Shown here: piece after piece, positions 1 through 64,000 of the stretch
How the letters are laid out: each line of letters opens with the position of its first letter
Numbering within the stretch: the first letter of the stretch is position 1
Source of the DNA: Mycolicibacterium rufum
GTDB taxonomy: Bacteria; Actinomycetota; Actinomycetes; Mycobacteriales; Mycobacteriaceae
Direction of reading: 5' to 3'
Assembly (NCBI RefSeq): GCF_022374875.2
Contig: NZ_CP092427.2
Span: 4,092,001 to 4,156,000, forward strand
Length of the DNA: 64,000 nt
Made by a program: the position numbers and the translations under genes
The notes under the pieces: generated by a model
Seen by the model: the letters and a program-made list of their open reading frames with translations, nothing else
What the model was told of the DNA's origin: nothing
Database searches by the model: none

Positions 1-1
1 C

Positions 2-1363
2 ACCCGGGTGCAGGCGCTGCTGGTCGGCGCGGCGGCCGCAGCGCTGCTGGTGCGCGACTGGCGCGGCATGACCGCCGGGCTGGTGACGCTGCGCTCCCGG
101 TGGGCGCGCTGGCTGGCGTGGCTGACGCCGGTGCTCGGGCTGGTGGTGCTCGCCACGGCGGCGCATCTGGCGACGGGCACCGCCGCCGAGTTCCGAGGCG
201 GGCTGCTGATCGTCGTGGCGCTGGCCGCCGTCCTGGTGATCGCACCGGTCGCACTCGACCAGACCGGGCCCGTCGCCCGCATGCTGTCGATGGGTCCGCT
301 CGTCGGTCTCGGCGCGATCTCCTACGGCGTGTACCTGTGGCACTGGCCCATCTTCCTGGTGCTCAACGGCGAACGCACCGGCTCCGACGGCTGGAAGCTG
401 TTCGCCCTGCGATGCGCGGCCACCGTCGCCGTCGCGGCGGTGTCGTGGTGGTTGATCGAGCAGCCGATCCGGGACTGGCGGCCGACGACGGTACCGATGC
501 TCCGGCTCGCGGCGGCGACGGCCGCGACGGCCGCGGTGGTGACGACCACGGTGCTGCCCGCCGGCGTGCCGTTCCCCAAGCCCGGTCCCGGTCCGCTGAT
601 CGACTCCGCGGCGCTGGTCGGACCGGAGGTTCCCGTCGCGGTGACGCGTCCCGCGCGCCAGCGCGCCCCCGGGGACGTCCGGGTCGCGGTGTTCGGGGAC
701 TCGATCGCGTGGACGATGATGCGCTATCTGCCGGCCACCCCGGGCGTGGAGTTCGCCGACTTCACCACCATCGGCTGCGGTATCGCCCGCGGCGGGCCCT
801 ACACCTACGTCGGGCAGGACCTGCCGCAGAAGCCGGAGTGCGACACCTGGCCCGCGCGGTGGGCCCAGCGCATCGGTCACGAGAAGCCCGACGTGGTGCT
901 GCTGATCGTCGGGCGCTGGGAAGTGGTCGACCGGATGAACGAGGGCCGGTGGACGCACATCGGAGAGCCGGGCTACGACGCCTACCTACGCGGCGAGCTC
1001 ACCCGTGCGCTGGACATCCTGGGCTCGACGGGCGCGCACATCGTCGTCACCACCGAGCCGTACAACCGGCGCGCCGAGAAGGCGGACGGCAGCCTCTACC
1101 CGGAGGATCAGCCCGCGCGGGTCGACGCGTGGAACACGTTGTTGCGCAGCGTCGTCGAGCCCCGGCGCAACGTCTCGGTGCTCGACCTGAACCGCAAGCT
1201 GAGCCCGAACGGCTACTACCAGACCAAGGTCGACGGGCTGCGGGTGCGCAGCGACGGTGTGCATCCGACGCCCGAGGCGGTCGAGTGGATGACGCCGTGG
1301 CTGGTCGACGCCGTCACGGCGCGCGCCGCGCCTGTCGCCGCCGGACCGCCCGCCGCCAGATAG
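2..1363 (+). CDS. Acyltransferase-3 / SGNH surface acyltransferase, 5' end outside window
   Basis: This is the C-terminal part of an OafA-type membrane O-acyltransferase fused to an SGNH hydrolase-like domain. The frame is open to the window edge, so the start and first membrane helices are missing. Visible are hydrophobic helices, the family motif SYGVYLWHWP near residue 110, then an extracellular domain with the GDS block (VFGDSIAW, about residue 230) and a C-terminal SDGVHPT block that supplies the Asp and His. The family transfers acyl groups to cell-wall or secreted glycans; the acceptor here cannot be told from sequence. It converges with the chorismate mutase gene across a hairpin. Confidence 0.85.
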   Translation, partial: TRVQALLVGAAAAALLVRDWRGMTAGLVTLRSRWARWLAWLTPVLGLVVLATAAHLATGTAAEFRGGLLIVVALAAVLVIAPVALDQTGPVARMLSMGPLVGLGAISYGVYLWHWPIFLVLNGERTGSDGWKLFALRCAATVAVAAVSWWLIEQPIRDWRPTTVPMLRLAAATAATAAVVTTTVLPAGVPFPKPGPGPLIDSAALVGPEVPVAVTRPARQRAPGDVRVAVFGDSIAWTMMRYLPATPGVEFADFTTIGCGIARGGPYTYVGQDLPQKPECDTWPARWAQRIGHEKPDVVLLIVGRWEVVDRMNEGRWTHIGEPGYDAYLRGELTRALDILGSTGAHIVVTTEPYNRRAEKADGSLYPEDQPARVDAWNTLLRSVVEPRRNVSVLDLNRKLSPNGYYQTKVDGLRVRSDGVHPTPEAVEWMTPWLVDAVTARAAPVAAGPPAAR

Positions 1364-1370
1364 CGCTCAC

Positions 1371-1397
1371 GGCTGTGGATTCGCCGAATCCGCAGCC
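1371..1397. terminator. Hairpin between convergent genes
   Basis: A 12-bp stem with one G-T wobble (1371-1382 with 1386-1397) and a 3-base loop lies just after the acyltransferase stop. It faces the end of the chorismate mutase gene and could serve both strands. There is no T-run, as is usual in mycobacteria. Confidence 0.55.
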
Positions 1398-1417
1398 CGG
1401 AATGCGCTTCCGCGGCC

Positions 1418-1447
1418 GTCAGTGGTCGTTAGTGGCCGTCAGTGGCC
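1418..1447. repeat. Three tandem 10-bp units over the chorismate mutase stop codon
   Basis: Three near-identical decamers (gtcagtggtc, gttagtggcc, gtcagtggcc) follow each other. The last contains the complement of the chorismate mutase stop codon, so the repeat runs from the coding end into the 3' region. Confidence 0.6.
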
Positions 1448-1747
1448 GAGGCGGCCGCGGCCCAGCCGCAGCAGCAGCATCGCGAGGTTCTTGCCCTCGG
1501 GGCCGAGCACGCTGTAGCGCTCGATGACCTTCATCTCCCGGCTGTGCACCAGGCGGGTGCCGCCGGAGGCCATCCGGGCCTTGCCGATCATCTGCGAGAC
1601 CTCGGTGCGCCGCTGGACGGCCTCGAGGATGGTCGCGTCGAGCCGGTCGATCTCCTGACGCAGCTCGTCGATGTCAGGTGTCTGCGCGGTGTCGGTTGTC
1701 ATGTCGTCGTTCTCCGGATTCTCGTTGTGTGACGGGTCTGGTCTCAT
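1439..1747 (-). CDS. Chorismate mutase, AroQ type (Rv0948c-like)
   Basis: A small all-helical AroQ chorismate mutase of 102 aa that converts chorismate to prephenate for Phe and Tyr synthesis. The core EIDRLDATILEAVQRR, the KARMASGG segment and the C-terminal RLGRGRLGH match the intracellular M. tuberculosis enzyme. That enzyme has low activity alone and is activated by binding DAHP synthase AroG through its C terminus. The start chosen is the ATG at 1747, giving the family N terminus MRPDPSHNEN; an internal ATG at 1702 is possible. The gene is divergent from uvrD1, and the 200-bp gap holds two strong hairpins on its own strand. Confidence 0.9.
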   Translation of the reverse strand: MRPDPSHNENPENDDMTTDTAQTPDIDELRQEIDRLDATILEAVQRRTEVSQMIGKARMASGGTRLVHSREMKVIERYSVLGPEGKNLAMLLLRLGRGRLGH

Positions 1748-1773
1748 CCGGTATCGGGCCTCACACAACAGAC

Positions 1774-1848
1774 GAGCCCCGGATCCGGAAGCGGACCGCG
1801 GGGCTCTGGGAAGCAGCTAGACCACGGGCACCGCTGGCCGGTACCCGT
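1774..1848 (-). promoter_or_regulatory. Two tandem hairpins upstream of chorismate mutase
   Basis: Read on the minus strand, 1848-1839 pairs with 1833-1824 as a 10-bp stem with one G-U wobble and a 5-base loop. Further on, 1806-1799 pairs with 1781-1774 as a perfect 8-bp stem. The first stem pairs fully only in minus-strand RNA, since the plus strand would have a C-A mismatch. This suggests a structured leader or attenuator for the chorismate mutase transcript. No known riboswitch class was recognised. Confidence 0.45.
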
Positions 1849-1915
1849 AGAAAAATCGCCGCTGCTGACAAAGCACTCAACGAGTGTGCCATCACCGGCC
1901 GTGCCAGCGCAAAGA

Positions 1916-1938
1916 CTGTCGCCTCCCAGCGGTAGGTT
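1916..1938 (+). promoter_or_regulatory. PafBC / RecA-independent DNA-damage promoter of uvrD1
   Basis: The mycobacterial RecA-independent damage promoter is tTGTCRgtg, 8 bp, TAnnnT. Here CTGTCGCCT (1916-1924), exactly 8 bp, then TAGGTT (1933-1938) fits the core and spacing. The start codon lies 10 bp after the -10, so the mRNA would have almost no leader. Confidence 0.6.
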
Positions 1939-1947
1939 GGGCACAGT

Positions 1948-4278
1948 ATGTCGATTGCAACCGAAGCCGATGAGCTCCTCGACGGGCTCAACCCCCAGCA
2001 GCGTCAGGCCGTCCTGCACGAGGGCACGCCGCTGCTGATCGTCGCCGGGGCGGGCTCCGGCAAGACCGCCGTGCTCACCCGGCGCATCGCCTACCTGCTC
2101 GCCGCCCGCGAGGTCGGCGTCGGCCAGGTCCTCGCGATCACGTTCACCAACAAGGCCGCCGCGGAGATGCGTGAGCGCGTCGCGCAACTGGTCGGTCCGC
2201 GGGCCCGCAACATGTGGGTGTCGACCTTCCACTCGACGTGCGTGCGCATCCTGCGTAACCAGGCCTCCCTGCTGCCCGGGCTGAACTCGAACTTCTCGAT
2301 CTACGACGCCGACGACTCTCGCCGTCTGCTGCTGATGATCGGCAAGGACATGGGCCTGGACACCAAGAAGTTCTCGCCGCGGCTGCTCTCCAACGGGATC
2401 TCCAACCTCAAGAACGAGCTGATCGGTCCCGAGCAGGCGGCCGCCGAAGCCTCGGAGGCCGCCGAAGACCTGGCCCGCATCATCGCCGAGGTGTACGCGG
2501 AGTACCAGCGCCGGCTGCGTGCGGCCAACGCGCTCGACTTCGACGACCTGATCGGCGAGACCGTCGCGGTGCTGCAGGCCTTCCCGCAGATCGCGCAGTA
2601 CTACCGGCGCCGGTTCCGGCACATCCTCGTCGACGAGTACCAGGACACCAACCACGCGCAGTACGTGCTGGTGCGCGAGCTCGTCGGGACGGCGGCCTCG
2701 CAGGATGACCCAGATGGTGTCGCACCCGCCGAACTGTGCGTCGTCGGTGACGCCGACCAGTCGATCTACGCGTTCCGCGGCGCCACGATCCGCAACATCG
2801 AGGATTTCGAACGCGACTACCCCAGCGCGACGACGATCCTGCTCGAGCAGAACTACCGCTCCACGCAGACCATCCTCAACGCGGCCAACGCGGTCATCGC
2901 CCGCAATGCCGGCCGGCGGGAGAAGCGGCTGTGGACCGACGCCGGCGAAGGCGAGCTGATCGTCGGCTACGTCGCCGACAACGAACACGACGAGGCCCGG
3001 TTCGTCGCCCAAGAGATCGACGCACTCGCCGATGCCCACGGGTCCGACGGCGAGTTCTCGTACAACGACGTCGCGGTGTTCTACCGCACCAACAACTCCT
3101 CGCGCGCCCTCGAAGAGGTGTTCATCCGGGCCGGCATCCCGTACAAGGTCGTCGGCGGCGTGCGCTTCTACGAGCGCCGGGAGATCCGCGACATCGTCGC
3201 CTATCTGCGGGTGCTCGACAATCCGGGCGACTCGGTCAGCATGCGCCGCATCCTCAACACCCCGCGCCGCGGCATCGGGGATCGCGCCGAGGCGTGCGTG
3301 GCGGTGTACGCCGAGAACACCGGGTCGAGTTTCAACGACGCGCTGGTGGCCGCCGCCGAGGGGCGGGTGCCGATGCTCAACACCCGCGCCGAGAAGGCGA
3401 TCGCCGGCTTCGTCGCGATGCTCGACGAGTTGCGCGGTGGCCTGGACGGGGAACTGGGCGAGCTGGTCGAGTCGGTGCTCGACCGCACCGGCTACCGTGC
3501 CGAGCTCGAATCCTCCACCGACCCGCAGGACCTGGCCCGGCTCGACAACCTCAACGAATTGGTCAGCGTCGCTCACGAATTCAGCATCGACCTGGCCAAC
3601 GCGCGCGCCCTGGCCGAGGACGACGCCGAGCCGCAGGACGAAGACGTCCCCGACACCGGCGTGCTCGCGTCGTTCCTGGAGCGGGTGTCATTGGTGGCCG
3701 ACGCCGACGACATCCCCGAGCACGGGTCGGGCGTGGTGACGATGATGACGCTGCACACCGCGAAGGGCCTGGAGTTCCCGGTGGTGTTCGTGACCGGCTG
3801 GGAGGACGGCATGTTCCCGCACATGCGCGCCCTGGGTGATCCGGTGGAACTGTCCGAGGAACGCCGGCTGGCCTACGTCGGCATCACGCGGGCCCGCCAG
3901 CGGCTGTACCTGAGCCGGGCGAAGGTGCGGTCCTCCTGGGGCCAGCCGATGCTCAACCCCGAATCCCGCTTCCTGCGGGAGATTCCGCAGGAGCTGATCC
4001 ACTGGCGTCGCGTCGAGCAGCCGTCGTCCCCGTTCTCCGCTCCGGTGAGCGGCGCGGGCCGCTTCGGCACCCCACGACCGTCCCCGAGCCGCCCCGCGGC
4101 CGGCAAGCGGCCGCTGCTGGTGCTCGAACCCGGCGACCGCGTCACGCACGACAAGTACGGGCTCGGTCGGGTGGAAGAGGTGTCGGGCATGGGGGAGTCG
4201 GCGATGTCGCTGATCGACTTCGGCAGTGCCGGGCGGGTCAAGCTCATGCACAACCACGCGCCGGTCAGCAAGCTCTAG
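1948..4278 (+). CDS. uvrD1: ATP-dependent DNA helicase UvrD1/PcrA
   Basis: A 776-aa superfamily 1A 3'-5' helicase for nucleotide excision repair and replication restart. All SF1 motifs are visible: Walker A GAGSGKT (about 34-41), Walker B DEYQDTN (about 229-235), GDADQSIYAFRG, QNYRST (about 301), the motif V block TLHTAKGLEF (about 600) and the motif VI block YVGITRARQRLYL. The C-terminal Tudor-like segment around GDRVTHDKYGLG is the part of PcrA/UvrD that contacts RNA polymerase; in mycobacterial UvrD1 the C-terminal region is also linked to Ku. The start ATG follows a damage-type promoter. Length and order match Rv0949. Confidence 0.96.
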   Translation: MSIATEADELLDGLNPQQRQAVLHEGTPLLIVAGAGSGKTAVLTRRIAYLLAAREVGVGQVLAITFTNKAAAEMRERVAQLVGPRARNMWVSTFHSTCVRILRNQASLLPGLNSNFSIYDADDSRRLLLMIGKDMGLDTKKFSPRLLSNGISNLKNELIGPEQAAAEASEAAEDLARIIAEVYAEYQRRLRAANALDFDDLIGETVAVLQAFPQIAQYYRRRFRHILVDEYQDTNHAQYVLVRELVGTAASQDDPDGVAPAELCVVGDADQSIYAFRGATIRNIEDFERDYPSATTILLEQNYRSTQTILNAANAVIARNAGRREKRLWTDAGEGELIVGYVADNEHDEARFVAQEIDALADAHGSDGEFSYNDVAVFYRTNNSSRALEEVFIRAGIPYKVVGGVRFYERREIRDIVAYLRVLDNPGDSVSMRRILNTPRRGIGDRAEACVAVYAENTGSSFNDALVAAAEGRVPMLNTRAEKAIAGFVAMLDELRGGLDGELGELVESVLDRTGYRAELESSTDPQDLARLDNLNELVSVAHEFSIDLANARALAEDDAEPQDEDVPDTGVLASFLERVSLVADADDIPEHGSGVVTMMTLHTAKGLEFPVVFVTGWEDGMFPHMRALGDPVELSEERRLAYVGITRARQRLYLSRAKVRSSWGQPMLNPESRFLREIPQELIHWRRVEQPSSPFSAPVSGAGRFGTPRPSPSRPAAGKRPLLVLEPGDRVTHDKYGLGRVEEVSGMGESAMSLIDFGSAGRVKLMHNHAPVSKL

Positions 4279-4886
4279 CCTGACCGTGCCCAGCGCCCGG
4301 TGTCGGGCAGCAGCGCCAGCACGATCGACGCCACCGGCAGGACGGGCATGGCGTAGACGAGCGCGGGCAGCGCGGCGCCGGCGATGAACAGGCCCGCGAA
4401 GATCAGCAGTGCCACCACCGCGCCGACGACTACCAGCAGCCGGCCCATTCGCCGCCGCAACAGCAGGGCGATCAATCCGCCGATCGTGGCCGCGGCCGAG
4501 ATAGCGGTGAGGAAGCCGATGGCCACACAGAACAGCGGATCGGTCGCCGACCAGCCGGTGATGAGATCGGTCGCGATCACGGCGGTCGCCCACCCCGACA
4601 GGATGCTGACGACGGCGGTCGCGATGGCTGTGCGCGGCTGGCCGTGCCGGGAGCGGGGCGGGCCGACGGCGACGGGTTGCGCGCGGGGCAGGTAGCCGGT
4701 CGCGGGCTCGTCGGCGGCGGGGAACTCGCCGGTGGGATGGCGCCGGATGATGGAGGTCTGCGGCTCGGCAGCCGGGGGCAGCGGCTGGGACCCCGCGGGC
4801 AGGGGTTGCGGCCCCGTGTTCAGCGGCGCCCGGCGCAGAATCCGGGTGTCGTCGGAATCAGAGGAGTCAGTGGGGTCGCCGGCCAC
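4275..4886 (-). CDS. Pro-rich membrane protein coupled to the M23 peptidase
   Basis: A 203-aa protein with a hydrophilic Pro/Gln-rich N-terminal half of about 90 residues and four predicted membrane helices in the C-terminal half. No enzymatic motif is visible and I do not recognise the family. The GTG start directly follows the TGA of the M23 peptidase gene (TGAGTG), so the two are probably translated together. Its stop overlaps the uvrD1 stop by 4 bases in convergent orientation. The coupling suggests an envelope role with the peptidase; this is inference. Confidence 0.75.
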   Translation of the reverse strand: MAGDPTDSSDSDDTRILRRAPLNTGPQPLPAGSQPLPPAAEPQTSIIRRHPTGEFPAADEPATGYLPRAQPVAVGPPRSRHGQPRTAIATAVVSILSGWATAVIATDLITGWSATDPLFCVAIGFLTAISAAATIGGLIALLLRRRMGRLLVVVGAVVALLIFAGLFIAGAALPALVYAMPVLPVASIVLALLPDTGRWARSG

Positions 4887-5942
4887 TCAGCCAACGTAGC
4901 TGCCGGGGGTCAGCCCCCGCTTGGCCAACCACGGCACCGGGTCGATGAAGTCGGTGCCGTTGACCAGCACCGAGAAATGCAGGTGCGGACCGGTCGAATT
5001 GCCGCGGTTGCCGATCGTGGCGATCTGGTCGCCCGCCATGACGCGCTGACCGACGCTGACCAGCCAGGTGTTGACGTGGCCGTACAGGGTCACCGTGCCG
5101 TCGGAGTGGCGGATCTTGACCCAGGCGCCGTACCCGGCCGTGGGCCCCGAGTCGGTGACCACGCCGTCCGCGGCGGCATAGATCGGCGTTCCGATCGAGT
5201 TGGCGATGTCGATGCCGGCGTGCAGGACCCCCCAGCGGTAACCGAACCCGGAGGTCCACACGCCGCGGGTGGGCATCACGTACTGCGGCCGGGCCAGCCG
5301 CGCTTCGCGGTCGGCGCGCTCCTGGGCGAACGCCGCGGCCTTGGTGATCTCCTCGGCGTGCACGGACGAGTCCGCGGCGGGCGCGACGGTCACGACCTGC
5401 ATCCCGTCCACGGAGCCGGTGATGACGCCCGCGCCACCCGTCGTGGTCGAATCCGACGCGAGCACGGTCGCCACGGGCTGCTTCTGCGCGGCGTTGGTGA
5501 CGGTGTAGGCGCCGGCTGCGGTGGCGCCGACGGCCATCGCGGCGACCATCAGGCGGCCCTTGACGGGCACCTCGGCCTTGCGGTGCAGACCTTTACGGCC
5601 ACGCATGTCGATGATGTCGGTCTGCGCCGTGCCGTCGCTGAGGTCGGTGTGGCTGTCCCGGTAGGCGCGGTTCGACGACGAACGCGCCGTGGAGCGGGTC
5701 TGCGCACGCGTCGCGCGGAACTCCGCGGGGACGAGTCGGAGCGGCTCGAGGTCGTCGGTGTCGAGCAGATCGTCGAGCTCAGGGGCGCGGATGACCTCGG
5801 TGTCACGGTCGAAGGCGCCGGAGGGGGCATCGTCCAGATCGCCCAGCTCACCGAATTCGTCGAACGGGATGATGTCGGTGACTTCGGTCAGACCAGGCGC
5901 CGCGAGGGCCTCAGAGGATCGAGGCGAACGATGCTGAGGCAA
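4887..5942 (-). CDS. Membrane-anchored M23 (LytM-type) peptidase, Rv0950c-like
   Basis: A 351-aa protein with a long acidic cytosolic N terminus of about 150 residues, one membrane helix around residue 160 (GRLMVAAMAVGATAAGAY) and an extracytoplasmic M23 domain at the C terminus. The zinc ligands are present in HAGIDIA (HxxxD) and HLHFS (HxH), so the domain should be active on peptidoglycan peptides rather than a degenerate activator. The start is TTG at 5942 with AAGGA 9 bases upstream. It shares its upstream region, including a CRP-type site, with divergent sucC. Confidence 0.88.
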   Translation of the reverse strand: MPQHRSPRSSEALAAPGLTEVTDIIPFDEFGELGDLDDAPSGAFDRDTEVIRAPELDDLLDTDDLEPLRLVPAEFRATRAQTRSTARSSSNRAYRDSHTDLSDGTAQTDIIDMRGRKGLHRKAEVPVKGRLMVAAMAVGATAAGAYTVTNAAQKQPVATVLASDSTTTGGAGVITGSVDGMQVVTVAPAADSSVHAEEITKAAAFAQERADREARLARPQYVMPTRGVWTSGFGYRWGVLHAGIDIANSIGTPIYAAADGVVTDSGPTAGYGAWVKIRHSDGTVTLYGHVNTWLVSVGQRVMAGDQIATIGNRGNSTGPHLHFSVLVNGTDFIDPVPWLAKRGLTPGSYVG

Positions 5943-6057
5943 CCTGATGAGTCCTTAATCCGTCGTGAGCCGTCGTGATCAGACCGTTATCTAGACCACA
6001 GGACGTTAACCAAAATCCAATCCAGGTGGCAACCCGAGACTTTAATGCACGCGGGAA

Positions 6058-6073
6058 TGTGACCTGAATCACT
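6058..6073. promoter_or_regulatory. CRP/GlxR-type site between M23 peptidase and sucC
   Basis: TGTGA-CCTGAA-TCACT matches the mycobacterial CRP consensus TGTGA-N6-TCACA at 9 of 10 positions. The centre is about 146 bp before sucC and 123 bp before the peptidase start. A minus-strand -10-like TAGATA lies at 5993-5988. Confidence 0.65.
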
Positions 6074-6082
6074 ATTCAGGTC
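6061..6082. promoter_or_regulatory. Perfect 8-6-8 palindrome overlapping the CRP site
   Basis: GACCTGAA (6061-6068) and TTCAGGTC (6075-6082) form a perfect inverted repeat with a 6-base spacer. It overlaps the CRP-type site by 13 bases, so two regulators could compete here. The regulator is unknown. Confidence 0.55.
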
Positions 6083-6211
6083 GCGGTGAGATCGACCACA
6101 TGACAGGTGGGCGGTGACAATCGTCAGCACTCGTGTCGATAAAGTTCCCCCGGAGCCCGTCGGGCACACATTTTTCACAGCCGCAGACAGACAGGGAAGT
6201 TCTGGGAGTCC

Positions 6212-7375
<1,164 letters not shown>

Positions 7376-7387
7376 GGGACACAAGCT

Positions 7388-8290
7388 ATGTCGATCTTTT
7401 TGAACAAGGACAGCAAGGTCATCGTCCAGGGCATCACCGGCGGTGAGGGTACGAAGCACACCAAGCTGATGCTCAAGGCCGGCACCCAGGTCGTCGGCGG
7501 TGTCAACGCGCGTAAGGCGGGCACCACCGTCACGCACGAGAACTCGGACGGCCAGCAGGTCGAGCTGCCGGTGTTCGGCAGTGTCGCCGAGGCGATGAAG
7601 GAAACCGGCGCCGACGTGTCGATCGCGTTCGTGCCGCCGGCCTTCTCCAAGGACGCGATCATCGAGGCCATCGACGCCGAGATCCCGCTGCTGGTGGTCA
7701 TCACCGAGGGCATCCCGGTGCAGGACACCGCCTATGCGTGGGCCTATAACAAAGCCAAGGGCGAGAAGACCCGCATCATCGGTCCCAACTGCCCGGGCAT
7801 CATCACCCCCGGTGAGTCGCTGGTCGGCATCACGCCGAACAACATCACCGGCAAGGGCCCGATCGGCCTGGTGTCGAAGTCGGGCACGCTGACCTACCAG
7901 ATGATGTACGAGCTGCGCGATCTCGGCTTCTCGACCGCGATCGGCATCGGCGGCGACCCGGTCATCGGTACCACGCACATCGACGCGATCGAGGCGTTCG
8001 AGAAGGATCCCGAGACCAAGGTGATCGTGATGATCGGCGAGATCGGCGGCGACGCCGAGGAGCGTGCGGCCGATTACATCAAGGCCAACGTGTCCAAGCC
8101 GGTCGTCGGCTACGTCGCGGGATTCACCGCCCCCGAGGGCAAGACGATGGGCCACGCCGGCGCGATCGTGTCCGGATCGTCGGGCACCGCCGCCGCGAAG
8201 AAGGAGGCCCTCGAGGCCGCAGGCGTCAAGGTCGGCAAGACGCCGTCCGAGACCGCGTCGCTGGCCCGGGAGATCTTCGAGAACCTATAG
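7388..8290 (+). CDS. sucD: Succinate-CoA ligase, alpha subunit
   Basis: A 300-aa alpha subunit that carries the phosphohistidine. The N-terminal CoA-binding Rossmann domain begins with [12 protein letters not shown], and the active-site His lies in GHAGAIVSG near residue 255. It pairs with SucC in an alpha-beta enzyme. The start ATG follows a short gap after sucC. The transcript probably ends at the large hairpin 11 bases downstream. Confidence 0.97.
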
Positions 8291-8300
8291 TCCTTCACGC

Positions 8301-8357
8301 CGACACTGCGGTCAGATCGCCTTTTCTTCCGAAATCGGCGATCTGGCCGCAGTGTCG
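8301..8357. terminator. 21-bp palindromic hairpin after sucD
   Basis: 8301-8321 pairs with 8337-8357 over 21 bp with a single G-T wobble, around a 15-base loop that contains TTTT. It lies between convergent genes and can fold on both strands, so it is a likely bidirectional terminator. The stem is unusually long and may be a member of an extragenic palindrome family. Confidence 0.7.
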
Positions 8358-8379
8358 TTTGTGGAGATCGTGCGTGGAG

Positions 8380-8562
8380 TCAGCCGTAATCCCGCAGGGT
8401 CATGACCAGGCCCACGCACATGGCGATGGCGGCTGCGACGTAGATCAGCGCCGAGACCCACACGATGTGCACCCGGGCGGCCACCCAGCACGACAGGAAT
8501 GCCGCCGCCAGCAGGCAGGCGCCATAGAACACCGTGCGTTGCGGATGCTCACCGCGGGCCAT
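8380..8562 (-). CDS. Small two-helix membrane protein
   Basis: A 60-aa protein with two hydrophobic helices (about residues 11-30 and 33-55) and a short charged C terminus TLRDYG. I do not recognise a family with a known role. The ATG at 8562 was preferred; a GTG at 8595 would add 11 Arg/Gly-rich residues. It is convergent with sucD and divergent from the thiolase-like gene, sharing the KstR-type site region. Confidence 0.6.
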   Translation of the reverse strand: MARGEHPQRTVFYGACLLAAAFLSCWVAARVHIVWVSALIYVAAAIAMCVGLVMTLRDYG

Positions 8563-8609
8563 GCCGAGCGGGTACCCGGTCCGGCCCCGCCGCACGCGAA
8601 GCGGCGAAT

Positions 8610-8623
8610 TGGAACACGTTCCA
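8610..8623. promoter_or_regulatory. KstR-type operator upstream of thiolase-like gene
   Basis: TGGAACACGTTCCA fits the KstR consensus TnnAACnnGTTnnA at every fixed position and is itself a perfect palindrome. It is 46 bp before the thiolase-like start. KstR is the TetR repressor of cholesterol catabolism genes in mycobacteria. Confidence 0.72.
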
Positions 8624-8668
8624 GGCGTCGGTTAGCCTGACGAATTAACAGTTGTCAGGAGGTCTGTC

Positions 8669-10198
8669 ATGCCGGTTGATCCGCGAACGCCGGTCCTCGT
8701 CGGTGTCGGCCAGTTCACCGAACGGATCGACGACCCCGACTACCGCGGCATGTCGGCCGTCGAGCTCGCGACCGAAGCGGCGCGGGCGGCGCTCGACGAC
8801 ACGGGCGCCGACGTCGCTGCGTTGGCGGCGGCGGTCGACACGGTGTTCGGGTTGCGACAGTTCGAGATCTCCGGGCCGATGCCCGCGGCGCTGGGCAAGT
8901 CGACCAACTACCCGCGCTCGGTGATGAAGCGCCTCGGCGGCGATCCCGCTCGCGTGGTGCTCGAGCCCGTGGGCGGACAGGGCCCGCAGAAGCTGGTCAC
9001 CGAGGCCGGCGAGGCGATCCTCGCGGGCGAGGCCGACATCGTGATGATCATGGGTTCCGAGCCGGGGTCGACCGCCAAGTACTTCGCCGACCGCGACGAC
9101 AAGCCCGACTTCACCGAGACCATCGAGGGTCAGCTCGAGGATCGCGGACACCAGATCTTCAACTACATCGACGAGTACACCGTCCAGCACGGACTGACCG
9201 GCGCCCCCGTGCAGTACGGCCTGCTCGACAACGCGCGCCGCGCGCGACTCGGCCTCGGCGTCGCCGACTACCGGCACACGATGGCGGAGCTGTTCGCGCC
9301 GATGTCGAAAGTCGCTGCGAAGAACCCGTTCTCGTCATCCCCGGTGGAGCGGTCGGTCGAGGAGATCGAGACCGTCACCGACGAGAACCGGATGATCTGC
9401 GACCCCTACCCCCGGTATCTGGTCGCCCGCGACACCGTGAATCAGGGCGCGGCACTCGTGCTGATGTCGGTCGAGGCGGCGCGCAGGCACGGTGTGCCGC
9501 AGGAGAAGTGGGTGTTCGTCCACGGCCATTCCGACCTCGTCGAGCAGCCGCTGCTCAGCCGGGTCGATCTCGGTGCCAGCCCGGCCGCCGTGCATGCGGC
9601 CCACGAGGCGTTGCGGGTGGCCGGCATCGGCGTCGACGACGTGGCGACGTTCGACCTCTACAGCTGTTTCCCGTTCCCGGTGTTCGTGATCTGCGAGGCG
9701 CTCGGACTCACCGGTGACGATCCGCGCGGGCTGACGCTGACCGGGGGCCTGCCGTACTTCGGCGGGCCCGGCAACAGCTATTCGGTGCACGGCATCGCCG
9801 AGACCGTCGCCCAGATGCGCGACCAGCCGGGCCGATTCGGCTTCGTCGGCGCCAATGGCGGCATCATGAGCAAGTACTCGGTCGGCATCTACTCGACCGA
9901 ACCCGTCGCGTGGCGGTCGTCGCGCAGCGCGGAGTTGACGGCGCAGGTGGCCGAGTTGCCGACGGTGCCGGTGGTGAAGCAGCCCGCCGGAACGGGCGTC
10001 GTCGAGACGTATTCGGTGCGGTACGACTGGCCGGTGCGCACCGGCATCATCGTCGGCCGGCTCGAGGCCGACGGCTCCCGGTTCATGGCGACCACCGAGG
10101 ACCGCGATCTCGTTTCGCTGATGTCCGAGGGGGATCCGCTCGGCGCGAAAATCGTTGTGCAGGCTACCGATAACGGTAACCGGGCGATCCTGCGCTAG
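8669..10198 (+). CDS. Thiolase-like protein type 1 (Rv1867-like)
   Basis: A 509-aa thiolase-fold protein of the SCPx/TLP1 group. The N terminus PRTPVLVGVGQFTE, the C-terminal-half blocks DLYSCFPFPVF and GGLPYFGGPGNSYS, and a final extra domain of about 100 residues match proteins annotated as acetyl-CoA acetyltransferase with the TLP1 additional C-terminal domain. Characterised TLP1 proteins lack normal thiolase activity, so the reaction is uncertain. It has its own KstR-type operator, suggesting a role with steroid or acyl-CoA catabolism. Its stop overlaps that of the LLM gene by the four bases CTAG. Confidence 0.85.
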   Translation: MPVDPRTPVLVGVGQFTERIDDPDYRGMSAVELATEAARAALDDTGADVAALAAAVDTVFGLRQFEISGPMPAALGKSTNYPRSVMKRLGGDPARVVLEPVGGQGPQKLVTEAGEAILAGEADIVMIMGSEPGSTAKYFADRDDKPDFTETIEGQLEDRGHQIFNYIDEYTVQHGLTGAPVQYGLLDNARRARLGLGVADYRHTMAELFAPMSKVAAKNPFSSSPVERSVEEIETVTDENRMICDPYPRYLVARDTVNQGAALVLMSVEAARRHGVPQEKWVFVHGHSDLVEQPLLSRVDLGASPAAVHAAHEALRVAGIGVDDVATFDLYSCFPFPVFVICEALGLTGDDPRGLTLTGGLPYFGGPGNSYSVHGIAETVAQMRDQPGRFGFVGANGGIMSKYSVGIYSTEPVAWRSSRSAELTAQVAELPTVPVVKQPAGTGVVETYSVRYDWPVRTGIIVGRLEADGSRFMATTEDRDLVSLMSEGDPLGAKIVVQATDNGNRAILR

Positions 10199-11043
10199 AC
10201 GAGCGCGCTGAGCTTGCCGGCGAGCCGTTCGACGTAGGCGGCGACGTCCTCGGCACTGCGGTCGGGTAACCCGAACAGAACCTCGGTGACGCCGAGCTCG
10301 CGCCAGCGCGCCAGCTTGTCCGGGTCAGGCTTGAAGTCCAGTGCGACGATCTGCGGTGCGCCGTCGCGGCCGGCGTCCGCCCAGGTGTCCTGCAGCAGCT
10401 TGACCGGGGCGTCGATGTCGAAGTCGCGCGGTGTGGTGATCCAGCCGTCGGCCGACTTCGCGATCCACCGGAAGTTCTTCTCGGTGCCGGCCGCGCCGAC
10501 GAGCACCGGGATGTGGGACTGGATCGGCTTCGGCCAGGCCCACGACGGACCGAATGAGACGAACTCGCCGTCGTAGGAGGCTTCCTCCTCGGTCCACAGC
10601 GCGCGCATCGCCTCGAGGTACTCGCGCAGCATCGTCCGGCGCCGACCCGGCGGCACTTTGTGGTCGGTGAGTTCGTCGGTGTTCCAGCCGAATCCGACGC
10701 CCAGCGAGACGCGGCCACCGGAGAGGTGGTCCAACGTCGCGATCGACTTGGCGAGCGTGATCGGGTCGTGTTCGACGGGTAGCGCCACCGCGGTGGACAG
10801 CCGCACCCGCGACGTCACCGCCGCGGCGGTGCCGAGTGACACCCAGGGGTCCAGGGTGCGCATGTAGCGGTCGTCGGGCAGGGTTTCGTCCCCGGTGGTC
10901 GGGTGGGCGGCCTGCCGCTTGATCGGGATGTGGGTGTGTTCGGGCACGTAGAACGTGGTGAAGCCGTGCTGGTCAGCCAGCGTGGCCGCCGCGGCGGGAG
11001 TGATTCCGCGATCGGAGGTGAACAGCACCAACCCAAAGTCCAT
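10195..11043 (-). CDS. LLM-class F420-dependent oxidoreductase (Rv0953c-like)
   Basis: A 282-aa luciferase-like TIM-barrel flavin/F420 oxidoreductase. The N terminus MDFGLVLFTSDRGI, the FYVPEHTH strand and the LSGGRVSLGVGFGWN block are characteristic. The ATG at 11043 gives the same length as the M. tuberculosis homologue. An upstream extension to 11178 lacks family similarity and crosses the operator. Substrate unknown. A KstR-type site lies 10-23 bases before the start codon, so expression may respond to sterol metabolites along with the convergent thiolase-like gene. Confidence 0.85.
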   Translation of the reverse strand: MDFGLVLFTSDRGITPAAAATLADQHGFTTFYVPEHTHIPIKRQAAHPTTGDETLPDDRYMRTLDPWVSLGTAAAVTSRVRLSTAVALPVEHDPITLAKSIATLDHLSGGRVSLGVGFGWNTDELTDHKVPPGRRRTMLREYLEAMRALWTEEEASYDGEFVSFGPSWAWPKPIQSHIPVLVGAAGTEKNFRWIAKSADGWITTPRDFDIDAPVKLLQDTWADAGRDGAPQIVALDFKPDPDKLARWRELGVTEVLFGLPDRSAEDVAAYVERLAGKLSALV

Positions 11044-11052
11044 ACCGAGAAT

Positions 11053-11066
11053 TAGAACGTGTTCCA
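11053..11066. promoter_or_regulatory. KstR-type operator upstream of LLM oxidoreductase
   Basis: TAGAACGTGTTCCA matches TnnAACnnGTTnnA at every fixed position. It lies 10 bp upstream of the LLM start codon, where bound repressor would block transcription start. Confidence 0.7.
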
Positions 11067-11176
11067 ATCTGCCTCCGCAAGGGGGGTGGCCTGCGTAGCC
11101 CCGCGCCGACTCCGCCGGTGAGTCGCGTAGCGCGCTACTCACGACCCGGCGGGCTCGTCGCGGAACAGTTCGACGC

Positions 11177-11704
11177 ATGGACGGATCGACGACGAAACGG
11201 GTGCGGATCCGCGAATGGGTGCGCCGGTACCTGCCATGCGAGGTCGCCGGGACCGTCGGCGAGTTCGGCGCCGCCGCGCTGGTCTACGCCGCCACGGACT
11301 CGCTGGCCGCGGCCGCCGTGGCGGCGTCGGTCGGCGCCTCGGGTGGCTACTACGCCGCTGCCTATCTGAACGCGCTGCGGTGGAGTCACCGCGACCAGGC
11401 GCATCGCCCGGCGCTGGCCCGCCTCGTCGTCGCCGCCCTTCTCGCACTGCGCAGCGTGGCCATCGAATTCGGGCCGGCCGAGGTGATCGACAGCATCGCC
11501 GTACGCCCCCTGGCGTTCTACTTCGGGCCTGCATTGTTCGGCAACGTCGCGGCCGGTTGGGTGTTCGGCAAGCTCGTCTCCGACGTGGCGTTCTACACCT
11601 GTGCGGTGTTCAGCTACGAACACTGCACATCGCTTCTCGCCCAACGTGTTCCAGATATCAGGGAGGATGACCGTGAATCCGCGACGACGATCTCGGCTGC
11701 GTGA
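11177..11704 (+). CDS. Unrecognised membrane protein upstream of decarboxylase
   Basis: A 175-aa protein with a basic N terminus and about four hydrophobic helices between residues 20 and 150. I recognise no family or catalytic motif. The 3' end overlaps the decarboxylase start by 32 bases, which implies cotranscription and translational coupling. A transport or membrane role linked to the decarboxylase substrate is possible but is only inferred from the overlap. Confidence 0.65.
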   Translation: MDGSTTKRVRIREWVRRYLPCEVAGTVGEFGAAALVYAATDSLAAAAVAASVGASGGYYAAAYLNALRWSHRDQAHRPALARLVVAALLALRSVAIEFGPAEVIDSIAVRPLAFYFGPALFGNVAAGWVFGKLVSDVAFYTCAVFSYEHCTSLLAQRVPDIREDDRESATTISAA

Positions 11705-12830
11705 GGAACTGCGCGCCAACGCGGCACGCTGGACGCGGCTGGCCACCACACACGGCACGCCGCTGCTGGTCCTCGAACCGCACCTGGTGGCACGCAGGCT
11801 CCGGCAGTTGCAGAGTGCACTGACCGGATTCGGGGTGCACTACGCGGTCAAGGCGCTTCCCCACCCGGTGGTGCTGTCGACCATCGCGATCTGCGGTGGC
11901 GGATTCGACGTCGCGACGCGCGGAGAGATCGATCTGCTGGGCCGCCTCGGCCTGCCGATGCACCGCTGCATCCACACCCATCCGATCAAGAAGCCCGCCG
12001 ACATCGACCACGCCTACGCCGCGGGCGTGCGCACCTTCGTGGTCGAGAACGCCGCCGAGGTGCAGAAGTTCCGCGGCAGGCCCGCCGACATCGACCTGCT
12101 GGTCCGGCTGGCGTTCCGCAATCCCGCGGCGAAGTCAGACCTCTCGACCAAGTTCGGCGTGCCGCCCGGCGACGCCGAACTCCTGGTCAAGCATGTCCTG
12201 GCGGCCGGAGTCCGCTTCGCCGGCTTCAGCTTCCACGTCGGCAGCCAGAGCAGCTCGGTCGAACCGTATCGCCGCGCGATGCACAACACCCTCGCTCTCG
12301 CCGACCACGTGCAGGACACCCTCGGTGTGGCGACCCGCGTCCTCGACATCGGCGGCGGATTCCCCGTCAGCTACCGCGACGACGAGCCCGAGATCGACGC
12401 GGTCGGGGCGATCGTCGACGAGGTGCTGGGGCAACGCCGCGACGACTTCACCCTGCTGTGCGAGCCCGGCCGTTTCCTGGTGGCCGACTGCATGACCCTG
12501 CTGTCGAGCGTGGTGGGCACCGCGGAGCGCGACGGGCAGGTGTGGCACTACCTCGACGACGGGCTCTACGGCAGCTACTCGAACGTCATGACCGAGGACG
12601 TCCACCCGCCCATCCTGGCTCTCGCGGAACTGCACCGCGCCGAGGCGGTGCTGGATCCGGTGACGTTGGCCGGACCCACCTGCGACAGCGCCGACGTCAT
12701 CGCCCGGGACTACCCGATGCCTGCTCTCGGTGTCGGCGACGTCGTCGTCAGCCCGATGATGGGCGCCTACACCTCGGTGACGGCGTCCCGGTTCAACGGC
12801 ATCGAGGCCACGCCCATCGTCATGGGCTGA
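11673..12830 (+). CDS. Ornithine/diaminopimelate decarboxylase family (type III PLP) enzyme
   Basis: A 385-aa alanine-racemase-fold PLP decarboxylase. Visible are the PLP lysine in YAVKALPHP (about residue 58), HVGSQS, the phosphate-binding DIGGGFP, CEPGRFL and the C-terminal GPTCDSADV. The Cys-Asp in the last block resembles eukaryotic-type ornithine decarboxylases more than LysA, which has CES. It is also too short and too divergent for the essential LysA. The GTG at 11673 has AGGGAGG 7 bases upstream; an ATG at 11667 directly abuts that RBS. The likely product would be a polyamine such as putrescine or cadaverine. Confidence 0.8.
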   Translation: MNPRRRSRLREELRANAARWTRLATTHGTPLLVLEPHLVARRLRQLQSALTGFGVHYAVKALPHPVVLSTIAICGGGFDVATRGEIDLLGRLGLPMHRCIHTHPIKKPADIDHAYAAGVRTFVVENAAEVQKFRGRPADIDLLVRLAFRNPAAKSDLSTKFGVPPGDAELLVKHVLAAGVRFAGFSFHVGSQSSSVEPYRRAMHNTLALADHVQDTLGVATRVLDIGGGFPVSYRDDEPEIDAVGAIVDEVLGQRRDDFTLLCEPGRFLVADCMTLLSSVVGTAERDGQVWHYLDDGLYGSYSNVMTEDVHPPILALAELHRAEAVLDPVTLAGPTCDSADVIARDYPMPALGVGDVVVSPMMGAYTSVTASRFNGIEATPIVMG

Positions 12831-12892
12831 GTTCGCGTCACCGCGATCCATACCGATGACCCCGGCGCAGGCGCCCGGTTCCATGACCGACC

Positions 12893-14023
12893 ATGACGAC
12901 CGAACGCATCGCCGACACCATCTCGTTCGCCTACTGGGTGCCCAACGTCAGCGGCGGCCTCGTGACCAGCGACATCGAGCAGCGCACCGACTGGAACTAC
13001 GAGTACAACGCCACGCTGGCGCAGACCGCGGAGAACAACGGCTTCGAGTACGCCCTGTCCCAGGTGCGCTACGAGGCCAGCTACGGCGCTGAGTACCAGC
13101 ACGAGTCGACGAGTTTCAGCCTCGCGCTGCTGCTGGCCACCCAGCGGCTCAAGGTCATCGCGGCCGTCCACCCCGGCCTGTGGCAGCCGGGGGTGCTGGC
13201 CAAGCTCGGCGCCACCGCCGATCAGCTCTCCGGCGGCCGGTTCGCCGTCAACGTGGTCTCCGGCTGGTTCAAGGACGAGTTCACCCACCTGGGTGAGCCG
13301 TGGCTCGAACACGACGAGCGGTACCGGCGCAGCGCCGAGTTCCTGCAGGTGCTGCGCAAGATCTGGACCGAGGACGACGTGGACTTCCGCGGCGACTTCT
13401 ACCGCATCCACGACTTCACGCTCAAGCCCAAGCCGCTCAACACGCCCGAGCGGCCCAACCCGGAGATCTTCCAGGGCGGCAACTCGACCGCCGCCCGGCG
13501 CAACGGCGGCCGCTACGCCGACTGGTACTTCTCCAACGGCAAGGACTTCGACGGTGTGACCGAGCAGATCGTCGACGTGCGGGACCACGCTCGCGACGCC
13601 GGCCGCGAGGTGAAGTTCGGCCTCAACGCCTTCATCATCGCCAGGGACACGGAGGCAGAGGCGCACGAGACCCTTCGGGAGATCATCGCCAAGGCGAACC
13701 GGCCCGCCGTCGAGGGCTTCGGCGCCGCCGTGCAGCAGGCCGGCAACGCCACCGCCGACAAGCGCGGCATGTGGGCGGATTCGACCTTCGAAGACCTCGT
13801 CCAGTACAACGACGGATTCCGCACGAAGCTGATCGGCACGCCCGAGCAGATCGCCGAACGCATCGCGGCCTACCGCAAACGGGGGGTGGATCTGATCCTG
13901 GGCGGATTCCTGCATTTCCAGGAGGAGATCGAGTACTTCGGCGCCCGGGTGTTGCCGCTGGTCCGCGACATCGAGGCCGCCGAGCGGGACTCCATCGATC
14001 CGGCCGCGCTCGTCCCCGCATAG
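12893..14023 (+). CDS. sfnG: FMNH2-dependent dimethylsulfone monooxygenase
   Basis: A 376-aa class C flavin monooxygenase of the luciferase-like family that converts dimethylsulfone to methanesulfinate for sulfur scavenging. The full-length similarity includes FAYWVPNVSGGLV at the N terminus, DQLSGGRFAVNVVSGW, and the C-terminal RGVDLILGGFLHFQEE. It needs a separate FMN reductase, and none is adjacent. It is 62 bases downstream of the decarboxylase. In M. tuberculosis the flanking genes adjoin without it, so it belongs to an accessory insertion. Confidence 0.88.
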   Translation: MTTERIADTISFAYWVPNVSGGLVTSDIEQRTDWNYEYNATLAQTAENNGFEYALSQVRYEASYGAEYQHESTSFSLALLLATQRLKVIAAVHPGLWQPGVLAKLGATADQLSGGRFAVNVVSGWFKDEFTHLGEPWLEHDERYRRSAEFLQVLRKIWTEDDVDFRGDFYRIHDFTLKPKPLNTPERPNPEIFQGGNSTAARRNGGRYADWYFSNGKDFDGVTEQIVDVRDHARDAGREVKFGLNAFIIARDTEAEAHETLREIIAKANRPAVEGFGAAVQQAGNATADKRGMWADSTFEDLVQYNDGFRTKLIGTPEQIAERIAAYRKRGVDLILGGFLHFQEEIEYFGARVLPLVRDIEAAERDSIDPAALVPA

Positions 14024-14166
14024 CCGTCCGCGCGGCTGCGCGGGCGTGACAGGTCCACCCCGGTGTGCGCTAGCGTGGTTCAACGAATCGCTCAGGCGGT
14101 CCGGTCGGATCGCCGTCGTCTGCGTCGACGTCGTCGACGCGGTGCCCGCACAGCACAGGAGAGGTC

Positions 14167-15036
14167 ATGTCGTACCCCCAAGGCGCGCCCGGAGGCCCTG
14201 GCTACCCGCCCGCCCAGCAGCCGACAACGCAGTTCTCCGCGCCGACACAGCAGTTCGCCAAGATCGGGGAGTCCGATCCGGCCGCCGCCGGCCCGAGCAA
14301 GCTCCCGGGCTATCTGAGCGCCGCGGTCGCCGCGCTCGGCCTGCTGGTCTACCTGTCGTACTTCGCGCCGCAGTTCACCGTGACGTCGTCGGACTTCCCC
14401 GGTCTGGGCGAGCTCAGCGGGAGCTCCGTGGGTCTCGGCCTCGCGGTGATCGCCGCGGTGGTGGCCGCGCTGGTCGCCGCTGTCGGCCTGCTGCCCCGGC
14501 AGCGCAACCACGTCGCCGTCGCCGCAGTGGCCGCCGTCCTGGGCTTCCTGCTGGTGATCTCGGAGGTCGTCAACAAGCCCAGCGGCACGACCGTCGACTG
14601 GGGGCTGTACCTGCTGATCGCGTTCACGCTGCTGCAGGCCGCCGTCGCCGTGGTGGTGCTGCTGTTCGACTCCGGTGTCATCACCCCGCCGGTGTCGCGG
14701 CCCAAGTACGAGCAGCCGCAGTACGGCCAGTACCCCGGCTCGTACTACGGCCAGCATCCCGGGCAGCAGCATGGCGGACCGGGCGCCGGCCAGCAGCAGC
14801 GGCCGGGCTACCCGACGCCCTACGGCGGCTACCCGAGTGCCGGACCCTCGACCGGCGGCTTCCCCGCCGCCTCACCGTCGACCGGCGGGCAGCAGCCCGG
14901 CGCGCAACAGGGGCCGCCGACACCGCCCACCGGCTACCCGACCTACGGCCAGCCGCCGTCGAGCAACACGCCGACGACGCAGGTCCCCACGCAACACCAG
15001 TCGTCACCGACCTCTCAGCCCGGCCAGTCGTCGTAA
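14167..15036 (+). CDS. Rv0954-like four-helix membrane protein with PGQY-rich tail
   Basis: A 289-aa protein of the 34-kDa antigen family. The N-terminal 45 residues are Pro/Gln-rich, followed by four membrane helices (about 45-175) and a low-complexity Pro/Gly/Gln/Tyr/Ser tail of about 110 residues. The M. tuberculosis homologue Rv0954 has been described as a divisome-associated protein. AGGAGAGG precedes the ATG. It sits 60 bases before perM, as in M. tuberculosis, so a shared role in division or envelope maintenance is likely. Confidence 0.85.
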   Translation: MSYPQGAPGGPGYPPAQQPTTQFSAPTQQFAKIGESDPAAAGPSKLPGYLSAAVAALGLLVYLSYFAPQFTVTSSDFPGLGELSGSSVGLGLAVIAAVVAALVAAVGLLPRQRNHVAVAAVAAVLGFLLVISEVVNKPSGTTVDWGLYLLIAFTLLQAAVAVVVLLFDSGVITPPVSRPKYEQPQYGQYPGSYYGQHPGQQHGGPGAGQQQRPGYPTPYGGYPSAGPSTGGFPAASPSTGGQQPGAQQGPPTPPTGYPTYGQPPSSNTPTTQVPTQHQSSPTSQPGQSS

Positions 15037-15096
15037 TCTCAAGCCGCGCGTGCGCGAACGTCGCGCGCCCGAGCGTCTTCGAGGAGCGGCCCACCC

Positions 15097-16494
15097 GTGA
15101 ACAATCCCCCGCGCGCGGGTGGTTCGTCAGGACCAGCCGGGACACGCCAGGCGCGTGAACTGCTGCGGGTGGCGTTCGGGCCGTCACTGGTCGCGCTCGT
15201 CGTCATCGCCGCGGTGGTGCTTTCCCAGCTGCTGATCGCCAACAGCGACATGACCGGCGCATCCGGCGCCATCGCCAGCATGTGGCTGGGCGTGCACCAG
15301 GTGCCGGTGTCCATCGCCGGCAGCGCCCTCGGGGTGATGCCGCTGCTGCCGGCGATGGCGATGGTCTACGGCACGGCACGCACCACCGCCGCCGCGGTGA
15401 CCAGCACGTCCTGGTTCGTGACCCGCTGGGTGATCGCCTCCGCGCTCGGCGGGCCGATCCTCATCGCGGCGGTCTGTCTGGCCGTCATCCACGACGCCGC
15501 CTCCGTGCTCACCGAGCTGCAGACTCCCGACGCGTCTCGGGCCTTCGCCAGCGTCCTCACCGTGCATCTGATCGGGGCCGGGCTCGGCGTCGGATCGCGG
15601 GTGGGCCGGCGGCTGCTGCGCTCCACACCGCTGCCCGCCTGGCTTCCCGACGCCTTCCGGGCCGCGGGCGCCGGCGTGCTGGCGCTGATGGCGCTGTCGG
15701 CCGCGGTGGTGTCTGGTTCGCTGATCGTGCACTGGTCGACGATGCACGACCTCTACTCCATCACCGATTCGATGTTCGGACAGCTCAGCCTCACGGTGCT
15801 CTCGGTGCTCTACCTGCCCAACATCGTGGTCGGCGCCGCCGCGGTGGCCGTCGGCTCGAGCGCGCACATCGGCCTCGCCACGTTCAGTGCGTTCACCGTG
15901 TTGGGTGGGGACGTGCCGGCGCTGCCGGTGCTGGCGGCGGTCCCGACGCCGCCGCTGGGCCCGGTGTGGGTGGCGCTGCTGATCGTGGCCGCGGCGGCCG
16001 CCGTCGCGTTGGGTCAGCAGTGCGCCCGCCGTCCGCTGCCGCCCCTGCAGGCCCTCGCGAAAGTGGTGGTGGCCGCCGTCGTCGGGGCGGCGGTGATGGC
16101 GCTGCTGGGTTACGCGGGCGGCGGCGCACTGGGCAACTTCGGCGACGTCGGCGTCGACCAGACCACGTTCGGTCCGGCGGTGTTCATCTGGTTCGCGGGC
16201 ATCGGTGCGCTGACCGTGGCGATGTCGGGCGGCTTCCAGCCGCGGGTGCGCCGGCCCGCGCCGGTGATCGAGGAGCCCGAACCCGAACCCGAACCGGAGC
16301 CGGTGGCCGAGGAGGCCGACCCCGACACCGTCGAGATCGCGCCGGAGGCCGTCGTCGCCGTCGACGAACCGGCACCGCCGGTCGCGCGCACGACACCCGA
16401 ACCCCTGCCCGACGATCTCGAGGCGGAGGATCCCGAGGACCACTTCATGGCCGACGACGACATGCGTGGCGGCCGCGACGGCACCACCCACTAG
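15097..16494 (+). CDS. perM: PerM, integral membrane persistence/division protein (Rv0955)
   Basis: A 465-aa polytopic membrane protein with roughly ten hydrophobic helices up to residue 385. A strongly acidic cytosolic tail of about 80 residues begins with a PE dipeptide run. PerM of M. tuberculosis is needed for persistence and stabilises the divisome protein FtsB under low magnesium. The GTG start has GAGGAG upstream. purN begins 10 bases after its stop, matching the conserved Rv0954-perM-purN-purH order. Confidence 0.88.
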
Positions 16495-16504
16495 GCTTCC
16501 TGCC

Positions 16505-17134
16505 GTGCAGCCAGAGGTCCGGGTTCCCCCGAGCGCGCCGGCGCGGCTCGTGGTGCTCGCCTCGGGCACCGGCTCGCTGCTCGCCTCGCTGCTCGAGGCC
16601 GCCGTCGGCGACTACCCGGCGCGCGTGGTGGCCGTCGGCACCGACCGCGACTGCGCCGCCCTGCAGATCGCCGCGGCGGCCTCGGTGCCCACCTTCACCG
16701 TGCCGCTGCGCGCCCATCCGGACCGGGCCTCGTGGGACGCCGCGATCACCGAGGCGACCGCCGCGCACGACCCCGACCTGGTGGTGTCGGCCGGATTCAT
16801 GAAGATCCTTGGCCCGCAGTTTCTTTCGCGGTTCCCGGGGCGGGTGGTCAACACCCATCCCGCGCTGCTGCCCGCGTTCCCCGGTGCGCACGCCGTCGCC
16901 GATGCCCTGGCCGAGGGAGTCCGCGTCACCGGGTGCACCGTGCACCTCGTCGATGCGGGCACCGACACCGGTCCGATCATCGCGCAGCAGGCGGTTCCCG
17001 TGCTCGACGGCGACGACGAGGCCACGCTGCACGAACGGATCAAGGTGATCGAACGAGAACTTCTGGTGGATGTCCTGGCGGCGCTGGCCACCCGCGGCGT
17101 CACCTGGACGGGACGAAAGGCGACCATAGGATGA
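16505..17134 (+). CDS. purN: Phosphoribosylglycinamide formyltransferase
   Basis: A 209-aa folate-dependent GAR transformylase, third step of purine synthesis. It shows [10 protein letters not shown] (GAR phosphate loop), [11 protein letters not shown], and the catalytic block [16 protein letters not shown] with the active-site Asn and His, plus the Asp in [10 protein letters not shown]. The GTG at 16505 gives a normal N terminus. The stop overlaps the purH start as ATGA, so the two are coupled. Confidence 0.96.
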
Positions 17135-18717
17135 CCGACAACGAGGGCAGGCGGCGTATTCGGCGCGCGTTGATCAGCGTGTACGACAAGACGGGGCTGG
17201 TGCCGCTGGCCCAAGGCCTGCACGAGGCCGGGGTCAGCATCGTGTCCACCGGGTCGACGGCGAAAACCATTGCCGGCGCCGGTGTTCCGGTCACCCCGGT
17301 GGAGGATGTCACCGGCTTCCCCGAGGTGCTCGACGGCCGGGTGAAGACGCTGCACCCGCGGGTGCACGCCGGACTGCTCGCCGATCAGCGCAAAGCAGAA
17401 CACGTCTCGGCGCTCGAGGAACTCGGCGTCGAGGCGTTCGAACTCGTCGTGGTGAACCTCTATCCGTTCACCCAGACCGTCAACTCCGGCGCGAGCGTCG
17501 ACGAGTGCGTGGAGCAGATCGACATCGGTGGCCCGTCGATGGTGCGGGCCGCGGCGAAGAACCACCCCAGCGTGGCGGTGGTCGTCGAACCGCTCGGGTA
17601 CGACGGCGTGCTGGCCGCGGTACGCGCCGGCGGCTTCACCCTCGCCGAACGGAAGAAGTTGGCCTCGTTGGCGTTTCGGCACACCGCCGAGTACGACGTC
17701 GCGGTGGCGTCGTGGATGGAGTCGGTGCTGGCGCCCGGCGAAGACATCGCCGAGGCCGGCGACGTGGCTTTGCCGCCGTGGTTCGGTGCGACGTTCCGGC
17801 GCACCGCGGTGCTGCGCTACGGCGAGAACCCGCATCAGCAGGCGGCGCTGTACAGCGACGACGGCGGCTGGCCCGGTCTGGCGCAGGCAGAACAGTTGCA
17901 CGGCAAGGAGATGTCGTACAACAACTACACCGACGCGGATGCGGCCTGGCGCGCGGCGTTCGACCACGAGGACATCTGCGTGGCGATCATCAAGCACGCC
18001 AACCCGTGTGGCATCGCGGTGTCCACGGTCTCGGTGGCCGACGCGCACCGCAAGGCCCACGACTGTGACCCGCTGTCCGCGTTCGGCGGGGTGATCGCCA
18101 CCAACACCGAGGTCAGCGTCGAGATGGCCGAGACGGTGGCGGGCATCTTCACCGAGGTGATCGTCGCACCGGCCTACGAGCCGGGCGCGGTGGAGGTGCT
18201 GCGCGGCAAGAAGAACATCCGCATCCTGGTGGCCTCGGAGCCGCAGCCCGGCGGCACCGAGTTCCGTCAGGTCAGCGGCGGCCTGCTCGTGCAGCAGCGC
18301 GACGCCGTCGACGCGCCGGGGGACGACCCCGCGAACTGGACACTGGCCACCGGCACGCCCGCCGACCCGGCCGTTCTCGCCGACCTGGTGTTCGCGTGGC
18401 GTACCTGCCGCGCGGTCAAGTCCAATGCGATCGTCATCGCCAAGGACGGCGCCACCGTCGGCGTCGGCATGGGGCAGGTCAACCGCGTCGACGCGGCCCG
18501 ACTGGCGGTCGAGCGGGCCGGCGACCGCACCCAGGGCGCCGTCGCAGCCTCCGACGCGTTCTTCCCGTTCCCCGACGGGCTCGAGGCGTTGATCCGGGCC
18601 GGGGTGACAGCCGTGGTGCACCCGGGTGGCTCGGTCCGCGACGACGAAGTGACCGCCGCCGCGGCGAGCGCCGGGGTGACGCTGTACCTGACCGGGGCGC
18701 GCCACTTCGCGCACTGA
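17131..18717 (+). CDS. purH: Bifunctional AICAR formyltransferase / IMP cyclohydrolase
   Basis: A 528-aa enzyme for the last two steps of IMP synthesis. The N-terminal IMP cyclohydrolase domain (about 1-200) has [12 protein letters not shown] and [10 protein letters not shown]. The AICAR transformylase domain follows with [21 protein letters not shown] and the catalytic Lys-His region, ending [12 protein letters not shown]. It starts at the ATG overlapping purN. A hairpin follows about 30 bases after the stop. Confidence 0.97.
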
Positions 18718-18747
18718 CCCGGCGCTCCCGCCCCCCGCCTTCACGCT

Positions 18748-18803
18748 GAGTGTTGGCTCGAGGCACGTTTTCGCCGCCGAGCCGTGACATAAGCCAACAT
18801 TCG
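18748..18803. terminator. Interrupted palindrome downstream of purH
   Basis: TGTTGGCT (18751-18758) pairs with AGCCAACA (18792-18799), and an alternative inner stem GGCTCG (18755-18760) pairs with CGAGCC (18778-18783). It sits between purH and the next gene and may terminate the pur transcript. The two mutually exclusive pairings are unusual for a simple terminator. Confidence 0.45.
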
Positions 18804-18894
18804 GGCGCGAGCTTCGCCGCCGTTATCCACAGGCGGGTGTGCCACGCGCCGACAACCGGCCGGAAGTGTCGGGCGGCGGTGTCATCGTCGCGCC

Positions 18895-19821
18895 ATGGGG
18901 AGCAATGACGGGCCGTTTCTGGGCAGTGAGGCGCGCCGGCGCGGGCAGGTGAGTCGGCGCGCACTGCGCAGCAGGCATCACATGATCTATCGCGACGTCT
19001 ACGTCCCGACAGGAACCCGCCTGACGCCGGTGACACGTGCAGCCGCCGCCTGGTTGTGGTCGGGCCGGGCGGCGACGGTCGCCGGTCTGTCGGCGTCGGC
19101 GCTGCACGGCTCGCGTTGGATCGACGACGAGTCGCCTGCGGAACTCAACCGCCCGCAAGCATGTGCGGTCGACGGCATCATCATCCACCGCAACACGCTT
19201 GCCGACGACGAGGTGTGCGTCGTCCGCGGCATCCCCGCAACGACGCCCGCACGCACCGCGTTCGATCTCGGAAGACGCGACTCTCTGGTGGGCGCGGTCA
19301 TGCGCGTCGACGCGCTCGCCAACGCGACCCGACTCAAACCCCCCGACGTCGAACCGCTCGTGGAGCGCCACCGCGGCGCGCGTGGTCTCGTCCAGCTTCG
19401 GACCGTTCTGGACCTGATGGATGACGGTGCCGAATCTCCGCAGGAGTCCAGGTCGCGACTGCTGTTGATGGCCGCCGGCTTCCCGCGCCCGTCGACCCAG
19501 ATCCTTCTCTGTGACGAGCACGGCTACTTCATCGGCCGTGTCGACATGGGGTGGCCGAGGTGGAAGGTGGGCGTCGAATACGACGGGCCGCAGCACTGGA
19601 CGGACCCGGCCGTGCGAGCCCGGGACATCGACCGCCTCGCCGAACTGCAGGGCCAGGGATGGACGATCATCCGGGTCAGCCGCGACATCCTGAGATACCG
19701 TCCCGAGGTGTTTTTGCAGCGGGTGCGCGACGCGATGCGGGCGGCGGGGTGGCCGGGGCACGGCCGGGTCCGCCTCGACGCCCGCCTCGACACATGGAGC
19801 GGCTGCCCAGTGTTGGATTAA
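18895..19821 (+). CDS. AbiEi-like N-terminal plus DUF559/Vsr-fold endonuclease-like protein
   Basis: A 308-aa protein of a common actinobacterial family. The first 190 residues resemble the winged-helix and coupled region of AbiEi-type antitoxins (TPVTRAAAAWLWSG, GIPATTPARTAFDLG). The last 110 look like a DUF559/very-short-patch-repair nuclease fold: an acidic residue in ESRSRLLL, then RVDMGW and GVEYDGPQHW, followed by TIIRVSRD. Nuclease activity is not proven for the family. It separates purH from the MoxR/VWA pair, which are adjacent in M. tuberculosis, so it was probably gained here. Confidence 0.75.
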   Translation: MGSNDGPFLGSEARRRGQVSRRALRSRHHMIYRDVYVPTGTRLTPVTRAAAAWLWSGRAATVAGLSASALHGSRWIDDESPAELNRPQACAVDGIIIHRNTLADDEVCVVRGIPATTPARTAFDLGRRDSLVGAVMRVDALANATRLKPPDVEPLVERHRGARGLVQLRTVLDLMDDGAESPQESRSRLLLMAAGFPRPSTQILLCDEHGYFIGRVDMGWPRWKVGVEYDGPQHWTDPAVRARDIDRLAELQGQGWTIIRVSRDILRYRPEVFLQRVRDAMRAAGWPGHGRVRLDARLDTWSGCPVLD

Positions 19822-19919
19822 GGCGACCCAAGGGTCGAGAAGTGTGCGCCAACCCGACGCTCGACGGTGACCTCAACCAGGCAACCTCTGCCGTAGTTCG
19901 ACAGCAGTCGTAGCGTGGA

Positions 19920-21314
19920 GTGGTGACATCACCTAACGACCTTCCCCGTACCGTCGGTGAGCTGCGTGCCTCCGGGCATCGCGAGCGCAGCGTCAAGGCC
20001 GAGATCCGGGAGAACCTGCTGGCCGCGCTGAGCTCGGGCGCGACCGCGGAGCAGATCTGGCCGGGCATCCTGGGGTTCGAGGACACCGTCATCCCGCAGC
20101 TGGAACGGGCGCTGATCGCCGGGCACGACATCGTCCTGCTCGGCGAGCGCGGCCAAGGCAAGACCCGGCTGCTGCGGGCGCTGAGCGGCCTGCTCGACGA
20201 GTGGACGCCGGTGATCGCGGGCGCCGAACTGGGTGAGCACCCCTACAGCCCGATCACCCCGGAGTCGATCCGGCGGGCCGCCGACTCGGGTGACGACCTG
20301 CCCGTGGCGTGGCGCCACCGCAGCGAGCGCTACACCGAGAAGCTCGCGACACCGGACACCAGCGTCGCCGACCTGGTCGGCGACATCGACCCGATCAAGG
20401 TGGCCGAGGGCCGCAGCCTCGGTGACCCCGAGACCATCGCCTACGGGCTGATCCCGCGGGCGCACCGCGGCATCGTCGCCGTCAACGAGCTTCCCGACCT
20501 CGCCGAACGCATCCAGGTCGCGATGCTCAATGTGATGGAGGAGCGCGACATCCAGGTCCGCGGCTACACGCTGCGGCTGCCGCTCGACGTGCTCGTCGTC
20601 GCCAGCGCCAACCCCGAGGACTACACGAACCGCGGCCGCATCATCACCCCGCTCAAGGACCGGTTCGGCGCCGAGATCCGCACGCACTACCCGCTCGAAC
20701 TCGATGCCGAGGTCGGCGTCATCTCCCAGGAGGCCCACCTGGCCGCCGAGGTGCCGGCCTACCTGCTGGCGATCCTGGCCCGGTTCGCGCGTGCGCTGCG
20801 CGAATCCACCGCGATCGATCAGCGCTCCGGCGTCTCGGCGCGGTTCGCGATCGCCGCCGCCGAGACCGTCGCCGCGTCGGCCCGGCACCGCGCGGCGCTG
20901 CTCGGCGAACAGGATCCGGTGGCGCGCGTGGTCGACCTCGGCACCGTGATCGACGTGCTGCGCGGCAAGCTGGAGTTCGAATCCGGCGAGGAGGGTCGCG
21001 AGCAGGCGGTGCTCGAGCACCTGTTGCGGCGCGCGACGGCCGAGACGGCGCAGCGGCTGCTGGGCGGCATCGACGTCGGTCCGATCGTCACCGCGGTGGA
21101 GAACGGCTCGCCGGTGACGACGGGCGAGCGGGTGTCGGCCCGCGAGGTGTTGGCCGCACTGCCCGAGGTGTCCGCGGTGGCCGAGATCCAGCGCCGCCTC
21201 GAGGCGTCCTCGGAGGGCCAGCGGGCCGCCGCGATCGAACTGGCGCTCGAGGCGCTGTACCTGGCCAAGCGGATCGACAAGGTGTCTGGAGAAGGCGAAA
21301 CCGTCTATGGCTAA
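19920..21314 (+). CDS. MoxR-type AAA+ ATPase (Rv0958-like, ChlI-related)
   Basis: A 464-aa AAA+ ATPase of the MoxR/magnesium-chelatase I group. Walker A is GERGQGKTRLL (about residue 77), a Walker B-like strand is IVAVNELPDL (about 183), and the sensor region is VVASANPEDYTNRG. Tandem GTG starts lie at 19920 and 19923. It overlaps the VWA gene by 8 bases. MoxR-VWA pairs act as chaperone machines that remodel or insert metal into partners. There is no chelatase large subunit here, so true magnesium chelation is unlikely. Confidence 0.88.
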   Translation: MVTSPNDLPRTVGELRASGHRERSVKAEIRENLLAALSSGATAEQIWPGILGFEDTVIPQLERALIAGHDIVLLGERGQGKTRLLRALSGLLDEWTPVIAGAELGEHPYSPITPESIRRAADSGDDLPVAWRHRSERYTEKLATPDTSVADLVGDIDPIKVAEGRSLGDPETIAYGLIPRAHRGIVAVNELPDLAERIQVAMLNVMEERDIQVRGYTLRLPLDVLVVASANPEDYTNRGRIITPLKDRFGAEIRTHYPLELDAEVGVISQEAHLAAEVPAYLLAILARFARALRESTAIDQRSGVSARFAIAAAETVAASARHRAALLGEQDPVARVVDLGTVIDVLRGKLEFESGEEGREQAVLEHLLRRATAETAQRLLGGIDVGPIVTAVENGSPVTTGERVSAREVLAALPEVSAVAEIQRRLEASSEGQRAAAIELALEALYLAKRIDKVSGEGETVYG

Positions 21315-23280
21315 ACATTTCTCGCGGTACTCACGATACACCGGCGGGCCGGATCCGCTGGCCCCACCGGTGGATCTGCGCGAGGCGCTGGAGGCCATCG
21401 GCCAGGACGTCATGGAGGGCACCTCGCCGCGGCGGGCGCTCTCGGAGCTGCTGCGGCGCGGGTCGAAGAACATGCCCGGGGCCGACAAGCTGGCGGCCGA
21501 AGCCAACCGGCGGCGCCGGGAGCTGTTGCAGAACAACAACCTCGACGGCACCTTGGCCGACATCAAGAAGCTGCTCGACGAGGCCGTGCTCGCCGAACGC
21601 AAGGAGCTTGCCCGCGCCCTCGACGACGACGCCAGATTCGGTGAGCTGCAACTGGATTCGCTCTCGCCCTCGCCGGCCAAGGCTGTGCAGGAGCTCTCCG
21701 AGTACGACTGGCGCTCCCCGGAGGCCCGCGAGAAGTACGACCAGATCAAGGATCTGCTCGGCCGCGAGATGCTCGACCAGCGTTTCGCCGGCATGAAGGA
21801 GGCGCTGGAGAACGCCACCGACGAGGATCGTCAGCGCGTCAACGACATGCTCGACGACCTCAACGACCTGCTGGACAAGCACGCCAAGGGCGAGGACAGC
21901 CAGCAGGATTTCGACGACTTCATGGCCAAGCACGGCGAGTTCTTCCCGGAGAACCCGCGCGACATCGACGAGCTGCTCGACTCGCTGGCCAAGCGGGCGG
22001 CGGCAGCGCAGCGCTTCCGCAACAGTCTCTCCGAGCAGCAGCGCGCCGAGCTGGATTCGTTGGCGCAGCAGGCTTTCGGCTCACCGTCGCTGATGAACGC
22101 GCTGAACCGGCTGGATTCCCACCTGCAGGCGGCCCGGCCGGGCGAGGACTGGGACGGCTCGCAACGGTTCTCCGGCGACGATCCGCTGGGCATGGGGGAG
22201 GGTGCCCAGGCGCTGGCCGACATCGCCGAACTCGAGCAGCTCGCCGAGCAGCTCTCCCAGAGCTATTCGGGCGCCACGATGGAGGATGTCGACCTCGACA
22301 TGCTGGCCCGTCAACTCGGGGACGAGGCCGCCGTCAACGCGCGCACGCTGGCCGAACTCGAACGCGCGCTGATGAACCAGGGCTTCCTGGACCGCGGCGC
22401 CGACGGGCAGTGGCGGCTGTCGCCCAAGGCGATGCGTCAGCTCGGTCAGACCGCGTTACGCGATGTGGCGCAGCAACTCTCGGGACGGCACGGCGAACGC
22501 GACACCCGGCGGGCCGGTGCGGCGGGCGAACTGACCGGTGCGACACGGCCCTGGCAGTTCGGCGACACCGAGCCGTGGAACGTGACCCGCACGCTGACCA
22601 ACGCGGTGCTGCGGGAGGCCGGTACGGGTGCGCGCACCGGCAGCATCGGCATCACCGTCGAGGACGTCGAGATCTCCGAGACCGAGACCCGCACCCAGGC
22701 CGCGGTGGCGCTGCTGGTCGACACGTCGTTCTCGATGGTGATGGAGAACCGCTGGCTGCCGATGAAGCGCACGGCACTCGCGCTCAACCACCTCGTCAGC
22801 ACCCGGTTCCGGTCCGACGCGCTGCAGATCGTCGCGTTCGGCCGCTATGCGCGCACGGTGACCGCCGCCGAACTGACCGGCTTGGAGGGCGTCTACGAGC
22901 AGGGCACCAACCTGCACCACGCGCTCGCGCTGGCGAGCAGGCACCTGCGGCGCCATCCCAACGCCCAACCGGTCGTCCTCGTCGTCACCGACGGTGAGCC
23001 GACCGCCCACCTCGAGGACTTCGACCGCGACGGACGTTCGGCCGTGTTCTTCGACTACCCGCCGCATCCCCGCACGATCGCCCACACCGTGAAGGGTTTC
23101 GACGAGGTGGCGCGGCTGGGAGCGCAGGTGACGATCTTCCGGCTGGGCGGCGATCCGGGACTGGCCCGGTTCATCGATCAGGTGGCCCGGCGCGTGGGCG
23201 GCCGGGTCGTGGTGCCCGACCTGGACGGCCTCGGTGCCGCGGTGGTCGGCGACTACCTCGGATCGAAGCGGCGGCGGTGA
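21307..23280 (+). CDS. VWA-domain protein, MoxR partner (Rv0959-like)
   Basis: A 657-aa protein with a long helical, acidic N-terminal region (about 60-380) and a C-terminal von Willebrand A domain. The MIDAS motif DTSFS (VALLVDTSFSMVMENR, about residue 475) and TDGEPTAHL are intact, so it should bind a divalent metal. It starts ATG inside the end of the MoxR gene. Together they form the usual ATPase-plus-VWA pair. The client protein is unknown. Confidence 0.88.
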   Translation: MAKHFSRYSRYTGGPDPLAPPVDLREALEAIGQDVMEGTSPRRALSELLRRGSKNMPGADKLAAEANRRRRELLQNNNLDGTLADIKKLLDEAVLAERKELARALDDDARFGELQLDSLSPSPAKAVQELSEYDWRSPEAREKYDQIKDLLGREMLDQRFAGMKEALENATDEDRQRVNDMLDDLNDLLDKHAKGEDSQQDFDDFMAKHGEFFPENPRDIDELLDSLAKRAAAAQRFRNSLSEQQRAELDSLAQQAFGSPSLMNALNRLDSHLQAARPGEDWDGSQRFSGDDPLGMGEGAQALADIAELEQLAEQLSQSYSGATMEDVDLDMLARQLGDEAAVNARTLAELERALMNQGFLDRGADGQWRLSPKAMRQLGQTALRDVAQQLSGRHGERDTRRAGAAGELTGATRPWQFGDTEPWNVTRTLTNAVLREAGTGARTGSIGITVEDVEISETETRTQAAVALLVDTSFSMVMENRWLPMKRTALALNHLVSTRFRSDALQIVAFGRYARTVTAAELTGLEGVYEQGTNLHHALALASRHLRRHPNAQPVVLVVTDGEPTAHLEDFDRDGRSAVFFDYPPHPRTIAHTVKGFDEVARLGAQVTIFRLGGDPGLARFIDQVARRVGGRVVVPDLDGLGAAVVGDYLGSKRRR

Positions 23281-23347
23281 CCGCGCAGACGACGATCGAG
23301 CGGTGAGGGACGAGCCGCGTTGAGGAGTTCGCGAATCCAGCAGGCGC

Positions 23348-23929
23348 TCAGCTGGTGGACTTGCGCTTCTTGCGCTTGACCGCGACGCTGCCCCACAGCG
23401 CGAAACCGGAGATCCGCACGCAGGGCGCACCCGGGGATCCGTCGCCCTCGATGCCCTGGTCGAAGCTGCCCATCACCGCGACGCCGCGCAGGTCGACGTT
23501 GACCTCCGGCGGCACCAGGATGGTCTGCCCGCCCATGATCGAGTAGCACCGGATCTCCACGTCGTGCGCGGTGAAGTCCGCGTAGCGCAGGTCGATCACC
23601 CCGCCGCCCCACAGCGCGAACGCGGTGAGCCGGTTGGGGACGTTCCAGCGGCCGCGTCGCTCGAAGCCGCTCAGGATCGCCAGCAGGGTGCTCGACGGCG
23701 CCGGCCGGCAGGTGCCGCTGCGGCCGCGCGTGACCGCGCCGGGCAGGTCGGACGACAGCCGGTCGAGTTCGTCGCAGGTCTGCGCCGCGTACGCCCTGGC
23801 CAGCCGGTTCTCGTATTCCGTCAGCCCGAGCTTGCCCGACGCTGCCGCGTCGGTGAGCAGCTGCGCCACCTGGATTCGATCGGTGTCCGCAGCCCGCATC
23901 GACCTGCTCCGCGACATCGGGGAGCTCAT
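23348..23929 (-). CDS. DUF1707 plus LiaF-like C-terminal domain protein
   Basis: A 193-aa protein. The DUF1707 segment starts MRAADTDRIQVAQLL and contains GLTEYENRLARAYAA. The second half is a beta-rich LiaF/YvqF-like domain (ALWGGGVIDLRYADF, GVAVMGSFDQG) and it ends in a Lys/Arg-rich tail. Similar proteins respond to cell-wall stress in Gram-positives. AAAGG precedes the ATG at 23929; an ATG at 23953 is possible. It is convergent with the VWA gene and lies 92 bases after echA7 on the same strand. Confidence 0.82.
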   Translation of the reverse strand: MSSPMSRSRSMRAADTDRIQVAQLLTDAAASGKLGLTEYENRLARAYAAQTCDELDRLSSDLPGAVTRGRSGTCRPAPSSTLLAILSGFERRGRWNVPNRLTAFALWGGGVIDLRYADFTAHDVEIRCYSIMGGQTILVPPEVNVDLRGVAVMGSFDQGIEGDGSPGAPCVRISGFALWGSVAVKRKKRKSTS

Positions 23930-24021
23930 CGTGGCCTTTTGCTGTTCGCGCATCCGCACATCGCCCACCAGGCTACGACGATCGTCGGCACATGCAAGCG
24001 CCTTGGCCAAACTGTGAGGTG

Positions 24022-24819
24022 TCAGCCGACCCAGCGTGGCGGACGCTTCTCCAGGAACGCGAGCATGCCCTCGCGGGCCTCGTCGGAGACGAACAGCGCG
24101 GCCGAGCGTTCCGTCAGCTCGTCGGCCCGTCGGTCGAAGTCGGCGAGGACGGCCGCGGTCGTCAGCGCCTTCGATTCGGCCAGGCCCTGCGGCGAACCCA
24201 GTGCGACGGCCGCGGCCAGGTCGGCGACGGCCGCGTCGACATCGTCGGTGGCGACCGTCACCAACCCGATCTGCGCGGCGACGTCGGCGCCGAACTTCTC
24301 GCCGGTGAGAAAGTAGCGGCCCGCGGCCCGCGCGGTCATCTTCGGCAGCAGGGTCAGCGAGATGATCGACGGGGCCACCCCGATCCGCGCCTCGGTGAGC
24401 GCGAACGTGCTCGCCGCGCCCGCCACCACGATGTCGCAGGCACCCACCAGGCCGAGGCCGCCGGCTCTGACGTGACCGTCGATCGCACCGATCACCGGCA
24501 TCGGCGATTCGAGAATGCGGCGCAGCAGCCGGGTCATCTCCCGGGCCCGGTCGACGGCCACGGTGGACGGATCCCGCCCCGCCGCCTCACTGAGGTCGGC
24601 GCCGGCGCAGAACGTGCCTCCGGTGTGCCCGAGCACCACCACCCGCACGTCCGGGTCGGCGGCGGCCCGGTCGAGTCCGTCGTGCAGTTCTCCGATCAGG
24701 GCCGTCGACAGCGCGTTGCGGTTGTGCGGCGAGTCGAGCACCAGCCGCGCGACCGCGCCGTCGCGCGCGTAGGTGACCGGCGGGCACGAGCGGAGCGACT
24801 CGGGGGTTGATTTCGCCAT
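24022..24819 (-). CDS. echA7: Enoyl-CoA hydratase/isomerase family (EchA7-like)
   Basis: A 265-aa crotonase-fold enzyme. The oxyanion-hole block is FCAGADLSE. The first catalytic Glu position of standard enoyl-CoA hydratase is Gly (GGLGLVGACD), while the second Glu is kept in FALTEARIG. That pattern is typical of methylglutaconyl-CoA or isohexenylglutaconyl-CoA hydratases (LiuC/AtuE). This fits its place as last gene of a carboxylase-containing operon. The start overlaps the stop of the preceding dehydrogenase gene as ATGA. Confidence 0.87.
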   Translation of the reverse strand: MAKSTPESLRSCPPVTYARDGAVARLVLDSPHNRNALSTALIGELHDGLDRAAADPDVRVVVLGHTGGTFCAGADLSEAAGRDPSTVAVDRAREMTRLLRRILESPMPVIGAIDGHVRAGGLGLVGACDIVVAGAASTFALTEARIGVAPSIISLTLLPKMTARAAGRYFLTGEKFGADVAAQIGLVTVATDDVDAAVADLAAAVALGSPQGLAESKALTTAAVLADFDRRADELTERSAALFVSDEAREGMLAFLEKRPPRWVG

Positions 24820-25979
24820 CAGTACGACCGGGGGAGCCCGAGCGAGGTCTGCGCGATGAAGTTCAGCACCATCTCCCGGCTGACCGGCGCGATGCGGGCC
24901 AGCCGCGACGCCGTCAGCACCGACGCGATTCCGTACTCCTTGGTCAGACCGTTGCCGCCGAGGCACTGCACCGCCTGGTCGACAGCGCGTACCGACGCCT
25001 CGCCCGCCGCGTACTTGGCCATGTTCGCCGCCTCGGCGGCGCCCACGTCGTCGCCGGAGTCGTACAGGCCGGCGGCCTTCTGCATCATCAGCTTCGCGAG
25101 CTCGATCTCGATGTGGTTCTGCGCCAACGGATGCGACAACCCCTGGTGCGCGCCGATCGGCGTCTTCCACACCTGCCGGGTCTTGACGTAGTCGACCGCC
25201 TTGTGGATCGCGAACCGGCCCATGCCGACGGCGCTCGCGGCGCCCATGATGCGCTCGGGGTTCAGGCCGGCGAACAGCTGGGCGATCGCGGCGTCCTCCG
25301 ATCCGACCAGCGCGTCGGCGGGCAGCCGGACCTCGTCGAGGAACACCTGGAACTGGAATTCGGGGCTGACGATCTCCATCGGGATCTTGGTGAACGTGAA
25401 CCCCGGGGTGTCGGTCGGCACCACGAACAGCGCCGGCTTCAGGTTCCCGGTCTTGTGGTCAGCCGTGCGACCGACGACGAGCACCGCCTGCGCCTGGTCG
25501 ACGCCGGAGATGTAGACCTTCTGCCCGGACAGGATCCAGTCGCTGCCGTCGCGGCGCGCGGTCGTGGTGATGCGGTGCGAATTCGACCCGGCATCGGGTT
25601 CGGTGATTGCGAACGCCATCGTGATCGTTCCGTCGGCGATGCCGGGGATCCAGCGCTTCTTCTGGTCCTCGGTGCCGTACTTGGAGATGATCGTGCCGTT
25701 GATGGCGGGGGAGACCACCATCATCAGCAGCGCCGAGCCCGCCGCGGCCATCTCCTCCATCACCAGGCTCAGCTCGTACATACCGGCGCCGCCGCCGCCG
25801 TACTCCTCGGGCAGGTTCACCCCGATGAAGCCGAGCCGGCCCGCCTCGGCCCACAGCTCGTCGGTGTGCTGCCCGGCTCGCGCCTTCTCGAGGTAGTAGT
25901 CCTGCCCGTAGTTGGCGGCCATCGCGGCGACCGCCTTGCGCAGCGCCTGCTGTTCCTCGGTCTCGATGAATCCGGTCAT
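24819..25979 (-). CDS. fadE12: Acyl-CoA dehydrogenase (FadE12-like)
   Basis: A 386-aa FAD enzyme that makes a 2,3-trans double bond in an acyl-CoA. Family blocks include the N-terminal MTGFIETEEQQALRKAV, AITEPDAGSNSH, the FAD-contacting LSGQKVYIS and C-terminal VQCLGGNGLTKEYG. It overlaps the carboxylase alpha gene and echA7 by 4 bases each. The operon holds two different acyl-CoA dehydrogenases, implying two oxidation steps or two substrates. Confidence 0.92.
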   Translation of the reverse strand: MTGFIETEEQQALRKAVAAMAANYGQDYYLEKARAGQHTDELWAEAGRLGFIGVNLPEEYGGGGAGMYELSLVMEEMAAAGSALLMMVVSPAINGTIISKYGTEDQKKRWIPGIADGTITMAFAITEPDAGSNSHRITTTARRDGSDWILSGQKVYISGVDQAQAVLVVGRTADHKTGNLKPALFVVPTDTPGFTFTKIPMEIVSPEFQFQVFLDEVRLPADALVGSEDAAIAQLFAGLNPERIMGAASAVGMGRFAIHKAVDYVKTRQVWKTPIGAHQGLSHPLAQNHIEIELAKLMMQKAAGLYDSGDDVGAAEAANMAKYAAGEASVRAVDQAVQCLGGNGLTKEYGIASVLTASRLARIAPVSREMVLNFIAQTSLGLPRSY

Positions 25980-27940
25980 GGGGCCTCTCCTGAATCGACG
26001 CGCGCCAGTACGGCGCCTACCTCCACCTGCGTTCCGGCGGTGACGTTGAGTTCGGCCAGCACACCGTCGGCCGGCGCGGCGATGGTGTGTTCCATCTTCA
26101 TCGCCTCGAGCCAGACCAGGGGCTGCCCCGCGGTGACCGTGTCGCCGACCGCGGCACCGACCCGCAGCACCGACCCGGGCATCGGGGCCAGCAGCGAGCC
26201 GTGTGCGACGGTGTCGTCGGGGTCCGGGTACCGCGGCAGCGCGACCAGATGCACCGCCGCCGACGGCGAGTCGACGTAGACGTCGTCTCCGTAGCGCGCG
26301 ACGTGGAACGGCCGGTCCACCCCTCCGATGGTGAGGACCACGAGTTCTGGCGTCGCGGACACCAGCGCGATGTCGTCGTGACCGTCGATGCGCACGCCGT
26401 CACGGGTGAAGCGGTAGGCGACGTCGTGGGTCTGGGCGTCGTCGTCGGTGTAACGCTTGGTCTGCCAGCCTGACGCGAGGTTGCGCCAGCCGCTGGGAAC
26501 ACCCGCGAACACGGTTGCCGCGCGGCGGTTCCGGGCCGCGTCGGCCAGGGCGGCGGCGACGGCCGACAGGGTCACGGTCGCGGCGTCACCGACGGGTGCG
26601 GCGAGCGTGTCGAGGCCGTGGGTGTCGAAGAACGCCGTGTCGGTGGCGCCGGCCGCGAACGCCGGGTGCCGCAGCACGTTGACCAGCAGGTCGCGGTTGG
26701 TGCGGACGCCGTGCAGCCGGGTCCGGGTCAGCGCGTCGGCGAGCAGCGCCGCGGCCTGGGCGCGGGTGGGCGCCCAGGAGATCACCTTGGCGATCATCGG
26801 GTCATAGAACACCGAGATCACCGAGCCGTCGGCGACACCGGAATCCAGGCGCACCCCCGCATGGCCCAGCGGCGCGAAACACGCACCGGCCGTGGGCACG
26901 TCGAAGCGGTGCACGGTGCCCGCCTGCGGCTGCCAGTTCTTGGCGGGATCCTCGGCGTAGAGCCGCGCCTCGATCGATGAGCCGGTCGACGCCGGCGGCT
27001 CGGCGCCCAGCGGCGTGCCGTCGGCGACCGTCAGCTGCAGTTCCACCAGATCCAGACCGGAGGTCAGTTCGGTGACCGGGTGCTCCACCTGGAGGCGGGT
27101 GTTCATCTCGAGGAAGAAGAAAGCTCCCGAATCGTCGGCCATGAACTCCACGGTGCCCGCGCCGGTGTAACCGATCGCGGTGGCAGCCAACCGGGCGGCC
27201 TCGAACAGCTTGTCCCGCATGCCCGAAGTGCGTTCCACCAGCGGCGAGGGTGCCTCTTCGATGATCTTCTGGTGGCGGCGCTGAATCGAGCACTCCCGCT
27301 CGCCGACCGCCCAGACCGTGCCGTGCGCGTCGGCCATCACCTGCACCTCGACGTGATGGCCCGCGTCGAGGTAGCGCTCGCAGAAGACCGTCGGATCGCC
27401 GAACGCCGACTCCGCCTCCCGGCGCGCCGCCTCGACCTGCGCGGGCAGGTCGGCGAGATCGCGGACGACGCGCATACCGCGGCCACCGCCGCCGGCCGAC
27501 GCTTTGATCAGCACGGGCAGCATGTCGGCGGTCACGGTGTCCGGGTCGAGCTCCTCGAGCACCGGGACGCCGGCAGCGGCCATCATCTTCTTCGCTTCGA
27601 TCTTCGACCCCATGGCTGCGACCGCCGCGACCGGCGGGCCGATCCACGTCAGGCCGGCGTCGATCACCGCTGCCGCGAAATCAGCGTTCTCCGAGAGGAA
27701 TCCGTAGCCGGGATGGACGGCGTCGGCACCGGCGGCATGCGCGGCCGCGATCAGCTGGGCGGGGTCGAGGTAGCCGCGGGTGCCGTCGAGCCGGACCCGG
27801 GCGTCGGCCTCGGCCACGTGCGGCGCACCGGCGTCGGGATCGGTGTACACCGCGACGGTGCCGATCCCCAGTCGGCGACAGGTGGCGAACACACGCCGGG
27901 CGATCTCCCCGCGGTTGGCGACCAGAACTCGAGTGATCAC
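25976..27940 (-). CDS. accA2: Acyl-CoA carboxylase alpha subunit (biotin carboxylase plus BCCP)
   Basis: A 654-aa alpha subunit. The N-terminal biotin carboxylase domain begins TRVLVANRGEIARR and shows the ATP-grasp glycine loop KASAGGGGRGM and EMNTRLQVEHPVTE. A BT-like linker follows, then a biotinyl domain with the modified Lys in EAMKMEHT about 35 residues from the end. The GTG at 27940 is the best start. It pairs with AccD2, 8 bases upstream. The substrate of AccA2-AccD2 is not established; sequence places it with methylcrotonyl/geranyl-CoA carboxylases. Confidence 0.93.
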   Translation of the reverse strand: MITRVLVANRGEIARRVFATCRRLGIGTVAVYTDPDAGAPHVAEADARVRLDGTRGYLDPAQLIAAAHAAGADAVHPGYGFLSENADFAAAVIDAGLTWIGPPVAAVAAMGSKIEAKKMMAAAGVPVLEELDPDTVTADMLPVLIKASAGGGGRGMRVVRDLADLPAQVEAARREAESAFGDPTVFCERYLDAGHHVEVQVMADAHGTVWAVGERECSIQRRHQKIIEEAPSPLVERTSGMRDKLFEAARLAATAIGYTGAGTVEFMADDSGAFFFLEMNTRLQVEHPVTELTSGLDLVELQLTVADGTPLGAEPPASTGSSIEARLYAEDPAKNWQPQAGTVHRFDVPTAGACFAPLGHAGVRLDSGVADGSVISVFYDPMIAKVISWAPTRAQAAALLADALTRTRLHGVRTNRDLLVNVLRHPAFAAGATDTAFFDTHGLDTLAAPVGDAATVTLSAVAAALADAARNRRAATVFAGVPSGWRNLASGWQTKRYTDDDAQTHDVAYRFTRDGVRIDGHDDIALVSATPELVVLTIGGVDRPFHVARYGDDVYVDSPSAAVHLVALPRYPDPDDTVAHGSLLAPMPGSVLRVGAAVGDTVTAGQPLVWLEAMKMEHTIAAPADGVLAELNVTAGTQVEVGAVLARVDSGEAP

Positions 27941-27948
27941 AGTGCGCC

Positions 27949-29541
27949 TCACATCCGGAAGACGCCGAAGTTCGACGTCCCCTCGATCGGGCCGTTCGCG
28001 ATCGCGGACAGGCACATTCCGAGCACGGTGCGGGTGTCGCGCGGATCGATGACCCCGTCGTCGTAGAGCCGCCCGGACAGGAACATCGGCAGTGACTCGG
28101 CATCGATCTGCGCTTCGACCGCGGCCCGGAGCGCGGCGTCGGCCGCTTCGTCGACCTGCTGGCCGCGGGCCTCGGCGGCGGCGCGGCTGACGATCGACAG
28201 CACGCCCGCCAACTGGGTGCCGCCCATCACCGCGGATTTGGCGCTGGGCCAGGCGAACAGGAACCGGGGGTCGTAGGCGCGTCCGCACATTCCGTAGTGC
28301 CCGGCGCCGTAGGAGGCTCCGATGAGCAGTGACAGGTGCGGAACGGTGGAGTTGGAGACGGCGTTGATCATCATCGAGCCGTGCTTGATCATGCCGCCCT
28401 CCTCGTAGTCCTTGCCCACCATGTAGCCGGTGGTGTTGTGCAGGAACAACAGTGGTGTGTCCGAGCGGTTGGCGAGCTGGATGAACTGGGTGGCCTTCTG
28501 CGACTCCTCGGAGAACAGCACACCGCGGGCGTTGGCCAGGATGCCCAGCGGATATCCGTGCAGCGTCGCCCATCCGGTCACCAGCGAGCCGCCGTAGAGC
28601 GGCTTGAACTCGTCGAACGCCGACCCGTCGACGATGCGCGCGATCACGTCGCGGGGGTCGAACGGGATGCGCAGATCCGGCGGCACGATCCCGAGCAGTT
28701 CCTCGGAGTCGAACAGCGGCGCGGCGAACGGTTTCGGGGCCGGGCCCTGCTTGCGCCAGTTCAGCCGGGCCACGATGCGGCGGCCGATGCGCATCGCGTC
28801 GAGCTCGTCGACGGCGAAGTAGTCCGCCAGACCCGAAATACGGGCGTGCATCTCGGCGCCGCCGAGCGACTCGTCGTCGGACTCTTCCCCGGTGGCCATC
28901 TTCACCAGCGGCGGCCCCGCCAGGAACACCTTCGAGCGTTCCTTGATCATCACGACGTGGTCGGACATCCCGGGGATGTAGGCGCCGCCGGCGGTGGAGT
29001 TGCCGAACACCAGCGCGATGGTCGGGATGCCCGCCGCCGACAGTCGGGTCAGGTCGCGGAACATCTGCCCGCCGGGGATGAAGATCTCCTTCTGAGTGGG
29101 CAGATCGGCGCCGCCCGACTCGACGAGGGAGATCACCGGCAGCCGGTTCTGCAACGCGATCTGGTTGGCGCGCAGGATCTTCCGCAGCGTCCACGGGTTG
29201 CTGGTGCCGCCCTTGACGGTGGGGTCGTTGGCGACGATCAGGCACTCGACGCCTTCGACCGCACCGATGCCGATCACCACGCTCGCCCCGACCGTGAAGT
29301 CGGTGCCCCACGCGGCAAGCGGGCTCAACTCCAGGAACGGCGAATCGGGGTCGACGAGCGCCTCGATGCGTTCACGGGCCGTCATCTTGCCGCGGGCGTG
29401 ATGGCGGCTGACGTACTTCTCTCCGCCGCCGGCCAGGGCCTTGGCGTGTTCGGCCTCGAGTTCGGCGAGTTTGGCCGACATCGCCTCGGCCGCTTCGCGA
29501 TACGCGGGCGATCGGGGGTCGACCGTCGAGGTGAGCGTCAC
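27949..29541 (-). CDS. accD2: Acyl-CoA carboxylase beta subunit (carboxyltransferase)
   Basis: A 530-aa carboxyltransferase that moves CO2 from biotin to an acyl-CoA. The block SYGAGHYGMCGRAYDPRF and the FLHNTTGYMVG segment are typical of methylcrotonyl-CoA/geranyl-CoA carboxylase beta subunits rather than propionyl-CoA carboxylase. The GTG start at 29541 overlaps the stop of the upstream dehydrogenase as GTGA. Coupled translation should keep it in step with AccA2. Confidence 0.93.
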   Translation of the reverse strand: MTLTSTVDPRSPAYREAAEAMSAKLAELEAEHAKALAGGGEKYVSRHHARGKMTARERIEALVDPDSPFLELSPLAAWGTDFTVGASVVIGIGAVEGVECLIVANDPTVKGGTSNPWTLRKILRANQIALQNRLPVISLVESGGADLPTQKEIFIPGGQMFRDLTRLSAAGIPTIALVFGNSTAGGAYIPGMSDHVVMIKERSKVFLAGPPLVKMATGEESDDESLGGAEMHARISGLADYFAVDELDAMRIGRRIVARLNWRKQGPAPKPFAAPLFDSEELLGIVPPDLRIPFDPRDVIARIVDGSAFDEFKPLYGGSLVTGWATLHGYPLGILANARGVLFSEESQKATQFIQLANRSDTPLLFLHNTTGYMVGKDYEEGGMIKHGSMMINAVSNSTVPHLSLLIGASYGAGHYGMCGRAYDPRFLFAWPSAKSAVMGGTQLAGVLSIVSRAAAEARGQQVDEAADAALRAAVEAQIDAESLPMFLSGRLYDDGVIDPRDTRTVLGMCLSAIANGPIEGTSNFGVFRM

Positions 29542-30686
29542 GCCTGGAAGCCCAGCGTCTTGGCCGCCAGCGCGGTCAGGATCTCGGTGGTGCCGCCGCC
29601 GATGCCGAGGATGCGCATGTCGCGGTACTGCCGCTCGATCTCCGACTCGGCCATGTACCCCATGCCGCCGAACAGCTGCACCGCCTGGTTGGCCACCCAT
29701 TCGCCGGCCTCGACCGCGGTGTTCTTCGCGAAGCACACCTCGGTGATCAGGTTGGTCTCACCGGCGAGTTGACGCTCGACGATGGCGCGGGTGTAGACGC
29801 GGGCCACGTCGATGCGGCGCGCCATCTCCGAGAGTGTGTTCTGCACCGACTGCCGGGCGATCAGCGGCTTGCCGAAGGTCTCGCGGTTGCGGCACCACTC
29901 GACGGTGAGGTCAAGGCAGCGCTGCGCGCTGGCGTACGCCTGCGCGGCCAGACCGACGCGCTCGGACACGAACGCCGCTGCGATCTGCAGGAATCCGGTG
30001 TTCTCGATGCCGACGAGGTTGGTGACCGGGACGCGGACGTCGGTGTAGGACAGTTCCGCGGTGTCCGAGGACCGCCAGCCCATCTTGTCGAGCTTGCGGC
30101 TGACCTCGAATCCCGGCGTGCCCTTGTCGACGACGATCAGCGAGACGCCGCCCGCGCCGGGTCCGCCGGTGCGCGCCGCCGTGACGACGTAATCGGCCCG
30201 CACGCCCGAGGTGATGTAGGTCTTGGCGCCGTTGATGACGTACTCGTCGCCTTCCCGGACCGCGCGGGTGGTGAGGTGTCCGACGTCGGAGCCGCCGCCG
30301 GGTTCGGTGATCGCCAGCGAGCCGATCTTCTCGCCGCGCAACGTCGGTCGCACATAGGTGTCGATGAGGTTCTCGTCGCCGGAGGCGATCATGTGGGGCA
30401 CCGCGATGCCGCAGGTGAACAGCGATGCGAACACCCCGCCGGGCGCGCCGGACTGGTGCATCTCCTCGCAGATCACGACGGCGTCGGCACCATCCCCGCC
30501 CTCACCGCCGGCCGACTCCGGGAATCCGGCGCCGAGCAGCCCGGCGGCCGCGGCTTTGCGGTGCAGGTCGCGGGGGAGTTCGCCGACCCGCTCCCATTCG
30601 TCGACGTGGGGCAGCACTTCGCGTTCGGCGAAGGCGCGCACAGTCTTTCGCAGGTCTTCCCGTTCCGGTGTGGTCCAGATGGTCAC
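29538..30686 (-). CDS. fadE13: Acyl-CoA dehydrogenase (FadE13-like)
   Basis: A 382-aa acyl-CoA dehydrogenase. It shows SLAITEPGGGSDVG, INGAKTYITSG, the central RETFGKPL region and C-terminal QLFGGMGYMAESEIERQYRD with the IGGGTTEI motif. The closest functional relatives by motif are citronellyl-CoA or isovaleryl-CoA type enzymes. The GTG at 30686 overlaps the AtuA-like stop (GTGA). It differs clearly from FadE12 in the same operon. Confidence 0.92.
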   Translation of the reverse strand: MTIWTTPEREDLRKTVRAFAEREVLPHVDEWERVGELPRDLHRKAAAAGLLGAGFPESAGGEGGDGADAVVICEEMHQSGAPGGVFASLFTCGIAVPHMIASGDENLIDTYVRPTLRGEKIGSLAITEPGGGSDVGHLTTRAVREGDEYVINGAKTYITSGVRADYVVTAARTGGPGAGGVSLIVVDKGTPGFEVSRKLDKMGWRSSDTAELSYTDVRVPVTNLVGIENTGFLQIAAAFVSERVGLAAQAYASAQRCLDLTVEWCRNRETFGKPLIARQSVQNTLSEMARRIDVARVYTRAIVERQLAGETNLITEVCFAKNTAVEAGEWVANQAVQLFGGMGYMAESEIERQYRDMRILGIGGGTTEILTALAAKTLGFQA

Positions 30687-32395
30687 GACAGCAGCTCCTC
30701 GGGGATGTCGATCGTCCGGCTGCGCAGCCATTCGCCCAGCCCTTTGGCCTGGGGGTCGAAGCGCGCCTGATAGGCGACGCCCCGGCCCAGGATGTCCTCG
30801 ATGACGAAGTTCACTGCCCGCAGGTTCGGCAGCAGGTGGCGGGTCACCGGCAGCTCGGCCGCCTCGGGCAGCAGCTCGCGCAACCGGTCGGCGGTCAGCG
30901 TGTGCGCGAGCCAGCGCCACTGCTCCTCGGTGCGCACCCACACCCCGACGTTCGCGCTGCCGCCCTTGTCGCCGCTGCGCGCACCCGCGATCAGGCCCAG
31001 CGGCACGCGGCGGGCCGGACCGAACGTGCCCGGCTCCGGCAGGGCCGGGTCGGCGACCGGCTCCAGTTCGCGGGTCTCGGTCGCCGGCGGGATGGCCACC
31101 GTGGTGCCGTCGGCGTGCACGGCGACATGGGCCACCGCGTCCGCAGGCACGTATCCCGCGGTGAACACGCCGTACACCTGACCGTCGCCCGGGGGCGCCG
31201 TGCTGGTGAAGCCGGGATAGCTGGCCAGCGCCAGTTCGACGGCGGCGGACGAGAACTGACGCCCCACGGTGGCGGCGTCGGCGTCGCGGGCGACGCACCG
31301 CAGCAGGGCGCTGGCGGTCTGCTCGGTGTCGGCGTCGGGATGGTCGGTGCGCGCCAGCGACCACTGCAGTTCCGCGGGACGCACCGCGAGGCCGGCCTCG
31401 AGTTGGCGGCGCACCAGCGCTGCCTTGGCTTCGATGTCGAGGCCGGTGAGCACGAACGTCATCTCGTTGCGGAAGCCGCCGAGGCTGTTGAGGCTGACCT
31501 TGAGGGTGGGCGGCGGCGGCTCACCGGTGACGCCGCTGATGCGGACCCGGTCGGGTCCGTCCTGGCGGAGTTCGATGCTGTCGACGCGCAGCGTGGCGTC
31601 GGGGTTGGCGTACCGGGCACCGCCGATCTCGTAGAGCAGTTGCGCGGTCACGGTGCCGACGGTGACGGCGCCCCCGGTGCCGGGATGTTTGGTGATCACC
31701 GAGGACCCGTCGGCGTGGATTTCCGTGATGGGGAAGCCCGGACGCGTCATGTCGGCGATCTCGCCGAAGAAGGAGTAGTTGCCGCCGGTGGCCTGGGTGC
31801 CGCATTCGATGACGTGCCCGGCCGCGACGGCCCCGGCGATCTGGTCATGGTCGGCGCGGCTCCACCCGAAGTGCGCCGCGGCGGGCCCCACGATGACCGA
31901 CGCGTCGGTCACCCGGCCGGTCACCACGACGTCCGCTCCCGCCTGGAGGCAGTCCACGATGCCCCACGCCCCGAGGTAGGCGTTGGCGGTCAGCGGTCGA
32001 CCCAGACCCAGTTCGTCGGCGCGCGGGAGAAGATCGTCACCGTCGACGTGGGCGACCGATACGTCCACACCGAGTCGGTCGGCCAGCGCACGGATCTCTC
32101 GGGCGAGGCCGGCCGGGTTCAGTCCGCCGGCGTTCGCGACGATGCGGACCCCGCGGTCGCGGGCGATCCCCAGGCACTCCTCGAGCTGGCGCAGGAAGGT
32201 CTTGGCGTAGCCCCGGTCAGGGTTCTTCATCCGGTCGCGGCCGAGGATGAGCATCGTCAGCTCGGCGAGATAGTCGCCGGTCAGAAAGTCGAGGTCGCCG
32301 CCGGTGAGCATCTCGTGCATCGCCGACAGGCGATCGCCGTAGAAGCCGGAACAGTTGCCGATCCGGACGGGCCCGCGGTCCGACACCGTCGTCAC
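30683..32395 (-). CDS. DUF1446 (AtuA-like) protein, Rv0976c-like
   Basis: A 570-aa DUF1446 protein. The N terminus VRIGNCSGFYGDRL and TGRVTDASVIVGPAA are family hallmarks, with a C-terminal segment containing GARSGDKGGSANVGVW. AtuA is required for acyclic terpene (citronellol/geraniol) use in Pseudomonas, but its reaction is unknown. It is first gene of the operon; the GTG at 32395 is 37 bases after a palindromic operator. Its partners (two dehydrogenases, a geranyl/methylcrotonyl-type carboxylase and a hydratase) match the atu set. Confidence 0.85.
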   Translation of the reverse strand: MTTVSDRGPVRIGNCSGFYGDRLSAMHEMLTGGDLDFLTGDYLAELTMLILGRDRMKNPDRGYAKTFLRQLEECLGIARDRGVRIVANAGGLNPAGLAREIRALADRLGVDVSVAHVDGDDLLPRADELGLGRPLTANAYLGAWGIVDCLQAGADVVVTGRVTDASVIVGPAAAHFGWSRADHDQIAGAVAAGHVIECGTQATGGNYSFFGEIADMTRPGFPITEIHADGSSVITKHPGTGGAVTVGTVTAQLLYEIGGARYANPDATLRVDSIELRQDGPDRVRISGVTGEPPPPTLKVSLNSLGGFRNEMTFVLTGLDIEAKAALVRRQLEAGLAVRPAELQWSLARTDHPDADTEQTASALLRCVARDADAATVGRQFSSAAVELALASYPGFTSTAPPGDGQVYGVFTAGYVPADAVAHVAVHADGTTVAIPPATETRELEPVADPALPEPGTFGPARRVPLGLIAGARSGDKGGSANVGVWVRTEEQWRWLAHTLTADRLRELLPEAAELPVTRHLLPNLRAVNFVIEDILGRGVAYQARFDPQAKGLGEWLRSRTIDIPEELLS

Positions 32396-32431
32396 GCACT
32401 CTCCCGTCGTCGCGAATCGGCCCGCTCGACC

Positions 32432-32447
32432 AACCAACCGGTAGGTT
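32432..32447. promoter_or_regulatory. Palindromic operator at head of the atu/acc-like operon
   Basis: AACCAACC-GGTAGGTT is a 16-bp palindrome with one mismatched pair, centred 45 bp before the operon start codon. Its form suits a TetR-family acyl-CoA-responsive repressor. No such regulator gene lies in the window. Confidence 0.55.
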
Positions 32448-32522
32448 AGCGGTTACCGCCGGTAGCACGTCAACCCCTCATCGGCTCGAGTGTGTCGCGC
32501 CGTCGAGTGGTTCCGCCGGAGT

Positions 32523-32552
32523 TTGGAGCCCGTCCAGCTCACCGGCTATCCT
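32523..32552 (+). promoter_or_regulatory. SigA-type promoter of rpmF
   Basis: TTGGAG (32523-32528), an 18-bp spacer and TATCCT (32547-32552) form a reasonable housekeeping promoter. The rpmF ATG is about 80 bp downstream. Confidence 0.5.
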
Positions 32553-32632
32553 GGAGAACAATTGCCCGGGTCCGGCATGTCCGCCGCCCGCAGGCAGTGT
32601 CCCGGACACCCCGATAGATGGAGAGCTCGATC

Positions 32633-32806
32633 ATGGCTGTGCCGAAGCGCAGGATGTCGCGCGCGAACACCCGTAGCCGCCGCGCGCAATGGAAAGCGGA
32701 GGCCACGGGTCTCGTCGGCGTCACCGTCGCAGGTCAGGCCCACAAGGTGCCGCGGCGCCTGCTCAAGGCCGCCCGTCTCGGCCTGATCGACCTCGACCGC
32801 CGCTAA
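32633..32806 (+). CDS. rpmF: 50S ribosomal protein L32
   Basis: A 57-aa L32 protein, [17 protein letters not shown] at the N terminus. It has no cysteines, so it is the zinc-independent (C-minus) form, unlike L32 proteins with a four-Cys ribbon. The start is the ATG at 32633, giving the conserved MAVPK; an earlier in-frame ATG at 32618 adds MESSI and is unlikely. It sits between the atu/acc-like operon and mprA. Confidence 0.95.
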
Positions 32807-32852
32807 CCGCGACGCCGCGTAGAGCAAACGCTCAGGTTCAACGCGGCGCGCC

Positions 32853-32869
32853 TCTCAGCACTCTCTCAG
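32853..32869 (+). promoter_or_regulatory. MprA box upstream of mprA
   Basis: Two direct TCTCAG repeats (32853-32858 and 32864-32869) lie exactly 11 bp apart, one helical turn. This matches the loosely conserved direct-repeat MprA box and implies autoregulation. The mprA start is 17 bases downstream. Confidence 0.75.
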
Positions 32870-32885
32870 ACACGGGGTTGAGACT

Positions 32886-33578
32886 GTGGCGGTGCGGATA
32901 CTTGTCGTCGATGACGATCGCGCTGTGCGCGAATCCCTGCGCCGATCCCTGTCCTTCAACGGATACTCGGTCGAACTGGCGCAGGACGGCCGCGAAGCGC
33001 TGGATCGGATAGCCAGTGACCGCCCGGATGCGGTGGTCCTCGATGTGATGATGCCGCGCCTCGACGGGCTCGAGGTGTGCCGTCAACTGCGCAGCACAGG
33101 TGATGACCTACCGATTCTGGTGCTGACGGCCCGTGACTCGGTATCCGAGCGGGTCGCCGGACTCGATGCGGGGGCCGACGACTACCTGCCCAAGCCGTTC
33201 GCGCTCGAGGAGTTGCTCGCGCGGATGCGGGCGTTGCTGCGCCGGACCAGCCCGGAGGATGCGGGCGAGTCCGCTGCGATGACGTTCGCCGATCTGTCTC
33301 TGGATCCCGTTACCCGCGAGGTCACCCGCGGCGACCGGCCGATCAGCCTGACCCGCACCGAGTTCGCGCTGTTGGAGATGCTGATCGCCAACCCGCGCCG
33401 GGTGCTGACACGCAGCCGCATCCTCGAGGAGGTGTGGGGCTTCGACTTCCCGACATCGGGCAACGCTCTCGAGGTCTATGTCGGGTATCTGCGGCGCAAG
33501 ACCGAGGCCGAGGGCGAGCCGCGGCTCATCCACACCGTGCGCGGTGTGGGCTACGTACTGCGCGAGACCCCGCCCTGA
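32886..33578 (+). CDS. mprA: Response regulator MprA
   Basis: A 230-aa OmpR-family regulator. The receiver has the acidic pair VDDD, phospho-Asp in VVLDVMMP (about residue 57), Thr/Ser in VLTAR and Lys in YLPKPF. The C-terminal winged helix ends [10 protein letters not shown]. MprA controls the envelope-stress response, including sigE, pepD and itself. The GTG start at 32886 is 17 bases after the MprA box. The stop overlaps mprB (TGATG). Confidence 0.95.
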
Positions 33579-35032
33579 TGCAGCCCCACCCGGATGCCGC
33601 GTGGCCGGGTCAGCCGCCTCCGGGCCTCCACCCGACCGGCAGCTCGGTGTCCCTGCGCTGGCGGGTGATGCTGCTGGCCATGTCGATGGTGCTGATGGCT
33701 GTGATTCTGATGGGGGTGGCCGTCTACGCGGTGGTGTCGCGGGCGCTGTACGACGACATCGATACCCAGCTGATGAAACGCGCGCAGCTGCTGATGGATA
33801 GCGGAGCGCTGCAGATCGATCCCGGCAAGGCCGTCGAGGGCACCGCGTATTCCGACATGAATGCCATGCTGGTGATCCCCGGCCGTGCTGGGTATCAGAC
33901 GCCGAATCGAATCCCCATCGGGGCCCCCGAAAAAGACGTGATTGCCGGCAACCTGGCGATGTCGCGTCGCACTGTCAGTCATCAGCGGGTGCTGGCGCTG
34001 CACTTCACGGACGGCTCGTCGCTGCTCCTCTCGAAGAGCTTGGACCCCACCGGCGAGGTGCTCAAGCGGACGAGCAACGTTCTTCTCGTGGTCGGCGGAA
34101 TCGGCGTGGCGATCGCCGCGATCGCGGGCGGGATGGTGGCCAGTGCCGGTCTCCGTCCTGTCGGCCGATTGACCCAGGCGGCCGAACGCGTCGCCCGCAC
34201 CGACGATCTACGGCCGATCCCGGTGGTCGGGCACGACGAGCTCGCCCGGCTCACCGAGGCGTTCAACATGATGCTGCGCGCCCTGGCCGAATCACGGGAG
34301 CGGCAAGCCAGATTGGTGACCGACGCCGGGCACGAACTCCGCACACCGCTGACGTCCCTGCGCACCAACGTCGAACTGCTGATGGCATCGATGAAGCCGG
34401 GCGCACCGCGCATCCCCGAGGGCGAGATGGCCGACCTGCAGACCGATGTGATGGGCCAGATCGAGGAATTGTCCACTCTCGTGGGCGATCTCGTCGACCT
34501 CACCCGTGAGGACGCCGGCCGCGTCGTGCACGAGACCGTGGAATTCGCCGACGTGATCGATCGGTCGCTGGAGCGAGTCCGGCGGCGCCGCAACGACATC
34601 GAGTTCGACGTCGCCATCACGCCGTGGCAGGTCTACGGCGATGCCGCGGGGCTGGGCCGCGCCGTGCTCAACCTCCTCGACAACGCGGCCAAGTGGAGTC
34701 CTGCGGGCGGCCGGGTCGGCGTCCGGCTCTCACAGGTCGACAACGGGCACGCGGCGCTCGTCGTCTCCGACATGGGTCCCGGAATCCCGCCGCACGAACG
34801 CGATCTCGTCTTCGAGCGGTTCTATCGGTCCGACGCCGCGCGGGCGATGCCGGGATCGGGCCTGGGCCTGGCCATCGTCGCGCAGGTGATCTCCAAACAC
34901 GGCGGCACGCTGACGGTGACCGACACCGTGCCGGGCGGTCAGCCGCCGGGCACATCGATGCACGTCGTGCTTCCGGGCCGCCCCTCGGTGCCGCCTCCGG
35001 ATGCGACACGCGGCGACCGATCCCCGCGCTGA
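33578..35032 (+). CDS. mprB: Sensor histidine kinase MprB
   Basis: A 484-aa two-helix sensor kinase with a Pro-rich N-terminal cytosolic stretch, a helix at about 28-50, an extracytoplasmic loop of about 125 residues, a second helix near 170, and a HAMP domain. The H-box is TDAGHELRTPLTSLR. The ATPase domain has NLLDNAAKWSP (N box) and GSGLGLAIV (G box). MprB senses envelope stress and its extracytoplasmic loop binds DnaK in M. tuberculosis. It starts at the ATG overlapping mprA. Confidence 0.95.
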   Translation: MQPHPDAAWPGQPPPGLHPTGSSVSLRWRVMLLAMSMVLMAVILMGVAVYAVVSRALYDDIDTQLMKRAQLLMDSGALQIDPGKAVEGTAYSDMNAMLVIPGRAGYQTPNRIPIGAPEKDVIAGNLAMSRRTVSHQRVLALHFTDGSSLLLSKSLDPTGEVLKRTSNVLLVVGGIGVAIAAIAGGMVASAGLRPVGRLTQAAERVARTDDLRPIPVVGHDELARLTEAFNMMLRALAESRERQARLVTDAGHELRTPLTSLRTNVELLMASMKPGAPRIPEGEMADLQTDVMGQIEELSTLVGDLVDLTREDAGRVVHETVEFADVIDRSLERVRRRRNDIEFDVAITPWQVYGDAAGLGRAVLNLLDNAAKWSPAGGRVGVRLSQVDNGHAALVVSDMGPGIPPHERDLVFERFYRSDAARAMPGSGLGLAIVAQVISKHGGTLTVTDTVPGGQPPGTSMHVVLPGRPSVPPPDATRGDRSPR

Positions 35033-35096
35033 CGCTCTCGGCCAGCGACGATGGAACACGTGACCAGGCCGAACTCTGGGGGTGTACCGATGCATC

Positions 35097-35113
35097 TCTC
35101 AGGGCATTCTCAG
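35097..35113 (+). promoter_or_regulatory. MprA box upstream of pepD
   Basis: TCTCAG at 35097-35102 and again at 35108-35113 repeat with an 11-bp period, the same arrangement as in front of mprA. The pepD start is 76 bases further on. Confidence 0.75.
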
Positions 35114-35189
35114 TACGGCTGGGCACTGTAGAGACCACGCCATTCGTTGTAGACACAACAGACCTACTCGAGGAAGACACCGCAGCGAC

Positions 35190-36542
35190 ATGACCAACGA
35201 CCCGAGGTACTCACCGGCTCCGCAGCCGGGTCACCAGCCCGGAATGCAGGGCCAGGTGCCCCACGGTCAGGTCGGTCCTCAGCGCTCCGGTTCCTATGAA
35301 CAGCAGGGTGCCTGGGACTGGCGTTACGCGACCGAGCAGCAGCGTCAGGCCTACCGGTCGCCGTACGACCCCTATCCGGGTGCGCCGATGCCGGGCCAGT
35401 ACCCACGCCCGGGCATGCCGCCCGTCGCGCCGCAGCCGCGTAAGCGTTCGCGCGCAACGGGATTGGCGGTCGGCGCGGTGGCGATCGCGATCGTCTCCGC
35501 GGGCGTCGGCGGCGGTGTCGCGACGCTGGTGCACCCGGACCATCGGCTGGGCGGCATCAGCGCGTCGGGCGCGGCGCCCAGTGTGCCCGCGGCCAGCGTT
35601 CCCAACGGGTCCGTCGAGCAGGTCGCCGCGAAGGTCGTGCCCAGCGTCGTCAAGCTCGAGGTGAACGAGGGCCGGCAGTCCGAGGAGGGGTCCGGGGTGA
35701 TCCTGTCGACCGACGGCCTCATTCTGACCAACAACCATGTGGTCGCGGCCGCAGCCGGAACCACCGGCGGCCCCGCGGGCCCGGAGACCAAGGTGACCTT
35801 CTCCGACGGCAAGACCGCGCCGTTCGACATCATCGGCACCGATCCCGGCAGTGACATCGCCGTGGTGCGGGCCAAGAACGTCTCCGGTCTGACGCCGATC
35901 GCGATCGGTTCGTCGGCGAACCTGCGCGTCGGACAGGACGTCGTCGCGGTCGGGTCGCCGCTCGGCCTCGAGGGCACCGTGACAACCGGCATCATCAGCG
36001 CGCTCAACCGCCCGGTCGCCGCCGGCGGCGACGCCCAGAACCAGAACACCGTGCTCGACGCCATCCAGACCGACGCCGCGATCAACCCGGGCAACTCGGG
36101 CGGCGCGCTGGTCAACATGAACGGCGAACTGGTCGGCATCAACTCGGCGATCGCCACCATGGGCGCCGACGCCGGCGCGGCGCAGGGCGGCTCGATCGGC
36201 CTCGGCTTCGCGATCCCGGTCGACCAGGCCAAGCGGATCGCCGACGAGTTGATCCAGACGGGCAGCGCGTCGCGGGCGTCGCTGGGCGTGCAGGTCGGCA
36301 ACAACGCCGGTGGCGACGGAGCCAAGATCGTCGAAGTCACCCCGGGTGGCGCGGCGTCCTCGGCCGGACTGCCCGCCGGTTCCGTGGTGACCAAACTCGA
36401 CGACCGGGTCATCGACAGTGCCGACGCGCTCGTCGCCGCCGTGCGTTCCAAGGCGCCCGGGGACAAGGTGACGCTGACCTTCCTGGACCAGGGCGGCAAG
36501 CCGCAGACCGTCGACGTCACGCTCGGCAAGGCCGCCCAGTGA
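35190..36542 (+). CDS. pepD: HtrA-family serine protease PepD
   Basis: A 450-aa DegP/HtrA protease. A Pro/Gln/Gly-rich cytosolic N terminus of about 90 residues precedes one membrane helix (GLAVGAVAIAIVSAGVGGG) and a trypsin-like domain with the triad in NNHVV, GSDIAVV and NPGNSGGALV. A single PDZ domain is C-terminal. It degrades or refolds envelope proteins under stress and belongs to the MprAB regulon. AGGAAG precedes the ATG at 35190, and an MprA box lies upstream. Confidence 0.94.
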   Translation: MTNDPRYSPAPQPGHQPGMQGQVPHGQVGPQRSGSYEQQGAWDWRYATEQQRQAYRSPYDPYPGAPMPGQYPRPGMPPVAPQPRKRSRATGLAVGAVAIAIVSAGVGGGVATLVHPDHRLGGISASGAAPSVPAASVPNGSVEQVAAKVVPSVVKLEVNEGRQSEEGSGVILSTDGLILTNNHVVAAAAGTTGGPAGPETKVTFSDGKTAPFDIIGTDPGSDIAVVRAKNVSGLTPIAIGSSANLRVGQDVVAVGSPLGLEGTVTTGIISALNRPVAAGGDAQNQNTVLDAIQTDAAINPGNSGGALVNMNGELVGINSAIATMGADAGAAQGGSIGLGFAIPVDQAKRIADELIQTGSASRASLGVQVGNNAGGDGAKIVEVTPGGAASSAGLPAGSVVTKLDDRVIDSADALVAAVRSKAPGDKVTLTFLDQGGKPQTVDVTLGKAAQ

Positions 36543-36619
36543 GCGTCGCATCCGGCCGTCGGCGACCGACCCTGCTGGTGGCTGCGCCGATGTCCGGGCC
36601 GGGTTATACGGTTAGCCCC

Positions 36620-37117
36620 ATGGAACAGCCCCACACGTTGGTCGGCCGCGCACTGGTCGTGGTCGTGGACGACCGCACCGCCCACGGGGACGAAGAAGAT
36701 CACAGCGGACCGCTGGTCAGTGAACTGCTCGGAGAGGCCGGCTTCGTCGTCGACGGCGTGATCGTGGTGTCCTCCGACGAGGTCGAGATCCGCAATGCGC
36801 TCAACACCGCGGTCATCGGCGGTGTCGACCTGGTGGTGTCGGTCGGCGGCACCGGTGTCACGCCGCGCGACGTCACCCCGGAAGCGACCCGCGACCTGCT
36901 CGACCGCGAACTGCTCGGCATCGCCGAGGCGGTCCGCGCCTCGGGGCTCGCGGCAGGCACCGCCGACGCCGGACTCTCCCGCGGGCTCGCCGGCGTGTCA
37001 GGTAGCACGCTCGTGGTGAACCTGGCGGGTTCGCGCGCCGCGGTCCGCGACGGGATGGCCACCCTCGGGCCTCTGGCGGCGCACATCATCGCGCAGCTAT
37101 CCAGTTTGGAGATCTAA
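36620..37117 (+). CDS. moaB2: MoaB/Mog-family molybdopterin biosynthesis protein
   Basis: A 165-aa MogA/MoaB protein that adenylates molybdopterin in cofactor synthesis, or a MoaB paralogue. The binding block VSVGGTGVTPRDVTPEAT and the C-terminal GSTLVVNLAGS are typical. The ATG at 36620 gives a normal N terminus; the open frame extends back to 36539, overlapping the pepD end. A TATACG -10-like element sits about 12 bases before the ATG, so a near-leaderless transcript is possible. Confidence 0.9.
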   Translation: MEQPHTLVGRALVVVVDDRTAHGDEEDHSGPLVSELLGEAGFVVDGVIVVSSDEVEIRNALNTAVIGGVDLVVSVGGTGVTPRDVTPEATRDLLDRELLGIAEAVRASGLAAGTADAGLSRGLAGVSGSTLVVNLAGSRAAVRDGMATLGPLAAHIIAQLSSLEI

Positions 37118-37143
37118 GCGCCGTGGACTGGCAGCGGCTGGTC

Positions 37144-37184
37144 CCGACGCGGGTCGACAGGGCGTCCCTGCCGGCCCGCGTCGG
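37144..37184 (+). terminator. Nested hairpin after moaB2
   Basis: CCGACGCGGG (37144-37153) pairs with CCCGCGTCGG (37175-37184), and inside it CAGGG (37158-37162) pairs with CCCTG (37166-37170). It is 26 bases after the stop and probably ends the pepD-moaB2 transcript. Confidence 0.6.
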
Positions 37185-37248
37185 CGTGTCGTCCCATCCC
37201 TCGCGACCTGCACGGTTACGGGAAGGTGAACGGCCGTCCCAACCCGAC

Positions 37249-37264
37249 TGTGATCTTCGTCACA
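37249..37264. promoter_or_regulatory. Perfect CRP site
   Basis: TGTGA-TCTTCG-TCACA is an exact match to the mycobacterial CRP consensus TGTGA-N6-TCACA. It ends 13 bases before the start codon of a 52-codon ORF and is about 400 bp upstream of the porin array promoter. Confidence 0.75.
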
Positions 37265-37277
37265 CAGGAATGGGTCG

Positions 37278-37436
37278 ATGAGCCAACCGACCCCCCCATC
37301 GCGGGATGCAGTTAACAAGATCTTCGGGAATCCCTTGCCCGAGACCCCGATTGACGAACGGGATCCGCAATCGCCGGACGACGAAATCGATCGCGATCGC
37401 TGGCTGCGTGACAACGTTCCGCCGCATCACGGCTGA
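37278..37436 (+). CDS. Small hydrophilic protein, 52 aa
   Basis: An ATG-started ORF of 52 codons encoding a highly charged protein: MSQPTPPSRDAVNKIFG at the N terminus, several Asp/Glu-Arg clusters in the middle and DRWLRDNVPPHHG at the end. AGGA lies 9 bases upstream. Codon choice is GC-rich at third positions as in its neighbours, and it fills the gap between moaB2 and the porins. I do not know a function. Its position directly behind a perfect CRP site suggests cAMP control. Confidence 0.6.
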   Translation: MSQPTPPSRDAVNKIFGNPLPETPIDERDPQSPDDEIDRDRWLRDNVPPHHG

Positions 37437-37828
37437 CCTGTAGGTTCGTCACAGCCCCATTTCAGGAAACTGCTGTAACAGCGGCCCCATCAGACGCGAA
37501 CACCATGATGCGGGGTCAAGATCAGCGACGGTTTCCATCGGCCCATCCCCGTCGTCGCGAGGAGGGGGTGCGGAACCTGCGGGGAATCGTCAGCAAACGT
37601 CGCGCGCGTTGTGCCCTCCATGACACCACCGGGGCGTACGCGTTGCCGGTCGGATGCCTCCTCGTTATGTTCCTCGTGTCATCGAGATGAGTGATTCGTA
37701 AGAGCGACATGTGGACTTTTTAATTCCACTCACATGAAGTTCTCGCGAGGTGTGTGGTGTAGCAGTACGGCCAGGCACGAACACCGGAGCCCCGACGCGG
37801 GGAACCGTTCTACGGAGCAAGGGAGAAC
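37437..37828 (+). other. Non-coding leader and promoter region of porin 1
   Basis: No convincing gene is seen in these 392 bases. TTGCCG (37643-37648), a 17-bp spacer and TATGTT (37666-37671) form a promoter-like element, followed by a leader of about 150 bases. The stretch from the -10 to the ATG recurs in similar form before porin 3, including a GC-rich hairpin ending about 25 bases before the ATG. Confidence 0.6.
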
Positions 37829-38470
37829 ATGAAGGCAATCAGTCGGGTGCTGATCGCGATGGTCGCGGCCATCGCGGCGATGTTCGTGAGCACTGGCACC
37901 TCTCACGCAGGGCTGGACAATGAGCTGAGCCTGGTCGACGGCCAGGGTCGGACGCTGACGATCCAGCAGTGGGACACGTTCCTCAACGGCGTGTTCCCGC
38001 TCGACCGCAACCGCCTGACCCGCGAGTGGTTCCACTCCGGCAAGGCGACCTACATCGTGGCCGGCGAGGGCGCCGACGACTTCGAGGGCACGCTGGAGCT
38101 GGGTTACCAGATCGGCTTCCCGTGGTCGCTGGGCGTCGGCATCAACTTCAGCTATACCACCCCGAACATCGCGTTCGACGCCCAGGACTTCGTGAGCCCC
38201 GGCGCCATCGACCTGTTCCCCGGTATCTCCACTCCGCCGCTGTTCCCCGGCGTGTCGATCTCGGCTGACCTGGGCAATGGCCCCGGCATCCAGGAGGTCG
38301 CCACCTTCACCGTGGACGTCGCCGGCCCCGGCGGTTCGGTGGCGGTGTCCAACGCCCACGGCACGGTGACCGGCGCTGCCGGTGGTGTGTTGCTGCGTCC
38401 GTTCGCACGGCTCATCTCGTCCTCGGGCGACAGCGTCACCACCTACGGCGAACCCTGGAACATGAACTGA
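37829..38470 (+). CDS. MspA-family porin, copy 1
   Basis: A 213-aa outer-membrane (mycomembrane) porin precursor. A 27-residue signal peptide ends SHA, giving a 186-aa mature chain starting GLDNELSLVDGQ and ending TYGEPWNMN, as in MspA, which forms an octameric goblet-shaped channel for small nutrients. At mature positions 90-93, which line the MspA constriction as DDGD, this copy has DAQD. It has its own promoter and leader and is followed by a strong hairpin. It differs from copy 2 at only about 7 mature residues. Confidence 0.95.
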   Translation: MKAISRVLIAMVAAIAAMFVSTGTSHAGLDNELSLVDGQGRTLTIQQWDTFLNGVFPLDRNRLTREWFHSGKATYIVAGEGADDFEGTLELGYQIGFPWSLGVGINFSYTTPNIAFDAQDFVSPGAIDLFPGISTPPLFPGVSISADLGNGPGIQEVATFTVDVAGPGGSVAVSNAHGTVTGAAGGVLLRPFARLISSSGDSVTTYGEPWNMN

Positions 38471-38497
38471 CCTTTTGGTTTCGCCCCGGAAGTCAGG

Positions 38498-38528
38498 CGA
38501 AGTGCCGGTCGAGGAGACCGGCACTTCG
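38498..38528 (+). terminator. 13-bp hairpin between porins 1 and 2
   Basis: 38498-38510 pairs perfectly with 38516-38528 around GAGGA. It lies 27 bases after the porin 1 stop and only 30 bases before the porin 2 start codon. No T-run follows. Confidence 0.7.
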
Positions 38529-38558
38529 TCTACTCAACCCACTCGTCTAAGGATGGAC

Positions 38559-39200
38559 ATGAAAGCAATCTCTCGGGTACTCGTCGCGATGGTCGCGGCC
38601 ATCGCAGCGTTGTTCGTGAGCACGGGCACCTCTCACGCGGGGCTGGACAATGAGCTGAGCCTGGTCGACGGCCAGGGTCGGACGCTGACGATCCAGCAGT
38701 GGGACACCTTCCTCAACGGTGTGTTCCCGCTCGACCGCAACCGCCTGACCCGCGAGTGGTTCCACTCCGGCAAGGCCATGTACAACGTGGCCGGCGAGGG
38801 CGCCGACGACTTCGAGGGCACGCTGGAGTTGGGCTACCAGATCGGCTTCCCGTGGTCGTTGGGCGTGGGTATCAATTTCAGCTACACCACCCCGAACATC
38901 GCGTTCGACGGCCAGGACTTCGTGAGCCCCGGCGTGGTCGACCTGTTCCCCGGTATCTCCACGCCGCCGCTGTTCCCCGGTGTGTCGATCTCGGCTGACC
39001 TGGGCAATGGCCCGGGCATCCAGGAGGTCGCCACCTTCACCGTTGACGTCGCCGGCCCGAGCGGCGCCGTGGCGGTGTCCAACGCGCACGGGACGGTGAC
39101 CGGCGCTGCCGGTGGTGTGCTGCTCCGTCCGTTCGCACGGCTCATCTCGTCCTCGGGTGACAGCGTCACCACCTACGGCGAACCGTGGAACATGAACTGA
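38559..39200 (+). CDS. MspA-family porin, copy 2
   Basis: A 213-aa porin precursor with signal peptide ending SHA and mature start GLDNELS. The ATG at 38559 gives MKAISRV and has AAGGA 6 bases upstream; the open frame extends further back but without family similarity. The constriction segment is DGQD (mature 90-93). Only about 24 bases lie between the porin 1 terminator and the RBS, so expression probably depends on readthrough from porin 1. A UUCG-capped terminator follows. Confidence 0.95.
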   Translation: MKAISRVLVAMVAAIAALFVSTGTSHAGLDNELSLVDGQGRTLTIQQWDTFLNGVFPLDRNRLTREWFHSGKAMYNVAGEGADDFEGTLELGYQIGFPWSLGVGINFSYTTPNIAFDGQDFVSPGVVDLFPGISTPPLFPGVSISADLGNGPGIQEVATFTVDVAGPSGAVAVSNAHGTVTGAAGGVLLRPFARLISSSGDSVTTYGEPWNMN

Positions 39201-39525
39201 CGCAACCTTCTCGACACGGGAGCGGCCTCTGACTTCGGTCAGGGGCCGTTTCTCGTTCTCCACCTCCCTTCGACGCCCAGGAGAACAGGATCGTTCCCGT
39301 TCCTGTGGCCAGCCTGTCAATCGGATACGAAAGTGCTTGCGAGGCAGGCGGTCCGTCGTGGCGCTGCTTATGTTTCTTCTGTCAACGATGAGCGAATCGT
39401 AAGAACGGCATGTGGAGTCCTTCATCTTTCTCCCGTGCGGCGCTTACGAGGTGTGGTGACAGGACGCCAGGCACAACAACGCGGAGCCCCGACCCGGGGC
39501 GCCGTTTCACAAAGCAAGGGGAGAC
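39201..39525 (+). other. Intergenic region: terminator, then promoter and leader of porin 3
   Basis: No gene is seen in these 325 bases. The first 60 hold the porin 2 terminator. A -10-like TTATGTT lies at 39368-39374, and the following leader resembles that of porin 1, with shared stretches around GTAAGAaCGgCATGTGGA and a GAGCCCCGACC hairpin region just before the ATG. Confidence 0.6.
39223..39258 (+). terminator. UUCG-tetraloop terminator after porin 2
   Basis: 39223-39233 pairs with 39238-39248 over 11 bp with one G-U wobble and a TTCG loop. It is followed by the T-rich TTTCTCGTTCT. This is a textbook intrinsic terminator. Confidence 0.8.
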
Positions 39526-40167
39526 ATGAAGGCAATCAGTCGGGTGCTGCTTGCGGTGGTCGCGGCCATCGCTGCGTTGTTCGTGAGCACGGGCACCTCT
39601 CACGCAGGGCTGGACAATGAGCTGAGCCTGGTCGACGGCAAGGGCCGTACGCTGACGATCCAGCAGTGGGACACGTTCCTCAACGGTGTGTTCCCGCTCG
39701 ATCGCAACCGCCTGACCCGCGAATGGTTCCACTCGGGCAAGGCCGTGTACAACGTCGTCGGTGACGGAGCCAAGGACTTCGCGGGCACGTTGGAGCTGGG
39801 TTACCAGATCGGCTTCCCGTGGTCGTTGGGCGTGGGTATCAACTTCAGCTACACGACTCCGAACATCGCGCTCGACGCTCAGGACTTCGTGAGCCCCGGC
39901 TCGGTCGACCTGTTCCCCGGTATCTCGACACCGCCACTGTTCCCCGGGGTGTCGATCTCCGCTGATCTCGGCAACGGTCCCGGCATCCAGGAGGTCGCGA
40001 CGTTCTCGGTGGACGTCGAGGGTGATCACGGCGCGGTGGCGGTGTCCAACGCGCACGGCACCGTGACCGGCGCGGCGGGTGGGGTTCTGCTGCGGCCCTA
40101 TGCGCGGCTGATCTCCAAAGACGGTGACAGCGTCACCACCTACGGCGAGCCGTGGAACATGAACTGA
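39526..40167 (+). CDS. MspA-family porin, copy 3
   Basis: A 213-aa porin precursor. Signal peptide ends SHA, the mature chain starts GLDNELSLVDGK and ends GEPWNMN. Its constriction segment is DAQD, as in copy 1, but it has the GDGAKDFAG and VEGDHGAVAVSN segments shared with copy 4. AAGGGGA precedes the ATG. It has its own promoter-like element and leader similar to porin 1, and a strong terminator. Confidence 0.95.
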   Translation: MKAISRVLLAVVAAIAALFVSTGTSHAGLDNELSLVDGKGRTLTIQQWDTFLNGVFPLDRNRLTREWFHSGKAVYNVVGDGAKDFAGTLELGYQIGFPWSLGVGINFSYTTPNIALDAQDFVSPGSVDLFPGISTPPLFPGVSISADLGNGPGIQEVATFSVDVEGDHGAVAVSNAHGTVTGAAGGVLLRPYARLISKDGDSVTTYGEPWNMN

Positions 40168-40187
40168 CGTCCTGCATCTGTCCACGA

Positions 40188-40225
40188 AGCGGCCTCCGGC
40201 ATCTGCCGGGGGCCGCTTTTCTCTG
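40188..40225 (+). terminator. Intrinsic terminator after porin 3
   Basis: 40188-40200 pairs with 40205-40217 over 13 bp with one wobble around ATCT. TTTCTCTG follows directly. Confidence 0.8.
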
Positions 40226-40325
40226 TGCCTTCCCATGGCGCCGATGATCCGCAGTCAAGCTGTGGCCGTCCTGGCAGTTGGTTACCAAAGTGCCTGCGGG
40301 GCAGGCGCTGTGACGGTGTTCCCGC

Positions 40326-40332
40326 TTACGTT
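40326..40332 (+). promoter_or_regulatory. Promoter -10-like element of porin 4
   Basis: TTACGTT is the counterpart of TTATGTT before porins 1 and 3. The upstream stretch AAAGTGCCTGCGGGGCAGGC is nearly the same as that before porin 3. The leader here is much shorter, about 55 bases. Confidence 0.4.
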
Positions 40333-40390
40333 CGTCTCCTCGACGGGGAGAGATCGAACAGCAGTCACCTTCTAGTGGGCCAGGGAGAGC

Positions 40391-41032
40391 ATGAAGACAT
40401 TGATCCGGGTACTGGCCATCGTCGGCATGAGCATGGCGGCGTTGGTCATCGGTACCGGTACCTCGCACGCCGGACTGGACAATCAGTTGAGCCTCGTCGA
40501 CGGTCAGGGGCGCACGTTGACGATTCAGCAGTGGGACACGTTCCTCAACGGTGTTTACCCGCTGGACCGCAACCGGCTGACCAGGGAGTGGTTCCATTCC
40601 GGCAAGGCCGTCTACACCGTCGTGGGCGACGGTGCCAAAGACTTCGCCGGCACTCTGGAACTCGGGTACCAGATCGGCTTCCCGTGGTCGCTGGGTGTCG
40701 GCATCAACTTCAGCTACACCACCCCGAACATCGCCCTCGACCAACAGGACTTCATCAGCCCGGGACGCGTCGATCTCTTCCCGGCGATCTCGACGCCGCC
40801 GCTGCTTCCCGGGGTTTCCTTTTCGGCCGACCTGGGTAACGGTCCCGGCATTCAGGAAGTCGCGACGTTCTCGGTCGATGTGAAAGGAGATCATGGTGCT
40901 GTGGCGGTCTCGAACGCTCATGGCACCGTGACCGGTGCCGCGGGCGGCGTGCTGTTGCGGCCCTATGCGCGACTCATCTCCAAGGATGGCGACAGCGTCA
41001 CCACCTACGGAGAGCCCTGGAACATGAACTGA
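40391..41032 (+). CDS. MspA-family porin, copy 4 (most divergent)
   Basis: A 213-aa porin precursor with a different signal peptide (MKTLIRVLAIVGMSMAALV) and mature start GLDNQLS, where the other copies have GLDNELS. The constriction segment is DQQD, and a nearby position that is Ala, Val or Ser in the others is Arg (SPGRVDLF). Codon use also departs most from the other copies. AGGGAGAG precedes the ATG. No terminator follows, so the next secreted protein gene may be read from the same transcript. Confidence 0.95.
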   Translation: MKTLIRVLAIVGMSMAALVIGTGTSHAGLDNQLSLVDGQGRTLTIQQWDTFLNGVYPLDRNRLTREWFHSGKAVYTVVGDGAKDFAGTLELGYQIGFPWSLGVGINFSYTTPNIALDQQDFISPGRVDLFPAISTPPLLPGVSFSADLGNGPGIQEVATFSVDVKGDHGAVAVSNAHGTVTGAAGGVLLRPYARLISKDGDSVTTYGEPWNMN

Positions 41033-41163
41033 CGGGCGCGGAGCACAGGAAATCCCAAGGTGAAAGCATGATTCGCAACATCGAACTAGCTGCGCGCAAG
41101 CGGGTAAACACTGGTAATCTTTCCCACGAAAGCTTCATCCACATCAGAGAGAAGGGACGGCCG

Positions 41164-41580
41164 GTGGCCGAGTACGGTTCTTCCGTTTCCGCGCGGTTGG
41201 CGAAGCCGATCGCAATGGGGCTGAGCGGTCTTGCCGCTGCCGCCGCGCTCATGACGATCGGTGTGGGCACCGCCAGCGCCGACGATATTACCGGCGATCC
41301 CTCCACGCCGGGCAACGGCCGCGAGGCAGACGGCGCTGTCCGTTCGCCGGACGTGTCCAACGGTTCGTCCGGCGTGTTCGCGCAGGGCGAGGTTCGCACC
41401 TCCGGGTTCGGCGAGGCGCTCGCCACTGGAGGCGGGGAGGTCCGCACGTCGGATCGCGGCGTCCCTGGCACGAAGGCATGGGTGTTCTCCGGCGCCGCCG
41501 GCGACATCAGCGCCTGCGTGTACGACGGCCCGTGGTGCGCGAACTGGATGGCGATCCCGTTCGACATCAACAACCCCTGA
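41164..41580 (+). CDS. Secreted protein after the porin array
   Basis: A 138-aa predicted secreted protein. From the GTG at 41164 the N terminus has Arg/Lys, then a hydrophobic core (IAMGLSGLAAAAALMTIGV) and cleavage after ASA, leaving about 100 residues. The mature part repeats GEVRTSG and GEVRTSD and has two Cys near the C terminus (CVYDGPWC), possibly a disulfide. AGAGAAGGGA precedes the GTG; an ATG at 41068 would add 32 residues that spoil the signal. Family not recognised. It may be cotranscribed with porin 4. Confidence 0.75.
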   Translation: MAEYGSSVSARLAKPIAMGLSGLAAAAALMTIGVGTASADDITGDPSTPGNGREADGAVRSPDVSNGSSGVFAQGEVRTSGFGEALATGGGEVRTSDRGVPGTKAWVFSGAAGDISACVYDGPWCANWMAIPFDINNP

Positions 41581-41594
41581 TCGATCTCCACCAG

Positions 41595-41624
41595 GAAAGC
41601 CCCCGGCGAGAGCCGGGGGCTTTC
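41595..41624. terminator. Bidirectional terminator between secreted protein and mscL
   Basis: 41595-41607 pairs perfectly with 41612-41624 over 13 bp around GAGA, with A-rich and T-rich edges inside the stem. It serves the plus-strand porin region and the convergent mscL gene. Confidence 0.8.
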
Positions 41625-41647
41625 TTGGTGTATCGGCCGATGTGACG

Positions 41648-42109
41648 TCAGTCGCGGTCGGCGCTGGTGTGCGCCGCGGTGTCCGGGCTCGGGCCGGTGC
41701 CCGGCCCGCTGACGTGCTTGCCCGACGAATCGCCGTTGGTCTCCCGGAGCAGGTTGCGGATCTCGGTGAGCAGGCTCAGCTCGGTGTCCTGGGCCTGCTC
41801 CACCTCGCCCCGCTCGCGAAGCTTCTTGTAGGGCAGCACGATCACGAAATAGACGACCGCCGCGACGATGATGAAGTTGATGGCCGCCGAGAGCACCGCG
41901 TTGAAGTCCACGAACTGGTCTCCGCCGAGCGGGATCTTGAGGATCCCGTACTCCTTGTCCGGGCTGGCGCCGATGCGGTCGATGAGGGGCTGGATGACGC
42001 TCTTGGTGAAGGCCGTCACGAGTGCGGTGAAGGCCGTGCCGATGACCACCGCGACCGACAGGTCGATCACGTTGCCGCGGGCGAGGAAGTCCTTGAAACC
42101 CTTCAGCAT
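41648..42109 (-). CDS. mscL: Large-conductance mechanosensitive channel
   Basis: A 153-aa MscL, a homopentameric channel that opens under membrane tension to relieve hypo-osmotic stress. The N terminus [27 protein letters not shown] (here read in two parts) leads into helix TM1; TM2 is [16 protein letters not shown]. The C-terminal amphipathic helix ([10 protein letters not shown]) is intact and is followed by a longer Gly/Ser/Pro tail than usual. Neighbour order matches M. tuberculosis Rv0985c. Confidence 0.95.
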
Positions 42110-42273
42110 CGAAAGGTCCTCTCAGTATCGAAGTGTCCTGCTGTCAGGAAGCTACGTTAGCCGTTCCTGCCAGCCGACGGTGAGATTCTGCCACCGGAAT
42201 TATCGGGCTGACCTGCGGGTTTAACGGGTCAGATCGAACGAAACATCAGAACTTCTCACCAGGGAGGGCGAAC

Positions 42274-42570
42274 ATGAAGACATCGACCGTCACCGCCGCC
42301 GCAGCCGTCGCGCTGACCGCAGGAGTTCTGGGACTGGCCGCCCCGGCGTTGGCCGCGCCGACCGCCGGGAGCGCCGAGGACACCATCAGCCAACTCGAGG
42401 CCGAGGGGAACCGCGTGATCGTGACCCGGCAGTCGAACGCTCCGCTCGACGAGGCCACCGTGGTCAACCTCACGACGGGACCGGACATCTGGAAGAGGGT
42501 GTGGGACGCCAACTTCGACGATCAGCACCTGACCCGCACGGGCAGCGTCATCTACCTCACGGTGAAGTGA
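42274..42570 (+). CDS. Small secreted mycobacterial protein
   Basis: A 98-aa protein with a classic signal peptide ending ALA and a mature domain of about 70 residues, with GSAEDTISQLEAEGNRVIV followed by a SNAPLDEATVVNLTTG segment. This is a common small secreted mycobacterial family without a known function. GGGAGG lies 9 bases before the ATG. It is divergent from mscL and convergent, 6 bases apart, with the SAF-domain gene. Confidence 0.82.
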   Translation: MKTSTVTAAAAVALTAGVLGLAAPALAAPTAGSAEDTISQLEAEGNRVIVTRQSNAPLDEATVVNLTTGPDIWKRVWDANFDDQHLTRTGSVIYLTVK

Positions 42571-42576
42571 TCGCGC

Positions 42577-43236
42577 TCAGTGCAGCGTCAGTGTGACAGC
42601 CTGCACCAGAGCGGCGCCCGCCACCGTCTTCGCCGCGCCGGCCGTAAGCGCCACCAGCACAACGCGATTACCGCTCTGCGCGGCGATACCCGTGGCCTTC
42701 GCCGATACCAGTACCACCACCGCGTCGGTCGCGATCACCCGCGCCTGCGACTCGGCGTCGGCGGATGCGGGCGCCGACACCACGTCGACGACGTCGCCGG
42801 GGCGAAGAAGGTCGAGCAGCGCCGCATCCGCGAGTGGAAGCGCGACGATGCGCGCGTCCGGGCCCACGGCGGATTCGGCCAGTCGGGGACCGAGCAGACG
42901 CACGTCGGTCAGTGTCTCCCCCCGACGGGCGGGACCCGCCAGCGTCCGTCCGACCACCGTGCCCACGCTGCGCTCCGCGCCGTCGGGAATCATTGTCGCC
43001 GAGAGGGTTTCGAGGCGAATGTCGCCGGCGGTGAGGGCGGTGCCGGGGGAGAGGTCCCGGGTGGCGACCACGACCTCGACCTTGTCGGCCCGGGGATCGT
43101 CACGCCAGGCCGCTGCGGCCGCGAGCAGGACGAGTGCGCCTGCCAGCGCGCGGCGGGCCGCCACCGTGCGTGTCCAGTCGGGCCGGAGCGTGCCCGCGAG
43201 GCGATGCAGAAGCGTGGGATTCAACGAGGCGGCCAT
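42577..43236 (-). CDS. SAF-domain (CpaB/RcpC-like) protein, Rv0990c-like
   Basis: A 219-aa protein with one N-terminal membrane helix (ALAGALVLLAAAAAW) and an SAF domain (VVVATRDLSPGTALTAGDI), then a CpaB-like C-terminal region (LRPGDVVDVVSA). Relatives take part in Flp pilus assembly, but no pilus genes are here. It is third in a minus-strand cluster with 5-formyl-THF cyclo-ligase and ruc, the same order as Rv0992c-Rv0991c-Rv0990c. Confidence 0.82.
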   Translation of the reverse strand: MAASLNPTLLHRLAGTLRPDWTRTVAARRALAGALVLLAAAAAWRDDPRADKVEVVVATRDLSPGTALTAGDIRLETLSATMIPDGAERSVGTVVGRTLAGPARRGETLTDVRLLGPRLAESAVGPDARIVALPLADAALLDLLRPGDVVDVVSAPASADAESQARVIATDAVVVLVSAKATGIAAQSGNRVVLVALTAGAAKTVAGAALVQAVTLTLH

Positions 43237-43304
43237 GCGGCCACGCTAGGGCCGCGTGAGCCTGCGGTCAGCCACCGTTCGGCGTGCCTGTGGATAACCG
43301 CCCG

Positions 43305-43634
43305 TCAGCTGGATGCGGCGGCGGCGGGAGCGGAGGACGTGCTCGACGAACTCGAGGAACCGCTGTCCGAGGTGGACGTCGACGATGACGAGGACGACGA
43401 CTCCGTGCCGGCGGACGTGCCGTTCGAGCTCGACGAGGTGCTCGTACTCTTGCCGGACTCGCGGCTGTCGGTGCGGTAGAAGCCGCTGCCCTTGAAGACG
43501 ACACCGACCTTGCCGAACACCTTGCGCAGGCGGCCGTTGCACTGCGGGCACTCGGTCAGCGAATCGTCGGTGAAGGCCTGCACCACGTCGAACTTGTTGT
43601 CGCACTCGGTGCACGCATACGAATAGGTGGGCAC
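43305..43634 (-). CDS. ruc: Ruc-like redox-regulated chaperone (FmdB zinc ribbon, Rv0991c)
   Basis: A 109-aa protein with an N-terminal FmdB zinc ribbon: two CxxC pairs (CTEC and CPQC) within the first 40 residues. The long Ser/Thr-rich, disordered C-terminal half is followed by Ala/Ser. Rv0991c of M. tuberculosis is an oxidation-activated chaperone that cooperates with DnaK and belongs to the HrcA heat-shock regulon. The GTG at 43634 gives VPTYSYACTEC. A CIRCE element lies 27 bases upstream, which supports the assignment. Confidence 0.88.
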   Translation of the reverse strand: MPTYSYACTECDNKFDVVQAFTDDSLTECPQCNGRLRKVFGKVGVVFKGSGFYRTDSRESGKSTSTSSSSNGTSAGTESSSSSSSTSTSDSGSSSSSSTSSAPAAAASS

Positions 43635-43660
43635 AGAAACCTCCGAGGTCGTCAAACTAC

Positions 43661-43687
43661 TTAGCACTCTACCGGCTCAAGTGCTAG
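43661..43687. promoter_or_regulatory. CIRCE element (HrcA operator) of ruc
   Basis: TTAGCACTC, 9 bases, AAGTGCTAG. The consensus is TTAGCACTC-N9-GAGTGCTAA, so the left half is exact, the right half is 7 of 9, and the spacing is exact. It overlaps the last 11 bases of the upstream cyclo-ligase gene. Confidence 0.85.
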
Positions 43688-44300
43688 AACCGCCAGCGGG
43701 CTCCTGGCATTCCTTCCCGCGACCCAGCTCGACTACACCGCGTCGTGGCGTGACGGCGTGCGTCATCGGCACATCGTGCGGATCGGCCGGAAGCTCGTCG
43801 ACGAGCTCCTCGTCGCGCACCACCGCGATCAGTGCGGCGGCGGGGCTCGCCAAGTGCAGCGTGCGGTCGTAGAACCCGGCTCCGCGCCCGAGCCGCGCGC
43901 CGCGCAGGTCGACCGCGAGGGCGGGCACCAGCGCCACGGCCGCGTCGGCCATCGTCTCGGGCGGAAGGTGCGGAGGTGGTGGCTCGCGCAGCCCGAACGG
44001 CGCCGCCACCAGCGTCTCCGGCCGGTACCGGCCCCACCGCAGCGGCTGCGGACCCGCGACCGGGTCCGCGCGGGCGACAGGGAGGAGCACCGCCACGTCG
44101 CGCCGCACCAGCTCGTCGAGCAGGTCCGGTGAACCGGGCTCGGTCCCGACCGGGACGTAGGCGCACACCGTCGCGCCGGGCGCGATCCGCGCGAGCAGAT
44201 GGCGCGTCAGCGCCGCCGCGTCGGTGGCCCGCGACGCCGGCGTCGATGCCCTGCGCGCGGCCAGGATTCTGGCACGTACCTGTGATTTCGTCTGTTGCAC
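43677..44300 (-). CDS. 5-formyltetrahydrofolate cyclo-ligase
   Basis: A 207-aa enzyme that recycles 5-formyl-THF to 5,10-methenyl-THF with ATP. The N terminus KSQVRARILAARRA and the substrate/ATP blocks GAGFYDRTL and DVPMTHAVTP are family features. It starts with ATG at 44300, 65 bases from divergent galU. Its 3' end carries the CIRCE element of the next gene. Confidence 0.9.
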   Translation of the reverse strand: MQQTKSQVRARILAARRASTPASRATDAAALTRHLLARIAPGATVCAYVPVGTEPGSPDLLDELVRRDVAVLLPVARADPVAGPQPLRWGRYRPETLVAAPFGLREPPPPHLPPETMADAAVALVPALAVDLRGARLGRGAGFYDRTLHLASPAAALIAVVRDEELVDELPADPHDVPMTHAVTPRRGVVELGRGKECQEPAGGSST

Positions 44301-44365
44301 CGCGTAGCCTTCCGCGTGCCGGGTAAGGAGAGAACAACCGACCCCGAGAGGTTAGTGTGTGAACG

Positions 44366-45289
44366 ATGAATCGGCCTGAAGTTCCCATTCCGCACACCGC
44401 GGTGGTTCCCGCGGCGGGGCTGGGGACGCGTTTCCTGCCTGCCACCAAGACAGTGCCCAAGGAGCTGCTGCCGGTCGTCGACACGCCCGGGATCGAGCTG
44501 GTGGCCGCCGAGGCTGCGGAGGCGGGCGCGGAGCGGTTGATCATCATCACCTCCGAGGGCAAGGACGGCGTTGTCGCCCACTTCGTGGAGGACCTGGTGC
44601 TCGAGGGCACGCTCGAAGCCCGGGGCAAGAAGACCATGCTGGAGAAGGTGCGCCGCGCACCCGAGCTGATCAAGGTCGAATCTGTGGTGCAGGCCGAGCC
44701 GCTCGGCCTGGGGCACGCGATCAGCTGCGTGGAACCGAGCCTCGCCCCGGACGAGGATGCGATCGCGGTGCTGCTGCCGGACGATCTGGTGCTGCCCACC
44801 GGCGTGCTGGAGACGATGTCGAAGGTGCGCGCCAAGCGCGGCGGTTCGGTGCTGTGCGCCATCGAAGTCGACAAAGAGGACATCAGCGCGTACGGCGTGT
44901 TCGACGTCGAGCCCGTCCCCGATGCGACCAATCCCAATGTCCTGCGCGTCAAGGGAATGGTGGAGAAGCCCAAGGCCGAGGACGCGCCGTCGCCCTACGC
45001 CGCGGCCGGCCGCTACGTGCTCGACCGGGCGATCTTCGACGCGCTGAGGCGCACGCCGCGCGGCGCGGGCGGCGAGATCCAGCTGACCGATGCGATCGCC
45101 CTGCTGATCGAAGAAGGCCATCCGGTGCACGTGGTGGTTCACCGCGGATCTCGACACGATCTGGGAAATCCCGGAGGCTACCTGAAGGCTGCGGTTGACT
45201 TTGCGTTGGAGCGAGACGACTACGGGCCCGAATTACGCCGCTGGTTGGTCGAGCGGCTGGGACTCGGTCCGAACACGACCGAGCACTAG
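44366..45289 (+). CDS. galU: UTP-glucose-1-phosphate uridylyltransferase
   Basis: A 307-aa nucleotidyltransferase making UDP-glucose for trehalose, glucan and cell-wall precursors. The signature VVPAAGLGTRFLPATK is at residues 13-28, followed by KELLPVVDTP and QAEPLGLGHAI. Metal and sugar-binding residues lie in LLPDDLVL. The gene heads a plus-strand run with glp, rimJ and glpR, in the order of M. tuberculosis Rv0993-Rv0996. Confidence 0.96.
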   Translation: MNRPEVPIPHTAVVPAAGLGTRFLPATKTVPKELLPVVDTPGIELVAAEAAEAGAERLIIITSEGKDGVVAHFVEDLVLEGTLEARGKKTMLEKVRRAPELIKVESVVQAEPLGLGHAISCVEPSLAPDEDAIAVLLPDDLVLPTGVLETMSKVRAKRGGSVLCAIEVDKEDISAYGVFDVEPVPDATNPNVLRVKGMVEKPKAEDAPSPYAAAGRYVLDRAIFDALRRTPRGAGGEIQLTDAIALLIEEGHPVHVVVHRGSRHDLGNPGGYLKAAVDFALERDDYGPELRRWLVERLGLGPNTTEH

Positions 45290-45351
45290 CCACCCCGATC
45301 ACGCGCATCTTCTGCGGAGCGCGTAGGCGCTCAACAGACGAAAGGCGTGCT

Positions 45352-46620
45352 GTGCGTTCGGTGGAGGAGCAGCAGGCTCGGGTCGCCGCGGCCGCGGTGG
45401 CTCCGCGGCCGGTTCGGGTGGCGATCGCTGAGGCCCAGGGCTTGATGTGTGCCGAGGAAGTGGTCACCGAACGTCCGCTTCCCGGTTTCGACCAGGCGGC
45501 GATCGACGGTTATGCGGTGCGCAGCGTCGACGTCCTCGGGATCAACGGCGGCGCCGACGGCGAGGACGGTGACGGACCCGAGAACCGGGACATCAGCCTG
45601 CCGGTGATGGGTCTGATCGAGGCCGGTTCCCGGACGCCGAGCCGGTTGCAGCCGCGCCAGGCGGCCCGGGTGCAGACCGGCGCGCCGATGCCGACCCTGG
45701 CGGACGCGGTGTTGCCGCTGCGGTGGACCGACGGCGGCGATTCCCGGGTCCGGGTGCTGCGGGGGGTCCGGTCGGGTGCCTATGTGCGCCGCACGGGCGA
45801 CGATGTGCAACCGGGTGACGTGGCGGTGCGCGCCGGCGCGATCATCGGTCCTGCGCAGGTCGGTCTGCTGGCCGCGGTGGGCCGGGAGCGGGTGCTGGTG
45901 CATCCGCGGCCGCGGTTGTCGGTGATGTGCGTGGGCGGCGAACTCGTCGACATCTCCCGCACGCCCGGCAACGGTCAGGTCTACGACGTCAACTCCTATG
46001 CGTTGGCCGCCGCCGGGCGAGACGCCGGCGCCGAGGTCAACCGTGTCGGCATCGTGCCCACCGACCCCACGCAGCTGCGCGAGGTGGTCGAAGGCCAGCT
46101 GAGCCGGGCCGAGGCGGTCGTCATCGCCGGCGCGGTCGGCGGCGCGGCCGCCGAAGGGGTGCGCTCGGTGCTGTCCCAATTGGGCGACATGGAGGTGACC
46201 CGCATCGCCATGCACCCCGGTTCGGTGCAGGGCTTCGGTCAGCTGGGCCCCGACGGTGTCCCGGTGTTCCTGCTGCCGGCCAATCCGGTCAGCGCGCTGG
46301 TGGTCTTCGAGGTGATGGTGCGCCCGCTGCTGCGGCTGTCCCTCGGCAAGCGACAGCCCATGCGGCGCATCGTGCAGGCGCGTGCACTGTCCCCGATCAC
46401 CTCGGTGGTGGGCCGCAAGGGCTACCTGCGCGGACAGTTGATGCGCGACCAGGACACCGGCGAGTACCTGGTGCAGGCGCTCGGCGGGGCGCCCGGCGCG
46501 TCGTCGCACCTGCTGGCCACGCTCGCCGAGGCAAACTGCCTGGTGGTCGTTCCCGGTGACGCCGAGCAGATCCGCACCGGCGAGGTCGTCGACGTCGCAT
46601 TCCTGGCTCAGCGCGGCTGA
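45352..46620 (+). CDS. glp: MoeA/gephyrin-like molybdotransferase Glp
   Basis: A 422-aa MoeA-fold protein. MoeA family blocks are FDQAAIDGYAVRS, QTGAPMPTLADAV, MCVGGELVD and LLPANPVSALVVFEV. In Corynebacterium the paralogue beside a membrane protein (Glp with receptor GlpR) binds FtsZ and links division to polar growth rather than acting mainly in molybdenum insertion. The presence of glpR two genes downstream supports the Glp reading; a role in molybdopterin metabolism cannot be excluded. The start is GTG at 45352 with AAAGG upstream. Confidence 0.85.
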   Translation: MRSVEEQQARVAAAAVAPRPVRVAIAEAQGLMCAEEVVTERPLPGFDQAAIDGYAVRSVDVLGINGGADGEDGDGPENRDISLPVMGLIEAGSRTPSRLQPRQAARVQTGAPMPTLADAVLPLRWTDGGDSRVRVLRGVRSGAYVRRTGDDVQPGDVAVRAGAIIGPAQVGLLAAVGRERVLVHPRPRLSVMCVGGELVDISRTPGNGQVYDVNSYALAAAGRDAGAEVNRVGIVPTDPTQLREVVEGQLSRAEAVVIAGAVGGAAAEGVRSVLSQLGDMEVTRIAMHPGSVQGFGQLGPDGVPVFLLPANPVSALVVFEVMVRPLLRLSLGKRQPMRRIVQARALSPITSVVGRKGYLRGQLMRDQDTGEYLVQALGGAPGASSHLLATLAEANCLVVVPGDAEQIRTGEVVDVAFLAQRG

Positions 46621-46637
46621 GCGCGAACCGTGGCGCC

Positions 46638-47294
46638 GTGATGAACCTCCTGGGCTCCCGTTCCCAGCACCCGGGGTGGCCGCAGCCTGTCGGCCCGCTG
46701 CGGGTGCAGGCCGGAGTGGTCCGGCTGCGTCCCGTCCGGCTGCGCGATGCCGCGCAGTGGAGCCGGATCCGGCTGGCCGACCGGACGCACCTGGAACCCT
46801 GGGAACCCTCGACGGACCTGGATTGGCAGCTCCGCCATGCTGTTTCGTCGTGGCCGTCGGTCTGTTCGGGGTTGCGTGCCGAAGCCCGCAAAGGCCGCAT
46901 GCTGCCCTATGTGATCGAGGTCGACGGGCAGTTCGCCGGCCAGCTCACGATCGGCAACGTCACCCATGGCGCGCTGCGGTCGGCCTGGATCGGCTACTGG
47001 GTGGCCAGTGAGCTGATCGGTGGCGGCATCGCCACCGCGGCGTTGGCGCTCGGTCTGGACCACTGCTTCGGGCCGGTGATGCTGCATCGCGTCGAGGCGA
47101 CCGTGCGACCGGAGAATGCGCCGAGCCGGGCGGTGCTGGCAAAGGCCGGCTTCCGCGAGGAGGGCTTGTTGAAGCGCTATCTCGAGGTCGACGGGGCGTG
47201 GCGGGATCACTTGCTGGTGGCGATGACGATCGAGGAGATCAACGGGTCGGTGACCTCCGCGCTGGTGCGCGCCGGCCACGCCTCGTGGGCCTGA
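46638..47294 (+). CDS. rimJ: GNAT N-acetyltransferase, RimJ-like
   Basis: A 218-aa GNAT protein of the RimJ/RimL group that acetylates N termini of ribosomal proteins or other substrates. It shows VVRLRPVRLRDAAQW, the acetyl-CoA loop after IGYWVASELIGGGIA, and ENAPSRAVLAKAGFREEG. It begins 17 bases after glp, between glp and glpR, an arrangement kept in M. tuberculosis. The target is unknown. Confidence 0.88.
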   Translation: MMNLLGSRSQHPGWPQPVGPLRVQAGVVRLRPVRLRDAAQWSRIRLADRTHLEPWEPSTDLDWQLRHAVSSWPSVCSGLRAEARKGRMLPYVIEVDGQFAGQLTIGNVTHGALRSAWIGYWVASELIGGGIATAALALGLDHCFGPVMLHRVEATVRPENAPSRAVLAKAGFREEGLLKRYLEVDGAWRDHLLVAMTIEEINGSVTSALVRAGHASWA

Positions 47295-47447
47295 CTGCCG
47301 ATTCGCAGAGCGCGCTGTTGCAGATGTGACACGTGTGACGTTTGGTGCTTGTACTCAGCGAATTACAGGTGTGTAATTGTCACGGCGCGCCGCTCACGGA
47401 TGCGCTGGTCGAACAGACCTAGCCTGATGGGGAAAGGAGCAGGCGCC

Positions 47448-48434
47448 ATGCCAAGCATCCCCCAATCTCTCCTCTGGATCTCCCTCGTCGTGCTCTGGCT
47501 GTTCGTGCTGGTGCCGATGCTGATCAGCAAGCGCGACGCGGTGCGACGCACCAGCGACGTCGCGTTGGCCACCCGCGTGCTCAACAGTGGCGCCGGTGCC
47601 CGGCTGCGTCGCCGCGGCGGCCCGGCCGCGGGCCATCGCAGCGATCCCGACTGGCAGCCCTCCGAGGAGGGCGACGACCTCGCCGACGAGGAGCCGGGTC
47701 GTTCGGTGGTGATGGTGGCGGCCGAGACCCGCGACGCCGACGAGCCCGACTACCTCGACGTGGACGTCGTCGAGGACTCGGGTGCGCTGCCGTCCGCCCC
47801 GGAGGCCGCTGACGAACCCGTCGTGGTCGCCGAATCCGCCCAGCCCACACTCGATTTCGACACCGAGGACGACCTCGACGACGCCGAGGAGCTCTCGACG
47901 GCGGACGACGACGATGTCGAGGACGACGAGTTCGCCGACGACGACCCGTCGGATCGCGACGATCCGGCGGACACCGATCTGCGCATCGCGGACTCCCTCA
48001 CCGAGTCGCGCCGGCGTCGTCGCGAGTCGGCCACCGCCGCCGCGGTGACGGCCCGCAAGTACCGCTTCCGGGCGCGCACGCTCGCGGTGATGGCCGTGCT
48101 GATCCTCGCCAGCGGGGTGGCCGCGTTCACCTGGTCGGCGACGATGTGGTGGACCTGCGGCACGATCGCGACCATCACGCTGCTCTACCTGGCCTACCTG
48201 CGCCGGCAGACGCGCATCGAGGAGCAGGTCCGCCGCCGGCGGGCGCAGCGCCTCGCCCGCTCGCGTCTGGGCGTCGAGAACACCGGCGATCGGGAGTTCG
48301 ACGTCGTCCCGGCCCGACTGCGCCGGCCCGGCGCCGCGGTGCTGGAGATCGACGACGAGGACCCCGAGTTCGAGCACCTCGATCGCGTCCGGTTCGCACG
48401 CCACTACGACCTGCCGCGAGCGGCGGGTCAGTAG
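47448..48434 (+). CDS. glpR: GlpR, membrane receptor of Glp (Rv0996-like)
   Basis: A 328-aa membrane protein. An N-terminal helix (SLLWISLVVLWLFVLVPM) is followed by a cytosolic loop of about 180 residues that is very rich in Asp/Glu, then two helices (about 205-255) and a basic C-terminal segment. In Corynebacterium the homologue anchors Glp and FtsZ at the membrane. The ATG at 47448 has GGAAAGGAG upstream; the open frame extends back to 47349 without support. Confidence 0.85.
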   Translation: MPSIPQSLLWISLVVLWLFVLVPMLISKRDAVRRTSDVALATRVLNSGAGARLRRRGGPAAGHRSDPDWQPSEEGDDLADEEPGRSVVMVAAETRDADEPDYLDVDVVEDSGALPSAPEAADEPVVVAESAQPTLDFDTEDDLDDAEELSTADDDDVEDDEFADDDPSDRDDPADTDLRIADSLTESRRRRRESATAAAVTARKYRFRARTLAVMAVLILASGVAAFTWSATMWWTCGTIATITLLYLAYLRRQTRIEEQVRRRRAQRLARSRLGVENTGDREFDVVPARLRRPGAAVLEIDDEDPEFEHLDRVRFARHYDLPRAAGQ

Positions 48435-48487
48435 CCGCCGAGGCGATTTCGGCGGCCGACCCGGCGGCTGGTAGCCTGCTACCGGTA

Positions 48488-49966
48488 TCAGGGGCTATGG
48501 CGCAGTTGGTAGCGCGACTCGTTCGCATCGAGTAGGTCAGGGGTTCGATTCCCCTTAGCTCCACGTCCGGAAAGCCTCGGCCAGTGGCCGGGGCTTTTCT
48601 GTTGGTCGGCCACCCGCGGCGCGAGCCGACGCCGTCGGGGCAGGAACTCCAGCGTGAGCAGTACCGTCAGCGCGGGAAGCAGCTGGCGCATCGACAGCAC
48701 GGCGTAGCGCCGCCCACCGAGCGTGCGGTACTTCCGCAGGTAGCGGTACAGCGACTCCAGGCGGATCAGCCCGTCGCCGAGATGGATCAGCCAGAAGAAC
48801 AGGCTCTGCACCGGTGCGCGGTCGCGGTCGTCGAAGATCTCGGGGAAGGCCGCGAACGCGAGCGAAACACGCCGCGCGCCATGGCTTCTGGCCCACTCGA
48901 TCATGTCGACGGTGAGGCGTTCGTCCACCCCGTTGACCGCATCCGGCACCCGCCAGGACACGTCGAGTGACACATCGTCGCCGCCACCGGCCGTCGCGTA
49001 GCGGGCGAAGGCCTGCACCCGCCCGTCGAGGTCCCGTCCGATGACGAGCTTCACGCCGGGGTAGCGGCCCTCCAGGGCGCCGTCGAGGATCATCGAGAAT
49101 CCGCGTTCGGCGTGGGCCTTGCGATGCGAGGAGTAGAGGACCTCGGTCAGCTCGGCGCGCTGCGCCTGGTCGAGGTCCTGTTCGCCGACCACCTCGGTGG
49201 TGATGCCGGCGTTGTGGGTGCGCTGCACCGCCTGGCGGAGGTTCCGGCGTGCCCGTCCGGTGAGGTGGAAGTCCGCCGCGTCGATGACGACGTCGCGGCC
49301 GAACGGGATCGCCCGCATCGACCGCCCCACCGCGGCCGCGTCCCACAGCGCCAACCGGCGTTCACTGCAGCCGAGCACCGCGATCCGCCAGCCACGCAGC
49401 CGGCACATCGAGACGAAACTCGCGGCGACCGAGCCGAACTCGCGCTCGTCGCCGATCGGATCCCCGCTGACCACGGCGAACCCCATCACGGTCCGGTACG
49501 CCAGCGCCGCACGCCGGCTGTCGCTGAAGTGGTAGCTCTTGAGCGACTGCATCGCGAACGGCGCCACGGCATCCCCGCGGGTGGCGTTCACCAGCCGCCA
49601 GACCTCGGGCATCGCCTCGGGCTGCGGCCGGGAACGGGTGGGCCACATCAGCAGGAGCCCGGCGGCGGCGACGGCGACCTTGCCGGCGGCGGGGGAGAAC
49701 AGCACGTGCAGCGCCAGCCCCGCGAGTACCGCCGTGCCGGCGAGCGCGGCATGCCGCCCGGTCACCGGACGGCCCAAAGCGATGCCGCGCGCGATGAACA
49801 CCGTCGCCGCGAGCACGGTCACCGACCACGCCAGCCGACCGTCCTGCCAGCCGAGGTGGTGGCGGTCGTGGACCACCGCGACCGCCAGCCAGCTGGTGGC
49901 GGCCAGCAGCGCGCCGGCTGCGACGCCGCGCACCACCGGCGTGTCCACCGCGATCTCGGCCGACAT
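48488..49966 (-). CDS. Lysylphosphatidylglycerol synthase-like (DUF2156) membrane protein
   Basis: A 492-aa protein: about four membrane helices in the first 120 residues, then a GNAT-like DUF2156 domain as in the C-terminal half of MprF (SYHFSDSRRAALAYR, GDPIGDEREF, RNLRQAVQRT, DGRVQAFARY). It may aminoacylate a lipid or peptide. The ATG at 49966 (MSAEIAV) was chosen over 49987. The conserved domain ends near residue 460. The last ~35 codons are antisense to a terminator and to the whole tRNA-Ala gene, giving the tail GNRTPDLLDANESRY; the stop lies just past the tRNA 5' end. Confidence 0.82.
   Translation of the reverse strand: MSAEIAVDTPVVRGVAAGALLAATSWLAVAVVHDRHHLGWQDGRLAWSVTVLAATVFIARGIALGRPVTGRHAALAGTAVLAGLALHVLFSPAAGKVAVAAAGLLLMWPTRSRPQPEAMPEVWRLVNATRGDAVAPFAMQSLKSYHFSDSRRAALAYRTVMGFAVVSGDPIGDEREFGSVAASFVSMCRLRGWRIAVLGCSERRLALWDAAAVGRSMRAIPFGRDVVIDAADFHLTGRARRNLRQAVQRTHNAGITTEVVGEQDLDQAQRAELTEVLYSSHRKAHAERGFSMILDGALEGRYPGVKLVIGRDLDGRVQAFARYATAGGGDDVSLDVSWRVPDAVNGVDERLTVDMIEWARSHGARRVSLAFAAFPEIFDDRDRAPVQSLFFWLIHLGDGLIRLESLYRYLRKYRTLGGRRYAVLSMRQLLPALTVLLTLEFLPRRRRLAPRVADQQKSPGHWPRLSGRGAKGNRTPDLLDANESRYQLRHSP
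48491..48563 (+). tRNA. tRNA-Ala (anticodon CGC)
   Basis: 73 bases fold as a complete cloverleaf: acceptor GGGGCTA/TAGCTCC, D stem GCGC/GCGC, anticodon stem ACTCG/CGAGT with loop TTCGCAT (anticodon CGC), T stem AGGGG/CCCCT with TTCGATT. The G3-T70 wobble pair, the identity element for alanyl-tRNA synthetase, is present. CCA is not encoded in full. A -10-like TAGCCT lies about 14 bases upstream. Confidence 0.96.
48572..48601 (+). terminator. Terminator of tRNA-Ala
   Basis: 48572-48582 pairs with 48586-48596 over 11 bp with one wobble around AGT, followed by TTCTG. It lies 8 bases after the tRNA and within the antisense coding tail of the lysyltransferase-like gene. Confidence 0.75.
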
Positions 49967-50087
49967 CGCGCCTCCTCCGTGCTGCAAGCGTCACGCCGGG
50001 TCGGTCGTCGCCCGTAGGGCCGAACGTCCCGCCCCCGCCGGATTCGGGCATCTTCCCGGCGGCGTGGCCTGGGTACCCTCGAGCGCA

Positions 50088-50864
50088 ATGGTCACCCGTC
50101 TCGTCGCCCCGCTGTGGCGCGTCCGCATCACTGTCGTGTACGCGTCGGCGCTGTTCGCGATCGCGACCCTGATGGTGGCGCTCGGTCCGCAGGCGCAGAA
50201 CCGTGTCGTCGCGCTGTGGAGCACGAATCTGCACAACCTGGCCGAGGGGCGGCTCGGGACACTGCTGGCGAGCGCGTTCGTGACCGGCGAAGGGCAGACC
50301 TATCTGCTGCTGCCCGGGCTGATCTGTCTGCTCGCGTTGGCCGAGCTGCTGTGGCGCGGCAGGCGGCTGATCCAGGTGTTCCTGATCGGCCACGTCGGGG
50401 CGACGCTGATCGTCGCCGCCGGTCTCGCGGTCGCGATCGCGATCGGCCGGGTGCCGATCGCGGTCAGTCACGCCGACGACGTCGGCCTGAGCTACGGCGC
50501 CGTCGCCGTGCTGGGAACCCTGACGGCGGCGCTACCGGGTCGGTGGCGGCCGTCGTGGACAGCGGGCTGGTTGACGGTGGCGGCCGTGGTCGTCGTGCTG
50601 GGCGGCGGGTTCACCGCAGTCGGACACGCCGTCGCGCTGCTGCTCGGGCTGGCTTTGTCGCTGCGCCTGCGGACCGCCGTCCCGGTCGGCGCACGCTGGA
50701 CGCTCTCGCGCGCAGTGCTGCTGACGGTCGGCGCGGCGTTCGGGCTGCTGCTGCTCGTCGGGGTGGCGCTGCCGAGTGCGCTCGTCGCCGTTCCCGCCGG
50801 CGCGGCCGCGGCGCTGGTGGCCTTTGCCGCGCGATCCGGGACGCCTCACAGGTCCCAGCCGTAA
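50088..50864 (+). CDS. Rhomboid-like membrane protein
   Basis: A 258-aa protein with about six membrane helices. The arrangement LIGHVGATL in one helix and FTAVGHAVALLLGLAL in a later one resembles the rhomboid fold, but the catalytic GxSG serine motif is not evident, so it is probably an inactive rhomboid relative. The ATG at 50088 was chosen from the start of the hydrophobic protein; the open frame extends far upstream as a shadow. Divergent from the lysyltransferase-like gene. Confidence 0.75.
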   Translation: MVTRLVAPLWRVRITVVYASALFAIATLMVALGPQAQNRVVALWSTNLHNLAEGRLGTLLASAFVTGEGQTYLLLPGLICLLALAELLWRGRRLIQVFLIGHVGATLIVAAGLAVAIAIGRVPIAVSHADDVGLSYGAVAVLGTLTAALPGRWRPSWTAGWLTVAAVVVVLGGGFTAVGHAVALLLGLALSLRLRTAVPVGARWTLSRAVLLTVGAAFGLLLLVGVALPSALVAVPAGAAAALVAFAARSGTPHRSQP

Positions 50865-50923
50865 CCTTGGGGTCTGCCGACGCGATGCAGTCAGCAGGTT
50901 CTGTCCGAGGATGAGGTGACGCG

Positions 50924-51637
50924 ATGAGAACACGACTGCTGCTCGTCTCCACCGTCGTGGCGCTGCTGATGGGCGTGCTCAGCCCCACGGCGCAGGCCGA
51001 CGTGGACGACGGCGCGGGATCGGGAGCGCGGGTCGCGGTGCTCGCCGGCGCGCTCGACAATCCCGGGCGGACCATGCAGCAGCTGCACGGCTCGCTGTGC
51101 GCACCCCCGAACGTGTGCGAACCGATCAACTACATGAACGTCGGTCTTCTCGGGCCGGCCATCGGTCAGGCCAGCCTGGACGACGGAGTGACGAAGCTCG
51201 ATCAGTGGATCCGGAACACGCCGGGACCGAAGGTCGTGTTCGGGCACTCGCTGGGCTCCAACGTCATCTACCGGTGGCTGCGCCAGTTCTCGTTCGATCC
51301 GACGGCGCCGCCGCCGAGCGAGCTGCGGTTCGTCACCACCGGCGCCCCGGAGCGTCGCGGCACGGGGTTCGTGTACGCCGATCCGGAGGGCAAGAACCGG
51401 TGGCGGGCCCCGCAGGGCTTCGGGATCCCGCCGGACACCCCGTACCGCGTGGTCGACATCTGCCGCAAGTGGGACGGGTTCTGCTACTACATCCCGGGTG
51501 ATCAGCGCTCGATCGACGGGCAGGCGAGCAAGCGGCACACCGACTACTCGGACATCAACATCGATGACCCGGCCAACCAGGTCGACGTCGAGGGCAACAT
51601 CACCGAGGTGCTGGTCCCGACGCCCGGATTGGGTTGA
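50924..51637 (+). CDS. Secreted PE-PPE-domain alpha/beta hydrolase
   Basis: A 237-aa predicted exported hydrolase. A signal peptide ends AQA; the mature part carries a PE-PPE (PF08237-type) cutinase-like fold with nucleophile elbow VVFGHSLGSNV near residue 110, Asp in the VVDICRKWDGF region, and a C-terminal His in SKRHTDY. It has no PE or PPE N-terminal region. Esterase activity on lipids is expected from the family. Confidence 0.82.
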   Translation: MRTRLLLVSTVVALLMGVLSPTAQADVDDGAGSGARVAVLAGALDNPGRTMQQLHGSLCAPPNVCEPINYMNVGLLGPAIGQASLDDGVTKLDQWIRNTPGPKVVFGHSLGSNVIYRWLRQFSFDPTAPPPSELRFVTTGAPERRGTGFVYADPEGKNRWRAPQGFGIPPDTPYRVVDICRKWDGFCYYIPGDQRSIDGQASKRHTDYSDINIDDPANQVDVEGNITEVLVPTPGLG

Positions 51638-51646
51638 GCGCGCGGC

Positions 51647-52063
51647 TCAGAACGGGCTGCTGTTCTGCTGCCACTCCGCGGACTCGGGGCGGGCGCCGAA
51701 GCGGCGCGCGTAATCCTCGTGCATCTGCGCCTGCTTCTTGCGCTTGATCACGTCGACCAGGTTCGGGTCCAAGCCGTGCACCGCGAGCCGGTGCCGGCGC
51801 CAGGGCTTGTTCAGAGCCAGCGCCATCAGTACGGCCCACACATAGATCGGCGCCGTCATCTCCAGGTGCATGTAGAGGTTGACGGGGATCAGCCAGAACG
51901 GGGCCAGCACGAAGATCGGCGGGATCGAGTAGCGGATCATGTGCCGGCGCACCGCGCCCTCGCCGGCGAGGTCCTCGGCCACCCAGCGCTGCATCGAGGC
52001 GGGCAGCCGCCGACCGTAGATGTAGGTGAGGTACTGCCAGGTGTTCGGCTTGGCGGCGGACAT
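51647..52063 (-). CDS. DUF5313 membrane protein
   Basis: A 138-aa protein of a mycobacterial family (DUF5313): MSAAKPNTWQYLTYIYGRRLP at the N terminus (two parts), GAVRRHMIRY, two adjacent membrane helices, then HGLDPNLVDVIKRKKQ. Function unknown. GGAG lies upstream of the ATG at 52063. It follows the OhrR-like regulator by 22 bases on the same strand and is therefore a candidate target of that regulator. Confidence 0.8.
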   Translation of the reverse strand: MSAAKPNTWQYLTYIYGRRLPASMQRWVAEDLAGEGAVRRHMIRYSIPPIFVLAPFWLIPVNLYMHLEMTAPIYVWAVLMALALNKPWRRHRLAVHGLDPNLVDVIKRKKQAQMHEDYARRFGARPESAEWQQNSSPF

Positions 52064-52085
52064 GACGGCTCCTTGTGAGTGGGGT

Positions 52086-52565
52086 TCAGGACTGGAGGGC
52101 GCCGGCCGCCAGCGCGGCCGTGTTGACACGGGTCAGTGCCTCGCGCAGCTGCTGCAGCTCGGCGAGGTCGACGCCGAGGCGTGCGACGACCGCTGGCGGG
52201 ATCTCGAGGGCCCGTTCGCGCAGCGCGACGCCCCGGTCGGTGAGCTCGACGTCGGTCGCGCGCTCGTCGGTGGCACTGCGGGTGCGGGTGATCAGGCCGA
52301 GTGCTTCCAGACGTTTGAGCATCGGGGACAGCGTGGCGGATTCCATCTGCAGCGCGCCGGCGATCTGCTTCACCGACAGCGGTGCGTCGCCGGGCTGCTT
52401 GCGGTGGTCCCAGAGCGCCAGCATCACCAGGTACTGCGGATGGGTGAGACCGAGCGGCTCCAGCAGCGGCCGGTAGATCGCCAGCACCGCGCGGTTGGTG
52501 GCCGCCAGGGCGAAGCACACCTGTTGCTCGAGCGCCAGCGGGTCGAGGTCGGCGGCAGTGGTCAC
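52086..52565 (-). CDS. OhrR-type MarR-family redox regulator
   Basis: A 159-aa MarR winged-helix repressor. The N-terminal block LEQQVCFALAATNRA with Cys17 and the following TLPQYLVML-like stretch (LTHPQYLVMLALWD) are the OhrR signature; that Cys is the peroxide sensor in OhrR proteins. The wing region is RTRSATDERATDVELT. No ohr peroxidase gene is adjacent. A perfect palindrome directly upstream is its likely operator, covering its own promoter and the region before divergent pat. Confidence 0.85.
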   Translation of the reverse strand: MTTAADLDPLALEQQVCFALAATNRAVLAIYRPLLEPLGLTHPQYLVMLALWDHRKQPGDAPLSVKQIAGALQMESATLSPMLKRLEALGLITRTRSATDERATDVELTDRGVALRERALEIPPAVVARLGVDLAELQQLREALTRVNTAALAAGALQS

Positions 52566-52572
52566 AGAACTA

Positions 52573-54512
<1,940 letters not shown>

Positions 54513-54516
54513 GCGG

Positions 54517-55224
54517 TCACGGCGTGATCGTGGTCTGGTCGTCGATCTCGGCAGTCGCGTCCATCAACGGGCCCGCCTGATCCTCGGTGCCTTCGGCGTT
54601 CAGCTGCAGCACGTACAGGCCGTCCTGGCCGGGGATCACCACCGTCTTCTGCGCCACCAGGTGCGTCACGCCGTCCTTGACGTAGGTTCCGCCGATCTGG
54701 ACCGCATCGAATCCGCTGAGTTTGCTGCTCTTCCCGGCTTCCGGTCCCTCGAAGTCGGGCATCTTCCGGAGCTCGTTCGGTGCGTACTCCAGGATCTTGG
54801 CCGGGTCGACATTGCCCGTGAGCTTGGAAACGATCGCCATGACGGTCGGCGGGTTCTCGGCCATCGCCGGGTCAGCGGTGAAAGCGATTCCGCCATAGGC
54901 CCATTCAGGGGTGTTGGCGCCCAGATCCTCCCAGCCCTCCGGGAAGGGCAGATCGATCGTGGGAGCCCCCGGATCGCCACGCTTCACCGGGTTCTCGACG
55001 ATGTTGTTCTCTTTGATGTACTCCGGGATCGTGATCAGCGGGTTCGCGGCCTGAGCCGACGTGGTCGGGGCGGCGCTCGAGCTGGTCGCGGCACTGGTCT
55101 CCGCGACGGCGGCCGGTGACGTCGTCGCTTCCCCGGACGTCTTGTCGGACCCGCAGGCCGACAAGCCGATTCCGAGCGCGACGGCAGCGATGGCGATGCT
55201 GCCGGCCCGTGTGGCCATGGTCAT
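54517..55224 (-). CDS. LpqN/LpqT-family lipoprotein
   Basis: A 235-aa predicted lipoprotein. From ATG at 55224 the signal peptide leads to lipobox LSAC (Cys about residue 22), then a Ser/Thr/Ala linker and an LpqN-type domain (PTIDLPFPEGWEDLG, MAIVSKLTGNVDP, DAVQIGGTYVKDG). GAGGAG lies upstream of the ATG. M. tuberculosis LpqN interacts with MmpL3 and mycolate-handling proteins. Convergent, 4 bases from the AroE-like gene; divergent from the PE-PPE hydrolase. Confidence 0.87.
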   Translation of the reverse strand: MTMATRAGSIAIAAVALGIGLSACGSDKTSGEATTSPAAVAETSAATSSSAAPTTSAQAANPLITIPEYIKENNIVENPVKRGDPGAPTIDLPFPEGWEDLGANTPEWAYGGIAFTADPAMAENPPTVMAIVSKLTGNVDPAKILEYAPNELRKMPDFEGPEAGKSSKLSGFDAVQIGGTYVKDGVTHLVAQKTVVIPGQDGLYVLQLNAEGTEDQAGPLMDATAEIDDQTTITP

Positions 55225-55368
55225 GTCGTCTCCTCTTCGCCGGATCGCCGGAACGCAGCAGAGCATAGCTCCCTGCGCCGCTTTTGCCGCGGTTTGCCCA
55301 AAAGGTCCCGCGTCGGCGCGACAGGGAGCAGGATCCCCAGTACCGGCGCAAGGGTTGGGGGTCGGGCC

Positions 55369-56766
55369 ATGAACATCGTCGTTCGCTCGCTGTCGGCACT
55401 CGTTCTGGTGGCGGGTGTCGTGGTGCTCACGGTGTCGTCGACGTTGACGACGGCCGCGGTGACGCTGACCGCCACCACGACCGCCCTCGTGATGGGCGGC
55501 ACCTTCCATCCGCTGACCGGACCCCGGGACTCGCCGGCGTTCGTCACGGCCTACCTCGACAATGCGGTCGCGCACCTGAACCCGGCCTTCCCGGCCGGTG
55601 GGGCGGTGACCAACGCGGTCGCCGTGTACGGGCCCGAAGACTTCTTCCCGCTCGGCCGGCTGACGTTCGACAGGTCGGTCGCCGCCGGGCAGGCCAACCT
55701 GCGCCGGTGCATCGCGGCCGCGCCGGACTGCGTGTTCAACCCCGACGTCGGATCGGTAGCCCCACGCGCCGACGATGCGGTCCGGGTGTTCGGCTACTCG
55801 CAGAGCGCCGTGATCGCCTCGCTGGCCAAGCGGGATCTCATCGCGGCGTACCGGCCCGGCGATCCGGCCCTGTCGTTCCTGCTGGTCGCCAACCCGATGC
55901 GACCCAACGGCGGTATCCTGATGCGCTTCGCCGGGTGGCCCACCATCCCAATTCTGGGGGTGTCGTTCGACGGTGCGTCACCGACCGACAGCGCCGACCT
56001 GGGCGACGGCCTCTTCGCGTACCCGACGGTGGACATCGTCCGGCAGTACGACGCCCTGGGCGGCGATTTCCCGGTGCGCCCGCTGAACCTGCTCGCGACG
56101 GTGAACGCGCTGATGGGCTACGGCCTGCAGCACGGTGAGACGGTCGATGTGCCGTTCGGCGAGACGCGGTATCAGGGCCGCGACGGCGACACGACCTACC
56201 GGATCATCACCGCCGACATCGTCCCGCTGCTCGAGCCGCTCGCACCGTTCGTGCCGGCGCCGATCCTGCGCGCCATCGATGCGCCGTTGCGCGTGCTGAT
56301 CGAGAACGCCTACGACCGCGACATCAGCCCGGGCACTCCCACCCGGGCGCGCTGGTGGCCGGTGCACGACGCGGCTCGCCTCGCCCGCGACCTGCTGCGG
56401 TCGATCCCGGTGGCCGTGGACAACCTGGTCGAGGGCTTCGGCGGCCGCCGCATCCTCGGGACCACGGCGCCAGGACCGTTCGGCGTCGGCAAACCCGACC
56501 TGCCGTCCGAAACCGAAGGCACGTCCGAGGCGGACCCCACGGCCGCCGACGCCGGACCGCGGAAACACGTTGTCCCTCAACGACTCACCCGGCACGGTGA
56601 GGCCGATCGGACGCTGCGTCGCGAGGTGTCCGAGGACGAGGAGTCGGCATCGCCGGAACCTGACCCCTATCCCGACCACACCGCGCCCACCGCCGGGCCG
56701 CAGGCGGCGGACGACGTCGACCACAGCGAGCCGGCACCGACGGCGGACACGGCCGACGCCGCGTGA
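55369..56766 (+). CDS. Exported PE-PPE-domain hydrolase with disordered tail
   Basis: A 465-aa protein. The N-terminal helix (about 8-30) may be a signal or anchor. The PE-PPE hydrolase domain follows with the nucleophile elbow FGYSQSAVI near residue 145 and the family blocks LVANPMRPNGGI and YDALGGDFP. The last 100 residues are Pro/Asp/Glu-rich and disordered. The ATG at 55369 was chosen over an upstream frame extension. Likely lipid esterase of the envelope. Confidence 0.85.
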   Translation: MNIVVRSLSALVLVAGVVVLTVSSTLTTAAVTLTATTTALVMGGTFHPLTGPRDSPAFVTAYLDNAVAHLNPAFPAGGAVTNAVAVYGPEDFFPLGRLTFDRSVAAGQANLRRCIAAAPDCVFNPDVGSVAPRADDAVRVFGYSQSAVIASLAKRDLIAAYRPGDPALSFLLVANPMRPNGGILMRFAGWPTIPILGVSFDGASPTDSADLGDGLFAYPTVDIVRQYDALGGDFPVRPLNLLATVNALMGYGLQHGETVDVPFGETRYQGRDGDTTYRIITADIVPLLEPLAPFVPAPILRAIDAPLRVLIENAYDRDISPGTPTRARWWPVHDAARLARDLLRSIPVAVDNLVEGFGGRRILGTTAPGPFGVGKPDLPSETEGTSEADPTAADAGPRKHVVPQRLTRHGEADRTLRREVSEDEESASPEPDPYPDHTAPTAGPQAADDVDHSEPAPTADTADAA

Positions 56767-56811
56767 GTGTCGATCGGTCGGGCCGGCCTTCCACCGTGGT
56801 ATCAACAGCGC

Positions 56812-57462
56812 GTGAGGCTCCTCGTCCTCGGTGTGGCCGCCCTGTGGTGCGCGGCGTGCGGCGCACCGGGACCGCCGCCACCCCCGAGTGCGCCGGCCAC
56901 GCCGACAGCCGCGGTGGTCAATCCCGCCAGGGTCGACCGCAGCCGCTCCGCGCTGCCGGACGGCTACGAGGTGAGCCCCTACACCGGGCTGCCCGCGCCC
57001 GTCGCGCTGTGGGGGCTGCGCCCGCCCGCTGACGTCGACCCACCTCAGTGCGCGGCGCTGGCCTCCCCGGCCGTCGACCTCGCGACCACGAAGGGCTGGT
57101 CGGCGTCGGGGGCCGGCGGAATCGTCTACGCCGTGGTGGCGGCGGCGCCGGGCGGGCCGGGGGTGATCCCCGCGGACTGTGCCCGGTGGACGGTGTCCTC
57201 GGGTCCGACGACCGCCACCGTGCGCGAGGTGCCCGCCCCGTCGGTCGAGGCGGCGCAGACGGTGGGGATGCGCACCGACGCCAACACCGTGGTCGAAGGC
57301 GGAACCGAAACCCGTTCGCACGCCGACACCTTCGTCGCTCATCTCGGCGACTACGTCTGCGTCGTGGCGCTCGTCACCGACCCGGGGTCGCCGCACCCGG
57401 CGCTCGGACCGCAATTCGCGTCGGACCTGCTCACCGAAACGGTGTCCGCGCTGCGCGGGTGA
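56812..57462 (+). CDS. DUF5642-type lipoprotein, copy A
   Basis: A 216-aa predicted lipoprotein: GTG start at 56812, short hydrophobic signal and lipobox CAAC, then a Pro-rich linker and a domain like DUF5642 (DGYEVSPYTGLPAP, PAVDLATTKGWSA, GDYVCVVALVTDPG). Four Cys in the mature part could form disulfides. Function unknown. Followed 21 bases later by a second member of the family. Confidence 0.78.
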   Translation: MRLLVLGVAALWCAACGAPGPPPPPSAPATPTAAVVNPARVDRSRSALPDGYEVSPYTGLPAPVALWGLRPPADVDPPQCAALASPAVDLATTKGWSASGAGGIVYAVVAAAPGGPGVIPADCARWTVSSGPTTATVREVPAPSVEAAQTVGMRTDANTVVEGGTETRSHADTFVAHLGDYVCVVALVTDPGSPHPALGPQFASDLLTETVSALRG

Positions 57463-57483
57463 GCGGCGGGTACATTGGCGGCG

Positions 57484-58146
57484 ATGTCGAACGCGAAGTG
57501 GCCGATGCTGCTGGTCTCCGTGGGGCTGCTGACCTCCTGCAGCAGCCAGGCCTCCGACGACTACTCCCACGCCGACATCACCCGGGTGAAGGAGCTGTCG
57601 TCGGAATTCTCCCCGCCCTACGCGGTGAAGAGCGCGGGTCCGGCCGCCGTCGATCCGCGGCTGCTCGGGCCCCAAAAACTGCCTCCCGGTGTGACTTTCG
57701 ATCCCGCCGAATGTGGTGAGACCGCGCAGCAGCAGAACCTCCCGGCCGGCGTCAAGGGCAACATGGCGGCGTTGACCGCCGAGGGCGACGGGGTGCGTTA
57801 CGTCGCGATCGCGGTCGAGACGTCGGAGCGGGTGCCGGTGCCCACGCCCGGCGAGCAGTGCAAGAAAGTGGCCTTCACCGGGGCAGGGGTCCGCGGACTG
57901 GTCGAGGTCGTGGACGCCCCGCAGATCGAGGGCGTGCACACCGTCGGCACCCACCGGGTCCTGCAGACCGTCACCGCCGAGGGGCCGCGCACCGGCGAGA
58001 TCTACAACTATGTCGCCGACTTCGGGACGTTCATCGTGATCGTCACGGCGAACCCGCTCGTGCGCGCCGACACCCCGGTCGCCCACATCGACACCGGCCG
58101 CGCCCGCGACCTTCTCACCCGCGCCGTGGAGCTCGTCAAGAACTAG
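57484..58146 (+). CDS. DUF5642-type lipoprotein, copy B
   Basis: A 220-aa lipoprotein with signal peptide and lipobox LTSC (Cys near residue 16 from the ATG at 57484). The mature domain shows ELSSEFSPPYAVKSAGPAAV, GVTFDPAECGE, two internal Cys and C-terminal DFGTFIVIVTANP. It is paralogous in layout to copy A but clearly diverged. Its stop overlaps the alkB stop by CTAG. Confidence 0.8.
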   Translation: MSNAKWPMLLVSVGLLTSCSSQASDDYSHADITRVKELSSEFSPPYAVKSAGPAAVDPRLLGPQKLPPGVTFDPAECGETAQQQNLPAGVKGNMAALTAEGDGVRYVAIAVETSERVPVPTPGEQCKKVAFTGAGVRGLVEVVDAPQIEGVHTVGTHRVLQTVTAEGPRTGEIYNYVADFGTFIVIVTANPLVRADTPVAHIDTGRARDLLTRAVELVKN

Positions 58147-58751
58147 CGGACGTCGAAAGGCCGGAACTGGATACTGATGCGCGGTCCGACGGCGCGAGCG
58201 GTCTTGGGGATCGCGTGTTCCCACGTGCGCTGGCACGAACCGCCCATCACCAGCAGGTCGCCGTGGCCGTGCCGCAGCCGCAGCGACGGCCCGCCGCCGC
58301 GCGGCCGCAACGCGAAAACCCTTGTGGCGCCCAGACCGACGATGGCCACCATGGTGTCCTCGGTGCGGCTGCGGCCGACGTTGTCGCCGTGCCAGGCGAC
58401 ACTGTCGGAGCCGTCGCGGTACAGGCACAGACCCGCGGTGACGAACGGCTCACCGAGCTCGCCCGCGTAGGTGTCGTTGAGGCGGCGGCGCAGCTGCTTG
58501 AGTCGCGGGTGCGGGGGCGCCTCGTCGACCAGGTGGTGGAAGCTGACCAGCCGGGGGACGTCGAGCACCCGGTCGTACATCTGCCGGCGCTCGGCCCGCC
58601 ACGGGATGGTGTCGCGCAGTTCGGCGAACAGACCGTCGTCGGCGACGCCGTCCTGCGACAGCCAGCCGGACCGCACTTCCAGCCATGCGCCGCCACCCAG
58701 CTCGCGCCGGTCCGCCTGGTCGAACAGAGAGCTCTGCACCGCCTGCTCCAT
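58143..58751 (-). CDS. alkB: AlkB-like 2-oxoglutarate/Fe(II) DNA repair dioxygenase
   Basis: A 202-aa dioxygenase that removes alkyl damage from DNA bases by oxidation. Iron ligands are in WHGDN (HxD) and WEHAIPK (His), and the 2-oxoglutarate Arg is in RISIQFRPF. An LSLRHGDLLVM-like region (LRLRHGHGDLLVMGG) precedes the last His. The ATG at 58751 lies 12 bases after a LexA-type box with an adjacent -10 (TAGACT), so SOS control is likely. It follows soxR by 33 bases. Confidence 0.9.
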   Translation of the reverse strand: MEQAVQSSLFDQADRRELGGGAWLEVRSGWLSQDGVADDGLFAELRDTIPWRAERRQMYDRVLDVPRLVSFHHLVDEAPPHPRLKQLRRRLNDTYAGELGEPFVTAGLCLYRDGSDSVAWHGDNVGRSRTEDTMVAIVGLGATRVFALRPRGGGPSLRLRHGHGDLLVMGGSCQRTWEHAIPKTARAVGPRISIQFRPFDVR

Positions 58752-58763
58752 GGCGGCAGTCTA

Positions 58764-58779
58764 TCGCACAGACGTTCGA
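58764..58779 (-). promoter_or_regulatory. LexA (SOS) box upstream of alkB
   Basis: Read on the minus strand, TCGAAC-GTCT-GTGCGA matches the mycobacterial SOS box TCGAAC-N4-GTTCGA at 11 of 12 positions. The -10-like TAGACT (58763-58758) directly abuts it, so bound LexA would block RNA polymerase. Confidence 0.75.
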
Positions 58780-58784
58780 TGATG

Positions 58785-59219
58785 TCAGAGGCGGGCGGCC
58801 CCGGGGCCGTGCTCGGCGAGCACGTCGTCGGGATTGGCCAGGGCGCAGGTCTTCAGGCTGAGGCACCCGCAGCCGATGCAGCCGGTCAAGTTGTCGCGTA
58901 GCCGCTCCAGATGCACGATGCGCTCGTCGAGGTCCTCGCGCCATCCCGCCGACAGCCGTGCCCAGTCCTTGCTCGTCGGGACCCGGTCGTCGGGCAGCGT
59001 GGCCAGCGCCTCGCGAATCCGCGACAGCGGGATGCCCAGGCGCTGCGACATCCGGATGAAGGCGACCCGGCGCAGCGTCTCGCGGGCGTAGCGGCGCTGG
59101 TTCCCGCTGGTGCGTCTGCTCGTGATGAGTCCCTCACGCTCGTAGAAGTGCAGCGCCGACACCGCCACGCCGCTGCGCAGCGCCATCTCACCCGGGGTGA
59201 GCTCGTTCACCCTGTCCAT
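58785..59219 (-). CDS. soxR: SoxR redox-sensing MerR-family regulator
   Basis: A 144-aa MerR-type activator. The N-terminal DNA-binding part has [10 protein letters not shown] and [17 protein letters not shown]. The [2Fe-2S] site is [12 protein letters not shown] (C-x2-C-x-C-x5-C) near residue 115. It senses redox-active compounds. The start is ATG at 59219; a SoxR-like box lies two bases upstream between it and arcA. It precedes alkB on the same strand. Confidence 0.93.
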
Positions 59220-59220
59220 A

Positions 59221-59238
59221 CGTGAACCCTAGTTGAGG
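59221..59238. promoter_or_regulatory. SoxR-like box
   Basis: CGTGAA-6 bases-TTGAGG resembles the SoxR box CCTCAA-N6-TTGAGG, with the right half exact and the left half 4 of 6. It is located between soxR and arcA. Confidence 0.45.
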
Positions 59239-59255
59239 TCGGTGGAGCGGCTACG

Positions 59256-60473
59256 GTGCTAGATGTGACGGATGCGGTGCTGGGGTGCAACTCGGAGGTC
59301 GGCACGTTACGGACGGTGATCCTGCACCGTCCCGGGGCCGAGCTGAAGAGGTTGACGCCACGCAACAACGACACGCTGCTGTTCGACGGACTGCCGTGGG
59401 TGAGCAGGGCGCAGGAGGAACACGACGCGTTCGCCGCGCTGCTGCGGTCCCGTGGTGTCGAGGTGCTGCTGCTCGGTGAGCTGCTGACCGAGGCGCTCGC
59501 CCACAGTGGAGCCGCGCGCATGCACGGGATCTCGGCCGCCGTGGACGCACGCCGGCTCGGTGTGCCGCTGGCGCAGGAACTCTCGACCTATCTGCGCACG
59601 CTCGACGCCGGCGCGCTCGCGCACGTGCTGATGGCCGGGATGACGTTCGACGAGTTGCCGTTCGGCGAGAACGAGCTGTCGCTGGTGCGGCGGATGCACC
59701 ACGGCGGTGACTTCGTCATCGACCCGCTGCCCAACCTGCTGTTCACCCGGGACTCGTCGTTCTGGATCGGGCCGCGGGTGGCCATCACGTCGCTGGCGAT
59801 GCATGCGCGCGTGCGCGAGACGTCGCTGACCGACCTGATCTACGCCCACCACCCGCGCTTCCTCGGCGTGCGGCGCGCCTACGAATCGCGGTCGGCTCCG
59901 GTGGAGGGTGGGGACGTGCTGCTGCTCGCGCCGGGCGTGGTCGCGGTCGGGGTGGGGGAGCGGACGACGCCGGCAGGTGCGGAAGCCCTGGCGCGCAGCC
60001 TGTTCGACGACGGTCTCGCGCACACCGTGCTCGCCGTGCCGATCGCGCAGGAGCGCGCCCAGATGCATCTGGACACCGTGTGCACGATGGTCGACACCGA
60101 CGCGGTGGTGATGTACCCCAACATCGTCGACTCGTTGACCGCGTTCCCGATCCGCCGGTCGGCGGGCGGGGTCCGGATCGACCGGGCCGCCCCGTTCGTC
60201 GACGCCGCGGCCGACGCGATGGGCATCGGCAAGCTGCGGGTCATCGACACCGGCCTCGATCCGGTGACCGCCGAGCGTGAACAGTGGGACGACGGCAACA
60301 ACACGCTGGCCGTCGCTCCGGGGGTGGTGGTCGCCTATGAGCGGAACACCGAAACCAATGCGCGACTCGAGGATTCGGGTATCGAGGTGCTTGCCATCTC
60401 GGCCTCGGAGTTGGGCACCGGCCGCGGCGGCCCACGCTGCATGTCGTGTCCCGCGGCCCGCGACCCGCTGTAG
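59256..60473 (+). CDS. arcA: Arginine deiminase
   Basis: A 405-aa enzyme that hydrolyses arginine to citrulline and ammonia. It shows [33 protein letters not shown], the His-containing [10 protein letters not shown] and the nucleophilic Cys in [10 protein letters not shown] near the C terminus. The GTG at 59256 was used; a second GTG lies 9 bases later. There is no arcB or arcC beside it, so it does not form a full energy-yielding pathway here. Confidence 0.94.
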
Positions 60474-60474
60474 T

Positions 60475-60535
60475 CGCGAACGTGCAGTCGGTGTAGCGCA
60501 CGCCCGCTGTGCGCTACCGCCGGTGCACGTTCGCG
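60475..60535. terminator. 61-bp nested palindrome between arcA and pmt
   Basis: Outer stem 60475-60486 with 60524-60535 (12 bp, perfect); inner stem 60493-60501 with 60509-60517 (9 bp, perfect) around a 7-base loop. It sits between convergent genes and can act on both. It contains AACGTGCA/TGCACGTT symmetry and looks like an extragenic palindrome element. Confidence 0.7.
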
Positions 60536-60545
60536 GAGAACGGGG

Positions 60546-62096
60546 CTAGCGCCAGGAGGGCAGCCAGATCTGCATGTTCCACGTGCCCTGCGAGATCGGG
60601 AGCCCCGTCAGGATCGGGTACATCCACGCGAAGTTCGTGATCACCAGCGCCACATAACAGCTCACCACGAGCAGACCGAGCGTTCGGCGTTCGGCGTTCT
60701 GTCTCGGGGCGTGCAGGATGTCGCCGAGGATCATCGCGATGATCATCACCAGGAACGGCGCCATGGTTGCCGCATAGAAGAAGTACATCTGCCGGTCGAT
60801 GTCGGCGAACCACGGCAGGAAGCCGGCGCTGTAGCCGACCAGCAGCACCGCGTAGCGCCAGTCCCGCTTGACGAACGCCTTCCACAGCGCCCAGCCGAGC
60901 ACCGGGACGGCGATGAACCACATCGCCGGGGTGCCGACCAGCATGACCGCCTTGACACAGGACTGGGCGCCGCAGCCGGGCACGTTCTGGTTGTCGATCG
61001 CGTACAGCACCGGCCGCAGCGACATCGGCCACGTCCACGGCTTGGACTCCCACGGGTGGTGGTTGCCGTCGGCGTTGGTCAGCCCGGAGTGGAACCGGTA
61101 GGCGGCGTGGGTGTAGTGCCACAGCGAGCGCAGCGCATCGGGGATCGGCAGCGCGCTGTCGGGGCCGATCGAGCGGCCGACCTCGTAGCGGTTCACCCCG
61201 GTCTCCGACGCGAACCACATCGCATACGAGCCCAGGTACACCCCGAACGGGATCAGCACCATCGCATACAGCGACGGTCCGACGTCGCGACGCAGCGCGC
61301 CCAGCCACGGTCGCGGCACCCGGTACTGCCGACGCGCCGCGATGTCGAACGCGACGCTCATGACGCCGAAGAACACCACGAAGTACAGGCCCGACCACTT
61401 GGTGGCGCAGGCCAGTCCGAGCAGCACCCCGGCCCCGAAGCGCCACCAGCGCACGCCGAGGCGCGGCCCCCAGGGCGTCTCGGCGATCCGGCCGTCGAGC
61501 AGCGCGACGTGCATCCGCTCGCGCACCTGGTCGCGGTCGACGATCAGGCAGCCGAACGCCGAGACCACGAAGAACACCAGGAAGATGTCCAGCAGCGCGG
61601 TGCGCGCGATCACGAAACTGACGCCGTCGGCGATCAGCAGCAGCCCTGCGATGCCGCCGACGATCGTGGACCGGCTGATGCGGCGGGTGATCCGGACGAC
61701 GAGCAGCACCAGGATCACTCCGCACAGCGCGCCGGTGAACCGCCAGCCGACGCCGTCGTAGCCGAACAGAGCCTCGCCCAGGGCGATCATCTGCTTGCCG
61801 ACCGGCGGGTGCACCACCAGGCCGTAACCCGGGTTGTCCTCGACGCCGTGGTTGTGCAGCATCTGCCAGGCCTGCGGGGCGTAGTGCTTCTCGTCGAAGA
61901 TCGGCGTGCCCGCATCGGTGGGCGATCCGAGGTTCAGGAAGCGGGTCACCGCGGCCAGCGCGGTGATGACGGCGGTCATCACCCAGCCGCGCGCCCGGTC
62001 GAGCGGACCGAAGTCGGCGACCGGAACGAGAGGTCCCGGGGAGATGACGGGGACCGCGCGCTGTTCGACGACGAGCTCGTCGGGCGGGGCGGTCAC
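60546..62096 (-). CDS. pmt: Protein O-mannosyltransferase (Rv1002c-like)
   Basis: A 516-aa polytopic GT-C mannosyltransferase that glycosylates secreted proteins using polyprenyl-phosphate mannose. The catalytic acidic pair is in the first external loop, PIFDEKHYAPQAW (about residue 67). Around ten membrane helices follow, with conserved PPVGKQ and CATKWSG and the C terminus NMQIWLPSWR. The GTG at 62096 leaves only 24 bases to divergent rsmI. Substrates are Sec-exported proteins such as lipoproteins, of which several lie nearby. Confidence 0.95.
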   Translation of the reverse strand: MTAPPDELVVEQRAVPVISPGPLVPVADFGPLDRARGWVMTAVITALAAVTRFLNLGSPTDAGTPIFDEKHYAPQAWQMLHNHGVEDNPGYGLVVHPPVGKQMIALGEALFGYDGVGWRFTGALCGVILVLLVVRITRRISRSTIVGGIAGLLLIADGVSFVIARTALLDIFLVFFVVSAFGCLIVDRDQVRERMHVALLDGRIAETPWGPRLGVRWWRFGAGVLLGLACATKWSGLYFVVFFGVMSVAFDIAARRQYRVPRPWLGALRRDVGPSLYAMVLIPFGVYLGSYAMWFASETGVNRYEVGRSIGPDSALPIPDALRSLWHYTHAAYRFHSGLTNADGNHHPWESKPWTWPMSLRPVLYAIDNQNVPGCGAQSCVKAVMLVGTPAMWFIAVPVLGWALWKAFVKRDWRYAVLLVGYSAGFLPWFADIDRQMYFFYAATMAPFLVMIIAMILGDILHAPRQNAERRTLGLLVVSCYVALVITNFAWMYPILTGLPISQGTWNMQIWLPSWR

Positions 62097-62120
62097 GCCT
62101 GCGATCGTAGGCTGTGGGAC

Positions 62121-62957
62121 ATGGCCGCTGGACGACTGCTCATCGGCGCCACGCCGCTCGGCCAGCCGTCGGACGCGTCGACCCGGCTGATCCGGGCGCT
62201 GGCCACCGCCGATGTGATCGCCGCCGAGGACACCCGGCGGGTCCGCACGCTCGCTCACGCGCTCGAGGTGCGCCCGGTCGGCAAGATCGTCAGCCTTTTC
62301 GATCAGAACGAGGCGACGCGGGTGCCTGCGCTGCTCGACGACATCCGTGGCGGTGCGACGGTGCTGCTGGTCAGCGACGCCGGCATGCCGCTGATCAGCG
62401 ACCCCGGCTACCGGATGGTCGCGGCGTGTGTCGAGGCCGGCCTGCCGGTGCAGTGCCTGCCGGGCCCGTCCGCGGTGACGACGGCGCTCGCGGTCGCGGG
62501 CCTGCCGTCGGAGAGGTTCTGCTTCGAGGGCTTCGCGCCGCGCAAGCAGTCGGCGCGCACCACGTGGTTACAGACGCTGGCCCTCGAGCCTCGTACATGT
62601 GTGTTCTTCGAATCGCCGCGCCGGCTGGCCGACTGTCTGCGCGACGCGGTGACGGTGCTGGGCGCCGACCGCCGTGCGGTGGTGTGCCGCGAGCTCACCA
62701 AGACGCACGAGGAGATCGTGCGCGGGACGCTCGGGGAGCTGGCGGAGTGGGCCACCGGCCCGGTGCTGGGGGAGATCACCGTGGTGCTCGCGGGGGCGAC
62801 ACCGAGCGCCGACCCCGACAGCCTGGTCGCCGAGGTGAACCGTCTGGTCGAGGACGGGCTGCGGGTCAAGGACGCGTGCGCGCAGGTGGTCGCCGCGCAT
62901 CCCGGGGCGCCGTCACGCCGGGAGCTCTACGACGCGGTGCTGCGCTCCCGCGGCTGA
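62121..62957 (+). CDS. rsmI: 16S rRNA 2'-O-methyltransferase RsmI
   Basis: A 278-aa tetrapyrrole-methylase-fold enzyme that methylates C1402 of 16S rRNA. It shows LLIGATPLGQPSD, AAEDTRRVRTL, LLVSDAGMPLISDPGYRMV and GLPSERFCFEGFAPRK, with FFESPRRL further on. The ATG at 62121 gives the usual N terminus. Its last 45 bases overlap the end of the convergent pabB gene. Confidence 0.94.
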   Translation: MAAGRLLIGATPLGQPSDASTRLIRALATADVIAAEDTRRVRTLAHALEVRPVGKIVSLFDQNEATRVPALLDDIRGGATVLLVSDAGMPLISDPGYRMVAACVEAGLPVQCLPGPSAVTTALAVAGLPSERFCFEGFAPRKQSARTTWLQTLALEPRTCVFFESPRRLADCLRDAVTVLGADRRAVVCRELTKTHEEIVRGTLGELAEWATGPVLGEITVVLAGATPSADPDSLVAEVNRLVEDGLRVKDACAQVVAAHPGAPSRRELYDAVLRSRG

Positions 62958-64000
62958 CGACACGAGGATCGGAGCCGCCTTGTGCAGGCACTCCTCCCAT
63001 TCGCGCGCCGGGTCGGAGTCGGCGGTGATGCCGCCGCCGACTCCGAGGACCGCGGCGCCCGACGGGGTGAACTCGACGGTGCGGATCGCGACGTTGAGCT
63101 CACAGCCCGCTTCGGGTGACGCCAATCCGATTGTCCCGCAATACACTCCGCGGCGACGCGGCTCCCACTGCCGGAGCAGGTCGCGGGCGCGCTGTTTCGG
63201 GGTGCCGGTTACCGACGCCGGCGGGAACGTCGCCTCCAGCAGCGCCCGGGTGGGGACGTCGACCGGCACGCGGGCAGCCACCGTCGACACCAGGTGCCAG
63301 ACCCCGGGCGCCGGGCGGACCGCGAGCAGTTCGGGAACCGTCACCGAGCCGGTGTGCGCGACGCGGCCCAGATCGTTGCGCACCAGGTCGACGATCATGA
63401 TGTTCTCCGCGACGTCCTTGACCGACGCGCGCAGCGCCGCCGGGTCCGCGTGCCGCGGCAGCGTGCCCTTGATGGGGCTCGACGTGACGTCCTCGCCGCG
63501 TCGGCGCAGGAACAGCTCGGGGGACAGCGAAGCGACGGCACCCCAGGCGCCCGCGAGGAACGCGGCGCGCGCCGGGGCGGTGCGCGTCACGGCGTCGGCG
63601 AAGAAGTCGGCCGGTGCGCCGTCGAGTGCGCCGGTGAACTGGGTGCAGACACACGCCTGATAGACCTCGCCTGCGGTGATGGCGTCGAGGCAGTCGCGCA
63701 CGCCGCGCTGGTGCGCCGACCGATCGGCCGCGCCCCACGCGATCAGCGCGGTCCGCGGGCTCGGCGGCTCCCGCAGCGCCTCGGTGACCCAGTCGGAAAG
63801 CGGTGCACCAGAAAGGCTTTCGTGCCACCAGATGCCGTCGGCGGCGCAGCGCAGCACGCTGTCCGACCAGCCGCCGGCCGCTTCGGGCAGCCGCGGCTTC
63901 CGGCCGTCGGCGCCCGGGTCGGGATAGGACAGGTAGCCGAACCAGCCGCCGCCGACCGCGCCGTCCCCGCGCGCTCCGGGGGAGACGTCGAACACCGCCG
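62913..64000 (-). CDS. pabB: Aminodeoxychorismate synthase component I, 5' end outside window
   Basis: The C-terminal 362 residues or so of a chorismate-using enzyme of the anthranilate synthase I family, which makes aminodeoxychorismate for folate. Visible are CTQFTGALDG, FLRRRGEDVTSSPIKGT, MIVDLVRNDLG, and TFPPASVTGTPKQRA. SPIKGT, with Lys where anthranilate synthase has a different residue, supports PabB. The frame is open to the window end, so the start is missing. Last 45 bases overlap rsmI. Confidence 0.9.
   Translation of the reverse strand, partial: AVFDVSPGARGDGAVGGGWFGYLSYPDPGADGRKPRLPEAAGGWSDSVLRCAADGIWWHESLSGAPLSDWVTEALREPPSPRTALIAWGAADRSAHQRGVRDCLDAITAGEVYQACVCTQFTGALDGAPADFFADAVTRTAPARAAFLAGAWGAVASLSPELFLRRRGEDVTSSPIKGTLPRHADPAALRASVKDVAENIMIVDLVRNDLGRVAHTGSVTVPELLAVRPAPGVWHLVSTVAARVPVDVPTRALLEATFPPASVTGTPKQRARDLLRQWEPRRRGVYCGTIGLASPEAGCELNVAIRTVEFTPSGAAVLGVGGGITADSDPAREWEECLHKAAPILVSSAAGAQHRVVELPA

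Follow-up and report, generated by a model that had tools for sequence, protein, structure and literature searches.

Why should an environmental mycobacterium keep, side by side, four porin genes that differ at the constriction of the channel? MspA serves as the model porin of mycobacteria and as a nanopore for DNA sequencing. The question is raised by a locus of Mycolicibacterium rufum lying in the window, that is, the whole stretch of 64,000 nucleotides that was analyzed. As stated in the preliminary description, four complete, in-frame porin genes occur in a row (37829-41032); all four are intact, MspA-type, on the plus strand, start with ATG and encode 213 amino acids each: copy 1 (37829-38470), copy 2 (38559-39200), copy 3 (39526-40167) and copy 4 (40391-41032). 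In the program-made list of open reading frames, copy 2 begins at an upstream TTG rather than at the ATG. To the left lies a gene for a moaB/mog-type molybdopterin-binding protein (36539-37117, plus strand; Pfam MoCF_biosynth) and to the right the convergent mscL (41648-42109, minus strand; MscL in both Pfam and NCBIfam), so that the porins are located between a molybdopterin gene and mscL, in a conserved moaB-porin-mscL locus of the porM1 type. No Rfam family reached its gathering threshold in 37100-42300.

These are typical MspA-family porins, and their locus is one already described. All four copies match Pfam MspA (PF09203; E values of 9.7e-37 to 7e-38, 127.0-130.7 bits against a curated cut-off of 22.9), copies 1 and 4, the two that were scanned, score 379.7 and 374.4 against NCBIfam NF053716 (cut-off 280), and the rim-domain fold of the family is present. 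A leader of 27 residues ending in SHA precedes the mature start GLDN, as placed by alignment to 1uun and not by a signal-peptide predictor; mature residue 1 is preprotein residue 28, and copy 1 aligns with MspA ungapped through residue 93. Compared with MspA of M. smegmatis (1uun; NF053716), the window porins have a neutral residue 91, a constriction loop longer by two residues, a proline aligned with N108, and different charges at positions that we take to be rim and vestibule lining. The porM1 locus of M. fortuitum is of the same type, with a molybdopterin gene and mscL adjoining and, as in the window, a hairpin 3' of the gene, although a single porin gene is reported there in the available part of PMC2651896, compared with four in the window. 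Tandem MspA porins as such are already known, three clustered genes being described in M. chelonae (available part of PMC3989263) and two in M. abscessus subsp. massiliense (accessible text of PMC10243398); neither of these texts, as far as covered, takes up constriction types. Among the literature matches listed, seen as titles and abstract starts and covering few subscription journals, no paper dealt with constriction differences between tandem mycobacterial porins.

The constriction motifs given in the preliminary description were reproduced. Mature positions 90-93 read DAQD, DGQD, DAQD and DQQD in copies 1-4, residue 91 being encoded by GCC (38180-38182), GGC (38910-38912), GCT (39877-39879) and CAA (40742-40744), respectively. 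Thus, Asp90 of the MspA constriction is present in every copy, and Asp91 in none (A, G, A, Q). The arginine noted near the constriction of copy 4 is also there, at mature position 99 (CGC, 40766-40768). The aspartates of the constriction region are not simply fewer than in MspA because, in the alignment, every copy has an additional Asp in the two-residue loop insert. Nor do the copies differ at residue 91 alone: charge also separates copies 1-2 from copies 3-4 at mature positions 56 and 59 and at the equivalents of MspA residues 138 and 169-170, and it distinguishes copy 3 from copy 4 at the equivalent of MspA residue 136. Few of the variable positions fall within the stretches that presumably form the barrel stem in MspA. 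The net charge grades from -12 and -12 through -10 to -7 over copies 1-4, copy 4 being the least negative isoform, and this gradation argues for the copies being maintained as constriction isoforms. The alanine/glycine difference between copies 1 and 2 comes down to just one or two base changes and may be almost neutral, which weakens that reading. In the predicted monomer model, the blocks of the constriction region, and with them the orientation of residue 91, have low confidence (mean pLDDT 48-60).

The main rival to maintained isoforms, which we consider somewhat less probable, is pure gene dosage, whereby tandem copies raise porin output and residue 91 drifts, a single D90 ring being sufficient. 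Several results of the genus survey favor it. Across 72 sampled genomes, the locus carries one to four porin copies, and at least nine in M. chlorophenolicum, and this variation between species supports the copy-number side of the earlier interpretation; both the moaB and mscL neighbors are present at 72 of the 77 sampled loci, and a single copy, found at 43 of the 72 intact loci, is the commonest state, which speaks against maintained isoforms. Of 235 anchored porins, 234 retain D90, whereas residue 91 varies among D, G, Q, A, S and N and is Asp in 101; since the other 134 lack it, Asp91 does not define the MspA family, and its loss in the array can be ruled out as unusual. Most arrays are uniform at position 91 (15 QQ, 14 DD and 12 GG among 62, for instance), which dosage alone could explain. 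M. chlorophenolicum copies 1 and 3-7 are 97-100% identical, with five identical 92-bp spacers, and in M. chelonae no more than one to four mature positions distinguish the three clustered porins (available part of PMC3989263). One feature of the survey points to maintained isoforms instead: among Q91 porins, 13 of 16 carry a basic residue in the loop, compared with 3 of 102 without Q91 (few independent lineages; 2 of 120 proteins were dropped from this tally for want of an anchor).

What dosage does not readily explain is the order of the copies. The residue-91 order A-G-A-Q is common to the window and M. chubuense, recurs in amplified form in M. chlorophenolicum (AAAAGGAQ over eight intact copies), and is represented by A-G-A in genome G054; three to four species thus have one order of types, even though the bodies are partly homogenized. 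With the loop left out, window copies 1 and 2 group as sisters in the tree (99/95), their bodies being closer to each other within this species than to their counterparts elsewhere, and a tree uniting all copy-1 bodies in a single clade is rejected (p-AU 7.9e-5); the A-G-A-Q order is nevertheless retained, which supports maintained isoforms. The homogenization of bodies is only partial, because M. chubuense copy 1 groups with M. chlorophenolicum copy 1 (95/91), and this takes some force from the argument. Two old paralog classes are common to several species, a front class (copies 1 and 2) and a rear class (copies 3 and 4). The rear class forms one clade (100/99; 13 sequences from seven genomes), and within it the copy 4 orthologs form another (100/100), with no nonsynonymous change in the loop; both observations favor maintained isoforms. 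That closely related species preserve this succession of constriction types is a hint, from sequence comparison, that the variation is of use and not a matter of chance.

A second rival, diversifying selection on the constriction (phages and toxic solutes being conceivable agents) with the tandem copies serving as a reservoir, appears improbable. Between tandem copies, the loop does diverge faster (pooled pN/pS 0.40, interval 0.31-0.55; 44 array pairs) than between single-copy orthologs (0.10), an approximately fourfold excess that is also compatible with maintained isoforms; in 9 of 126 array copies (7 arrays), the body is nearest to its own sibling and the loop to another genome; and in some arrays nearly all mature-protein differences lie in the loop. 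The pooled ratio is nevertheless well below 1, although single pairs with very few changes, such as L188, surpass this value, so that positive selection at the loop is not supported by these pooled ratios (as distinct from site models). The earlier suggestion of sequence-diversifying selection on the array likewise finds no support in the mature-protein dN/dS among the four window copies (0.04-0.13) or in the conserved loops of copies 1 and 4: the copy 4 loop shows no nonsynonymous changes against 8 (M. chubuense) and 7 synonymous ones in between-species comparisons, a strong constraint that drift under dosage would not predict either. The copy 2 loop, with 3 nonsynonymous and 3 synonymous changes relative to M. 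chubuense, shows no significant constraint (P = 0.18), to the detriment of maintained isoforms.

We also considered whether the loop is generally spared from gene conversion. The signal in the first sample (loop/body pS ratio of 2.36 in 16 arrays vs 1.05 in 11 controls, p = 0.036) was not upheld in the larger one, in which the ratio was 1.8 and Fisher tests gave p = 0.0001-0.0003, but rank tests p = 0.15-0.21. The pooled share of synonymous changes in the loop is 15.7%, compared with 10.4% expected (p = 0.0018), but the cluster interval (9.6-22.9%) spans the expected value, and the excess disappears in a rank test (p = 0.61; 20 close pairs vs 14 controls); it is thus not robust across arrays, which further disfavors diversifying selection. 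Sparing is plain in single arrays, for example, M. chlorophenolicum copies 5/6, G153 (L203) and M. iranicum AT2.18 (L018), and at synonymous sites there is none in window pair 1/2. The M. chlorophenolicum pair shows 6 differences in 642 bases, every one in codons 91-100, in line with isoforms being maintained.

The arrangement of promoter-like elements bears on how such isoforms could be expressed. A 60-nt profile, built from 65 of 78 first-copy upstream regions (13 without an anchor were left out), detects a conserved element before copy 1 (37646-37705, plus strand) containing TATGTT (37666-37671), the proposed -10 of M. fortuitum porM1 (available part of PMC2651896). A second element precedes copy 3 (39347-39406, plus strand; score 48.0), which pure dosage would not call for. 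None was detected before copy 4, where the best match (40305-40364, plus strand; -26.1) scores below the maximum of the moaB control stretches (-24.2), and this absence weakens the case for separately expressed isoforms. A sigma-70 promoter scan gave no match. In a BLAST search of 37630-37760 against its own genome, the only confident match was the query itself (next E value 0.7); the search missed the diverged element before copy 3 that the profile detects. The 88-bp spacer of copies 1 and 2 contains a strong hairpin (38495-38531, plus strand; 16-nt arms, 94% complementary, no T run; folding z = -4.1 for the spacer), comparable to those in four other arrays (L009, L176, L177 and L255). A terminator-like hairpin follows copy 2 (39221-39254, plus strand; z = -5.1 for 39201-39270), and a hairpin with a T-rich tail, absent from the terminator scan list, follows copy 3 (40188-40221, plus strand; z = -4.5 for 40168-40240). 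Judging from these signals, copies 1 and 2 are probably co-transcribed.

Obligate mixed octamers of unlike subunits, such as those reportedly formed by Nocardia NfpA and NfpB, are a very improbable explanation, given that, despite the scarcity of inter-copy differences in the stretches matching the MspA barrel stem, each window copy looks complete and the commonest locus state is a single porin, so that homo-oligomers probably work in the MspA family. Linked MspA-MspB dimers do give working pores (available part of PMC3377714), which would suit such octamers. PorA and PorB of Rhodococcus ruber, products of neighboring MspA-family genes, form pores singly and jointly, but these are two genes of unlike length, whereas the window contains four close paralogs (accessible text of PMC9233653). 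MspD of M. smegmatis, like the window copies, is neutral at position 91 (Gly91) and has fewer negative charges than MspA; it is induced by zinc starvation and linked to zinc uptake, which lends support to maintained isoforms, but its gene is dispersed and single, unlike the tandem window genes (PMC13098993). An MspD-like porin with DGGD is encoded in genome G077 (L278). Both differing selectivity and mixed oligomers, as proposed for the array, have precedents in MspD (PMC13098993) and, within the available part of PMC9233653, in PorA/PorB.

On balance, the evidence is best accounted for by constriction isoforms that are maintained and made from separate transcription units, with a probability of about 0.5. 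The locus is a tandem array, expanded in copy number, of typical general-diffusion porins of the MspA type, which would supply more porin and, in addition, a few isoforms of the constriction, each keeping the D90 ring while residue 91 is neutral; copy 4 (Q91 and R99) may be the least cation-favoring among these, and the isoform ratio would be set by the separate transcription units. A broader proposal, which we regard as doubtful, is that Mycolicibacterium arrays represent a library of constriction loops, in which recombination keeps the bodies alike and distinct, partly trans-species loops are retained, yielding graded, separately regulated and perhaps mixed-subunit pores that share their exterior but differ in their filters. 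If close species indeed keep one and the same series of constriction types in a tandem array, native proteins could be used to test what the constriction does naturally in the uptake of nutrients and metals, and such arrays would offer natural constriction loops on a near-constant body.

The window carries four complete MspA-type porin genes in tandem on the forward strand, each encoding 213 residues that match the Pfam MspA family: copy 1 (37829-38470), copy 2 (38559-39200), copy 3 (39526-40167) and copy 4 (40391-41032). The motifs at positions 90-93 (mature MspA numbering), DAQD, DGQD, DAQD and DQQD, respectively, and the Arg near the constriction of copy 4, which is Arg99, agree with the preliminary description. 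Copies 1 and 4 were scanned against NCBIfam, and each exceeds the 'porin MspA' equivalog cut-off. Copy 1 aligns with the solved MspA chain (1uun) without gaps up to residue 93, after which its loop is two residues longer. The same genome encodes three further, distant PF09203 genes, a side-by-side pair near 3.285 Mb (3284445-3285694) and one at 4.818 Mb (4818429-4818959).

The array is flanked on one side by a moaB-type gene, itself preceded by an htrA-type protease gene, and on the other by mscL; M. fortuitum porM1 is flanked in the same way (PMC2651896). The moaB gene was sought in 158 genomes of the genus, and the downstream region was taken from 77 of the 89 moaB-searched genomes with a strong porin match (E under 1e-40); of the 12 omitted, 6 have moaB close to the end of a contig or on one that is short, and in the other 6 moaB was not among the matches listed. 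Both moaB and mscL are present in 72 of the 77 loci, which encode one (43 loci), two (21), three (4) or four (4) porins. The locus contains four porins in M. chubuense DSM 44219 and at least nine porin units in M. chlorophenolicum DSM 43826 (L255, 5273-12292), where an assembly gap interrupts one of the units, so that the true number may be higher, and the intact copies 3-5 are identical. In another genome, one copy of a four-copy array (G197:C22:23314-23958) has an internal TAG stop. Between the window array and mscL, a gene at 41068-41580 encodes a protein of 170 residues that has a putative leader and matches no Pfam or NCBIfam family; the protein is 87-92% identical within the close group and 38-49% in loci L013 and L053, and was not found in most other loci examined.

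Among 113 copies at the 72 loci, residue 91 is D in 45, G in 34, Q in 26, A in 3, N in 2, S in 2 and P in 1, the last being an odd gene in L235. A wider set, biased to relatives of the query and including some truncated loci, comprises 147 distinct loci and 241 porins, 235 of them with a clear anchor. Asp90 is close to constant in the family and Asp91 is not, because in these 235 porins residue 90 is D in 234 and N in 1, whereas residue 91 is D in 101, G in 65, Q in 44, A in 21, S in 3 and N in 1. The missing Asp91 that had drawn attention to the window, true of all four copies, is common in the family. Porins lacking Asp90 are rare: L181 encodes N at this position, and the third copy of L021 (7669-8298), one of the six unanchored porins, reads GGWG. 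Residue 91 is mixed in 9 of 62 arrays, with four more if unanchored N91 copies are read by eye; eight of the nine are the window and its tree relatives L009, L011, L012, L176, L177, L236 and L255.

The porin tree was built from 35 genes with the constriction loop excluded; nine of the 44 initial rows, from five more distant genomes, had been dropped. Seven genomes contribute rear copies (3, 4 and their counterparts), which all group in a single clade (100/99), and the copy 4 genes of M. chubuense, M. chlorophenolicum and the window likewise group together (100/100). Window copies 1 and 2 are sisters in this loop-less tree (99/95). A single clade of all copy-1 genes was rejected (p-AU 7.9e-5). 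Homogenisation of the bodies, that is, the genes outside the loop, is incomplete, because M. chubuense copy 1 groups with M. chlorophenolicum copy 1 (95/91). In the window, M. chubuense and genome G054, A91 in the first front copy is followed by G91 in the second, and the front copies of M. chlorophenolicum read A...A, then G,G; copies 5 and 6 of the latter are identical except for 6 of their 642 bases, which all fall in codons 91-100. The simplest reading would be old constriction types with ongoing exchange of the other parts of the gene, the alternative being repeated independent change in the second front copy.

Sparing of the loop from such exchange was examined in one adjacent equal-length pair per array (total pS under 0.3 in 44 of 45). 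The loop holds 57 of 363 synonymous differences, 15.7% versus 10.4% expected (nominal pooled p = 0.0018), with a cluster bootstrap interval, 9.6-22.9%, that includes the expected value; in controls it holds 28 of 258 (10.9%). By a rank test, 20 close pairs and 14 controls did not differ significantly (0.61). In 9 of 126 array copies, from 7 arrays, the body is nearest its own sibling and the loop clearly nearer another genome; M. iranicum AT2.18 (L018) is an example, with a sibling-like body and a foreign-like loop in each of its two copies. Judged from these comparisons, loop sparing appears plainly in a minority of arrays.

Mature dN/dS among the window copies is 0.04-0.13. Compared with M. 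chubuense, the copy 4 loop (88-108) shows 0 nonsynonymous and 8 synonymous changes (P = 1.4e-5 against neutrality), copy 1 shows 0 and 5 (P = 0.001), copy 3 shows 3.2 and 5.8 (P = 0.012) and copy 2 shows 3 and 3 (P = 0.18); for copy 4 against M. chlorophenolicum, the counts are 0 and 7. Pooled pN/pS over the 44 closest equal-length tandem pairs (drawn from 62 arrays) and 14 single-copy ortholog pairs is 0.40 (bootstrap 0.31-0.55) versus 0.10 (0.02-0.21) in the loop, and 0.088 versus 0.045 in the body. The constriction is therefore freer to change in tandem copies, yet the pooled measure indicates no positive selection, contrary to the diversifying selection initially proposed. K or R occurs in the loop of 13 of 16 Q91 proteins versus 3 of 102 others, an apparent association that, coming mostly from two related groups, is no more than a lead.

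Across 186 mature positions, the copies differ chiefly within 47-59 and 89-105, and around the residues that align with MspA 132-141 and 163-170. Copies 1-2 are set apart from copies 3-4 by D/K at 56, E/A at 59, P/D at the MspA-138 position and SS/KD at 169-170. Net charge (K+R-D-E) is -12, -12, -10 and -7 for copies 1-4; MspA, in its A96R crystal form, has -11 by the same count. PMC13098993 lists charges of -11.38 (MspA) and -8.35 (MspD, which has Gly91), so that the shift of copy 4 relative to its neighbours has the same sign as that of MspD relative to MspA, a parallel rather than evidence on function. Differences among the window copies could matter at the constriction and at the rim alike, because, according to PMC3377714, changing D90, D91 and D93 to Asn lowers MspA conductance from 4.9 to 1.6 nS, and MspB, with two rim residues unlike MspA, shows 2.4 and 3.4 nS. 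R. corynebacteroides PorA, with one negative residue in the constriction region, has lower cation selectivity (PMC9233653).

A 60-nt TATGTT element profile was derived from 65 of 78 first-copy upstream regions, the other 13 lacking the anchor; first-copy scores range upwards from -16.8 (median 78.5). The promoter-like element before copy 1 (37646-37705, forward strand) recurs ahead of the first porin gene in many moaB-mscL loci across the genus; before copy 1 it is followed by a near-palindrome, CATGTGGA...TCCACTCACATG. A second element precedes copy 3 (39347-39406, forward strand; score 48.0 versus a maximum of -24.2 in moaB control stretches), as it does in M. chubuense and G054, and copy 8 in M. 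chlorophenolicum. The profile found none before window copy 2 and a sub-threshold match before copy 4 (-26.1); the M. chubuense copy 4 upstream region, at -20.2, is just over the control maximum, which 30 of 57 downstream copies in the whole sample exceed. Each of copies 1, 2 and 3 is followed by a strong hairpin, with a T-rich tail after 2 and 3 and none after 1; of these three, a terminator scan (5 sites versus 2.4 expected) lists only that of copy 2. The long hairpin between copies 1 and 2 (38495-38531) has no T run and is conserved, with an altered stem sequence, among related arrays; its possible roles are those of a leaky terminator or of an RNA-processing site. The promoter-like elements and hairpins suggest that the array would form three transcription units, namely copies 1 and 2, copy 3, and copy 4.

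The MspA-type family and the moaB-mscL locus are already known. Gene dosage alone is a possible, somewhat less likely explanation of the array; for maintained constriction isoforms we would give roughly even odds (about 0.5). The remaining interest lies in the conserved order of constriction types despite partly homogenised bodies, and in the conserved Q91/R99 copy.
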